The notes beneath the pieces were generated by a model. The model was not told the origin of the DNA. It ran no database searches and saw only the letters and a program-made list of their open reading frames with translations. From Diphasiastrum complanatum (taxonomy: Eukaryota; Streptophyta; Lycopodiopsida; Lycopodiales; Lycopodiaceae), in the NCBI GenBank assembly GCA_029204225.1, contig CM055098.1:47307939-47371938 (forward strand): 64,000 bases of DNA, in the 5' to 3' direction. Numbering within the stretch: the first letter of the stretch is position 1; each line of letters opens with the position of its first letter. Shown here piece by piece: positions 1-64,000 of this stretch. A program made the translations under genes and the position numbers.

Positions 1-1700
1 TTCTTATGCTAGTTGTTGGCAAAAACTTTTGTAGCTAACTTATCTTGGCCAATCTACAACCTTTGGTGTGTGCAACTCTATTGCAAATTTAGAGCTTTAA
101 CTTAAAAAGTTGGTTTTACTATGCTACTTTTTAGACATAATTAATTTCAACCTCTAAGCAAGACCCTCCTAAAGACATGCTTTGGGTTTTTATTGCAAAG
201 GGTCATATGTTAGATACTATCTTCAGGACATTAAGTGATATAAACCTTTTGATAACATCCTAGTTAAATGTGTGGTAGCAAAAGATGCATCTTCAATAAA
301 GCACACATCCAAATTGTGTCCAATGTATCATAAGAGGCCTATTGATATTCCATAAAGGGGAAAAGGGGAAAAAGTGAAACTAAGCTTTCAACTCAAGTTA
401 AGCAACACCTCTCCTCTCTTGGATAGAGTTAGCTAGGTGTGAAATGTGTCCAATGTCTTAAAGTGGAATAGGGTATTGAAATTTCATAAAAATATTAAAA
501 AGAATCCAAGCTTTGAGCTCAAGGAATGTATAATTTAACATGAGCCGCCTCTCCCTTAAGATATGACAACCTAATCTAATGAATAGAGTTATCTAGTTAT
601 GAAATTAAAGGTCCACTCCTATGAGTTGGAAAAAACATGCATATTTGTGTCATCTTATGGGTGGGTTGTATTATGTCACATAAACAAACTGAAAGGCAGC
701 TGCAATGTAACCTCTTTTATTGCAAAGCAGCCAATAAAAAACGTGTGAAATGCAAATTATTGCTCAGCCTCTTATTTGTTTATAGAAGGGTGAGCAATAC
801 TTTTTCTTTTCTTTTGATTTTAAGTATGTATGCTGACCCCTTTTGTGTACCAATGTGTCTGTCCCAGCTTTAAAGCAGGAAACTCATGTGGCTCTACAAA
901 TTAGAATTCTACAACGCTGCTAAGGCCTGTCCTATTCTGTACAAACTACAAACCAGAGTAAAATGAGTACCACTTTTTCCTGCCAGCTTCTGCCATTGCT
1001 GGACTCTGGACTGGACCTAACCTAAATGATCATACATTTTCAATTTTAAAATTCAATTTGGCTGCTACAATGTAAGCAGATCTTTCCTCTCTAGGAAAAA
1101 GTTTAGTCAATTTATTATTCACCTATTCTTATTCTCCATATGCTTCAGACATCCTGCTTCCAGTTCAAGTCTCTGACACACCCCATCCATCTATGCCTCT
1201 GACAGTACGGGTGGAGATTCTTACTCTTAGCCATGGCTCTGGAATAAGGCTTAAAAGTTAGAGTGATTAGTGATTATGCAGGAGGAGGAACCAGACGTCA
1301 CCAGAGTGACAGAGTCTGGACTCTGGAGTATAGTACCTTGGAGAATAGTTTTTGTGGGTATGGTTACTGTCCTGGCAGACTCCAGTGGCAAGGTTTGAGG
1401 AGTGTATATCTGATGTGGATTGTACAGCACTCTTACCTCCTAACCGATAGATGTGTGTAGTTGAGGATTTGAAGGGCTCAAGAGAGGGCCGTGTTATAGT
1501 ACAGATCGACCAGTTGGACTGGGTAGGTTAGTTCCTCCTCTCTATCCTACCCACATCACCATGGCTTTCTCTGCTCTGGAGTCTGTGTGAGCCCTGAGAA
1601 TTCGTGCTGTTGTTGCAGCTGTTGCTGCAGGGGAAGATTGTTGTTGATCCAATGCGATCAAGAGAGAGAAAGGGGGGAAGGGAGAGAAAGGGGAGAGAGG
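1..1700. other. Gene-free upstream region
   Basis: I see no coding region or recognisable transposon here. The few open frames (for example 637-873 and 1263-1460) are short and lack any domain, charge pattern or codon bias that would support a protein. The sequence is AT-rich up to about 1150 and more mixed afterwards. It probably contains distal promoter sequence of the GRAS gene, but no single site can be defended. Confidence 0.5.
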
Positions 1701-2618
1701 GAATAGGACCCACACACACCTTCATCTCTTTCTGCAAGTCTCTTTCGTCGTCTGCGCTATCATTTCACTAGCTTCACCGCTTTACTCAGGATCCGTCACT
1801 TTCCTTGCTAGACCTCACAAACACGGGCTCTCTCTTTCCATTTTCACTATTTCACTCTTGCTCCATCTCTTTCTCGCTCTGTCTCCCTTTTCTCTCTTTC
1901 GCTCTTTCTCCACCTCTGTATCGGACCTCTGTCCCTGTAAGCTGACCTTATAATCTGTTGCTCTATTACCAATCCTTCTCTTCCCGTTCCTGCTTTTTTG
2001 CTTTCATTACAACCAACTCCCTCAGTCTTGTCTCTCTGCTACTTCTGTGTAAGTTTATAGTGATTTTCCTGCTTATAGCATACTTCGTATACTGATAACT
2101 GTGGACACCGATTTTCTTACTGCACTTCTGTGAGGTCAATTTCTTTGCAGCTATTGCAAGGCTAATTGTCTTGCTCTTGTTTTGCCGAGCACTCCATTTG
2201 TGAGGGCAATTTCTTATGCAGCTGTTGCAAGTTTGAGCTTCTGCTGCTGGAATCCAAACACAACACCAGTTTATAATTTGGTTTCATTACCTTGTGGATA
2301 TGTGAAGCTGACCCTGCTGCACAGGCGCAATCTACTCTTGCTCCCATAATATGTGAGCCCATGTTGCTGATCAATTCTAGCGATTTCCTCACCAAATTGA
2401 GAGTCGATCATCAGAAGCTGGATCAGACAACTTTTGTTAGAAAGATTTGTAGCATGGATTGTGTGCGAGGTCAGGAGGAGATTGATGATGCCAAAAATCT
2501 TACATAGATCCAGCCTCTTCAGCCTGACCAAGCAAATCTCCCACTAGAAGAGTTCTTGTAGCTTGAGAGAGAGGGAGAGAGAGAGAGAGAGAGTCCTTCG
2601 AAGAAAAGCATAGTTGCT
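1700..2618 (+). promoter_or_regulatory. Pyrimidine-rich core promoter and 5' leader of the GRAS gene
   Basis: From about 1790 to 2045 the + strand is a dense run of C/T, a pattern typical of plant transcription starts and leaders. A splice-donor-like GTAAGT at 2049-2054 and an acceptor-like TTTCTTTGCAG ending at 2150 could bound a leader intron of about 102 bp. A second acceptor-like TTCTTATGCAG follows near 2220 inside a duplicated block. A GA-rich stretch at 2565-2594 lies just before the start codon. An ATG at 2292 opens a 71-codon frame ending at 2507, a possible upstream ORF if transcription starts before it. Transcription start and intron are inferences from sequence pattern only. Confidence 0.4.
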
Positions 2619-4895
2619 ATGGCGCATTTCTATGCAGATAATTCAAGCTTCATGTTCTATCACAGCACACCCTCCACTCGCTCAGACGCTTCTCTCATGG
2701 CTATAGCTCAGCAACTGCTTCAGAAACAACAGCACCATCAACACCAACAGCCACCGCCTGCGTCCGCTGATGGAAGTCAAGGCAGCAGTGGCATGACAGA
2801 AAATCCATGTCCAGTGACTCACTCTTGGAGAGGTGGGAGGACAAACTCCAGCCACGATCCATATTCTCTGCCCATCTCAAGATCCTGCTGCTCAGATGCT
2901 TTTGAGGATTTATCCTCCTCCAGCACCTCCTACTTCCTGGAGCCCACTTCTGTTCTGGATCTCTCTAGCCCATCTCTGGATTCCATGCACTCTCCCTTGA
3001 CTCTCAACGAGCAGCGATTCCAGGAAATCGAGCAATGCTTGCAGGAAGACGTGAGCCTGACAGAAAATCCCGTAATGAACAGATTTTCTACTGGCTTTGC
3101 CACCGAGCTTGCAACAGCTTCCAGCAGCAGACCTACTGACTGTGACGGAGATGTCCTTTACGAATCGGGAAAGATGGCTGACTTAAGAACAACAAGAGGA
3201 GCTACGTATTATCTGGAGGATCTGCAGGCTCTGCGATCTGGACAAAAGATTTTTTCTGATCAGAGCCAGCTGGGGATGGGCGATGGAAGCTCGGAGTGGA
3301 TGGATTGTCTGATGAATGATCTTCATGCAGAAGCGGTTGAAGTTGGAATAGCGTCATGTTTTGAGAGAAATCCCTGTGAGTCCACACACAGCTCGGAGCT
3401 TCCAGGCTATCCCTGCACGCCGGAGGAAAGTTGGAGGGAAGATTTTGCATTTGCTTGCTCTTCGGATCGGATTCCCCACACCTCCTGGACGCGAGACGCG
3501 TGCCCAGTTGATCTGCTCTCCGCATCATCGTCTGATCAGCTTCTCTCTTCTAGTAATTTCACCTCTCTAGCATTGCCACGGCAGCAGCCTCAGTATCCCT
3601 CGCATTTGCTAGCGCTGTCCAAACTTTGTCCACCTCAGGATCGCCCAGCAGGTCACGTTTTTGATAGAAGAGATGCGCTTTGTGTGTTGACAAGGGCAGG
3701 ATTGCTGGGAGTACATCTAGAGAGAAAAGGTGGCGATGAAGGTGTTAGATTGTTGCAACTTCTGATTGATTGTGTGGCAAGTATCGAAACAACCTCCATG
3801 GCAGGATCGTTAGCAACGCCAGGACGAGGAACATCGCATTGCACAAATGCCATGATGAAATTGAGAGAGCTTTCTTCTGCATACAGCGATCCGTTGCAAA
3901 GGGTAGCATCCCATTTCACAGACGCCATGGCTGCTCGCCTGGAAACCGATCCAGCAGCAGCAGCCCATGAACCCTCGAGGGATGAGAGCCTAGAGGATAT
4001 GGTGATGGCCTTTCGAGCGTTCAACGAAGCTTGTCCTTATATTAAATTTGCTCACCTCACAGCAAACCAAGCAATCCTGGAGGCGATGGAGACAGCAGAC
4101 AAGGTTCATATAATCGATTGTGGCATAGTTCAGGGCGTGCAATGGGCAGCTTTATTGCAAGCCTTCGCTACCCGGCCTGCGGGAGCCGTCCCTCCCAAGA
4201 TCAGAATCACCGGCATCGCGAGCCCCAAGCTCGGCACCGACCCATCCGCCGCCCTCGCTGCCACAGCAAAACGCCTCACCGAGTTCGCAAACCTCCTCAA
4301 CCTGCAATTTGAATTCTGTCCAGTTTCCACCAAGCTGGAGGATTTAGACCCATCCATGCTCAGATTAGACCACAACGAAGTCCTTGCAGTAAATTTTATG
4401 TTCGAGCTGCATCACCTTCTGGATGATTCTCTTCAACACCTCCGAAGAACTCTTAGGCTTGTGCAGCTCCTTAGCCCAGCAGTGATCACAGTGGCAGAAT
4501 TTGAGGCCAGCATAAATGCAGCTCCACTCCAGACCAGATTCCTCAACGCCTTCTGCTTCTATGCTGCGCTGTTTGATTCCCTGGATGAAACTATGGCCCG
4601 GGAGGATCCAGAGAGAGTCAAAGTCGAAAGACTATTCTTTGCAAAAGAGATTAAGAACATGATGGCTGCTGATGGGGCAGAAAGAAAAGAACGGCGAGAA
4701 AGTACCGATAATTGGAGGAGACTGATGGATAGAGCAGGCTTCAGGAGCGCACCGCTCAGCTACTATGCTATAAGTCAAGCTCGCCTGCTATTATGGCTGT
4801 ATTGCGAGAATTTTACACTGATGCAAGTGCCTGGATGCCTCTCCCTTTGCTGGCTGGAGCACCCCATTGTCACAGTCTCAGCCTGGCATTGCTGA
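2619..4895 (+). CDS. GRAS-family transcription factor, SCL4/SCL7 type
   Basis: A 758-residue single-exon protein; GRAS genes are commonly intron-less. The N-terminus carries LMAIAQQLLQKQQ (about residues 26-38) followed by a His/Gln/Pro-rich run, a signature I associate with SCARECROW-like 4/7. Residues about 75-345 are Ser-rich and probably disordered. The GRAS domain fills the C-terminal half: first leucine-rich region (LLQLLIDC near 378), VHIID at 496-500 within VHIIDCGIVQGVQWAALLQA, second leucine-rich region (VLAVNFMFELHHLLDD near 588), PFYRE-equivalent around 650-690 with ERVKVERLFF, then the SAW region with WRRLMDRAGF and a final SAWHC. GRAS proteins act in the nucleus as transcriptional regulators or co-regulators; SCL4/7 members are linked to stress responses. 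It is longer than typical angiosperm SCL4/7 proteins, mainly in the N-terminus. The frame has no lesions, so this looks like a functional host gene. Confidence 0.93.
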   Translation: MAHFYADNSSFMFYHSTPSTRSDASLMAIAQQLLQKQQHHQHQQPPPASADGSQGSSGMTENPCPVTHSWRGGRTNSSHDPYSLPISRSCCSDAFEDLSSSSTSYFLEPTSVLDLSSPSLDSMHSPLTLNEQRFQEIEQCLQEDVSLTENPVMNRFSTGFATELATASSSRPTDCDGDVLYESGKMADLRTTRGATYYLEDLQALRSGQKIFSDQSQLGMGDGSSEWMDCLMNDLHAEAVEVGIASCFERNPCESTHSSELPGYPCTPEESWREDFAFACSSDRIPHTSWTRDACPVDLLSASSSDQLLSSSNFTSLALPRQQPQYPSHLLALSKLCPPQDRPAGHVFDRRDALCVLTRAGLLGVHLERKGGDEGVRLLQLLIDCVASIETTSMAGSLATPGRGTSHCTNAMMKLRELSSAYSDPLQRVASHFTDAMAARLETDPAAAAHEPSRDESLEDMVMAFRAFNEACPYIKFAHLTANQAILEAMETADKVHIIDCGIVQGVQWAALLQAFATRPAGAVPPKIRITGIASPKLGTDPSAALAATAKRLTEFANLLNLQFEFCPVSTKLEDLDPSMLRLDHNEVLAVNFMFELHHLLDDSLQHLRRTLRLVQLLSPAVITVAEFEASINAAPLQTRFLNAFCFYAALFDSLDETMAREDPERVKVERLFFAKEIKNMMAADGAERKERRESTDNWRRLMDRAGFRSAPLSYYAISQARLLLWLYCENFTLMQVPGCLSLCWLEHPIVTVSAWHC

Positions 4896-6407
4896 GAGCT
4901 TCGTTTCAGGATCTATACTCCCTTCGTTTTCAGTTTCTTTTCTTGTACTGATAGAAACAAAGAAAAGTGCAACGATCACACCGTTGGCAAACAGATGTTG
5001 AGAGCTTATTTGGGGGTGGGGGGGGATGGCGGGGGACAGTTTTTACTTTTGTCCATTATAGCAGTGTATATATTTCCTTCTTTTTTTTTTGGGATAAGTG
5101 TGTCATGTACGCTGGATTTTAATTGTTGTTCTGAATGCTTTATCTTTCCTCTGCTGTGAATTCAGCCTATGAGAGCAATGTGGATTGTGAGTTTATTCTA
5201 CAACCCAATACAGTAAACAAGTCAACTTTTTGCTCGTATTTAGGACAAGCTCCTATTTACCTACAGAAAGCAGAACTCTCTGTTTTATGTTTTGATTCCA
5301 GCAAGCAAACGAGCGGTCACTGGTACCAACAATTTCTGTACAACCTACAGTATCAATGCATTTTCACCTGGATATTTCTTTCTTCTGATTGTCCTTGTCA
5401 CTGTTTGCTTCACAAATATAAGCAGGATCGTCCTTTATATAGCCTAAATGCATTCACCTGCTGGATCATAAAATGCCTTTAACTGCTTATTGAAGACAAT
5501 TGAGTTGATTATAATCTCTTGGGCAGGTTGGTTTTTAGACTGATGAGGCATGACATGTTTGAGTGCTCAATTTGAGTGGCGCTCTTCAAGCTGTGCAATC
5601 AAGAGCATGAAGGCTTCTGACGAGGTCCAATTATGTAGGAAGAACCCGTCACCCAATTAGAATATATAAGCAGCACGGCTTGGTAAAATAGCAACACAAA
5701 GATTTGCTGACATGTAATAGAACTTCTAGAAGTTCGCCATGCATCATTGATTGAAGATTGCTAAAAGAAAAACCTCCTTTTAACAAGGATAAATGTTTTC
5801 ATCCCTCGGTGCTTGTCACTCATACAAAGCTTGTTTAAACAAAATTTGTGAGACACCAATAAGATGTGTAACTTGAGTGTAATCTCATGTGCTAGCTCTA
5901 TGATCTGCTATTCTTCTGTTTTTTTAATTTGTGGTCCACCATTTCTTCTATGATTGACAAACAATTAGTCTTAGGAGATGAAAGTTGTATATTCTCATGA
6001 TCTTGTGGATGAGTAAAGTCCATCTCAAGGAGCCCTTCAACACCATATCACTTATTGGAAGACTTTAGTGGTAAATTTTTTACTTCTAGTGGAAAAACCT
6101 AAGTATTTATAAGAAATGTAGTTGATCTAACAATCAATTAGCAATATGTACACTTAATTATGTGCATCACATAGCAAGGCCAAGCCAAGTTAGGGGGGTT
6201 TTGGCTTGTATGGATTATAGTAGTCAATGTTTGATCTTTAGCCAAGTTTGATCACACATCTAGAATCATCAACAACATAGAAATCGCTACTTTATGCATG
6301 CTAGAATTTAGAAATGCATCAAGATCTGATCATAACCACTTAGATCTGACTTAGTATTGTCCCTATTGATCAGGTCTTGTGATGGTTAGATATATGAGTG
6401 AACCAGC
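4896..6407. other. GRAS 3' UTR and gene-free intergenic DNA
   Basis: The first 200 or so bases after the stop contain poly-G and poly-T runs and probably include the 3' UTR. The remainder is AT-rich and has no frame I would defend; the 115-codon frame at 5135-5482 has no recognisable features. The stretch ends where the LTR of Copia E2 begins with TGTGAAGAATTTC at 6408. Confidence 0.5.
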
Positions 6408-6716
6408 TGTGAAGAATTTCAGATCATTAAGATCCAAAATATCCCTTTGATCTATGCTTAGAAAGACAAGCAAATCACCATCCTTGCCAATGTAGAAAAA
6501 CCAATATCTACACTATGAATGAGATGCAAACTCGAATAGATCTTGATCAAACATCAATCAAGACATAAAATAATGTTGATGTTCGTACACAAACAGTAAG
6601 CCACTGTATTTCACACGTGTGGATCTGAGAATAGCATTTAATGAGCATTCCACCAAGATATCAAGTATAGTGCACCAATGGATAGTAAAACCCAAAGAGA
6701 ACCATTTACAAGAATG

Positions 6717-6720
<4 letters not shown>

Positions 6721-6774
<54 letters not shown>
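6721..6774. repeat. (AG)n microsatellite inside the E2 LTR
   Basis: An uninterrupted AG dinucleotide run of about 54 bp. In the sense of the LTR (- strand) it is a CT run just downstream of the TATA box, so it would sit at the start of the element's transcript. Confidence 0.95.
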
Positions 6775-6775
<1 letters not shown>

Positions 6776-7013
6776 ATGTTTTCTCTTCCCATGAGTTACA
6801 TCGTTTTATAGCAGGTCCAAACCTAAATTCAAACTTTGGTTTCCTTCCATAATGAAAACCCTAGTATTTTTGTGACTAGATTCAATGTATTTTGAATCTC
6901 TTCAAAACTCATGTTCTATAGTTTCCCACACTTTCCAAAAGTGTTTATTCAAATGCTTTTAGACTAATATAACTGCTTTTAGTCAATTGCCAAATATACA
7001 AATATGACCAAAA

Positions 7014-7276
7014 ACTTAGAATTTGCTTTGCACAGGAACACAGATCATGCTACACAGTAACACAGACAGAAAATCACTCTCCTCACCAAGCTCACATAGC
7101 AACTATATTTCTCAAAATGAAATTACACTGTACATATAGTTGTTCACTCAGACAACCCATGCATGACCCAGGTTGCCGTTGGCGGGACGCGTGTCTCGTC
7201 GACTTGCCTCGTGGCGAGGCCAACTGATCCTTATCCACTGTACAGTAACACAGTGATTCTAACTTTAATTCTAACT
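7014..7276 (-). repeat. Element A 3' LTR
   Basis: 263 bp, matching 12423-12698 closely. The main difference is a block of about 13 bp (ATAGGACCCACAG) present only in the other LTR. It contains a GC-rich core (TTGCCGTTGGCGGGACGCG) unlike its AT-rich surroundings. The ends lack TG...CA: on the + strand it begins ACTTAGAATT and ends AATTCTAACT, a near-perfect inverted repeat. Confidence 0.88.
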
Positions 7277-7329
7277 CTCTCCCTTAAAGTAGAGTCACTT
7301 TTTATACAGTCATATACATAGCTTTAAAG

Positions 7330-10300
7330 TCAACAAACTTTAAATACAGAAAGTTTTGATCTAAACTTATCAAACTTTTCTCCAGTAAGTGGCTTAGTGA
7401 AAATATCAGCTAGTTGTTCTTTTGTGCTACAATGAACAACATAAATTTCATGACTTAGCAGCCTTTCACGTATGAAGTGATATTGGATCTCAATGTGTTT
7501 AGTTCTCGCATGGAACACTGGATTCTTTGCTAGCTGAATGCCACTCTGACTGTTGCTATGTAAAGTTGTGGGATTTTTCTACTTTATGCCAATTTTTTTC
7601 AAGATTTGTCTCAACCATATAGCTTCTTGTGCAACACTACACATTGCCTTATACTCTGCTTCTGTGGTGGAAAGAGCAATTGTACTTTGTTTCTTACTAG
7701 ACCAGGAAAAACAATTACCATAAAACTGGAATATATATCTTGTGGTGGATCTACGATCATCATAGTCACCTCCCCAGTCCGCATCCACATAGCCACACAA
7801 CTCAGATAAACCATCATGCTTCCTGTAAATCAAGCCATACTCTTATGTGCCTTTCACATAACGCAAAATGCGTTTAGCTGCTTTCCAATGCATTTCCGTA
7901 GGTGCTGCCATAAATTGACTTACAATGCCAACAACATAGCATATATCTAGTCTAGTTGTGGTAAGGTAAATCAAGCTCCCTACTAACTGTCTATATAGCG
8001 TAGCATCAAATGACTCTGATTCATCAAGCTTAGAAAGCTTTTTACCTGGTTCAATAGGAGTGTTTACTGGTTTGCAATCCTGCAACCTAAACCTGTGCAG
8101 CAACTCTTTGACATATTTCACCTGTGTTAAACCCACTTCATGTCCTTTTTGCCACACTTCTACTCCAAGGCAGTAATGCATCAGGCTGAGATCCGTCATC
8201 TCAAATTGTTTCATGAGGTCTTTCTTGATTATGTCTATCATCTCTTGATTATTTCCCGTAATAATCAAGTCATCAACATAAAGAGTAATCAAAGCAACCA
8301 TACCATCAAAGCATAAGACATATAGATTTGGATCAGAATGTGTTCTCACCATCCCCTTTGAACGAAAGTAGGCATCAATCCTGCTATACCATGCACGTGG
8401 TGCTTGTTTAAGACCATAAAGCGCTTTCTTCAAGCGACATACTTTATTTTCCTGTCCTTTCGTTACAAAGCCTTCAGGTTGATCCATGAACACTTCTTCT
8501 TCTAACTCACCATTTAGAAAAGCAGATTTCACATCCATCTGATGCAAAGGCCAACCAAAATGTGAAGCTAAAGCAATAAGTAGACGTAGAGTATTCGAGT
8601 ATTCTACTTACACACCAACGCAAAGGTCTCCTCATAGTCAATGCCTTTATTTTGTTCGTACCCTTTGATTACCAATCTTGCTTTGTGCTTTGCTATGCTT
8701 CCATCTGCATGGTACTTAGTTCTATATACCCATTTGCAACCAATGGGTTTCTTGCCAACTGGTGGTTCTACTAAGTCCCATGTGCTATGCTTAGCAATTG
8801 ACTCCATCTCCTCTCCCATGGCTTTGATCCAAATGTCATCATCCTTCACTTCACCATAAGTCGAAGGTTCTTTGCTTTGAATAATGCTGGATAACAGAGC
8901 ATAATTTGCTTCATACCTTTTAGGTAGTATCTTCTCTCTTGTTGATCTTCGTAGCTCTCCCTGGTTAGATGATCCTGGAAAGTCATATATGTCACGGCTC
9001 TCCAACAATCTCTCAAACCACTTAGGGAGCTTTCTGTCAGGTGATCGGCTTCTTGGTGAAAATGTATCCCACGATACATCTTCTCCTTACGTTTGTCACC
9101 TGCAATTTCAATCCTTCTTGCACCAAAAGGTTGTCCCTACCTCTCCAACCTGTTTCATGAGGTTGAGTAGTAGTATCTTGAGACGTATCCTCATGTTCAT
9201 CACTCGGAAGGTCAATGAATGGATCATCATCAGGTGGTATCCTCACTATACCATTTTTCCTACTGGATGTGTCTATCTTCTCAGCATCTTCGTCTTCATA
9301 CATCTTGGATTCATCAAAGATAACATCTCGGCTTATATGGATTTTGTTTTCGACTGGATCAAAACATCTATAGCCCTTCACGCGATCATCATATCCTAGG
9401 AATATGCACTTGATAGCTTTTACATCAAGTTTACGTCTTTCTTCCTTAGGAATGTGTATAAAGGCCTTACATCCAAAGATTCGCAAGTGGTTCACCTTTG
9501 GCTTCTTCTTTGTGAATGCTTCCTCAGGTGTAATTTTTTGTATGGCAATGGTAGGACTTCTATTTTGAAGATAGACTGCCGTGCTACATGCTTCTGACCA
9601 AAAATCTTTTGGTAATTTCATCTCAGCTAGCATAGATCTGACACTTTCCACAATCGTACAATTTTTGCACTCAGCTACACCATTGAGAGCTGGAGTATGA
9701 GCTTGCGTAAATTGTCTTTTAATCCCACATTGATCACAAAGATCATTGAAGTCATTAGACTTATACTCACCTCCACTATCTGATCTTAGGACTTTGATCT
9801 TCTTACCTGTCTGATTTTCGACCAAGTTTTTGAAGTTCTTGAAGTTATCAAAAGCATCTGATTTCTTCTTCAAGAAGTAGATCCACGTCTTACGTGACAT
9901 ATCATCAATAAAGGTCATGAAATAGAAGGCTTTTCCTAAGGACATGGTCCTCATGGGCCCGCATAAATCTGTGTGGATTAAATCCAGGATGTTCTTTGCT
10001 CTTGCAACACCTTCAAACCTGGTACGTAAAGTACCTCCCTAATCATCCTGCTTTTGCCATCAGGCAGTTGGATTGAAATTGTGCCTATCCCCTTGATCAT
10101 GCACACTTCACCATTTGCTTGTGAAACAGATGTCCCATTATCCAATGCCTTCAAACTATTGAACCAGTTCTTGTTACCTATCATGTGTCTTGTGGCTCCT
10201 GAGTCAATATACCATGCTTGATCATCTTGATTAGATGACAATGCAGATATGAAGATGCTAGAGTCTTCAATCTCACCTTCATCGACAAGGTTACCAACTT

Positions 10301-11111
10301 GTTTTGGTTTCCCCTTGCCTTGTTCCACCAGGAATTTGGGACATTCACTCTTCCAGTGGCCCTTTTTACCACAATGGAAGCACTTGCCTTTCTTTTTAGT
10401 TTTGCTGGAAGATCCCTCATCCTCCTGAGACTTGGCAAATTGTTGTTTAGTCTTCTTCTTGCCCTTGCCCTTGCCTTGTTTTTGGCGTGTTGCAAGTGCC
10501 TGATCATCAGTATTTTGACGTCTAGCTTTCACCATTTCTTGTCGTTGCTCTTCCTACATCAAGATTCCTGTGAGCTCGTCAAAGCTTGGCAATCTTTCTC
10601 TTGATGCTATTATGCTCACAAACATCTGATAGGGTTCTGCAATGCCGCATAATGCATTATACATCAGCTCTACATCACGTATGCGCTCTCCAATAGAATG
10701 CAGTTCATCTCTCATTGTCTTGATTTTGGTCATGTACGTCTGAATGTGCTCTCCTTGCTCCATGCGGGCACTATTCAACTTTGACTTCAGAAACATGATT
10801 CTTGACGGATTTGATGTCTCAAACTGCTCCTTTAGCACATCCCATGCCTGTCTGGGTGTAATAGCATCACAAATGTGGGTAATGATGTGATCCTTCACTG
10901 ACAAGTTAATGAAGGTCAAAGCTTTCCTCATCTTTTTGTCGAACACTTTGATGTCTGCTTCATTTGGCGACCTTCTCTCATCACCTGTAATGACTTCCCA
11001 CACATCTTTCTCCATCAATATGTTTTTCATTTTGAATTTCCACACTGCGTAGTTGGAAATCCCATCCAATTTGCTACTTTCACTCAAAATGGACTCTCCC
11101 ATGTTTGCCAT
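7330..11111 (-). pseudogene. Element A gag-pol polyprotein, broken
   Basis: On the - strand, gag starts at 11111 (MANMGESILSESSKLDG) and is stopped by TAG at 10554-10556, then continues in frame through a CCHC zinc knuckle (CFHCGKKGHWKSECP) and the protease site (WYIDSGATRHM). At about 10003 the frame passes straight from the end of protease (VPGLK) to the integrase start (ARAKNILDLIHTDLCG), so the GAG-pre-integrase HHCC segment is deleted. The integrase core follows (SDSGGEY; ALNGVAECKN replaces the usual QNGVAERKN). A frameshift near 9120 precedes the connection and RT start (8604-9008); another shift leads to the RT core with YVDDLIITGNN (7843-8547). RNase H lies at 7579-7833 (GYVDADWGGDYDDRRST) and its tail at 7330-7518. 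At least four lesions: a dead copy. Confidence 0.9.
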
Positions 11112-12422
11112 CGCAAAACTGCTTAAAACTTCTGCCTTAGGCTAAGAACAGTATGTCAAGGCCAACAGTGATGTCAGAAGTTGAAAATAATGACCTGCAC
11201 TTTTTTTCTTACTAGGCCACTCGCCGCTTTTCCACCAATTTGAAAGCCAAATCGGCATCGCCTTCCGAAATGCACTCAGTCGTCAATTCCCAACAATGTG
11301 CCCAGTGGAATGGTGAAACTACTTCTGGCATACTCCGAACACTTTCTCCGCTGCAACCGCTCTGTTTTGTTGTACCGTACTTACAAGTACAGTCTGGGTG
11401 CCCTTCGTTTGGAGGTTATAACCTTTCGTTTGGGTCAAAACGGGCAAAGGACCCAAAAATAGGGACTTTTCTAGCTTTTGAACTGTTTCTTCACTTTGAA
11501 GAAACTTCACTCCTCACTTGTGAAGGGACCCAGCTCAACTTTCAGTATGAAAATTTTTAATGAAGTTGAAGGCCAGAATGCACTTCAATTCTTTAGGACC
11601 CTGTTTAAAGCTCATCCAATGGCTGAACCAAATCTTGTGGTTCACATTTCTCTCCCATCACAGATGCTGGACCGTTGATTCATTTGACAGCTCATCCATA
11701 GGTTCAAAGTACATTTGGGCATCGAACTAAACTCTTGCAGATGCTATGGTCTTCGATACACTAAGCTGAGTGTTGCGTTTGGCTCGCGAACAGCCTACGA
11801 CTTCCCTGCCTGTGGTTGCGCCTTCCTTCCCTGAAAAATGTTGGATCAAGCTCTCTTGTAGGTCATTTTAAACATGATCTGAGGCCTGGAGCAGGGTCGC
11901 CCTACTGAATCCATGACTGTAGAGTGTTCAGTTAGGAAATTCCGTGGAGAAACGGTGATTTTAGCTCAACTTGACAAAGTGGCTTTTTCACCTTTTTACC
12001 GCAAATCTGCTAGGTTAACTGTCTGGAGACAAATCTCCGACACAAACCTCAGAATCTCTCCATGGCTCATTGACAATGTGATTAGCTTCCTTCTTGTCCT
12101 TACGGCATCCAAAACGGTGCACAAATAGCGAAGAAATCACCAATTATGTATAAAACTGTAACCCCAAGTTCGGTTTCAATTTTCAGCTGACTTCGAAATT
12201 GTCAATTTTTCACCAAATTTTTCCCTGTCTGATGCAATGCACAGGCTAATAATCCCTCTGCTGAGCTTAGCAAGCCTCTATAAATTAGAAACTGTGCACC
12301 AGTGCTTCTCTTTCCGTCTTCAACTCGCCGTAAAACCCCGAACTCTCAGAAGACAGTTCTCCCAAAGCTCTCTTCAACGGCGACATTGTACTGTGTACAC
12401 TCCCTGTACGGCTCTAATATCA
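11112..12422 (-). other. Element A 5' leader
   Basis: About 1.3 kb between the primer-binding site (12410-12422 on the + strand) and gag. The frames at 11240-11560 and 11913-12128 have no recognisable content. It is longer than the roughly 600-nt leader of intact element E, so it may carry an unrelated insertion or packaging sequence. Confidence 0.55.
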
Positions 12423-12698
12423 ACTTAGAATTTGCGTTGCACAGGAACACAGATTATGCTACACAGTAACACAGACAGAAAATCACTCTCCTCAGCAAGC
12501 TCACATAGCAACTGTATTTCTCAAAATGAAATTACACTGTACATATAGTTGTTCACTCAGGCAACCCATGCATGACTCAGGTTGCCGTTGGCGGGACGCG
12601 TGTCCCGTCGACTTGCCTCGTGGCGAGGCCAGCTGATTCTTATCCACTGATAGGACCCACAGTACAGTAACACATTGATTCTAACTTTAATTCTAACT
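12423..12698 (-). repeat. Element A 5' LTR
   Basis: 276 bp, partner of 7014-7276. It is followed on the - strand directly by TGATATTAGAGCC, which differs at two positions from the initiator-Met tRNA complement TGGTATCAGAGCC used by the other Copia elements in this window. Confidence 0.88.
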
Positions 12699-13007
12699 CA
12701 AAATAGTGAAACTAGTTAAAATATTTCACACTCCCTCTTCAACTAGTTTAAGCATAGACTTTGAAAATACTCCCAGTGAAGTCCTATGCTTCATGAACAA
12801 GTCCTTTCCCAATGCCTTAAAGTAGCATTCATAATTGATATAGAGAATAGAGTCCACTTTGGATGCTTCACTATCTCTTACGTCAATTTTACACATCAAG
12901 ATGTAAATAGAACATGAAAAACCATATAGAATGAGATGACTCCTCCATGCTATAAAATTTGAACTCTCTGAAAAATTACAGCAACCAAACAATAATGTGA
13001 GTGATAA

Positions 13008-13184
13008 TCATTTGCTTGCTTGTATCCTCCCTCTTTGTCCTATGTCTCCACCATAAAACTCCATGAATGAGCCTCCATCTCCATCTTGCCACAAGATGTC
13101 ATCATCACTTGATGACTTGGACATGAATGACTGACATAATGAACCTCCAATAGCTTCATTTCCATCAGCAAAACCATCCAAGAA
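13008..13184 (-). pseudogene. Fragment of an unrecognised reading frame next to element B
   Basis: The - strand reads an acidic, Gly/Ser-rich peptide (for example SFMSKSSSDDDILWQDGDGG) ending in a TGA at 13008-13010. It is cut by the insertion of element B. The flank on the other side of B (19146-19180) continues in the same frame, so the target was an open frame of unknown length. I recognise no domain. It may be the 3' exon of the degraded gene at 20485-23073, but the link is unproven. Confidence 0.4.
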
Positions 13185-13796
13185 TGTTGAATTCACACGT
13201 GTGGGACGCCCTACACATGTACTTTTGATCTCCTAAGCCCAATAGTACCATAAAGATCAGGCTAGCATTGATTGACAATAGGAAAGCTGATCATACAAGA
13301 AATATTATTGTGTTACAAGCAACATCTGTCAACAAAACACGAAACTACGCACAATAAATGCCTCAACTTGGCTAGAGAGAGAAAATGAAAGTACAAAACT
13401 CGAGTAGAGAGAGAGGGCACAAAGAGCTTGTCTCCAAATTTGCATTACACACAAATTTTGTCATTTCTTAATGAGAGTACATCACATATATATAGATCCA
13501 TGGACTCTCCTCCTACTTTGAGATGAATTGGAGTTATGAATCCACCTCTCAAGCTATCTAGACTTATTCAAGCCACCTCACTATGTCTAATTGTGCCACC
13601 TAGTCTTTTCATGCATTAAATGTGGCATGCAAAGTACAAATGGCAATTCCTATGGTAGCTCGAGTTTCTACTTCTACCTACCTTGAATATTTTATTCTAA
13701 GATGGGTCTTTACTAAGCCAAAACAGCTTAATTCATCTTTGGCATTTTTAGGACCCCTACTCACAACATTAGATAGATTTTTCCAATATTTTGACA
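13185..13796 (-). repeat. Element B 3' LTR
   Basis: On the + strand it runs TGTTGAATTC...TTTTGACA. The palindrome CACACGTGTG is at 13194-13203, ten bases from the U5 end. A TATATATA run lies near 13491. Confidence 0.93.
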
Positions 13797-13814
13797 CTCC
13801 TCCTAAAAATGTAT

Positions 13815-16800
13815 CTAATGTGGATCAAGCATCGATCTTGAGATAAGACCAAGATTAGATCTATGCTTTGAGAAGGCACTTTTGCAAAGTGGCTTTGTGA
13901 GAAGATCAACAATACATGAAGATGTGTCGACATGTTCCTTGTTGATTTCACCTCCAATGAGCTTTTCCCTTACAATATGGTGTGCCACTTCTATATGCTT
14001 GCTTCTTGCATGAAAAAAGAACTTGGGCCGATATGTTGTCACATTTGATCAAGGGAAGATCATCCTCTTTGATGCACTTTAGCTCCATGATTAACCTCTT
14101 GATCCAAACCACCTCTTTAGTTGTTGTAGTGAGTGCTTTGTACTCGGCCTCACAAGAAAATAGAGATATGGTATCTTGCTTCTTTGAAAGCCAAGACACA
14201 AGATTGCCTCCAAGAAAGATAGTATATGCATTAATGGACTTTCGATCCATCTTATCGATTGCAAAATCGGAATCCGAATAGCTGACAATGGTTAGATCTT
14301 CATTCTTGTACAATAAACCATAATCTTGAGTAGAAGATACATATCTTAGAACTCTCTTGGCCATCTTCCAATGTTGGATCTTAGGATCTTGCATAGATTG
14401 ACTCAATTTGTGCACACAATAGCTCAAATCGGGTCAGTGATAGTAAGCCAAATTAAATAGCCTATAAGACTCCTATAAAGTGTGATGTCCTCGAAGGATC
14501 GTTCATCAACTTTAATAGGATCTTTTACATGTTGCTCCATGGGAGTATCTATGCCTTTACAATTTTGCATATTTAATTTTCTCAACATAGAAAAGACATA
14601 TCTAGATTGACAAATAAAAGCATACTCTTCATGAAAATCAATCTCAAGGCCTAAAATGTAATGGATCTCTCCTAGATCTTGCATTTTAAATTCTCTTCCT
14701 AATGCATCTTTAGTTTCTTGAACTATTATCAAACAACTTCCACTAAGAATAATGTCATCTACATAGATTAGAAGAATGACAATATTACTACTATCAAACT
14801 TTAAGTACATAGAAGGATCATAGTCACTAAGCACAAATCCTAATGAAAGTAGAAAGTTGTTAAGTCTTGAATACCATGATCTAGGTGCTTGCTTCAAGCC
14901 ATAAAGACTTCTAAATAGCAAACACACCTTAGATTTATCCTTGATAAATCCTTGAGGTTGTTCCATGTATATCTCCTCCTCAAGATAGCCATTCAAAAAA
15001 GTGTTGGAGACATCAAGTTGATACAATTTTCACTTAAAAAATAAGGCAAGAGAGGTTATGATTCTTATTGTCACCATCTTTGCTACAGGAGCAAAGGTTT
15101 CTTCATAGTCAAGGCCATATATTTGTGCAAAGCCTTTAGCACATAATCTTGCCTTGCACTTGTTGATGGAGCCATCATGATTGTACTTGATCTTGAACAC
15201 CCACTTGCATCCAATAATATGCATGTTAGGTGGTGGATCCACTAGCTCCCGTGTGTGGTTGGTGATCAAGGCATCATATTCAATCTTCATGGCCTCATAC
15301 CACTCCTTGGTATTGAGGGCTTCTTGGACATCTTTGGGCTCCTCGTGAGAAACAAAATAAGCATAAGTGGAATCAAGATTCACTTGTTTTCCTTTTTCAT
15401 CATAAGTGAGCCTCTTAGGCTCGGATCTCTCCCTCATGGATCTTCTAGGAGTAAAAATCCGAGGACTTCCATCTTCAAATCTCGACTCCTCCATATGTTG
15501 ATTGTCTTCAATAATAAAAGGTGATAGATTTTGAGGTTGCTTGATCTCGGCCCCTCCAAAATTGGACTTTTCTTCCTCATGAAAAACTACATCTCTACTA
15601 TCAATTACTTTAGAAGTAGAGAGCATGTAGATTCGATAGGCTTTCTTGTTGGATGAATATCCAACCATTACTCCTTTGCTTGCACAAGGATCATCATTCT
15701 TTCTCGTTTCCAAGGGAATATGGACAAAGCATATGCATCCAAATACTCTAAGGTGTTCAACCTTAGGTTTCTTCAAATAAAGTGCTTCATATGGTGACTT
15801 TCCTCCAAGTGCAACGTGAGGGAGTCGATTGCAAAGATAGTTTGAACAATTGATGGCCTCACCCCAAAAGTCTTTTGGCAAGGATGCCTCAATTCTAATG
15901 GTTTTGGCACATTCACACAATGTTCTATTCTTTCTTTCAGCCACCCCATTTTATGATGGTGTATATGCACAAGAAAACTCCCTTTTAATGCCTTCAAACT
16001 CACAATAATCATGAAATTTATTGGAAGTGTACTCACCACCTCCATCACTTCTAAGAATCTTGATTTTGTATGAAAATTTCTTTTCAACTAGAGCTTTGAG
16101 CTTTAGGAAATAGTCAAACACCATAGACTTTGAAGCTAGAAGATATAACCAAGTAAATCTTGTGAAATCATCAATGAAAGTTACAAATCAAGTAGCACCA
16201 CCCTTGCTCTTTGAAGATGAGAAATGCACATCCGAGTGTATGAGCTCTAATGGATGTGTAGTCTTGATATATGACTTTGAAAAAGGCTTCTTATGAGACT
16301 TAGATATGGCACAAGCCTCACATGGCTTGAAATTCTTGGAGATAAGATTAGGCAAGCCAATAGCTTTGGCTTTCTTGATCATGGACACCATAGAACTATA
16401 GTTAGGATGCCCCAACCTTCTATGTCATAGTTCCTCCAAAGACATATGAGAAGCAAAAGCACTATTACAAGAGTTAGCATACTCTTTGGGATCAAGCTTG
16501 TAGATTCCACCATATCTAGACCCAAATGCAAGGATCTCATCATGCTTCTTGATTTTACATGTATCAACATTGAAACTCACATCTAGTCCACTATCAAACA
16601 ATTGCCCAACACTAATAAGATTTTTTGTTAACTTAGGAGCAAAAAGTACTTTAGACAGAGAAAGAACTTTTGATGATGAAAGCTTTAAGGGAATAGTCCC
16701 TATGCCTTCAATAGCACACTCATGGTCATTTGCTATGTAGATGGACTTCTTGGCTCCTTCATAAGGTGACATGGATGAAAAAGATTGCTTGGAGCTACAC

Positions 16801-17777
16801 ATATGTGAGGAAGCTTCACTGTCGATATACCACAAACCATCCTTCTTGAAAGGTGATGAAGAAAAACTTGAGACCATAAGAGATCCCTCTCCATCACTTG
16901 CATGAGCATCTTCCTTCTCTTCATTAGAAATGTTGGCTTGCTTGAATTGACTCTTCTTCTTGAAGCAATTGGTGGCATAATGCCCCTTCTTGCCACAAAA
17001 GAAGCACTTGATGTTTTTCTTCTTCTTTTTGGATGTGGAAGCTTGAGAGGACTCATTCTCTTCTCCTTTCTCCTTGGAAATAAGATTATTCTTGCTTGAA
17101 GAGGGTTGGTGTTGATTCTTATTTCTTGTCTTGTGCTTGTCTTTGGTAAAGAGAGCTTTACCATCAATGTTGAGAGACAGTCTCTCCATTTTCAAGAGTT
17201 TATACTCTTGTCTTGATTCTTCAGAAATGAGCACACTTTGGAGTGCTTCCAAACTTGGTAGCTCCTCCTTAATGGCATAACTCTAAACAAGGTTGTCATA
17301 TTCCTCCTTTAGCCCATTAAGTATGACTTGAACAAGTTCATTTTGGTTGATGGAGTCTCCTATGCATGAAAATTCTCTATGGATGTCTTTAACTCTCATT
17401 ACATAAGCTGAAGCACAATCATCACTTCTCTGTACACTTTGAAAAATTTGGTTTCTTAGTGTTAGAAGTCTAGAAGTATTCTTTGCCTCATAGATGGACT
17501 TGAGAGTATCCCAAGCATCTTTGGCATTAGTACAAGCACCAATTTCTCTTAAGATGTCATTTGAGACATTCATCTTAATATAATGTAGAGCCATCCTAGC
17601 TCTCTTTTTGTACTTTGGAATTTCTTGAGGTATTTGTGGTTCTTCTTCAATTCCAAGTACAATATCCATCACATCTTGCAGTATTAAGACAGATTCCATC
17701 CTAACCTTCCAAATTGAGTAATTGGAGGTTGACAATCTTTCACTTGCTTCTAATAGAAAGACACCCATTGAAGACAT
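13815..17777 (-). pseudogene. Element B gag-pol polyprotein, broken
   Basis: Gag begins at MSSMGVFLLEASERL (17777), chosen because elements E and G start at the same point; an in-frame ATG at 17846 would add 23 hydrophobic residues. Order on the - strand: gag to a stop at 17283; second gag part with zinc knuckle CFFCGKKGHYATNCF; protease with DSEAS where DSGAS is expected, a lost active-site glycine; a W-to-stop change (TGA) in the pre-integrase LWHRRLGH motif at about 16425; a further break at 16188 and another in the integrase core near 15950; the integrase C-part and RT start (15030-15944); RT core with YVDDIILSG (14424-15026); RNase H (13948-14427) with a frameshift before its tail (13815-14042). 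Same family group as E, G, D and F. Confidence 0.9.
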
Positions 17778-18520
17778 AAAGAATGATGGAAATAAAAAAA
17801 GTTGGATGAAAAAATTGCTTATCTTCTCACTATAGGAACCAATCAAGGGTACAAAACCAAATCCTATGTAAGACTAAGCAAAAAACTGCGAGATAGATCT
17901 CACTAGCTTGACAATCTCTCTAAAACAAGATTTGAATCATCAAAAAAGATGAAGTATGACAAAAGTTATGGTTTTCTAAATTTCACACATGTGAAATACT
18001 CCAAAAATGTCAAATTGACTCAAATACAATCTATCTGTATGAAACAATTTGCCTAGAACCTATAAATTTTGTCTAAATCACATATAGATGAGATTGGTCA
18101 ACTTCTGGATGATTTTTGTGATCATTCAAGCAATAAATGACATGTACTCACGATTTGCCACAGGTCTAGACGCCCTACCTATGACTCTTCAAAAGCTTAT
18201 AGCTTTTGATTGGCTTATCCAATTGTTATGATTCAAATTGCATCAAATTCTAGACATTTTTGGCTTTCTAGTGGGCTAATTTGCATGAAATTTGGATCCG
18301 AGGTGAGAGAGAACCACCAAACTAAAAATGCGTGGATTTCACACGTGCCAGCACCTGAAATTCCGTATAGTACCTGATCTGGACCATTCAAAGTGGTTTG
18401 GAGCTCTAAATCACCAGAAAACTGCAAACTAGCTAGAAAGTAGAATCTAGACAATTCCTAGCTTGAAATTTGATCAAATCTACAAACTTTTTGATTAGAT
18501 TTGCTTGTAAATCTTAGGTA

Positions 18521-18533
18521 GGCTCTGATACCA
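18521..18533 (-). other. Element B primer-binding site (initiator Met tRNA)
   Basis: The + strand reads GGCTCTGATACCA, the complement of TGGTATCAGAGCC, touching the LTR with no spacer. This is the standard plant Copia primer site. Confidence 0.9.
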
Positions 18534-19145
18534 TGTTGAATTCACACGTGTGGGATGCCCTACACATGTACTTTTGATCTCCTAAGCCCAATAGTACCAT
18601 AAAGATCAGGCTAGCATTGATTGACAATAGGAAAGCTAATCATACAAGAAATATTATTGTGTTACAAGCAAGATCTGTCAACAAAACATGAAACTGAGCA
18701 CAATAAATGCATCAACTCAACTAGAGAGAGAAAATGAAAGTACAAAACTCGAGTAGAGAGAGAGGGCACAAAGATCTTGTCTCCAAATTTGCATTACACA
18801 CAAATTTCATCATTTTCTCAATGAGAGTACATCACATATATATAGATCCATGGACTCTCCTCCTACTTTGAGTTGAATTGGAGTTATGAATCCACCTCTC
18901 AAGCTATCTAGACTTATTAAAGCACCTCACTATGTCTAATGGTGCCACCTAGTCTTTTCATGCATTAAATGTGGCATGCAAAGTACAAATGGAAATTCCT
19001 ATGGTAGCTCGAGTTTCTACTTCTACCTACCTTGAATATTTTATTCTAAGATGGGTCTTTACTAAGCCAAAAGAGCTTAACTCATCTTTGGCATTTTTAG
19101 GACCCCTACCCACAACAATAGATAGATTTTTCCAATATTTTGACA
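18534..19145 (-). repeat. Element B 5' LTR
   Basis: 612 bp, the same length as its partner, with CACACGTGTG at 18543-18552. Confidence 0.93.
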
Positions 19146-19174
19146 AGAATGCTAGTACAAATCCAACATCAAAA

Positions 19175-20484
19175 TGATCAGTTTTGAGCTAGATAGGTTC
19201 TATTTTGATGACATGCAATAGTTTAGATAACATGCAAAGTCATACTGTATGCATGCAAGCCACATGCAATCAGTGCATGCAACATGCAAAGTAGTTTCAG
19301 TGATCTACACATGTCTAGGCAGTTTTATGAGTTGACATGCAGTACATGCAACATACATGCATGCAGTTACACATGTGGATCTCTGGTAGGTGAATAAGTT
19401 CAGTTAAGTGGACTTTCCATGCAACTCCACTGTAGGAATTCGAGTCTCTCTCATGTAGGAAAAGTCGGGCATGTTTTGCCATATTGTGAATATTGAGATT
19501 TTGGCGTTTTGGACTCTTTCTCTCTCTACCCGAGAGCAACCTCTTTTTCCCATACTCAATACTTAGAATATTTTCTGACATTCATTTCTCATAGTGAAGA
19601 GTTAGATTTTTTCATCAAATGTATGCCATTGTGCTCTTGCCTTAGATGTTTCAAGCATACTGTTCTTTGATCAATCTTGTGCAATAACAACACCTCAATA
19701 AGATCCTGTAAGGTGTGTGATGAAGTTCACATGTGCTAAAAACTTCACATGATATCAAAGCTCAATGCTTTGAAGAAGTGAGGGTGTATACATCAGATCA
19801 TCAGTGTTTTTTTTTGCAGGAATTCAGATTTGGGAGAGAGATTCAAATTGGAATTGAGCACATATCCTTCTAGTGTAGCTCGGTTTTGAGTTAGATAGGT
19901 TCTATTTTGATGACATGCAGTAGTTTAGATAACATGCAAAGTCATACTGTATGCATGCAAGCCACATGCAATCAGTGCATGCAACATGCAAAGTAGTTTA
20001 AGTGATCTACCCATGTCTAGGCAGTTTTATGAATTGACATGCAGTATATGCAACATACATGCAAGCAGTTACACATGTGGATCTCTAGTAGATAAATTAG
20101 TTCAGTTAAGTGGACTTTCCATGCAACTCCACTGTAGGAATTCGAGTCTCTCTCATGTAGGGAAAGCTGGACATGTTTTGCTATATTGTGAATATTGAGA
20201 TTTTGGTGTTTTGGACTCATTCTCTCTCTACCCATGTTATTCATGTTTGATTTTCTCTCTCTACTCAAGAGCAACCTCTTTTTCCCATACTGAATACTTA
20301 GAATTATTTCTGACATTCATTTCTCATAGTGAAGAGTTAAATTTTTTCATCAAATGTATGCCATTGTGCTCTTGCCTTAGATTTTTCAAGCATATTGTAC
20401 TTTGATCAATCTTGTGCAATCACAACACCTCAGTAAGATCTTGTAAGTTGTGCGGTGAAGTTCACACGTGCTAAAAACCTCACA
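19175..20484 (+). mobile_element. TRIM-like LTR pair with minimal interior
   Basis: Two closely similar copies, about 19175-19749 and 19874-20484, separated by only about 125 bp. The first copy ends ...CTTCACA and is followed at once by TGATATCAAAGC, a one-mismatch match to the TGGTATCAAAGC form of the Met-tRNA primer site. The second copy has an extra block of about 30 bp near 20230. The interior codes for nothing. This fits a terminal-repeat retrotransposon in miniature. I find no clear target duplication, and no good purine tract precedes the second copy, so a simple tandem duplication remains possible. Confidence 0.55.
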
Positions 20485-23073
20485 CCCATGCACTTTTAAT
20501 TGCATCCACAAATGCATTGGTTGTTTTTTGTATCATTTGTATATCAGTATTTGAAAATTTATCTTTTCTCAAGTATTTCACCATGTTGTCTAACTTTTTC
20601 CAAACTTCTACCTTGTGTATACGAGTAGAACCTTTTTCTTCGAAATCTTGAGTTGCTGCAATAATTTCTCTCCAATCCATGTATTGAACCTTGGATTGTT
20701 TGCCAGAATAATTTGATAAAAATCTTTGAGCTTTAGATCCTCCAATGCTCGGCTTGCATGGAATATTTCATGTTTTACCTGATAGCTTGTCATCTTTTTT
20801 TATTTTAATGTGGCCTTTATGTAAGCCTGCTTTGGGCAACACATCCTCTAATCTGGAAATAGCTTCCTTCGTAGAGGCCTCTGGTTCGGAATTCCATGCA
20901 AACAAGATGTGAAGATAAATTATTCTTTCTATAATATGCACCTCCGCATGCAATGTACAAATATGAACATTTCGTAGAGGAATTGGTAATACATGTTTCC
21001 AATTAGGATCTTCTCGATCTCTTGATATTCATGTACTCCTTGTCATGTCTTTTGTTGTTTTCATGCAGTACAAACAAGGGTGTTTAGAGTTAGCACCATG
21101 AGATACATTGAACATACATTCTAACTTGTCTTCAGATCTCCTACTAAATGCCATTCAATGTTGAAAGTGCCAATTCCAAGAATATTGAGTGGAACTCCCT
21201 CCATGTGATTTTTTATGGTGGCAGGATATGATGTTCTATTAAATATCCTTGAGAGAATGTCATGGTCTTCTTTCAGCACCTATAAGAGAATACAAAAACG
21301 TGATTAGCCTCACAGTATTAGCACATAGAAGATTTTTCATATGAAATCCATATTCAAATGATTGTCTCTATTTATTATGCAAAGGAACTGCTATACCTGA
21401 AATGCTGCCAACTACCAGATATCATTTTTTGATTGAGCACTGAAATTGAGACCTTCTCAGTCTTTTGAATTTGAAAGTGCTCAATTCATGATCGTGAAAC
21501 TGACTGATTCCATCTTTTGTTCTTTTATAATTTCAAACTCATTAACTTGAGAGCAACTATCAACTTGTTATTGACATTCTCATTTGTAATACCGTAAAAA
21601 ATTATGATGAATGTTAATAACTGATTAATGTCAATAAATAAATTGTTGGAATTGCTATAAGCTAGACTTTCTCCTTTCAAGCAATACACTTCATTGATAT
21701 GAGATGGATTACCAACTATTGTCTGCATACCTTGGTTTAACATGTCTTTTTTTTTTTTTAAGATGAAATGGTCGTGGGATTGGAAACTTTTTAATATTTA
21801 CCTGTGCAAATGCCTCCTTTATCATTTTAAACATTGTTGCATATGCTTCCCTACTGATGCTAGAAAAGTCACATGCCCCTTGAAGCAATGTAGTGTGTAA
21901 TATTTTTCCAACTTCATCCATAATGCTATCAGTAACTGAAGCGTTAATCTTTTCCATTTTGTTATTATTTAACATTGATTTCATAGATTTAGAAGTCAAG
22001 ATAGAGCCTAGTGAGTTTCCAGTTGAAATCTCATCGGCCAAATGGTCTTCAACAACCAATGCTGATCTGCATTGCAAACATAATGTTCATGAAAATGTCA
22101 GTAGAAATTAGGACACTCATAGTATTCACAACAGTATATAATAAGCAAATCAACATAAAGTTGAAATGAACAAATAACAAAATTAGTGATTATGAATGAA
22201 TCAAAAAGTTCAAGCAATATTCAAAACCAAATAAGCTATAACTTACTTGAATGTACGGATTCGTCTTTTTCTATGACCTCCTCTGGATGATAGATCACAT
22301 ATATCCTTGTTTACCAGTCTTTTCTTCTTGTTGCTTTGGACCTTTCTGTTGAGCACATCCATATCTTTAACAAGAGACAAATATGAGATACACATGGATT
22401 GAAATGCAATTTTTATCTCATCATTACTAGTTGTAGAATGATGCAAAGAAGATTTCAACCTTTGGATCTCCTCCTTGAGCATCTCATTTTCATCCAAGCA
22501 AGTCTTCATCTTTGTAGATTTTTCTTCGCACTCCTTTGATATTTTCCTTGATTCCTCTTCTAAAAAATGTATTCTTTGCATTGAACGTGCATTCCCATAG
22601 AGCATCAAATTCTCACAGTAACCCAAAAGGCCATTTTTACCATGACACATATAGATTATTAACTGACTCACCGAATGAAAATCTGGATGTTGCAATGAAC
22701 ATGGATCAATAGGATACAATGTTCATGATGACCATAAATCTACATGCTTTAGCTTTTCCTCTCTGTATCAGGCCATATCAGAAGTTGACAATTTGGGTTG
22801 CTTTGAATTTCTTGTCTTGAGCGAGCATACTCTGGTCATAGATCCACATGAAGATGATAAAGCTTTTTCATCAGTACAGTAGTATAGTAACAAACAACAC
22901 AATGACAATAACAAAGCTGGAGATGGCACTAACGACTCTGCTATAGATAGAGATGGCGCTAAACACTTTTTTTTGGTTCTGGAGATAGAAATGGTGTAGG
23001 TTTTTTTTAGAAATATCACTCCTAATTCAAATTTTTGAGTGTTCCCAGCTATTGGGAGGGAATATTTCAGCAT
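20485..23073 (-). pseudogene. Degraded multi-exon gene, function unrecognised
   Basis: The - strand holds reading-frame blocks bounded by good splice sites. One block (22719-22245) encodes a Lys/Glu-rich coiled coil ending in a basic stretch (RKRRIRTFK), then donor GTAAGT. The next block opens after acceptor TTTGCAATGCAG (about 22067) and ends at GCACAG before GTAAAT (about 21800). A third opens after TTGTATTCTCTTATAG (about 21280), reads GIGTFNIEWHLVGDLKT, hits a 2-base insertion, then continues with GANSKHPCLYCM and on to a block ending near 20485 (EVWKKLDNMVKYLRKDKF, TTNAFVDAIKSAW). Further lesions are stops at about 21030 and 20770. The EWHL...DLKT...CxxC pattern vaguely recalls transposase-like proteins, but I cannot assign a family. 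The block at 20485 is cut by the TRIM-like repeat. Confidence 0.5.
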
Positions 23074-23239
23074 TTTAAAAAAATTATATTTTAACTATGG
23101 TTAAGTACCAGTGAAGTTTGATGTGACTAAACTAAGGTGCATTCATTTACATGGAAAGTAGTGCGGATAGTTGTGTAAAGAAGTTAGAAAATGATATTAG
23201 AAAATTATATTTTTGTCTCTCCTACATGGCATTTCTTAT

Positions 23240-25800
23240 AGGGCCCTCTTTGGGCCCATATTTTCTCTAATGGTTCTGCAAAGTCTGTCAAAAAGACAAA
23301 CAACATCAGAATCCATTCAGACATGAGGGAGTTCGTCCACTCAAATGTCTGTAGATCGATGAAAGTGGATTCGCTCTCAGGATCGAGGTATTTCTTGACG
23401 TTCACTGATGATTACAGCCGGATGACAATGATCTACTACCTAAAGAAAAAATCTGAAGTGTTTTACTCTTTCAAGATGTTCATGACATTTGTAGAGAGAC
23501 ACACCTCAAGAAAGATTCAGATCATCAGATCTGATAATGGAGGTGAGTACAAGAGCACAAAGTTTTCTAAATTCTGCCAAGAACAGAGAATAGAGCATCA
23601 ATTCACTCCTGTGTACACACCCGAATATAATGATGTCACAAAAAGAAGAAACATGACGTTGGTCAAAGGAGCCAGATGCATAATGGCATAGGCTCAATTG
23701 CCAAGTCAATTCTGGAATAAGGCAATAGTTGCAGTAGTACACCTGTAGAACAGGTCTACAATGACAGCCTTGGAAAACAAGACACCATACGAAATGTGGA
23801 CAAATAGAAAGCCTGATCTATAATACGTGCATGCATTTGGATGTGCAGCATACAAACACATTCCAAAAGAAAAAAGAAGCAAGCTCGATGAGAGCAAACA
23901 ATCATGGTCGGGTACTCGAATGGATCACAAGTGTATAGACTCTACAATCCAACCACAAAGAAGGCTGTTTCGAGTAGAGATGTGAAGTTCGATGAGTCCA
24001 CATTCCTTGGACTGAAGGATGAAAAAGGCCATGAGATCTTCACATTGCTTCCAATTCAAGAGGGAGATCGAGGACAAACGTCAAATCAGAATGCTGAGCC
24101 CCAGACTCTAGAGCAGCAAAAAGCAGCAGATCAACCCCACGAACAAAAAGCATTCGAGTAGTGATGAAACGGACCTAGAAGGTCAACAAGACAAAGAAGA
24201 CCTCCGAATCAAAATGCTGACAATCTTTAGTAGAGCGAAGACACAGAATTTGAGTATTGCAGCTTCACTGAAGAGCCAACAACATATCAAGAAGTTGTCC
24301 AGAGTCCAGAGGGGAATTTTGGAAGTAGGCAATGTTAGAGGAGATCGAATCAATGAGGCGAAACAAGGCATGGACACTAGAGCCACTGCCAGAAAATAAA
24401 AAGATTGTCGACTGTAAGTGGATATACAAAAGAAAAATGAAATCAGATGACACTGTTGGATGTTACAAAGCAAGGCTTGTCGAAAAGGGCTACACACAAA
24501 GGTACAGAGTCGACTATTTTGATAGGTATTCGCCAATTGTCAAAATGACAAGCATACGACTGCTCCTTGCATATGCTACACAACACAATCTGGAAATTCA
24601 CCAGATTGATATAAAAACAGCCTTTCTCCACAAAGATCTAGAAGAAGAAATCTTCATGAAGTGGCCTGAAGGATTTGAAGATCCCGACAATTGACAATAT
24701 GTTTGTCGGCTGCAGAGATGCATTTATGGTCTAAAGCAGGCATCATGAGCTTGGTACAAGAAGATCGATAGTCTTCTGAAGTCTCTAGATCTCAATCCTA
24801 TACAAGTAGACTACAATGTCTACATAAAGAGCGTAGAAAAAGATTTTGTGATTCTGACTATTTTCATGGATGATTCTTTTATGATAGGAAACTCCTTGAT
24901 GCTAGCTAAGGACATGAAGAGTCTAATTTCTGAAAATTATGAAATCATAGATCTGGGAGAAGCAACAAAATGCCTTCGGCTAGAGATCAGAAGAGATTGA
25001 ATAAAAGATGAAATGCACTTCAGTCAGTCAGAATACGCCAGAAAAATGCTGAAGCAGTATCAAATGATCGACTGCAAAAAAAAGACCACAACAATGATAG
25101 CTAGAGCTAAATTGACAAAGCAATATTGTCCAAAAATAGAGGAAGAAAAACAGAAGATGGAAGCTATACTCTATCAAAACCTAATCAGTAGTTTGATGAT
25201 GTACCTAACAATTTGTCCCAGACCCGATTTGACTTTCTTTGTTTATGCTTTAAGCCAATTCTCTTCCAATCCTGGCATGGCGCATTGGCAAATGGCAAAA
25301 TGAATCCTACAATATCTGAAGAGTACTCAAAATATCAATTAACCTACAAAGTAGACAACAAAAATGAAGGACTCGAGCTGCACCACTACAGTGATGCAAG
25401 TTGGGCGAGCTGCAAAGATGATAGCAAGTCCGTAACAGGAGGATGTCCAATGTGTGCGAAACAACAATCAGCTAGATATGCAGAAAGAAAACCTTGGTAG
25501 CTCAATCCTCATGCGAAGCTGAATACGTCGCAGTTTCAAAGATGACGAACGAGATAGTTTGGTTGCAGATGATGTTGGAGGCAATTGGCATAACACAAGG
25601 AGAACCATGCATGATGATGATAGATTGTCAAAGTGCCATATACATATCCCAGGATCTTGTCTTCCATTCAAAGACAAAACACATACCTCTGAAGTACCAT
25701 CACATTTGAGATTCGATCTCGAAAGGAGAGCTCCAGGTCCAGTACATAAAGTCTGAAGACATGATTTTATATCTACTCACGAAGCCGCTCGACAAGCCAC
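23240..25800 (+). pseudogene. Element C Copia pol, 5'-truncated and broken
   Basis: Reading starts inside integrase (RIHSDMREFVHSNVC; FLTFTDDYSRM; IIRSDNGGEYKS near 23540) and carries a stop in almost every domain. Blocks: integrase 23323-23691; connection 23904-24161; RT start 24332-24694 (KMKSDDTVGCYKARLVEKG; QIDIKTAFLHKDLEEEIFM), then a TGA; RT core with FMDDS in place of YVDD near 24870; RT end 25013-25303; RNase H 25340-25709 (HHYSDASWASCKDDSKSVT; SSCEAEYVAVSK). Gag and protease are absent: nothing Copia-like precedes about 23240. A different Copia lineage from A and from the E/B/G/D/F group. Confidence 0.88.
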
Positions 25801-25863
25801 TCTTCGCAAAGCAAAGAAAAGCAATTGGATTAAACATACAAAGTTGCAAGGTTCAAGAGGGAG

Positions 25864-26574
25864 TGTCAAAAAATGTGAACTCCTGCAACTTTGTCATGAA
25901 GCGAAGTTAAACGACACGAAGCGAAGTGAAGGTCGAATGGCGAAGAATTCGCGAAAGTCAAACATATCTCAAAAATCCCAAGACATGAAACAAACTGAAG
26001 CTCGAAGGTCGAATGATTTGCGAAATTCAAACATACCTCCAGGACCAAAAGACATGACACGACACGAAACAAAAAGAAAATGAAAGAAAATCTTTCGTGC
26101 TGCCAGCTGGCAGCTCAATGGGTGTGGTGTCTTGTACTTCATGCTCAATTGAAATAGTTAGCAATAACAGAGAATAACTAACGAAAGGTTTAACGTTAAC
26201 TACTCTTGTAATTCTGTGTTTAGCTATTTTGTAAACTCCACAAAGTGGAGATATAAACGCAATTTTGGATCAACACAGAAAGAATTTTTCAAGAGAGAAA
26301 AAGAAACGAAAATATTCTGCATAAAACTGCGCCAATGAGCAAAACACAATGATAGAGCTAAGCGTTAGGCCGCCAATGAGTGAGACACTGATCATCTTGC
26401 TCTAAACACAAAAACTGATAATACAGTTGCTCTCTTTTGCCCATCTCTTTAATTTTCGTTGTCTTGATTGCTAGAATGATTTATGTTTAGTGATTTGTAG
26501 TCACATGCCTAGGATTCTGTAAGCTTCTGCATAAGAAAACCAAACGAAAACAATCTGTTTGCGAAACAAATCCA
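25864..26574 (+). repeat. Element C 3' LTR
   Basis: Begins TGTCAAAAAATGTGAAC directly after the purine tract CAAGAGGGAG and ends near CAAATCCA, about 711 bp. It has a TATAAA box near 26250. It is matched in reverse orientation by 31429-32160. The first part holds Arg/Glu codon-like tandem motifs built on GAAGCGAAG / TCGAATG. Confidence 0.85.
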
Positions 26575-28063
<1,489 letters not shown>

Positions 28064-28716
28064 ATGGACAAAGATGATGTTCCATTGACTAGAGACATGG
28101 AAATATGTCCGGCATCACCAGGTAGTGATGACTCGAAAATCCGTCCAGCATCACCAGATAGTGATAAGGCCCTCGATTCTAATAAATTATTGCACACTCT
28201 GGGCAAAGCAATACTGGAACTTCACCAAAGTAATAAGCAACGTGATAACCAAATGCAAAACCTCTTTAACCAACTACAAGCTATCACCTCAACTAACTTG
28301 GGCTATCAACCAAAAGTATTTTCTGGTGATAAAAAATTCAAGCGCCCGGAAGTTGTTGAGGAGAGTGAATCGTTGGACGAGCTATTTTAGCTTGCACAAT
28401 GTCTAGAGAATAAGTAGATATCCTCGGTTCTATTGTTTCTGGAAGGCAAGGCCTCCTCTTGGTGGAGGGAACTTTCCACGAAACTGGTGACTGGGTTGAA
28501 TTCCTAACGGAATTCCTGTTGGAAGTAAATCTGATTTATGCGATGGTTAGATCTACACACGATGTGGTGTACTATAAAGAGGATCATCCACTTTTTAAGT
28601 TTCTACCAAAGCTTCAAACGGAACTAGTTACAAGAATGAATGCACTAAGGCTTACCCGACTAGTGCTCGAAATGGAAATGAAACTATCTAAAAATAAAAA
28701 AATAACCAATTCTTGT
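28064..28716 (+). pseudogene. Gypsy-type retrotransposon gag relic
   Basis: The first frame (28064-28390) encodes an acidic N-part with two PASPxSD repeats and a helix rich in Gln/Asn (LHTLGKAILELHQSNKQ). After two stops the same frame reads FLEGKASSWWRELSTK, the core of the retrotransposon gag family. A shift near 28480 then leads to WVEFLTEFLLEVNLIYAM (28459-28716), the second half of that domain. No zinc knuckle or pol follows. Assignment rests on the AxxWW...WxEFxxEF pattern, known from Ty3/Gypsy gag proteins. Confidence 0.6.
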
Positions 28717-28959
28717 TAAGGCTTACCCAACTAGCAAGGCATCTAAACTAGGACCTAGATTAACACCCAAAAGGGGAGGAAATAAGTTGTGGCTAACTAA
28801 TAATCAACAAATAAATCATGCCACAAATAAACCAATGAGAAGGAAGCAAGAGGAGGCTCGAGCACCTTCCCTCAAGCTATGCACCTTCCCAAAGGGAACA
28901 TAAATAAAATAGAGAGATATTCTCAAAATAGAAGGCAAGATAACTTTATCTCAAAAGTG

Positions 28960-29233
28960 TTATTTACATGGCAAATACCTCTCCTTCTATGGCAAGGAGG
29001 GTTTTCCATAAGTATCCACTAAGCCTTGGTGGTGCAGGTAAGGCCATGCACTGTTGATTGTTCAGCGAGCCATACCTTGGTGCCGCATTGGGTGCCCCTT
29101 GATGATAAAGATAAGAGGTTTGATAGGGATTCCTCTTCTGTTGTATGATCCGGGGGTTAAATGGGAAAAATGTTGTCCGTGCGATGATGCATTGCACAGA
29201 TGGGAGTATCGGATCTAGATGCAAAGAAGACAA
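28960..29233 (-). other. Open frame of 89 codons, unrecognised
   Basis: A Pro/Asn/Gln-rich peptide on the - strand (for example GAPNAAPRYGSLNNQQCM). It has no domain I know and no supporting context. It may be a chance frame. Confidence 0.2.
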
Positions 29234-29339
29234 CTGAGGGTAATCAGAGAAAACGACACGCTTGAAATCGATATCCAGCCAAGCAATCGTAAATTTGCGT
29301 GAAAATTTGAGCCGAAAAAGACCTATTCATAAAAAAAAA

Positions 29340-29625
29340 TTTGCACGTGTGGCGGAGTGGGAAGGAACACGTGTCGACTTGTGATTGGTCAAGATTAATG
29401 CGCCGTACCTAGAATGATTGATCTGACATCTGTCACATGCGAGAATGACACGCATCGAGGACGGATTGGTGCACATGTCCCAGCCCACGTGGCCTCATAA
29501 TTGGGTCATCATTGTTAGTATGGACATCCACGTGGACCAATCATCTGACGACACGTGTCTCGGCCATTTTTTCACATATGCAAAAATTTCGTTTATATAA
29601 GTCCTCGAAATTTTCATTTTTTTTG
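29340..29625 (+). promoter_or_regulatory. Promoter with five CACGTG boxes and a TATA box
   Basis: CACGTG occurs at 29344, 29368, 29486, 29529 and 29552, then TATATAAG at 29594-29601. A CCAAT motif is at about 29536. CACGTG is the plant G-box core, bound by bZIP and bHLH factors; ACACGTG forms are also ABA-responsive elements. Spacing of TATA to the ATG at 29910 implies a leader of about 280 nt containing long T tracts. The arrangement argues for a real RNA polymerase II promoter feeding the histone-like frame downstream. Confidence 0.6.
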
Positions 29626-29909
29626 CAAAATTTTTGGTTTTCGATCCCAATATCGCTCTCAAGCGCGCTCTCTCACCGTTCAAGCTTCCGCCCTCTCACA
29701 GTGTGCTCGAGTCCTATGCCGCTGGTAGTCCAATATCGCTTTCGAGCGCACATCTCTTTTCTTAAAATAATCTGTTTAGATCTTGCGCTCGAAACCAATA
29801 TTCAGTTCTGGTATTGATCTCAAGCACCCTTTTGTTGCAATTTTTTTTGTTTTCATCCACTTTTTTTTTGTTCAATTTTTTTTTTGTTAATTTTCTTCTT
29901 CTGAGAATA

Positions 29910-30941
29910 ATGGCCATGACCAAATCCACTACCCGTGCCATAATCACTGTATAGCCATCCCATTCTCATGTTCCCCCTGGTACTGGCCGTAGGCGTGGCA
30001 GGAAGCAGGTCTGGCTGAAGGAGATCAAAAAATTCCAGAGATCAACTGAATTGTTGATCTCTAGAGCTCCTTTCGGCCGATCTGTACGGAATGTCACTCT
30101 GTCACTTGGGCTGAATGTTCGTTTTGAGCTGATAGCCATGCAGGTCTTACAAAGTGCTGCAGAAGATTTTCTGTCCCAGTTTTTTGAGGATACTTGTCTT
30201 TTCGCATTGCATGGTAAGCGTGTCACCATCAAGCCAAAGGATTTCATCATTCTCAAAAGGCTTTGGGACAGATATTTTGTTCTGCATGTTGATAATGCCA
30301 GCACCTCCAGAGACCTGCCTCTGGATAGAACCAACTTGTCGACTACCTTTAGGAGGAAGAGGAAGCAGCCTGTCCCCAAAAAGGCTGAATCTCGAAGGCC
30401 AGTTGCTTCCCTTCCTCGTCTTGTTATTCATCCAGCTCCTCAGCAGGTTTCATCACCAAAAGTGTCAATCACCTAAGAGGAGCTACATAAAATAACAGAG
30501 AAATCTGTAAATATTGTTTCCACTTCTGTTTCTGCTCCTATACATAATCTTTTTGTTAGAGTTCCATACGATCCAGCCCAACTTTATTTTGATTTTGACC
30601 ATTATAATCAATACGAGGCCTACCTAGCTAATAAAATTGATCTTCTCGGCAACTTTTTTGATTTTTTTCTTCCAGATACACGTACAAGCTTTAGATTAGG
30701 TCCCAAATTTTGTGCCAAATTGAAAGATAAAACCTCAAAAATTTCAAATGTAATAGTAGAAGCCGAAGTTTCTTTTTTGCTAAATAGTATTAGTTTTGAT
30801 TCCCATGGTACAATTTTTGCTGTTAGTCCATTTTTCATGGGAGCAATAAAGGCGAAAGAAGCCAATTTTGAAAAGGTTGTCTATTTTATCGAATGCAATC
30901 CTGTGGCAAAAATTTATCTGATTCCATATGAGAATAGGTAA
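29910..30941 (+). pseudogene. Divergent histone H3-fold protein fused to a long unknown C-terminal region
   Basis: One frame runs from ATG at 29910 to 30941 (344 codons) with two internal stops: TAG at 29952 and TAA at 30474. The N-terminus, MAMTKSTTRA, echoes the MARTK start of H3. Codons about 28-118 match the H3 fold in order: a basic RRRGRK lead-in, EIKKFQRSTELLI (alpha-N, STELLI at codons 45-50), PFGRSVR, RF then AMQVLQSAAEDFL, FFEDT at 91-95, and HGKRVTIKPKD ending near 111. Loop 1 has the length of canonical H3, not the longer loop usual in CENH3. A basic linker (FRRKRKQPVPKKAE) follows, then about 150 codons with VRVPYDPAQLYFDFDHYN that I do not recognise. The final TAA overlaps a splice-donor-like GTAAGG at 30938, so the message could continue. 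Either a pseudogene or a captured gene whose stops are bypassed. Confidence 0.75.
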
Positions 30942-31428
30942 GGATTGCTCTTTTGTTTTTGTTGCTTTAATTTTGATTGTTGCATGATTTTGTTTTAATA
31001 AGTAAGGAATTCTTTTATAAATATGGATTTATCGATATTCGTATTTTGGTTGTTGCAATCGGCATTGGAGCCTAAACATTCTGTCTGTAAAGATAAATAA
31101 AGAGGGAGTATCAAATTTTCTATGTGTGCAATCTTCAATCTTCATGAGTAGATCTTCATTGATGGACAAAATGATGATTACCATTGCACGCTCATCCTTT
31201 TTTATCCACTCAGCTCTCCTCGGGTCTCTCTCTGGAGGCTGCACCTCTGAGAGTTTGGTCACCAATCAGATGCCTTCACTATCAGAAGTGTTTTGATTTT
31301 AAATTTCCACACCCTGTACTTTCTGCCATCAAGACTGATTGCTATTCTTGTCTGGATCGTTGTAGCCATATTATGTTGCCTAGAGAATTAGTGTTTAAAT
31401 ATCAGTAGTGATAACCTCATAGAGTGAG
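30942..31428. other. Unassigned stretch downstream of the histone-like frame
   Basis: No confident gene. A 74-codon frame at 31184-31408 (CFDFKFPHPVLSAIKTDC) could be a following exon if the donor at 30938 is used, but I find no strong acceptor. Confidence 0.35.
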
Positions 31429-32160
31429 TGGATTTGTTTTATGAACAGATTGTTTTTGTTTGGTTTTCTTATGTGGAAGCTTACAGGATCCTAGGCACAC
31501 GACTACAGATCACAGAACATAAATCATTCTAGCAATCAAGATAATGAAAATAAAAGAGATGGACAAGAGAGAACAACTGTATTGTCAGTTTTTGTGTTTA
31601 GAACGAGATGATCAGTGTCTCGCTCGTTGACAGCCTGACACTTAGCTCTATCGTTGTGTTCAGCTCATTGGTAGACTTTTATTCACAGCTATTTTCATTT
31701 CTTTTTCTCTCTTAAAAAATTCTTTTTGTGTTGATCCAAAATTACGTTTATATCTCCATTTTGTGGAGTTTATAAGATAGCTAAACATAGAATTACAAGA
31801 GTAGTTAACGTTAGTCAACTAGTTAGTTATTCTCTGTTATTGCTAAGTATTTTAGTTGAGCGTGAAGTACAAGACACCACGTCCGTTGAGCTGCTAGCTG
31901 GCAGTGCGAAATATTTTCCTTTGTTTTCTTTTTTTTTTTTGTGTCATGTCATGTCTTTTGGTCCTAGAGATATGTTTTAATTTTGCGAATCATTCGACCT
32001 TCGAGCTTCCCTTCATTTTGTGTCTTAGAGTTTTTGAGGTACGTTTGACTTTCACGAATTGTTCGCTATTCGACCTTCACTTTGCTTTGTGTCACTTCGA
32101 CCTTTGCTTTGCTTCGTGTCGCTTTGCGACAAAGTTGCAGGAGTTCACATTTTTTAATAG
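31429..32160 (-). repeat. Inverted copy of the element C LTR
   Basis: The reverse complement of this segment matches 25864-26574 over almost its whole length, including the TATAAA region and the CTGCCAGC palindrome area, with scattered substitutions. It is not followed by Copia coding sequence on either side. On the + strand it is directly followed by GCTTTGATACCA (32161-32172), the complement of TGGTATCAAAGC, which is on the wrong side for this LTR orientation. Confidence 0.8.
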
Positions 32161-32663
32161 CTTTGATACCAATATAAAGTCCTACACATAGGATACTATT
32201 CTAAGCATACCAATCAAAGCAACAACACAAGGGAACGGGTGGTAGATAAACCAGCCCAACCAAACCTAGATCGTGCGAATCTAGCCCCTAAGATATGGAT
32301 CAATCATAGTATGGAAAGAAAAATCACACTAGCAGCATGTAGCTACCAATCACAGAATCAAGCATACACTAGTGAGAACCCAATAGGTATACTTATACCC
32401 TCCAAGGCCCATGCACCACTAGTAGTGCACTGTGACACCTCACTGGAAACCTTTGTAGCCTATCTGGGCCATGTCATCCAGTTCACTAATGACTCATTGA
32501 TAGACCCATACCAACTCCACCACCATGTGTTAGACCTACAACTATTAATTATGACCATGTACACATAAGGGCCCCAATTCCCTTATAGTCACAATTAGCT
32601 TAAGGGTTTTTGGTCTACCGGTCCCTAGTGTGGATACGCTACCCGAGACTAGTCATGGGCATG
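32161..32663. other. Unassigned stretch, possibly an LTR remnant
   Basis: Begins with a reversed primer-binding-site sequence (GCTTTGATACCA), so the following 400-500 bp may be an LTR of another element whose interior is lost. The 109-codon frame at 32239-32568 has no recognisable features. Confidence 0.3.
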
Positions 32664-33074
32664 ACAATTATTACTCTTCATGATATGTCATATGTGATGT
32701 AGCTCTAGTATCAATCCACCAAGGATCATTGTCTCCATGATTAGCCAATAAACAAGATGACATTACCAAAGCATCATTTGAGATTTGTTCATCAACACCA
32801 TCTTCATCAATAGTTAGATTGGTTTGCTTCTCACCTTGATCTCTCTTCTTCTTGAAGCAATCAGTAGCAAAATGCCCTTTGATTCCACAATAGAAGCATT
32901 TTAACTTTGACCTATCTTTTTTTTTACCAACAAAAGTAGAAGGCTAACCTTGATCTTGACCATTTGACCACTTGCCTTTGCCATTGCCCTTGAATTTTCC
33001 TTTGATGAACATGGCCTCTTCACTTTTTCAGATGTTATTATAGAACCACCTCTTGCTTGAAGCCTACAAATTAG
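32664..33074 (-). pseudogene. E-family Copia gag/protease fragment
   Basis: The - strand encodes gag residues nearly identical to intact element E: EEAMFIKGKFKG, CFYCGIKGHFATDCFKKKR, NLTIDEDG and DPWWIDTRATSHMTYH. The protease DSGA is changed to DTRA, so the active site is lost, and one codon in the linker is a stop. It ends abruptly at 32664 and joins, head-to-head, the gag of element D at about 33075. Confidence 0.88.
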
Positions 33075-36000
33075 CTTGAATAGCCTTGGAGATGAGTTAT
33101 CCAATCTTGTACAAAGCTTTGCTATTCAAGATGCACTACCTTCCATAGACAAGCTTCATAGCGTGCTTGTAGCCGAGGAGAGTAGGATCCTTCATGTCAA
33201 GCAAAGGATTGGATCCTGAAAGTTGCATGATGGTGATGAGAAGGCCAACTTCTCAAGCAAGGGAAAGGCAAAGTCAAAGAAGAAGATCCAACACAAGGAG
33301 ACCAAGAATGATGATCAAGCTCCAAATGTGGAAAGAAGAACAAAGCCAAACTCAACTGATTTTTTTGTGGAAAGAAGGGGCACTTTGCATCCGAGTGTTT
33401 CAAGAAGAAGTATGCACAAGGAGAGAGCAAACAAGGCAACCTCACTCTTGAGGAAGATGAGGATGAAGTGGATTCATCCTTGATGGCTTCTACATCAACA
33501 TCAAAGAGCTACTCCAATGACACATGGTGGATTGATAGTGGGGCTAGTTCCCACATGACATTCCAAAAGGAATTTTTCTCAACTCTTGTACCTTTTGTAG
33601 GTTGTAAAAAGTCTATTCTAACAGCAAGTGATCAAGAATGTAGAATAGATGGAGTGGGAACTATTCTCTTAAGTCTTGGATCCTCTAAAAGAGTAGATCT
33701 TGATAATGTACTCTATGTTCCTACACTCACTAAGAATTTGTTAAGTGTAGGACAATTGATGGATGATGGCTTAGATGTCCATTTTAAGCAAGGAGTTTGC
33801 TCCATAATGATGAATAATACTTGCATTGTAAAGGGATTCAAGCAAAGAAGGCTTTTTAAGCTTGATGCTAATGTTTTTCTTGGAAGTGTGAACATGGTGA
33901 AGGAGGAGCTCAATCAAGTGGAGCTTTGGCATAAGAGGTTGGGCCACCCCAACTTCAAATCTATGGAGATGCTATGCACCAAGGATCTTGCTCTCGGCCT
34001 TCCAAAGACACTCTCAAAGTGTGGAAAAAGTTGTGAAGCTTGTAGCCTCTCAAAGGCACACAAGCTACCTTTTGATATCTCTTCCACTAGATCTACAAAA
34101 GCATTAGATCTTATTCATAGTGATGTGCACTCTTTTTCTCAAGAATCTAATGGAGTAAAGTGTTTGAAGCTTTTGTTAAGTTCAAAACTCTAGTTGAAAA
34201 CCAACTTGATGCTAGAATTAAAGTATTGAGGAGTGATAATGGTGGAGAGTATATCTCCACCAAGATGATAGAGTTTTGTAAATCCAATGGCATTAAGAGA
34301 GAACTTACATGTACTTATAGTCCTCAACAAAATGGAATAGCCAAGAGGATGAATAGAAAACTATGTGAGTGTGCTAAGGCTTTAAGGTTAGATGCATCTC
34401 TACCTAAGTCCTTTTGGGGAGAGGCTATTATTTGTGCAACTTATTTGTGTAATAGATTGCCATGTAAGCCCATTGGAGGCATAACATCTTATGAGGCTCT
34501 ATTTTGTAAGAAGCCGAATCTTAAAGATCTAAGAATTTTCGGATCTACTTGCTATGTTTTTCAAGCATTAGATACAAGAAAAAAGGATGATCCTACTTCT
34601 ATTAAAGGGATTTTTGTTGGTTATGCTGGAAATGGCAAAGGATATAGAGTCTATAATCCTATCACTAAGAGGATTTTAGTGAGTAGAGATGTTACTTTTG
34701 ATGAAGGTAACTACTTCAAGTTGAATGAGAAAGCTTCTAATCCATCTTATGTCAAGGATCTTGTAAGGTTTGAGGAGGAGCCTACATGTGATCAAGATCT
34801 TGAAGATCCATCTCAAGATCCAAGGACTCCAATGAGATCTACAAGAAGGAAGGTCGAGCCCTCAAGACTCACCTATATTGACAAAGGTGAACAAAGGGAA
34901 GATCTACATTCACTTACCTCTTACACTTTTCTTACTTTTATGTTTGATGAGCCAAGTTGCTTTGAAGAAGATATGGAGTCACAAGAATGGAAAGATGCCA
35001 TGCAAAAGGAGTATGATGCTCTTATGGAAAATCATACATGGAAGCTTGTGGACCTTCCTCAAGGAAGAAAGCCACTTGAGTGCAAATGGATCTATAGATT
35101 GAAGTACAATCAAGATGGGAGCATCAACAAACACAAGGCGAGGCTAGTGGCAAAGGGATTCTTGCAAACCAAGGGAGTAGATTTTGGTGAATCCATAAGG
35201 TTTAGAGCAAGTACCTAGAGCTTGGTACTCTAGGTTGAATACCTTCTTAAACTCTATTAAGTTTGTTGTAAGTGCTTATGATCCTTCTTTGTACTTAAGA
35301 TTTAATGATGATAAAATCATCATTCTCATTTTGTATGTTGATGACATTATCCTTAGTGGAAATGATCTTGATGGTATACAAGAAGTGAAAGTAGCATTGT
35401 TTAAGGAGTTTAAGATGGTAGATCTTGGTAATCCTCATTTCATATTAGGAATAGAAGTTTCAAGAGGCAAGGATTTGAGTTTTATTTGTCAATCCAAATA
35501 TGCTTCTTCTATCTCAGAAAAGTTTGAAATGAAAGATTGTAAAGGAGTAGAAACTCCTATGGAGCAAAATGTAAAAGTTTTCAATAGTGATGATGAAGCA
35601 TCCTTTGAGGACATCACACTATATATGAGACTTGTAGGCTCTTTGATCTATCTTACTATATCTAGACCTGATCTAAGTTATAGTGTAGGCAAACTAAGCC
35701 AATCTATGCAAAATCCATTGGTTTGTCACTAGAAAAATACAAAAAGGGTGTTGAGGTACATCTCGGCCACCAAAAACTTTGATATTTTATATGATTGATC
35801 TAATCTAGCCTTAAGGGCATATTTGGATGCTAATTTTGCATGTGATAGGGTGGATAGGAGGTCCACAAGTGCTTTTGTTACCTTTGTTTGCAATGGCATA
35901 GTGTCTTGGCTTTCCAAAAAGCAAGATACTATCTTTCTATCTTCAACAGAATCGGAATACAAGGCACTAACATCCACAACAAAGGAGATTCTATGGCTGA

Positions 36001-36285
36001 AGAGGCTTTTGGTGGAATTACAATTCATGGAGGCCGAGGAGCAGCCAACAATATTTTGTGACAACCAATCCCACATTCCATGCAAGGAGCAAGCACATAG
36101 AGATTGCTCACCATTTTGTGAGGGAAAAGCTTCAAGCAAAGGAGATCAAGCTACATCATGTGTCTTCTTCAGATTGCCTTGCTGATATACTCACTAAAAT
36201 CTTGCCAAAGGCTTCATTTATCAAGTTAAGATCAGCCTTAGGTGTTGTAGATAGATGTACTATAGTTGTATCATGTAAAAATTGA
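33075..36285 (+). pseudogene. Element D Copia gag-pol, 5'-truncated with internal deletions
   Basis: Starts within gag (LGDELSNLVQSFAIQDALP). Later gag carries a stop and a frameshifted zinc knuckle (FCGKKGHFASECFKK readable in another frame near 33365). Protease is intact locally (DTWWIDSGASSHMT, 33519), followed by pre-integrase (ELWHKRLGHPN; CEACSLSKAHK). At about 34155 a deletion removes roughly 30 codons at the start of the integrase core, then SDNGGEYISTK and PQQNGIAKRMN follow, with ERKN altered. At about 35185 a second deletion removes roughly 130 codons of RT, so GVDFGE jumps to RAWYSRLN. YVDDIILSGN is present at about 35335. RNase H (35823-36185) has a frameshift before its tail (36058-36285). 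Closest relative in the window: element F. Confidence 0.9.
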
Positions 36286-36292
36286 GGAGGAG

Positions 36293-36930
36293 TGTTAGAA
36301 TTTAGCAATTTCCATAAGGTTTTTGATGAATATTAGACATCTATGTGGATTCACACGTGTGAGGACCTGTCCACACGTGTGAAATGACACTTGTAATATT
36401 CAGATCTATTTTGATTAGCTTTCATTTGAGTCTAATATGACATCTCCTAAATTATAAGAGTTAGGTCCTAGATTGTAGGAATCTAGAAGGTCAACACAAA
36501 CCACCAATGGATAATGTGGCAAACTTGATAGATCTTATCCAAAGTGGATATGGATAAGTACAATGAGCTGTCCTACACGTGCTGGATGCAGCTTAGAGAG
36601 ATATTATGATGAATTTGTACTTGATACATGATGGATCCATTATTGAGCTAATGATGAGAAATCTTGGTTTGTGAAGCTATCATTGTGTTTTGACTCTCTT
36701 AAGCACTTTCTTTGTGGATGAATGCTTTGTATAATAAGTAAATTATTTCTCTGTTATCAGACCGTATAGTAGCTATACTTCACACATGTGAAGCCGTGGA
36801 TCATCTTTTTTTATTGTTCTTGCTTGGAAACACAAAGATTGTCAAGTAGAAGCTAGATTTGGAAGCTAGTCTTGATATAGATCAAGATCCTAAGTTACCA
36901 ATCACTCTTTTTGATCATTTGTAGATCAAT
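36293..36930 (+). repeat. Element D 3' LTR (right end approximate)
   Basis: Starts TGTTAGAATTTAGC after the purine tract GAGGAGGAG. CACACGTGTG occurs twice (36352-36361 and 36372-36381), and a related TTCACACATGTGAAG lies near 36780. A TATAATAA-like box is near 36729. No second LTR is available, so the right end is an estimate. Confidence 0.65.
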
Positions 36931-37084
36931 TTCAGTCCATAAACTCTGAAATTCGACAAATAACAGTTTGGAGGATGGATGGAGACGTGGGAGGTGAGGA
37001 GCCTTGTCGAGGCGGCGAAAGGTTGATGAGGTTCATCCAAACAAAGGTGTCGGGAGAGAGTTGTGTGTCGGCAGAGAGTTATAT

Positions 37085-37877
37085 CACTAGAAGAAAAGGT
37101 AACAAAAATTGCGGCAAAAAATAGCAAAAATTGTGAAATTTTTTGCAATTTTTGTCTTTTTTTGTCAAAAAAAATTGCGGTAACGGTTACTGCAATTTTT
37201 TTGAAAAATTCGCAATTTCGGTCTTGCAATTTTTTTGGCTAATTTTCTATAATTTTTATGGCTAAATTAATAATAATAAAAAATTCAAAAACTCACCTGC
37301 AATTTTTTGACATGATAATTGCAGATTTATTTCTGCAATTTGTTTGGCTGATATTTTTTGCCAAATTTTTTGGGCAAAAATTGTCAAAAAATTGTGAAAA
37401 TTCATTTTCGCAATTGTTGTGGCAAAAATTGTGGATATATTTTCGCAATTTTTTTGCATAAATTGCGGATATATTTTCGCAATTTTTTTGCATAAATTGC
37501 GAAAAAAATTGCAGAAACTCATTTTCTCAATTTTTTTTAAAATAGTGTCAAAAAATTGTAGAAAATAAATCCGCAATAGAAAATAAAAATTGCAAAAAAC
37601 GGATTTATTTTCCACAATTTTTATACACTATTATGAAATAAAATTGCAAAAATGAATTTCCGCAATTTTTTTGGCAATTTTTGCCAAAAAAAACTTTTGT
37701 TGGCTAATATTGAAGATAATATCACCAATACAATTGCAAAAATGTTCCCAAGTTTTTGTTTAGAATTGCAGAATTGTTGCAATTGTAGAAGAAGCCTCGA
37801 CTAATTTAGAGACAAATTTTGGCTAAAATAACGAAAATAAATAATTGGCCTTGCACATTTCTTATAACTTTGTAGTG
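37085..37877. mobile_element. CACTA-like non-autonomous DNA transposon
   Basis: One end is CACTAGAAGAAAAGG and the other, read on the - strand, is CACTACAAAGTTATAAG: the CACTA-type termini of the EnSpm/CACTA superfamily. The interior is filled with repeats of TTGCAATTTTT / AAAAATTGCG in both orientations, like the sub-terminal arrays bound by CACTA transposases. The 3-bp flanks are TAT and TAA, so the target duplication is imperfect. There is no transposase; the long frame at 37262-37615 is built from the repeat itself (Asn-Cys-Phe runs). Confidence 0.6.
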
Positions 37878-38442
37878 TAAATTGTTGTGGAGCTTGATGT
37901 GCAAACAATTGATGGTATGAGACTTCATGGATTCCATAGCATAAAGCTTGGATTCAATCTGAGTCCTTACTAGAAAATGTAACACTTTTAAAAGTTAACA
38001 AGGGGTCTCAACGTCTATATATCTTGGCGTAGTTTGTCAATTTGTCAGCTAGTTATAAGAACTCATATTGAATTCCTTTTTGCTCAACATGTACAATATT
38101 TATATGTAAGGAATCCAACAATCACAGTGCCATATTCTAGTATATATACATACAAACTATCTCTATTGCAAACATTTGGAACAACTCTTACATAGCCTAC
38201 ACATATCGATCATTTATAATTAGTATGATTAGAGAATCTCAGTCCAAAATTAAAACAACAAATTAAACCACCCAATCAAATGGACCAAAAGAGAGAGAAT
38301 TTTCTCATCATACACAAATATTTTTTGTTAAAATACATCGACATGTCAAGTGTCTCATACAATCTCTTAAAATAGAAACTATAAAGGCAATTTAGGCCTT
38401 CAATAATGTTGCGATCAAAATTGTATAAAATGTTGCACTTGT
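37878..38442. other. Gene-free stretch before element G
   Basis: AT-rich sequence between the CACTA-like element and the 3' LTR of element G. Nothing recognisable. Confidence 0.5.
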
Positions 38443-38980
38443 TGAGAACTTTTCACACGTGTGAACCAGCTGCAAGCACAAAGGATCAAGAGAATGAATG
38501 ATTGCACACTAAACTAGCTTCTATTCCAAAAAAAAATGAGATGAAAAACATTGGCAAGCTAGTTAGCATGAAGGCAAGAGCATTCATCACAATCTAACTA
38601 TCATTACACCTCAAATGGATCAAATGGAAGCTTTACTTGAAGGAGCATATTCTTGTGGTACAAAGCCACCTTATTTATAGTACAAGAGGCCTTCTAGAAC
38701 TCGTGGAGAGAGAGAACAATCTAGATGCCACATTGCCTCTACCTCTCTACTAGATGACAAAAATAAGACTTGAGAATCTCTCTTTCTGAGAATCCTTTGA
38801 CCTACAAGAGTAGCCTCAAATGCTTCTTGATAGGTTCTAGACCTACACATCACTATGAAGACAAAAAATTAACTTGACTCTTATTGGAAAGTTACTAGAC
38901 TAGTCTACCTCAAGTTTGGACAAACCCCAAAACTTGAATCTCTAAGTTCTATATTATTTTAATTTTACAATATTTTCACA
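38443..38980 (-). repeat. Element G 3' LTR
   Basis: 538 bp. It contains CACACGTGTG at 38454-38463, eleven bases from the U5 end, the same relative place as in element B. On the - strand the purine tract ATTTTAAGGAG precedes it. Confidence 0.9.
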
Positions 38981-39002
38981 CTCCTTAAAATAAAAATAAT
39001 AT

Positions 39003-42000
39003 TTACAATACTAAGGACTTGGAGATCAAGCCAAGATTTGATCTATGTCTTTCAAAGTCCTTCTTAGCTAGAGGCTTGGTGAGTAAATCTGCATAACAAT
39101 TTGAAGTTGATACATGCTCAAGGAGAATCTCACCATCCATAACTTTTTCTCTTATATAGTGGTGTGCTACCTCTATGTGTTTACTTCTTGCATGGAAGAT
39201 TGGATTACTTGCAAGATATTGGGCCGAGATTCTATCACATTTGATGCAAGGTATTTCCTCCTCTTGAATGATCCCGAGCTCCAATAGTAATCTTCTGATC
39301 CAAATGACTTCCTTTGTTGTGATAGTCAAAGCCTTGTACTCGGCTTCACATGAGGATAAGGAGATAGTGTCTTGCTTCTTAGATTGCCAAGAGACAATAT
39401 TACCTCCCAAAAATATTGTATAAGCACTAGTGGACTTTCGATCCACCTTATCACCTGCAAAATCCGAATCTGAAAAGGCAACAAGACTTAAATCATGTCT
39501 TTTAAAACAAAGTCCATAGTCTTGAGTAGATGCTCTAAGGAGATCTTGGTATTAGAAGTAAATCCAAGTTGCTTCCACATAATAGAATGTCATCAACATA
39601 AATAAGTAGCATGATTATATCATTACCAACATGTTTAAGATATAATGATGGATCATATGAACTTATCTTGAAACCAATAGAAAGAAGATAAGTGTTCAAC
39701 CTCTCATACCAAGCCCTTGGAGCTTGTTTCAAGCCATAAAGACTTTTCAAAATCCTTTGCCATTCACAAAAAAACTTGGAGGTTGATGCATATATATTTC
39801 TTCTTCTAAGTAACCATTTAAGAAAGCATTGGAAACATCAAGTTTAAGCATTTTCCAATTATAAAAGCAACAAATAGTAATGAGAATTCTAATGGTTACC
39901 ATCTTTGCTACGGGAGCAAAGGTTTCTTCATAATCTATGCCTTTGATTTGGGCATAGCCTTTAGCACAAAGCCTTGCTTTGAACTTATTGATTGATCCAT
40001 CATTATTGAGCTTGATTCTATAGACCCACTTGCATCCAATGACATGCTTGTCATTAGGTGGATCTACAAGTTGCCAAGTCTCATTTTGCATCAAAGCTTC
40101 ATACTCGGCTTCCATAGCTTTGATCTAATCCTTTTATTGAAGAACTTCCTCCACACTTGATGGTTCTTCAATGGAAGTGTGAAAAGCATGTAGAGAACTT
40201 GAATCCTCCACTTGTTTGTCTTTTTTCAAGTAGGTGAGTCTTCTAGGCTTGGGTCTCTCTTGGGTTGATCTTCTTGGAGTCATTGATATACTCAGCTTCT
40301 CTTGTGATCTTGGCCCCAACAAGTCTTCATCTTGATCAATACTTGATGAAAAGACTCCTCCTTGATAAATAAGCTCTTAAGATTCCTGCACATTGTCCTT
40401 CATGTACATTCGATCTTCATGGAAGATCACATCTCTACTTATCATAGTTTGATTAGTAGATGGAACAAAAATCCTATAGGCTTTACTTGAGTAGACTATC
40501 ATAATACTTTTAAGAGCATTAGCATCTTCTTTTTTTCTTGTTTCAAGAGGTTTATGTACAAAGCATACACATCCAAATGCTCTAAGATGATTGACCTCAG
40601 GTTTCCTTCCATACAACTTTTCTTAAGGTGAAATATCTTCTATAGCATGATTTGGCAAGAAATTGCAAAGATAGTTAGCACATCCTATTGCTCCTCCACA
40701 AAAATCTTTAGAAAGAGAGGCTCCTAGTGTAAGTGCCTTTGCACATTCACATAGAGCTCTATTTCTTCTATCGGCCACTCCATTAGATTGAGGAGAGTAG
40801 GAACAATTGAAATCTCTTCTAATGCCAAAATCATTACAAAAGTTTATGAACTTTGTGGAGATGTATTTCAATAAATGTTATAAAACATGTAGCTCCACCC
40901 TTGCTCTTGGTGGATGAGAAATGGATGTCGCTATGGATGAGTTCCAAAGGTGCTTTGGACTTGATGGTTGATCTTTGATGTGGCCTTGCATGTGATTTGG
41001 CCAATGCACATGCATCACAAGGACTTGGCTCCTTGATCGCACATAGATTGCATGGCCTTGGAGTTGGGATGGCCCAACCTCCTATGGCATAGATCTTCAT
41101 TTGAAAGCTTTCCCCTTGTAGCACAATATCCAAGCAAAGATTAGCATTTCCATTTCCATCAAGCTTGAATAACCTCCCAAAATGAGAACATGATGCTATT
41201 ATATCATCATCTTTTGTGATCAAGCAAGTACCATCTTTAAAATCTACTTGTAGACCATCATCATTGAGTTTGGCCTACACTTATTAGATTTTTAGTCAAA
41301 CTATGAACATAGAGCACATCGTTGAGATCAAGCTTATCTAGAGATATGCTTCCTATGGCTTCTATCATACATTCCTCATCATTTGTTGTATAGATACAAC
41401 TTTTAGATCCTTTGTATGGTGCAAGATTACAAAAAGAGTTTTTATCACTACTCATGTGGGATGAGGCACCACTATCTAGCCACCATACATTAGAATGCTT
41501 GAAAGAGGAAGATGAAAAGTTAGACATCATAAGTGAATCTTCTTTGTCACAAGGAGATTCATCTTCACAAGTGATGTTGGCTTGCTTTTTCCTTTTGTAG
41601 CATTGGGAGGCAAAATGCCCCTTCTTGCCACATGAGAAACAAGTAACCTTGTACTTGTTCTTCTTCACATTGGATGAGCTTGATTCCTCCTCGGATGTCA
41701 TCCCCATTTCTTTTGTGTTGTCCTTGGAGCTCTTGCCATTCTTCTTGTCTTTTCTCTTCTCCTTGGATTTGGTGAAGAGTGCTTGATCACTTCCTCCATC
41801 CTTGAGAGATAATCTCTCAAATCTTGCCACTCGAGTTTGATGCCTAGACTCCTCGACTATCAAGGCTCCTTGTAAGACTTTTAAAGAGGGTAGGTTGCAT
41901 AAGATTGAACAATGGTATCAAAATCCTCACTTAATCCATTCAAAATAACTTGAACAATTTCTTTGGATTTGATAGAATCATCTATGCAACAAAGATCTTT

Positions 42001-42399
42001 ATGGAGATCCTTGACTCTAGAAACATAGGATGAAGCACTTTCATCCTTTCTTTGAAAATTTTGAGAAATCATATTTCTTAGAGTAAGGACTCTTGAAGTG
42101 CTTTTAGACTCATAAATGGATTGAAGAGTACTCCATGCTTCTTGAGCATTGACACAAGAGCTAATCTCTCTTAGAACCTCATTAGAGATATTTAGCTTAA
42201 AAACATGAAGAGCAACACGTGCTCTTTTCTTGAATTTGGGAATTTCTTGAGGATTAGTAGGCTCCTCCTCATTCCCATTCACTATATCTATTAGATATTG
42301 AAGTACAAGAATGGATTCTATCCTCACTTTCCATGTACCATAATTTGTAGAAGTGAGTCTTTCACTTTGTTCTAATAGATAAGATCCCATTGAAGTCAT
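39003..42399 (-). pseudogene. Element G gag-pol polyprotein, broken
   Basis: Gag starts at 42399 (MTSMGSYLLEQSERL), aligned with E and B. A stop at 41881 separates it from the second gag part with CFSCGKKGHFASQCY and protease WWLDSGASSHMSSD (41261-41863). Pre-integrase and integrase survive in pieces (40834-41223, 40623-40871 with SPQSNGVADRRNR, 40377-40616), the connection at 40134-40322, the RT start at 39747-40115 (KFKARLCAKGYAQ; LDVSNAFLNGYLEEE), and the RT core at 39535-39750 with YVDDILLCGSN. About 90 codons between RT and RNase H are missing near 39540. RNase H and its tail (39003-39446: DRKSTSAYT; SCEAEYKAL; DLLTKPLAKKDFERHRS) are open. Confidence 0.9.
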
Positions 42400-43135
42400 G
42401 CCTAGAAAATTGATTTTGGCTTACTAAATGAATGTTTTCAGAGGTTCAAAACTAATCAAATGTAAACTATTGATCACTTGGAATCAAGTAACAAATTATT
42501 GAGAATTCAAAGAAGGCCAAAAATAGCAATTTCGAGGTGCTAGTCAAAACTTGCACTTAATTTTTCAAAGCAAAAGTGGATGAAGTAAATCTGAGTTCAC
42601 ACGTGTAAAATAGCTTAAAAAAGTCAGATTTATCATTTAGAAAGTTTCATCCATTCATAGGATCATATATCCAAACAATGCTTCTTAGATTGAAGAAAAA
42701 TGAAAAATAGTCAAAATAAGCTATTTTGACTCCTCCAATAAAGGATCTTTGATAGTACAGCCTTCAAGCATGTAAAACTCTGTTTTTCTTCTTCAAGATG
42801 CCTCACTTTGAGTGCAAAGAACTCTCCTTAGATCCACCAATCCTCTTGAGGTCACTTGCATCACAAGCTACACTTGATTAGCTTTCCATTCATATGCGAC
42901 ATGGATGGAAAAGATGAGAAGTAACATAGCCCCCACTCTATCTTGATTAGAGGCCTCACATGTGCTACTACAGTAGGCCGTACAACTCTTAAATCAGAGA
43001 AAAAAATACATTAATAAGTGATGTTTGGAGTGGATCTAGTTAGCTCAAAATCGAGTGCTAGTAAGAGGCCAAATTTCAACAACAATGATGAGAAGTCATT
43101 CCATTTGACAAAGCAATGATTAGATGTGTATTCTC
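42400..43135 (-). other. Element G leader, cut by element E
   Basis: Non-coding leader between gag and the site where E inserted (target CTATC at 43136-43140). The last few bases of the leader, with the primer site, lie beyond E at 49002-49020. It contains a degenerate copy of the palindrome (CACACGTGTA near 42599). Confidence 0.7.
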
Positions 43136-43140
43136 CTATC

Positions 43141-43793
43141 TGTGAAAAATTGTCAACTAGTAGTATTTTCCTAACTTGAGATTTTGTAGGCCTATGGCCA
43201 AATAAAAGTTAGAGATAGGTTCATACATGTATGTAGAGGCCCAAAGTATGTGTACACTACTTTTGAGGTCACATTAATTAGAGGAGGTCGAGTGTGGAGC
43301 TCTTCTATTGGCTCATAATTTGGTGCATTCCTATTTGACCAAATTTCTAGGTAGATGGGTGAAGCCTATTGGACCCCAATTTTAGCCTATCATAAGACAA
43401 GTGGCCAAGAGGCACTATGGCTGCTATAAATAGCCATCTCCACGAGTATGTACACATCTCATTTTCATTCTATTGAATGAATGTTATGCTCTTTGAAGAT
43501 CCATCTTCTTCTCTCTCACTTTTTTGTTCATATCTTGCATTCTAGCCACTAGAATTGTGATTTCTTTGTTGCTATGGCTTCACACGTGTGAAATGCAGGT
43601 TGTAGGCTCTGAAGTACGGACAGGGACAGCAAGTTTCTGTTTGTGGAAGCTTATGATCAGATCTTGATGTTTAGTTGATGTTTAGTATGCTTAACATCAC
43701 AATTTCTATCATTTTTTCAATCTAGATGTGCATAACTTCCATGGCCAAGATCTTTATGAAACTTTAGCATCTTTTGGATCTGAGTTTTTCACA
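43141..43793 (+). repeat. Element E 5' LTR
   Basis: TGTGAAAAATTG...TTTTTCACA, 653 bp. It has a TATAAATA box at about 43425 and CACACGTGTG at 43581-43590, downstream of the TATA box and so within the transcribed leader. The 6-bp termini TGTGAA/TTCACA are inverted repeats. Confidence 0.97.
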
Positions 43794-43805
43794 TGGTATC
43801 AGAGC
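43794..43805 (+). other. Element E primer-binding site
   Basis: TGGTATCAGAGC, complementary to the 3' end of plant initiator methionine tRNA, with no spacer after the LTR. Confidence 0.93.
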
Positions 43806-44402
43806 ATTAGGCGGCCAAATGTGCAGGTTTTGCCAGATTTAGAAGAGATTTGTGGGCGAGTTTGCTTTTGTAGCATTCCAATCAAGTTTCTAGCTAAAAA
43901 TCTTGTTGATTTATGTGTAGAAATTGGATCTTTGTGATCAAAACATCATTTGTATGCATTTCAATTGAAGTAGGGCGAATTCCCTCTGTACTTATCAGAA
44001 TAAGGAGACAAAATTTGTTTTGGAAAGAGGGAGATGCAAGATCCAACAAGATCCTATTAGTTTTCCATTCTAGCATATAGTTTTTTGATTCAATTTCTTG
44101 CTTCTTCATGTCAAAAACTTCAAAATTGATGTAACCCTCTGATTTTCAGTTTGCTGAATGATTCAAGAGTGTATTTCAATCTTAGGAGTGAGGGAAAAGC
44201 AAGTATATTGAGGTTTGGTCTTGGTTTGATCAAGAAATCATAAAACTAGTGGCTAAAATTGAGGAAAAAGTGAGGAAAAGAGAGAAAAAGTAAGGTTTTA
44301 GGTTCCAAATCTTTGTGATTTCTTCTTGTGTTTCATTTGTTGATTCAAGAGAGTGCTTAGTGCATTGGAACAGGTCAAAGATCAGAGATCAATCATTGCA
44401 AC

Positions 44403-47400
44403 ATGGCTACAAATGGAGGCTACATGTTGGAAAGCAATGATAGGCTTACCTCCCTCAACTATTCTACTTGGAAAGTAAGGATGGAGTCTTTGCTTGAGAT
44501 GAATGAGTTGATGGATATTGTTGTAGGTGTGGAGGAGAGACCTTTGGCACCTCAAGAACAATTGAGGTATGACAAGAGGGCAAAGAAAGCCCTTCACATG
44601 ATCAAGATGAATGTGACAAATGAGCTTATCAAAGAGGTTGGTAAGTGCACATCATCTAGTGAAGCTTGGGAAGCCTTGAAGAAGGTTTATGAATCCAAGT
44701 CTACTTCTAGAGTGTTGACTTTAAGAAGGCAAATCTTTTCTTGTATGCAAAAGAAGAGTGAGAGTGGACATGCTTTTGTTTTGAGAGTTAAAGCATTGAA
44801 TGATGAGTTAGCATGCATTAATGATGGCATAAATAATGAGGAGCTTGTTCAAGTGATTCTCAATGGCTTGTTGGATGATCATGCTAATCTTGTTCAAAGT
44901 TATGCTATCCAAAAATGTTTACCAAGTGTTGGAGACTTGCAAGAGGTCTTGTTGGCTGAAGAATTCAGGTTGCAAGCAAGAGTGGGAGCATCTTCTACAT
45001 CTCAAGGAGGAGAAGAGGAGGCAATGTTCTCTAAAGGCAAGTTCAAGGGCAAAGGTAAAAGCAATTGGTCTAAAGGGCAAGACCAAGGTGAGCACTCTAC
45101 TTTTGGCAAAAAGAAGGATAGATCTAAGCTAAAATGTTTCTATTGTGGAGTCAAAGGGCATTTTGCTAGCGATTGTTTTAAGAAAAAGAGGGATCAAGGG
45201 GAAAAGCAAACCAATCTAACTATTGATGAGGGTGGGGATGAGCTTCTTTCAAATGATGCTTTTGTTATGTCATCTTGCTTGTTGGCTAATCATGGAGACA
45301 TTGATCCTTGGTGGATTGATAGTGGAGCCACTTCTCATATGACATATCATAAAGAGTATTTTTCATCTTTAATGGCATTTGATGGTGATAGGAAGGTAAT
45401 CTATACCGCAAATGATGGTGAGTGTGCAATCAAGGGGATTGGCACAATTCCTATTTCACTTTCTACAAATAGGAATATAGAATTGAAAGATGTTTTGCTC
45501 ATTCCATCCATTACCAAGAACTTACTTAGTGTAAGCCAAATGCTTGACAAAGGATTCAAAGTTGAGTTTGATGGTGATGCTTGCTTGATCAAAAAGGGGT
45601 GTAGTATCATTGCAAAAGGGAAAAGGCAAGGGAAATTGTTCAAGCTTGATGCATGTGTTGTTGCTAACCAAGTTGGATGCATGGCAAATGAACAAATGTC
45701 AATTCAAGAGGTATGGCATAAAAGGATGGGACATCTCAACTACAAGGCCTTGGAGGAAATAGCCAAAAAGGAGGTAGTAAGGGGACTTCCCAAGTCTCTT
45801 ACTTGCTTGAATCATGTTTGTGAAGAATGTGCTTTGTCTAAATCACATAGATTGCCATATACTAGATCTATATCTAGATCTAAGATGCCTTTTTCTCTCT
45901 TGCATTCGGATATTCATGGTGTTACTACAATTAGCAATGGAGGTGCTAAGATGTATGTAACTTTCATTGATGATTTTAGTAGATTTTGTTGGGTTTATCT
46001 ACTAAAGAGCAAGGATGAGGTGTTTGATGTGTTTGTCAAGTTCAAAGTTGCTATTGAGACTCAATTTACAACCAAAATCAAATGCTTGAGGAGCGACAAT
46101 GGTGGTGAATACATTTCTAACAAATTCAAAGCCTTTTGCGATGAGCATGGGATCAAGAGGGAGTACACATGTCCAAGAACACCACAACAAAATGGAGTGG
46201 CCGAGAGGAAGAATAGAACCTTGTGTGAGAGTGCAAAGGCAATGAGATTGAATGCTAATCTTCCTAAACCTTTTTGGAGTGATGCTTTGTTGTGTGCAAA
46301 TTTCCTATGCAATAGATGGCCAAGTGTTGTATTGGAAGGAAAAACCCCTTTTGAAGCTTTGTTTGGTATGAAGCCTAATGTCAAGTTTCTAAGAACTTTT
46401 GGATGCATTTGCTACTTCAACATTACTCTTGATGATAGAACTAAGGAGGATCCATCTTCAAGAAAGGGCATTTTTGTTGGTTATAGTGAAGTAAGCAAAG
46501 CATATAGGATTTATGTTTCTTCAATCAAGAAAGTGTTCACAAGTAGGGATGTCATTTTTGATGAAAGTAACATTCCAAAAGTTGTTTCAAGTGATGATGG
46601 TGTTGTTGCAACTAATGTGCTTGATGACAATGGAGTTGATGACACATTGGATGTGGATGTTGAAGAAGCCTCTTCAAGTCAAATTCCAAGGAGAACTCCA
46701 AGGCATAAAGTGAAACCCTCAAGGCTCACTTATGATGGCAAAGGTAAGCAAGTGGTGGATGGATCCAACTATGCTTTCCTAACTTCTTTTGATGTACCTT
46801 CATGTGTAGATGAAGCAAGGCAAAAAGAGGAATGGATCCAAGCAATGGATCTTGAGTTTGAAGCACTTATGAAGAACAACACATGGAGATTGGTGGAGCT
46901 TCCAAAGGGCAAAAGTGCAATTGGATGCAAATGGATCTTCAAGGTAAAGACAAATCAAGATGGATCTATCAACAAGTTGAAGGCAAGGTTGGTGGCTAAA
47001 GGTTATGCTCAAGAGCATGGCATTGACTATGAGGAAACCTTTGCACCCGTGGCAAAGATGGTGAGCATAAGAGTAATCATTTCCCTTGCAACTCTTTATG
47101 GATGGGATCTTTGGCAATTAGACATTTCTAATGCTTTCTTGAATGGTGATCTTGAAGAGGAAGTCTACATGGAGCAACCCGAGAGCTATGTTTCTCATAG
47201 CAAGCCTAATCATGTGTGTTTTCTACAAAAAAGTTTGTATGGTCTTAAGCAAGCACCAAGGAGTTGGTATGCTAGGCTTAACTCTTTTCTACTTTCTCAA
47301 AACTTCACTATGAGTGAGTATGATCATTCACTTTACTTTAGAATTAGTGCTAATGATGTTACAATCCTTCTAATTTATGTGGATGACATTATTTTAAGTG

Positions 47401-48353
47401 GAGGGAACAAGGAAGATATAGAAGATATCAAGAAAGCACTAAAAAAGGAATTTGAAGTGCATGATCTTGGTCTTTTGAGCTATATCTTAGGAATAGAAGT
47501 AATTAGAACTTCTCAAATCACTTTTATTTCACAAGAGAAGTATGCTATTTCTATTCTCAATAGATTTCATATGGTAGATGCAAATCCTATTGATACACCT
47601 ATGGAATCACATGTAAAGCTAACTATAAGAGGTAATGAAAGATCCTTCGAGGACATTACTCTCTATAGGAAGCTAATAGGTTCTCTTATATATCTAACCA
47701 TCACAAGACCTGATTTATCTTATTGTGTTGGTAGATTAAGCCAATTCATGCAAGATCCTAGCATAGAACATTGGAAACTAGGAAAGAGGATCTTGAGATA
47801 CATCTCGGGAACAAAAGATTTTGGCATTGTTTATAGAGGCTCATCACCTAACTTATTTGGTTTTTCAGATTCAGATTTTGCAGGAGACCTTATGGATAGA
47901 AAATCCATAAATGCACATGCTATTTTCATAGGTGATGGAGCTATCTCATGGATGTCGAAGAAACAAGCAACTATATCACTTTCTTCTAGTGAGGCCGAGT
48001 ACAAAGCTTTGACATCATGCACAAAGGAGATGGTGTGGATCAAGAGGATGATTATGGAGCTTCATTTGCTGGATTTTTCAGAGAGTCCAATCATCTTTTG
48101 TGACAACCTTTCAGCCCAAAGTCTAGCAAGCAATCCGGTTTTCCATGCAAGGAGCAAACATATCGAGGTGGCTTACCATTTTGTGAGAGAACAAGTGTTG
48201 GCAAAAGAGATCAAGCTTGAACATGTCCCATCAAAGGAATGTGTGGCTGATATCTTTACCAAAGCATTGGGAAAGGACTTATTTTTCAAGCATAGAACAA
48301 GTCTTGGTGTACTTTCTAAATCTATGCTAAAACTAGTTGAAGAGGGAGTGTGA
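44403..48353 (+). CDS. Element E gag-pol polyprotein, 1316 residues, intact
   Basis: A complete Ty1/Copia polyprotein. Gag fills about residues 1-300 (WKVRMESLLEMNELMDIVV near 24; CCHC zinc knuckle CFYCGVKGHFASDC at about 245-258). Protease has WWIDSGATSHM, with DSG near 305. Pre-integrase HHCC: WHKRMGHLN near 437 and CEEC near 472. Integrase catalytic triad: D503 (HSDIHG), D565 (SDNGGEY) and E601 (GVAERKN), a D-35-E spacing. RT: KARLVAKGYAQ, QLDISNAFLNGDLEEEVYM, LKQAPRSWYARLN and the catalytic YVDD at 992-995. RNase H: FSDSDFAGD near 1156, SSSEAEYKAL, then the tail HARSKHIEVAYHFVRE. All catalytic residues are present. The start is the first ATG after a leader of about 600 nt and matches the start of B and G. 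The TGA stop (48351-48353) lies inside the 3' LTR. Gag and pol share one frame with no shift, as is usual for Copia. Confidence 0.96.
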   Translation: MATNGGYMLESNDRLTSLNYSTWKVRMESLLEMNELMDIVVGVEERPLAPQEQLRYDKRAKKALHMIKMNVTNELIKEVGKCTSSSEAWEALKKVYESKSTSRVLTLRRQIFSCMQKKSESGHAFVLRVKALNDELACINDGINNEELVQVILNGLLDDHANLVQSYAIQKCLPSVGDLQEVLLAEEFRLQARVGASSTSQGGEEEAMFSKGKFKGKGKSNWSKGQDQGEHSTFGKKKDRSKLKCFYCGVKGHFASDCFKKKRDQGEKQTNLTIDEGGDELLSNDAFVMSSCLLANHGDIDPWWIDSGATSHMTYHKEYFSSLMAFDGDRKVIYTANDGECAIKGIGTIPISLSTNRNIELKDVLLIPSITKNLLSVSQMLDKGFKVEFDGDACLIKKGCSIIAKGKRQGKLFKLDACVVANQVGCMANEQMSIQEVWHKRMGHLNYKALEEIAKKEVVRGLPKSLTCLNHVCEECALSKSHRLPYTRSISRSKMPFSLLHSDIHGVTTISNGGAKMYVTFIDDFSRFCWVYLLKSKDEVFDVFVKFKVAIETQFTTKIKCLRSDNGGEYISNKFKAFCDEHGIKREYTCPRTPQQNGVAERKNRTLCESAKAMRLNANLPKPFWSDALLCANFLCNRWPSVVLEGKTPFEALFGMKPNVKFLRTFGCICYFNITLDDRTKEDPSSRKGIFVGYSEVSKAYRIYVSSIKKVFTSRDVIFDESNIPKVVSSDDGVVATNVLDDNGVDDTLDVDVEEASSSQIPRRTPRHKVKPSRLTYDGKGKQVVDGSNYAFLTSFDVPSCVDEARQKEEWIQAMDLEFEALMKNNTWRLVELPKGKSAIGCKWIFKVKTNQDGSINKLKARLVAKGYAQEHGIDYEETFAPVAKMVSIRVIISLATLYGWDLWQLDISNAFLNGDLEEEVYMEQPESYVSHSKPNHVCFLQKSLYGLKQAPRSWYARLNSFLLSQNFTMSEYDHSLYFRISANDVTILLIYVDDIILSGGNKEDIEDIKKALKKEFEVHDLGLLSYILGIEVIRTSQITFISQEKYAISILNRFHMVDANPIDTPMESHVKLTIRGNERSFEDITLYRKLIGSLIYLTITRPDLSYCVGRLSQFMQDPSIEHWKLGKRILRYISGTKDFGIVYRGSSPNLFGFSDSDFAGDLMDRKSINAHAIFIGDGAISWMSKKQATISLSSSEAEYKALTSCTKEMVWIKRMIMELHLLDFSESPIIFCDNLSAQSLASNPVFHARSKHIEVAYHFVREQVLAKEIKLEHVPSKECVADIFTKALGKDLFFKHRTSLGVLSKSMLKLVEEGV

Positions 48354-49001
48354 AAAATTGTCAACTAGTAGTATTTTCCTAACTTGAGATTTTGTAGGCC
48401 TATGGCCAAATAAAAGTTAGAGATAGGTTCATACATGTATGTAGAGGCCCAAAGTATGTGTACACTACTTTTGAGGTCACATTAATTAGAGGAGGTCGAG
48501 TGTGGAGCTCTTCTATTGGCTCATAATTTGGTGCATTCCTATTTGACCAAATTTCTAGGTAGATGGGTGAAGCCTATTGGACCCCAATTTTAGCCTATCA
48601 TAAGACAAGTGGCCAAGAGGCACTATGGCTGCTATAAATAGCCATCTCCACGAGTATGTACACATCTCATTTTCATTCTATTGAATGAATGTTATGCTCT
48701 TTGAAGATCCATCTTCTTCTCTCTCACTTTTTTGTTCATATCTTGCATTCTAGCCACTAGAATTGTGATTTCTTTGTTGCTATGGCTTCACACGTGTGAA
48801 ATGCAGGTTGTAGGCTCTGAAGTACGGACAGGGACAGCAAGTTTCTGTTTGTGGAAGCTTATGATCAGATCTTGATGTTTAGTTGATGTTTAGTATGCTT
48901 AACATCACAATTTCTATCATTTTTTCAATCTAGATGTGCATAACTTCCATGGCCAAGATCTTTATGAAACTTTAGCATCTTTTGGATCTGAGTTTTTCAC
49001 A
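48349..49001 (+). repeat. Element E 3' LTR
   Basis: 653 bp, read as identical to the 5' LTR, with CACACGTGTG at 48789-48798. It supplies the last codon's G and the stop codon of the polyprotein. Confidence 0.97.
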
Positions 49002-49020
49002 CTATCAAGATCTAATACCA

Positions 49021-49569
49021 TGAGAACTTTTCACATGTGTGAACCAGCTGCAAGTACAAAGGATCAAGAGAATGAATGATTGCACACTAAACTGGCTTCT
49101 ATTCCAAAAACAATGAGATGGAAAACATTGGCAAGCTAGTTAGCATGAAGGCAAGAGCATTCATCACAATCTAACTATCATTACACCTCAAATGGATCAA
49201 ATGGAAGCTTTACTTGAAGAAGTGTATTCTTGTGGTACAGAAACACCTTATTTATAATACAAGAGGCCTTTTAGAACTCGTGGAGAGAGATAGAACAATC
49301 TAGATGCCACATTGCCTCTACCTCTCTACTAGATGACAAAAAGAGAGATGGATAAGACTTGAGAATCTCTCTTTTTGAGAATCCTTTGACCTACAAGAGT
49401 AGCCTCAAATACTTCTTGATAGGTTCTAGACCTACCCAACACTATGAAGACAAAAAACTAACTTGACTCTAATTGGAAAGTTACTAGACTAGTCTACCTC
49501 AAGTTTGGACAAACCCCAAAACTTGAATCTCTAAGTTTAATATTATTTTAATTTTACAATCTTTTCACA
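49021..49569 (-). repeat. Element G 5' LTR
   Basis: 549 bp, partner of 38443-38980, with several small indels (for example an AGAGAGATGG block absent from the other copy). The palindrome is mutated here to CACATGTGTG. Confidence 0.9.
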
Positions 49570-50975
<1,406 letters not shown>

Positions 50976-50983
50976 CTCTCTAC

Positions 50984-51334
50984 CTACGTTGGGATAGAAT
51001 AGCTTTGGGTAGGCGCTCGAACCCCCAAAGCCTTTCTCAACCTAGGCGTTCTCTCTCTCCCTCTCTCTCCACTCTCTTTCTCCCACACAACAGTGGTGGT
51101 GGTAGCAGAGGGTTGAGCGGAAGCGGAAGCTGTGTCTGTGAAAGCAGCGAAAGTGGATTGTGGTGGTGCAGTGAGTTGTCTGGTGGTAGGAGGGCTAGAT
51201 GAAGAGGGAGCTACGCCACGCATGCGTTTGTTGGCCATTGTGTCAGTAACTACTGGTTGGGTAGAGGTGGATGCAACAGAAGGAGAATACAAGTTAGTGT
51301 ATGGAACGGTGGTAGAGTTCGCTTTTAGTATCAA
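50984..51334 (-). other. Ser/Thr/Pro/Ala-rich open frame, uncertain
   Basis: A 116-codon - strand frame, low in complexity (for example RMRGVAPSSSSPPTTRQ). It directly follows, in the same frame after one stop, the Gypsy RNase H scrap at 51345-51610, so it may be retroelement-derived. No domain recognised. Confidence 0.25.
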
Positions 51335-51344
51335 TTTTCGTTAT

Positions 51345-51610
51345 TCCACCTTCAAGGGTAAAGATTTATCCGGTTGGCCTCGCATTAAATACTCAACTAT
51401 ATCTGCGACCCATTTAAGTACAATGTCAATATAAAATAAGACAGCGTCAGGTAGCTCATCATCAGGTAGGGCTGCAGTCTCGTTTCCCGTGATTCACGAC
51501 ACATGATCTTCCATACAATGCTGCTTTCCCTTGCGAATAACTATCCAAAAATAAAACTCCAACAATAGAAGTAACCAATGAGTGATTCTCCCTGTGTTGC
51601 AAGTTTTATT
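51345..51610 (-). pseudogene. Gypsy RNase H fragment from a second element
   Basis: The - strand reads GRITHWLLLLLEFYFWIVI, then RKGKQHCMEDHVS, a stop, and ITGNETAALPDDELPDAVLF. This matches the C-terminal RNase H segment of Ty3/Gypsy pol (consensus form WLLLLxEFDF then RKGKxHxxADxLSR). It is a separate copy: the larger Gypsy element nearby has its own RNase H at 54540-55043 with a different sequence. Confidence 0.65.
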
Positions 51611-51743
51611 AAATGTGAATTTACAAAGTGCGAATAGGCCTTTACATGAATTTAGGCATTATACCACATTTGCATATATAAAAATTGAAATTTTTTACAA
51701 TATATAACAAAACTTGGACAATGTGAAATTATGAGGCTCCACA
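51611..51743 (-). repeat. Start of the 3' LTR of the Gypsy element (truncated)
   Basis: On the - strand a purine tract TGAGGGAGGGGATA (51744-51757) is followed by TGTGGAGCCTCATAA, a plausible LTR start. The other LTR ends ...CCACCACA next to the primer site, so the termini TGTGG/CCACA agree. The LTR is cut off by the RNase H fragment at about 51610, and no matching partner sequence is visible. Confidence 0.45.
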
Positions 51744-51785
51744 TATCCCCTCCCTCAGTTGTGCAGCGGCTCGCAAACAACTTAT

Positions 51786-52865
51786 CTACATCTTTCGATG
51801 TCGCTTTCTGCTAGCTAGCTTGCTGTGGAAAATGGCCTTAGCTTGGGCTTCGTTCTCTTCATTCACTTGCTCCAATGTCATTCCTTCTGTAGCCAGGAAG
51901 TAGTTGTTCTTCTGGTTATAGTCTTCTCGAAATGACAAATTTGGGTAACCCCCCATTCCTTGATTTCCATTGGTGCAAGAGAGTTATCAGTCAATGTATT
52001 ATTCACAAGGTGCATGTATCAACTATCCTCAGTCAGGATTTCTAACATCTCGGCAAAAGGGACAATTAGTGAAAGGGCAGCATATGTATATTCGGAAAAC
52101 TTTTCTTAATGTACAGTTGAACAGACAAAAGGGCATATGAAATAAGGGAAGCAATATTTACATGGTTATAAGTGTAATATGGTTTGGTTATTGAATTAGT
52201 GGAGCAAAGTATATTATTTGTTTTTACTTCTTCCAAATAGTGAGAATAGTTAGCTTCCCAATCTGTGTAGATTTCCCACAGATTAGGGAATAGTAACTGA
52301 TGAGAAACTCGGGAAGGAACTGATTTAAAATTAGAAATAATTTCCTTAACATAAAAAATGTTAACTGATTCTAACTTATTCAGATACTCATCTAGAGCTG
52401 GAAAAATATTATTTTCAAATGTTTTTAGGTATTCTAAAATGTATATATACAAGGATCCTGCGATCACATGAATATAGTTAGTTTGCACATTGAACTTATT
52501 CTGAACAATGGCAAGGGCAAGGATTTCTTTTTGATGCACTGTTAGTTTGGCCCAAAGAGAGTTTAAGTTAGAAAAAGTCCAAGGGTTTTTCCATTGTGTG
52601 GCCGAAAAGTTTAGGTAAAAAAAGGTAATTATCCATTCTCCACTGGAGTTCTGGACTACAAAAGGCTGGAAGAAAGAATGTTAGTTCTTGCTGAAATGTC
52701 TAAAATTCTGACCTAAGTAGTGAATACACTACCTTATTCTTCTTTACAACCGCTCCACTGTGTGACGCCTGAGCTTGATATGGAATAATGCTTAGTATCT
52801 CAGGCGGATTAGACTAATATTAAATGGAAGCGTGCCCTTCATTTTGAAGGTACATACCCATTAAT
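51786..52865 (-). pseudogene. Extra ORF downstream of Gypsy integrase, function unknown
   Basis: After integrase the - strand has about 1.1 kb of mostly open frame that is not gag or pol. It starts near 52865, has stops near 52825 and a TAG near 52715, and is then open to 52066 (157 codons from MHQKEILALAIVQ, rich in Tyr/Ile/Asn with helical stretches). After a frameshift it continues with FTNCPFCRDVRNPD, two more damaged codons, and YPNLSFREDYNQKNNYF to a basic end, SRKRHRKM, at 51786. It ends 29 bp before the purine tract. Athila-type elements carry an env-like ORF and some other plant LTR elements carry additional ORFs in this position. I see no convincing signal peptide or transmembrane helix, and a Cys-Pro-Phe-Cys pair suggests metal binding. 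Confidence 0.55.
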
Positions 52866-53390
52866 AAAGTGTCTAGTCCTAAAAACAAAAGTAAATAAAT
52901 AAATAAATAAACAAAATACACAAATACTTTGCTTAGTAGTTAGAAGCAAAGACTATCATTTTCTTTGTTGAAATGCAAAAAATGCGAAGGTGTCGGAGTT
53001 TTCACATATTTCGACGGTCTTGGTAATATGAGAACATAACGAAAAAGGTATATGCAAAATGATGCGCAACATTCTGGCAAGAAATGGAATAAAGAAAAAT
53101 CTCAAAAAATGCGATGGTAGAAGTGTCGCAATTTCTGTATTTCTAAAAATGGTGAATTTACTTAATACACTGTATTCCAATATAGTGTCGGGTTTTTTGC
53201 AACAATGAAGCAATGCTTTCGGCATTTTCGCAAAAATGTAGAACCTCAAAATGTAGCGGTGTTGAAAAATTTCACTACATATATGGGCAAAGAATGCGAA
53301 GGTATCGGGTTTTTCACATATTTCAGTGAAAATAATTGGACAAAAAAAATGACTTTTGAGAAACTGGTCATAGTAGCACTTCACCCTTGA

Positions 53391-54500
53391 GCCATTTACT
53401 CGAGTGTCAAGTAAATGTCCTTCAAGATCGGCTAACTGAAGTGATCCATTGTTAAAAACTTCTATGACTTTGTAAGGTCCCATCCATCTGGTATGTAATT
53501 TTCCAGGAAACAACATGTGTCTATTATCATACAAAAGCACATAGTCCCCTTGTTTAATTTTTATTTTCTTAATGGATTGGTCAAAAATTTCTTTTCTTTT
53601 ATTCTGAACTCATTTAGTCTCGATAAATGAAAGACGTTGCATCAAAGAAATAATCCGCTTCCGAAAACTATCGTGTTCATCCATTTGCTCTTCATTACTA
53701 ATGCGAAACGTCGGAACTCCGAATTCTATTGGTAGTATGGGATGCATTCCATATACAAGATAGTATGGAGTTTGCCTAGTTATAATCTTTTCAGCAGTTT
53801 TGTATGCCCATAAGACAAACAGGAATATCTAATCCCAATCAGAAAAATGTGTTTCCGTTACTTTATTCAAAATTTTACATAGAATTCCATTTGCCCACTC
53901 TGTAAGCCCATTTGCTTTTGGATTATATGGAGTGGTTTGGCGATGTGTAATAGAAAAATATGACAACATGGCCTCAATGGTCTGATTAAGAAAATGGGTT
54001 CCCCTATTGCTAACGAGTTCCAAGGGACAACCATATCGCGTGATAATGTTTTGTAATAAAAACTTTGCTACAGTCTTAGCATCATTCTTAGTTGTGGCTT
54101 CGGCCTCTACCATCTTGGTAGCGTAGTCTGTGGCAACGAGAATGTAATGACGACAAGTTTTACGTGTGATCGGTTTGATAGGTCCTACAAAATCTATCCC
54201 CCACTTCTCAAAAGGTGCTAAGGGAATAATTGGAGTAAGCGGCCAACATGTCGTGAAGTTGGGTTTCCCCATCCTCTGGCATGCATCACATTTTTGAATG
54301 AATAATTTAACATCTCTATAGATGGTAGGCCACCAATATTTATCATTGAAAATCTTTTTTGTAGTATTTTTAAGAGTATAGTGACCCCCTGAATCTTCTT
54401 CATGTAATGCACTTATTACAGCGGTTGTCTCGGTTGGTTCTAAACATTGGCGGAGACTATTGTCAGCTCCTAATTTATACAATATTCTATTTACAATCAT
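53391..54500 (-). pseudogene. Gypsy integrase, catalytic Asp lost
   Basis: The zinc-binding end CDACQRMGKPN is followed by the core: WGIDFVGPI (first Asp present), VSNRGTHFLN where VSDRGTHF is expected (second catalytic Asp changed to Asn, near 54010), and KANGLTEWANG (Glu present, next Arg changed to Trp). A stop at about 53829 separates the C-terminal part (53391-53540: HTRWMGPYKVIEVF, LADLEGHLL). Beyond it the frame runs into AT-rich repeats. Confidence 0.85.
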
Positions 54501-54539
54501 ATAAGGTCCTACTTTTGGAAAAAAAAAAACAGTTTTTTG

Positions 54540-56404
54540 CTATTTATTAAAATGTTCAAGATATATGTGGTCCTGTAAGAAGTTAATAATGTCCATTGAT
54601 GTTTCCGATTGGATACGCATTATATGTTCATCTGGATATTCATCATAAATGGGTTCTAACTGATTTTTCGTTTGGAGGCGGGATATATAATCAACATTTT
54701 GATGATCCTTGCCTCTTCTTAATTCTAATTCATAATTGAACTCATCTAATAATAATACCCATCTAGCTATCCTACCCAAAAGATCAAGTTTATTCACTAA
54801 ATGTTTTAATGCGTAGTGATCTACGTGAAAAACAAAAGGGTATCCTAAAAGATAATGTCTAAATTTATTTACTGAATAAATCATCCCTAGTGCTTCTCGC
54901 TCTGTAGCGAAATAATTCTTTTCTGATGCAGCGAGTTGCCTACCCGCATAGTAAATTGGATAATCTATATTCTGGTCATCTTTCTGACTAAGTACTACAC
55001 CTATTGCAAACAATGATGTGTCTACATATACATTTTGGCCCAATTTGGAGGTCTAACCCCAGTGGCTTCTGCTAATGACTGTTTCAATTGATCAAAAGCT
55101 TGTTGATGGTCCTGTGACCAATGGTACTCAACAAAAATTTTTAATAAACTTGTTAAAGGAGTTACTATTATAGCATAATCTTTAATTATCCTACGATAAT
55201 AACCTACATGTCCTAGAAAATCTCTAAGCTCTCTTAAATTGGTCGGTTCTAATAATTCTAAAATCATTATTATTTTTTTGATGTCGGCTTGTATACCATC
55301 CTTCGAAATATTATGTCCTAACATGATGTCTTCCCTCATCCCTCAGAAACACTTGGCTGAATCCAATTTAAGAGATGTCTCTTGACATCTTCTCAATGTT
55401 TTCTTTGTCTAAATGGTCTTTAGTTGATGAATAGACACAAAAGTCATCCATAAAAATTTCTAAAAACTTCCTTAAATTTTTTTTGAAAAATATTTGTCAT
55501 CATACGTTGAAATGTGGCAGGTGCATTACAAAGACCAAAGGGCATTCGCGTATACGCATACGTCCCCCAATCATTGGTGAAATTGGTCTTTGATCTATCT
55601 TCCTCTTTTATAAAAACTTGGTTATAACCTGAGAACCCATCTAAAAAGCTATAACGTTCATGACCAGCTACCTGGTCAAAAATAGTATCTATATACGGCA
55701 GAGGATGATAATCCTTTGTTGTAGCAGCATTTAGTTTTCTAAAATGTTAGGCAAACTCTAATCTTGCCCGTCTTCTTCTTAAGTACTATAACTATTGGTG
55801 ACACCCACTCACTGCTTAGAACAAGATATATAATACCCGCTCTAAGACATCTTTCATCTTTTACTAACAAGGAGTACTTTGGATTCAATCTATATTGGCG
55901 TTGCCTAACATATATTGTTCCCTGAATAAGATCTTTTCTATGTTCGCCCCATTTAACTGGTATTCCTATTAAATCATCCATTGACGAAGCAAATATGTTT
56001 TGGTATTTTTGAAAAAGCATTATATACTCTTCACGTTCCTGGTCCGGTTGGTGTTTATATAGATTCAAAACCTTACATTTATTAGTTTCTATTTCTACAT
56101 AACCTTCGGTCAGGCTCGCTTTGGTTTCACCCAGAACTTCCCTTGACTCGGATGTTGTTGGTATTTCCTCTTCCTCGTCAATCTCATAGCATTCTATGAA
56201 ATTGATCCAGGATTCAGCAGGTCTAGCTAACTCCTCACCCCATTTCAAAAGGTGGTCTCCTATTGGACTGGTTGTGGGAATACCTGGAAAAAATATATGT
56301 TTGGTAGACCAATTTATAATAGCCTCTATTTGATATAACCATGGTCTTCCAAATAATATTGAATAAGGTGGTTTATCTACTGGGATTATGACAAGGAAAT
56401 TCAT
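54540..56404 (-). pseudogene. Gypsy reverse transcriptase and RNase H, broken
   Basis: The RT start (WVSPIVIVLKKKTGKIRV) lies at about 55750-55810. The middle is readable only across stops and shifts (KLNAATTKDYHPLPYID; GFSGYNQVF; MPFGLCNAPATFQRM), with the catalytic box as FMDDF near 55455. RT thumb and connection lie at 55022-55339 (REDIMLGHNISKDGIQ; LRELRDFLGHVGYYRR). RNase H is at 54540-55043 (VYVDTSLFAIGVVLSQKD; REALGMIYSVNKFRHYLLG; DHYALKHLVN). Ty3/Gypsy order, RNase H before integrase, is clear. Confidence 0.87.
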
Positions 56405-57626
56405 ACAAACGTCTCTATCTCTATAACTACGTTATTACCTTTGAGCTCGCCTACTGGTATACATTTGGATGCGTCTGCTAAATGAATATCATGATAAGTA
56501 ATAGGTTGTATCTGGTTTTCTAATCCTAATTCCTTAACCATTGTTTCTGTTATTAAGTTGATACTGGATCCTGAGTCTATTAGTATTCTATCTATAGTCT
56601 GATCTCCTATGATAGCACTAATATTTGGAACTCCACAATCTCCTCTATCTACATATTCAACCCTATTACTGTATGCAGGTATACTTAGTGTCAAAAATCT
56701 CTCCCCTTCCTCAGTCCCTACTGACTGAAGCTCTTCTTCCTTCGAAGTATTTCTCGAGGAAGATGTAGGTGTCTCACCTTCGTACTTATCCTTTTCCCAT
56801 GATATGGAAATTCTTTTGTGACTTCTCCTTGTTGGTGTCTCCATTTGGTCTCTGATGGTAATCTCCTTCTAGTCTCTGATGGTAATCTCCTTCTTCTTCC
56901 AGTGGGTTATAACATCGGCCTGCTAGAGCCATGGTCGTCCTAACAACACTTTATATGATGATTGTCTCGTGGGTTTTAATATTATAAAATCCATCAGAAA
57001 CTTATAGTCTCCAATATAAACTATAACTTGAGACAATTCTCCTATTGGTGACTTCTAGTTGCATCAGCTAATCTTAAATGTCTTAAGGTGGGTGCTATTC
57101 TATGATGAATGCCTAATTCATATGTTGTCTCTTTAGTCATTATATTTACACTAGATCCGGAATCTATGGGTACACTATCTAAGGTGCAGCCATTAATTAC
57201 TACATGAATCTCTGGTTGGCCTTCGTCACCATAATTAACTAATCCTACGTTGACTATTGGTAACTTTGCTTTTCTTCTCTTTTTATTTTGCAAAAATTGC
57301 TTAATTTCTTTCTTATGATATTGATTATCATCTAATAACTGTTTAAAAGTTATATTGGGCATTCTGGAAACAAGGTCTTTTACAATATTATAAGAACGGT
57401 TTCTAAGTGGCGACAGATCTCTAGGTATCTTGCTACTTATAACTGGATCTGAAAATGTTACTTTTTTTTTGTCTAAAAGTTTTTTAGGTTCTGACCTAAT
57501 ATCAACATCATAATGTTTTTCACTAGACCTATCGAGATTCAATTCTTTATTACTAAGAATTTTTACTAACTGTTTTGGGACCTCCGCTTTTTTTGTCGCA
57601 TTTTTTGCGTTTTTCGCAATTTTCAT
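56300..57626 (-). pseudogene. Gypsy region with two tandem aspartic protease domains
   Basis: The first protease (about 57200 down to 56925): VPIDSGSSVNIMTK, LRLADAT, then in a shifted frame PIGELSQVIVYIGD and KVLLGRPWL. The second (about 56590 down to 56300): ILIDSGSSINLITE, IHLADASKCIPVGELKG, then ILFGRPWLYQIEAIINW. Each has the Asp-Ser-Gly active site and the conserved C-terminal hydrophobic-GRPWL strand of retroviral-type proteases. A Lys/Ser-rich linker and two near-identical GATTACCATCAGAGAC repeats (about 56860-56895) lie between them. Plant Gypsy elements normally encode one protease. Confidence 0.75.
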
Positions 57627-58323
57627 CTTAGTTTTCTTATCTTTAAGATTAAAGAATCTTTACTACTTCTTGTAGTTACTTTATTTATCTTTTCGCCTAA
57701 ATCTGGCCATTGATGGTCATGATCTAATAATTCAGACTCTACTTCTATCCTCTGAACTATCATGTCAGTGTTAGTCTTAAATGGCCAAGGGTCATCATCC
57801 CCAGGCGAGTTTATAGACCTTGGTTTAGACCGTGGTTGTTGTGGCTGAGGACATTTAGCAGTGACATGCCCTTCACCTTTACAGTTAGCACAGAGCGGCA
57901 CATATCCTACTAACCTCTTGGTTTCAGGGCAATCAGGCGAACTATGACCGAGGCTCCACAATTATAGCACGGACCCCTGATTCTGGGTGGTGAAATGGAA
58001 TCTCTTGTTCCGCCCCTTCGCTAAATAGTGTACTGTTGACTAGTACACTGTTTCGGTATAATGGTTTTTTGGTTAGTAGGAGTTGCAGTATAAGCTACCT
58101 CCTCATGATGATTAATCGGACAGAGGAATAGCTCATCTTCTAAATAGTTAGTCTGTAAACTAGGACAGTTGGTCTTAGAATGACCTTCCTTCCCACAAGC
58201 GGTGCACCAAACGTTGGCATTAGGCTTCGCTTTCTTTTGCTTGGCTTTAACATCAGACATTTGGACCTTTAAATCACTTATTTCTTTTGCTAACAACTCA
58301 ACACTTTTCCTTAATGGATCCAT
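57623..58323 (-). pseudogene. Gypsy gag nucleocapsid with three CCHC knuckles
   Basis: On the - strand: CTACGKEGHSKTNC (58021-58323 block), then CYNCG plus LGHSSPDC joined across a one-base frameshift at about 57965, then CANCKGEGHVTAKC. A stop near 58021 separates the first from the others. CCHC knuckles bind the element's RNA during packaging. Confidence 0.75.
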
Positions 58324-58380
58324 CTTTTCAGATTCCTCTATTCTTTTCTTCCTATCTGAGTTCCTATTCTTGGATTTCTT

Positions 58381-59405
58381 TTAAGAAGATTCTTCTTCTA
58401 ATGAAAAAGAATAAGATGAATACTCAGAAGATTCTTCCTCATCCACTGAATCAGATTTTGATTCAGACTCAGTAGATGAATCAGACTCTTCTGTACGTTT
58501 CAATTTATGTTTTTTACTACTTTTTCTTTCATTTCTCCGTCTATGAAAAATTCGAGAAGTTTCGTAATTCTTGGCAGAGGCAATGACATCTTCCAAAGAA
58601 GTCGTCAAACCCTATCAACAATAACGATCCATTTTCTTAGGCAACCTGCCCAAGAGCCATTCATTTTGCATAGGAACTGAATATTGGGCTCCTAACTTTC
58701 CTATTAAATTCTTAACCCTACGAGTATACTTCCTAAGTGATTCCTTCAGTTTTTTCTCAACAGAGTTAAGTCGAGCCAACAATCTAGTGGAATATTCTAT
58801 CTCCCTAAACTGTTTAAGGAATGCTACTTTTAAAGCATTCCAAGTATTAACTGTTTCCAAATCCTAGCCTGTTTCCATAGAAGACCTGGAAAAATTCTAA
58901 CTTTGTCCTCTTCAATATGTTCTTTGTTTGCTATAGTAATGGATTCAAACTGCGACAAATAACTATTTGCATCTTCAGATGATGATCCTTTAAAGAAATC
59001 GTATTTGATTTTTGTAGATGTGGGTGGCGCTGGGTTAGCCATATTAACAGATGGTGGTGAACTAGGTGAACTTGGAGGATCAGAATCTAGACTACGCTCC
59101 GACAATGGTTCTGAAAAAGAAGATTTTGATTTTGAACTTGGTTCGGAAGTAGAATCAGATGAATCTGATTCAGGTGAATATGTAGAAGTTGGTTTTTCAA
59201 CGAATCTTCTCTCAAATGAATCTACAAATGTTGTAGTGGCATTTAGAAGATCATTAAACGCTTCAGGTGTTAATCTTGCTCTAACTAGTGAGTTTTGCAA
59301 ATTTTGCAAATACAAATCTCTAGATTTTCTATATGCTTCTAATTGATGTGCGTGCTCTAAACATTTCTGTTTAATAATTGCTTGAGAGTATTTTCTTGGC
59401 ATCAT
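58381..59405 (-). pseudogene. Gypsy gag (matrix/capsid part)
   Basis: Begins at MMPRKYSQAI (59405 or 59402). A Ser/Glu/Asp-rich linker precedes a capsid-like segment: YDFFKGSSSEDANSYLSQFE, then after a shift TWNALKVAFLKQFREIEYS (58615-58860). It ends in an acidic, Ser-rich tail (58381-58608). Stops at 58612 and 58381 and a shift at about 58850 break it. Confidence 0.75.
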
Positions 59406-59466
59406 TACATGAGAAAGATTTGTAGATGTAATACACTTAAAAATATTGCAAAAGGTGATATTCATC

Positions 59467-59484
59467 TCCCCGACAACGGTGCCA
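59467..59484 (-). other. Gypsy primer-binding site (tRNA-Asp-like)
   Basis: The + strand TCCCCGACAACGGTGCCA is the complement of TGGCACCGTTGTCGGGGA, 16 of 18 matches to the Asp-tRNA site of Tat/Athila elements, five bases from the LTR end CCACCACA. Confidence 0.7.
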
Positions 59485-59489
59485 AATTA

Positions 59490-60154
59490 TGTGGTGGCCT
59501 AGTCGTTATAGATTTCCACAAAATCGATGAATCAAGTAGTATAAAAAGTTTAATCGTACCCAAGAGAGATAAAAATCTCATCTTTTGCATGGTAATTGTA
59601 TATATGATGGTAAACGGACTGTGATGTGTAATATTCACAATGAATACTACAGCGACATATCTGGTTATCCAAAGATATTTGGGTAAATTGGCATCCATGA
59701 ACACCAATGATAAAAGGATTTGGTCAAGGTCTGCGGTTATAAAGATTACTTTATCTTTAGGCTCTTCAGGTATCAGATGAGCAATCAGATCAGATAGCAA
59801 CTAGCAAACAGATTCATCAAATAGAATCACATTAGCTAAAGATTCTTCTTAATCAAACATAGAGAATTTGTTCTTATCGTAGGAAGCAAACAGAACAGAG
59901 CATCAAACAATCTCACTATCTGAACACATAGCTCATTCAATATTGAAGGAAGTTCTGCTAAAAGTTATGCTTAACAACTTCGGCAATTCCCTGCGCACAT
60001 TAGTCAAATTGTTGCTTGCTGGTGACGCCTGAAAATCCATGTTAGAGTAACTGAAATTCAGTAAGACATGGGAAATCTGTGTAATGCAAAAAGAGTGTAT
60101 TCGCTCAAATGATAAATAAATAATTCTGTGAAAGATAGTAGAGAGAAAGAATGC
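59490..60154 (-). repeat. Presumed 5' LTR of the Gypsy element (right end unclear)
   Basis: It starts (+) TGTGGTGGCC next to the primer site and is non-coding up to where element F resumes at about 60155. Its outer end does not show the expected TGTGGAG start on the - strand, so it is truncated or the boundary lies elsewhere. Confidence 0.45.
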
Positions 60155-62606
60155 TTCATAAACTATGCCAAAGTCTTTTGTAGCCGAGATGTACCTTAAC
60201 ACCCTTTTTGCTCCTTTCCAATGACATATTAATGGGCTTTGCATGTATTGAATCAACTTGCCAACACAAAAACTAAGATATGGTCTAGTGATGGTTATGT
60301 ATATCAAGGAACCAATAAGCATTCTATAGGTAGCGATGTCCTCAAAGGATGCTTCATCACTTTCCTTAGAAACTTTTACACTTAGTTCCATAGGAGTTTC
60401 AACTCCTTTACAATCAATCATGCCAAATCTTGCTAAGATTGATCTAGCATACTTAGATTGACATATGAAGGTAAAATCATTATTTCTAGGGACTTCTATT
60501 CCAATTATAACTTTAAGAATCCTAGATCTACCATCTTAAATTTACTAGACAAGGGAACTTTTACATTCTTGATGCCATCTAGATCATTTCCTGTGAGTAT
60601 AATGTCATCAACATATAAAACTAAGATAATGATCTTTCCATCATTACATTTGTAGTACAATGATGGTTCATAAGAACTTACAAAAAATCCAATGGAAATA
60701 AGATAGGAATGCAACCTAGAGTACCATGCTCTTGGTGCTTGCTTGAGTCCACAAAGACTCTTCTTCAAGAAACACACCTTGTCTTCTTCTCCATCTTACT
60801 CTCCTCTTGACCTTATACACTCGGATGTTCATTCATTCTCACATGACAAAGATCTCTTGAAAGGAAGCTTATGAGATCTGGAGAGTCCACAAGCTTCACA
60901 AAGCTTGCCATACTTGGATATGATTTTGGGAAGTCCTCTTGCTAGCTCCTTTGTCACCATGGTCTCCATAGCTTTGTAGTTATGGTGGCCTAACCTTTTG
61001 TGCCATAATTCCACTTGAGTGAGCTCCTCCTTTGCCATGTTCACACTTCCAACCATCACATTGGCATCAAATTTGAATAACCTCCCTTGCTTGAAACCAC
61101 TAGCAATACATTTTTCATCTTTCAAGATATAACATGCTCCATGCTTGAAATGTACATCTAATCCACTATCCATAAGTTCTCCTACACTGAACAAGTTCTT
61201 TGTAATTGAAGGTACAAAAAGAACATTGTCTAGATCTACTTTTTTAGATGATCCTAGACATAAAGGAATGGATCCGAGGCCTACAATCTCACATTCTTGA
61301 TCACTTTCAGTGAAGATAAATCTCTTAGAACTATTGTAAGAAAGTAGATTAGAAAAGTAGTCTTTTTGGTGAGTTATGTGAGAGCTTGCCCCACTATCAA
61401 TCCACCAAGTGTCTTGATTAAACACTGTTTTAGTAAATTTGGGTCAATTCCAAGTCCCATTCTTTTCTTTTATGAGGTCCTATGCTCAAAATTATGTTCA
61501 ATTGCACAAACTTGACAAGGACCTATAGTCGAACTTAAGTTCAAGCACATGCTCCTTTGTTCAAACTTAAGTTCGAGCAGACAAGCATGTACTAGAGAGG
61601 ATAAAGAGAAAAATTAATTTGTTCCAAAATCAAGAAATTCTCCCGAAATCACTAAAACAGTGTTATTAGATGTTAGTGGTGAGGATACCATCAAAGATAG
61701 ATTGCCTTCTTCCTCTTCCTCAAGCACAAGATTGCCTTGATTGTCCTTCTCTTGGGCATTCTTCTTCTTGTAACACTCAGATGCAAAATGTCTCTTTTTT
61801 CCACAGAAGAAACACTTTAGCTTCTTCTTGTCCTTATTGCTCTTGCCTTTGGAACTTGATGCTCCATCTTTGTTCTCCATCTCCATGTCTTGAGTCTTCT
61901 TGGATGGAAATTTCTTCTTCTTGCCTTTCAAAGAAAAGTTAGCTTTTTCATCACCATCATTCAAAGATAAGGAACTCATCCTACTTTTGATATGAAGCAT
62001 TCTACTCTCCTCACTAACAAGCACACTTTGAAGTTTTTCAATACTAGGAAGTGAATCTTGAATAGCAAATTTTTGAACAAGATTGGAATAATCATCTCCT
62101 AATCCATTCAAAATGATTTGAACTAATTAATCATCTTTGATTTTATCATCTATAGAAGACAACTCCTTATTCAAAGATTTGATCCTAAAGACATAATTTT
62201 GAGCACTTTCACTACTTCCTTTCACGCTTTGAAGGATTTGATTCCTAAGCATGAGTATCTTTGAAGTGTTCTTGGATCCATAAATGGCTTTTAATGAATC
62301 CCATGCCTCTTTGGATGTGGTACAAGATGAGATTTCTTTCAAAAGTTCATTACTTACATTCATTTTTATGCAATGTAATGCACCTCTACATCTCTTTTTG
62401 TACTTAGCCAATTCAACTCCTCCTTGAGGTTCTACTTCCACCTCAAGTACTATGTCATAAAGATCATGAATTACAAGCAAAGACTCCATTCGAACTATCC
62501 AAGTAGCATAATTAGTGGATGATGGAAATTTAGATTCTAGTCTCAAACTTGCAAAATCGCTCCTTAATCTATGATTTTCAGCAATTTCTCTCTTCAACCT
62601 CAACAT
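60155..62606 (-). pseudogene. Element F Copia gag-pol, broken and lacking integrase
   Basis: Gag from about 62606 (KFPSSTNYATWIVRMESLL) through a stop near 62124 to 61614 (CFFCGKKRHFASECY, the usual Gly replaced by Arg), where a MITE interrupts it. Protease and pre-integrase at 60829-61425 (DTWWIDSGASSHITHQ; ELWHKRLGHHN; CEACGLSRSHK). The frame then meets an inverted scrap at about 60787-60845 and jumps directly into RT (60505-60777: SLCGLKQAPRAWYSRL; YVDDIILTGND), so the whole integrase and the first half of RT are gone. RT end lies at 60155-60421 (RYISATKDFGIVYE), where homology stops; RNase H is missing. Confidence 0.9.
61417..61668. mobile_element. 244-bp MITE with 14-bp TIRs and an ATTA target duplication, inside element F
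   Basis: AACACTGTTTTAGT (61421-61434) is mirrored by ACTAAAACAGTGTT (61651-61664), and similarity extends some 10 bp further inward (ATTT-GGG). ATTA flanks both ends (61417-61420, 61665-61668). The interior has two copies of the palindrome GAACTTAAGTTC arranged as an inverted pair able to form a hairpin. The F codons on both sides are in frame once the insertion and one TSD copy are ignored. Superfamily uncertain. Confidence 0.85.
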
Positions 62607-62988
62607 ACACTTAAAAAATCAGAGAAGATCAATTAGTGCACCTAATTTAAGCTTCAATTTTAATTTTTCTGACTGATTTAATCCAAGAACTAATCAAGGG
62701 ATTAGATTCACTATAGAAAATGCTTGATTCTGCACCAAAAATCACTCAAATTGGGTATGTGAGTCAAATTCCACAAATTTTTTAAATTTCTCCATCAAAA
62801 TTGGAGCTGTATGGCCTCACATGTGTGAAAAGGATTCCTACAGCCCACGACAAGATCTGGACCCAAAATTTTGTAAATAGCTATCAAATCCAACTCGCTA
62901 TACAAAATTTGACTAGTTTCCAAAAAATTGCTAATTTTGGCTTTGATTTGGATTAACCCTATCAATTTCAACAAAACCTCTTGTACTA

Positions 62989-63001
62989 GGCTCTGATACC
63001 A
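62989..63001 (-). other. Element F primer-binding site
   Basis: GGCTCTGATACCA on the + strand, the complement of TGGTATCAGAGCC, touching the LTR. Confidence 0.88.
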
Positions 63002-64000
63002 TGTGAAAAAAATAAAAAGGACCAAGAGTGGATCCTAATTTGATCCTCAAGAGGGATTGGTTGTCAGATTACTTGATCTATCAATCTACTTGAGATAAAG
63101 ATCAATCTAGATCAATTCTAGACACAAAATCCTAACAAGAACAATCATTAATTGAAGGTAGGTGTACTTTCTGGTTTCACACGTGTGAAACACTGTCTGA
63201 GTAAAGACTCCAACCTGAAAATCAAGTACACATTGATAGAACCTCAAAACAATCAAAACAAATGTAGACAAATGGAGAGAATCACTCAAAATTGCTTCCA
63301 AACCCAAGATTGGTGTCTCACATTGATTATGGCCAAATAAGCCTCTATATATACACTTTTGGAGCTCGAGGTACTGATCATGCATCAGATCTCACACGTG
63401 TGAGAATGCCTTGTGACCATCATGCAATTTGACACTTGGATCAAAACTTTCCATTTTGGACATTTTTGGTCTATTTTCCTACTATACGGAGATCTTCATG
63501 GAAATCTTCTAGAAGCAAAAACTCGCCTACTTCAGCTATTTCCACACGTGTGAGTTGTCCTCTACACAATGTGACACCTATTCAAAATATTTGGCTCATG
63601 CAATCATTAGATTGGTGCCATGTGTCATATCTCTAGAAAACTAGTTTTTGGCCATTTTACCCACTAGAACTTGAATTAAATCATATGTACAACATATATG
63701 ATTATGGTACATGAAAAGTACACTAGTTTCACACGTGGGAACAGGCTCCACACATGTGTGTGTATCCTATATACAAGATTTTTGGCCTCTACCAAGCTTA
63801 TTTTTTGCATTTTTCACAGTTGGGAACGTTTCTCATTCAAAATAGACAACCTTCAGTATTTTTTCTCTCTTTGCATTTGTGCAAAAAAGCCGAAGGTGTT
63901 GAAAAAATTGATATTTTTGAACTGTGCATAAGTTGACTTCTTCAAAATAATTGAACGGAAGAAGCCGAAGGCAAGTGTCGTAGTTTTCAGAAAAATGTGA
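63002..64000 (-). repeat. Element F 5' LTR (outer end uncertain, may run past the window)
   Basis: Starts (+) TGTGAAAAAAATAAAAAGG beside the primer site. CACACGTGTG occurs at 63178, 63393 and 63543, with degenerate copies near 63730 and 63752. No outer boundary or partner LTR is visible, because the 3' end of F is lost. The last 150 bases carry GCCGAAGG...TGTTG motifs also seen near 52975-53310. Confidence 0.55.

Follow-up and report, generated by a model that had tools for sequence, protein, structure and literature searches.

A broken and strongly altered histone H3 gene between decayed retrotransposons of the clubmoss Diphasiastrum complanatum

Diphasiastrum complanatum is a clubmoss (Lycopodiaceae). 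In a 64,000-nucleotide stretch of its DNA, the whole of which is called the window here, one reading frame opens in the manner of histone H3 and then runs on well past the H3 part. The question raised by this locus is what kind of gene the H3 part once was, and whether the rest of the frame belonged to it. The frame was found as claimed in the preliminary description: it covers 344 codons at 29910-30941 on the + strand, with stops at codon 15 (29952-29954) and codon 189 (30474-30476), and a terminal TAA closes it. The H3 motifs quoted for it (STELLI, PFGRSVR, FFEDT and KRVTIKPKD) are also present in the order claimed. The locus is made up of the following parts.

29344..29603, + strand: putative promoter with CACGTG boxes at 29344, 29368, 29486, 29529 and 29552, a TATA-like box at about 29592, and GATTGGTC/GACCAATC boxes (predicted from sequence)
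29910..30005, + strand: shortened H3-like N-terminal tail starting MAMTKSTTRA, with the in-frame stop 29952-29954 (sequence)
30006..30263, + strand: H3 histone core, ungapped and identical to canonical H3 at 42 of 86 positions (Pfam, PDB sequence search, alignment)
30267..30440, + strand: basic linker with RRKRKQ, running from DRY to HPAP (alignment to P0006)
30474..30476, + strand: in-frame stop at the linker/tail boundary, within the range that supports the GC break (30419-30501, with 30484 as its best position)
30477..30938, + strand: AT-rich open tail of 154 codons, ending at a donor-like TAG/GTAAGG (reading frame, composition)

On sequence, the presence of a divergent, broken H3 domain is certain, and the locus reads as a histone H3 gene that is broken and has changed strongly. 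The piece 29955-30473 matched the Pfam family Histone (PF00125) with E 3.5e-23 and 82.6 bits against a cut-off of 26.4, so the H3 assignment lies above chance in the profile search proposed for it. The same piece had 178 matches among PDB sequences, the best with E 9.3e-20 over H3 residues 46-131; among the 60 matches listed of the 178, 59 were named H3 and one only "histone domain-containing". A protein search returned 6 hits from 81 candidates, namely five H3-like proteins and P0006, and a comparison with plasmids gave no match. In four H3-like proteins (P0001, P0003, P0004 and P0005), loop 1 has one residue more than in the H3 of the window, with which they have the motif HGKRVTIKPKD in common. 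The core occupies codons 33-118 of the frame and aligns with canonical H3 from alpha-N to alpha-3 without a gap (42/86 identical, 49%). It retains KRVTI, PKD and the Arg of RF, which we take to be residues with histone contact roles. An AlphaFold model of the H3 piece from eight sequences has four helices in H3 order (piece residues 17-36, 39-51, 55-87 and 94-115) at low confidence (mean pLDDT 58), and Foldseek with this low-confidence model gave 22 matches, best E 3.3, with no histone among them.

Signs of past constraint on the core are modest. Its 86 codons are free of gaps and stops despite 44 positions that differ from H3, and its amino-acid changes are less drastic than those of simulated neutral drift (mean BLOSUM -0.14 versus -0.59, sd 0.25), a modest signal of constraint. 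When neutral drift was simulated to 43% identity, beyond the 49% seen, 78 of 1000 runs were still stop-free; therefore, that the core has stayed open argues no more than moderately for past selection. The ungapped alignment would also point to past constraint, to a moderate degree at most, the simulation having covered substitutions. As for length, the 173-codon H3 piece was stop-free in 3 and 2 of 4000 runs under two Markov models. Comparable stop-free runs are found nearby in 26580-31430, both on the - strand: one of 166 codons in a CT repeat and one of 153 codons that lies antisense to the H3 part. Open length is thus a weaker sign than the Markov figures imply.

Canonical H3 ends shortly after alpha-3, whereas the present frame continues for 70 codons beyond the core to the stop at 30474. 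The only relative of this linker found among the 81 candidates was P0006, the 99-aa protein O6H91_10G071800 of Diphasiastrum complanatum, which is identical at 38 of 50 positions starting from DRY, directly after the H3 core. Behind the aligned 50 residues, 8 follow in the window (RLVIHPAP) versus 40 in P0006 (ending VNHPAP). Both thus end V.HPAP, and the identity of the last six residues (5/6) was equalled in 14 of 100000 shuffles. Since the linker also occurs in one clubmoss protein, it is not an accident of this copy, and recurrence of the basic extension in a clubmoss protein is well supported by the alignment. In the annotated P0006, the sequence before DRY reads MTCVRMTCV and not an H3 core, so the join of H3 and linker is seen only at this locus. 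P0006 could in turn be fragmentary, or its gene wrongly predicted. It is likely that the H3 part and the linker represent one gene family, seen together in this copy alone. Of the H3 fusion proposed earlier, what stands is that a divergent H3 domain is extended at its C-terminal end, and that the linker part of this extension recurs in one clubmoss protein; the join of linker and H3 is known from a single copy.

The tail differs from the linker in composition and in that the searches made gave no relative. We take it to have once been coding, firmly so for its front part and less so for its rear. All 154 codons are stop-free where 8-10 stops are expected, a result reached in 0 of 4000 runs with each of two Markov models, and the GC content varies by codon position (0.45/0.31/0.23) to an extent that 0 of 5000 shuffles matched. 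By parts, the periodicity was reached by 2 of 5000 shuffles at 30477-30674, by 16 at 30561-30938 and by 565 at 30675-30938. The same test did not mark the H3 piece (1888/5000), the H3 core (420/5000) or the linker (3716/5000), and it is therefore not a general detector of coding sequence here. The only in-frame ATG of the tail is at 30837. No relative of the tail was found up to E 10 among proteins of 85-270 aa (18 candidates), and the read-through frame gave 2 hits among 2070 candidates of 189-600 aa, both to the H3 part only, with no tail-bearing relative. Pfam gave no match of any kind to the tail and NCBIfam none; the best PHROGs match had E 0.026, and none of the 9 viral and 139 prokaryote contig pattern matches was confirmed. 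Six matches to PDB sequences (best E 0.012) were judged to be chance. The structure model of the tail has a mean pLDDT of 39.

A change in base composition separates the two stretches. Within the frame, the change in GC is best placed at 30484, where the content falls from 0.47 to 0.32 (2lnLR 24.9; 500 permutations, with a scan step of 4, reached 15.1 at most). The support interval of this point takes in the stop 30474 as well as position 30440, at which the alignment with P0006 stops. The H3 core has a GC3 of 0.48 and the linker one of 0.44, as against 0.23 for the tail; GC3 is 0.50 in the GRAS gene of the window, 0.32-0.39 in three Copia ORFs, and 0.23 and 0.33 in two ORFs labelled Ty3-like by eye. 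The break and the contrast in GC3 favour two sources, with which an old fusion of two sources is compatible. Accordingly, the 225 further codons described as following the H3 motifs are not one unit, as they consist of a linker with a known relative and a tail with a composition break between them; for the tail, the databases and protein size ranges searched likewise gave no recognised match.

Splicing is unlikely to remove the stop at this join. With coarse splice weights, no donor in 30261-30474 combined with an acceptor up to 30700 (60-400 nt apart) keeps the frame of the tail, and an intron across stop 30474 is also contradicted by the periodicity, which is already present from 30477. The donor-like site at the end of the tail (30938) is one of two above threshold in 29500-31420 and, with 30214, one of the best there, the best acceptor-like site having its exon start at 30676 (same coarse weights). 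As AGGTAAG is about as frequent in the window as expected (8 observed, 6.95 expected), the site at the tail end alone proves nothing. A frame-keeping intron of 462 nt (30214-30675, frame by hand), which lies beyond the limits of the splice scan, would delete alpha-3 and the linker together with the stop and was treated as chance.

A good promoter had also been claimed for the frame. The TATA-like box and the five CACGTG boxes are indeed present upstream, and inverted arms lie among them at 29367-29390 and 29535-29558. However, this claim has a basis in sequence alone, and since CACGTG is over-represented throughout the window (23 observed versus 2.81 expected), the boxes are suggestive only. 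Palindromes resembling CACACGTGTG are repeated at 36354-36379 and 63180-63737, neither of which aligns with the H3 promoter region.

The retrotransposon setting of the locus is as the preliminary description had it, with Copia domains on either side and LTR arms flanking the gene. The nearest elements are the following.

23323-23688 and 24332-24691, + strand: Copia integrase piece and reverse transcriptase piece, respectively (Pfam), of the same element as the LTR 25864..26574
25864..26574, + strand: 3' LTR of a decayed Copia element (repeat comparison; LTR ends by eye)
28064..28900, + strand: decayed gag-like frames upstream of the H3 locus (by eye)
31429..32159, - strand: LTR of the same Copia family, upper end approximate (identical at 615 of 728 aligned bases, some of which are flanking sequence)

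Against Pfam, the gag-like frame at 28064-28387 gave weak matches only (0.078 and 0.11), and that at 28414-28716 gave none. The rest of the window includes an open 1316-codon Copia gag-pol frame at 44403-48353 with nine Pfam matches. Near it lie 300-nt direct repeats (43141-43440 and 48349-48648) that are 100% identical, and frame and repeats together are probably a recent insertion. A GRAS-family gene at 2619-4895 (758 aa open, GRAS domain E 5.4e-113) was the only clear match to a host-gene family among the 9 ORFs scanned with Pfam. Long CT/GA microsatellites occur at 27420-27535, 50137-50430, 50752-50905 and about 6711-6778, and Rfam gave 0 matches at gathering scores.

It has been suggested that a mobile element captured the gene. 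If so, a copy of an H3 gene would have been moved by the element, and the tail would be element sequence. The locus does have an LTR on each side, the two being oppositely oriented members of one Copia family, gag-like frames adjoin it, and the GC3 of the tail, 0.23, equals that of one of the two ORFs called Ty3-like by eye. A single element bounded by inverted repeats of 700 bp was considered and rejected: each arm seems to be the LTR of a Copia element of its own, because the left one is accompanied by a polypurine tract and by pol upstream, and the right one has its own decayed gag-like start (by eye), leading leftwards from the - strand LTR. Moreover, no direct repeat family above 25 nt occurs in 25000-36000, and no long repeat pair was found to enclose the H3 locus alone. 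The 13 inverted pairs in 28700-31430 are all of 15-24 nt; the two that enclose the gene (28813/30990, 84%; 29371/31279, 74%) are judged to be chance. No further copy of the H3 or the tail piece exists in the 64-kb window, and when 26575-31428 was compared in all six frames with the remainder of the window, there was no match at 0.01. As the gene is not enclosed by long terminal repeats, the searches made lend capture no support, and we regard it as improbable. Still less probable is a decayed centromeric H3 (CENH3), the other origin suggested earlier. The divergence of the core to 49% identity, the short and odd N-terminal tail, the likeness of VWLKEI to GWLKEI of human CENP-A and a Pfam match to CENP-T_C (E 1.4e-6) that, at 28.8 bits, barely passes the cut-off of 28.1 would all fit such an origin. 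However, when canonical H3, human CENP-A and Arabidopsis CENH3 were used as yardsticks, the core scored 81.6, 77.0 and 70.1 bits, respectively. Loop 1 has no insertion and needs gaps in both centromeric alignments and none against H3, and the core keeps, like H3, the Phe of RF where CENP-A and CENH3 have Trp. The centromeric reading is thus not favoured.

The main choice concerns the tail. In one reading, the H3 domain and the basic linker formed a single protein with the tail, a C-terminal domain whose fold would be unknown, and the gene was later broken by two stops. Such a protein might act by analogy with macroH2A, a histone bringing a large non-histone domain into chromatin. That one frame runs throughout with only one stop between linker and tail, that coding periodicity begins directly behind stop 30474, that no ATG precedes 30837 in the tail and that no Markov run equalled its stop-free length all speak for this reading, and they weaken the case for a separate tail. 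The separation is supported by the GC change at the join, by the GC3 of the tail as opposed to 0.44-0.48 in the H3 core and linker, and by P0006, which ends before the tail would begin; neither the protein size ranges nor the viral and prokaryote contigs searched gave a confirmed relative of the tail. A three-part gene consequently appears a possible though doubtful explanation. More speculative again is the idea of a clubmoss family of H3 variants with basic linker and unknown-fold C-terminal domain and with intact members elsewhere, which would be an H3 counterpart of macroH2A.

The best explanation, to which we give about an even chance, is a pseudogene of an H3 variant that carried a basic extension at its C-terminus, the tail most likely being a separate AT-rich coding fragment. 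The H3-variant part of this explanation is supported by the H3 core in Pfam and PDB and by the linker shared with P0006 up to a point before the GC break. The parent was probably an H3 variant gene of the clubmoss lineage. Before it decayed, the gene would have encoded a nuclear protein of H3 fold in which a short N-terminal tail preceded the core and the linker formed a basic C-terminal extension, presumably as a single protein. Through the kept H3 core, it would most likely have paired with H4 and then entered nucleosomes at some sites, and the extension may have added a nuclear-import signal or a contact with DNA or chromatin. The tail would have been set against the 3' end of the gene by a rearrangement, for which the shared frame is a one-in-three chance. 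The present copy would then be a decayed one, broken by two stops and sited between decayed retrotransposons. If true, a conserved C-terminal extension of H3 in an old lineage of vascular plants would be a new histone layout and would test how far the H3 C-terminus tolerates extension; the present basis is a single broken copy, together with one protein related to its linker. Among the titles and abstract openings of the literature searched, no clubmoss H3 fusion is described. A land-plant survey that includes lycophytes reports two H3 variants as general and counts CenH3 apart (PMC5809374).

Compared to canonical plant H3, the window has an ungapped core over H3 residues 46-131 and a start that resembles MARTKQTARK. 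It differs in that the core is preceded by 32 codons rather than 45, in the loss of K9, and in a frame with two in-frame stops that runs on into the basic linker. With CENH3 and CENP-A it shares the character of a fast-evolving H3 relative with an unusual N-terminal tail, unlike them in loop 1, at the Phe position and in its lower score against these yardsticks. O6H91_10G071800 resembles it in 38 of 50 linker residues and the V.HPAP end, and is unlike it in lacking an H3 core in its 99 aa, in its 40 aa instead of 8 and in having no tail. P0008, a long charged protein of 532 aa on a 23-kb contig, likewise has an H3 fold in a longer chain, although the fold lies at its C-terminus and neither linker nor tail is matched. 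Its start, NDDHNCGVYV, recalls what we take to be a cysteine protease motif, and it is possibly a viral histone fusion. MacroH2A, which is named in PMC9145170, provides a precedent for a large C-terminal domain on a core histone, although the histone is H2A and not H3 and the tail of the window has no Pfam match. The giant-virus histone fusions of the same paper (PMC9145170) also carry, as the frame described here does, a histone fold within a longer chain.
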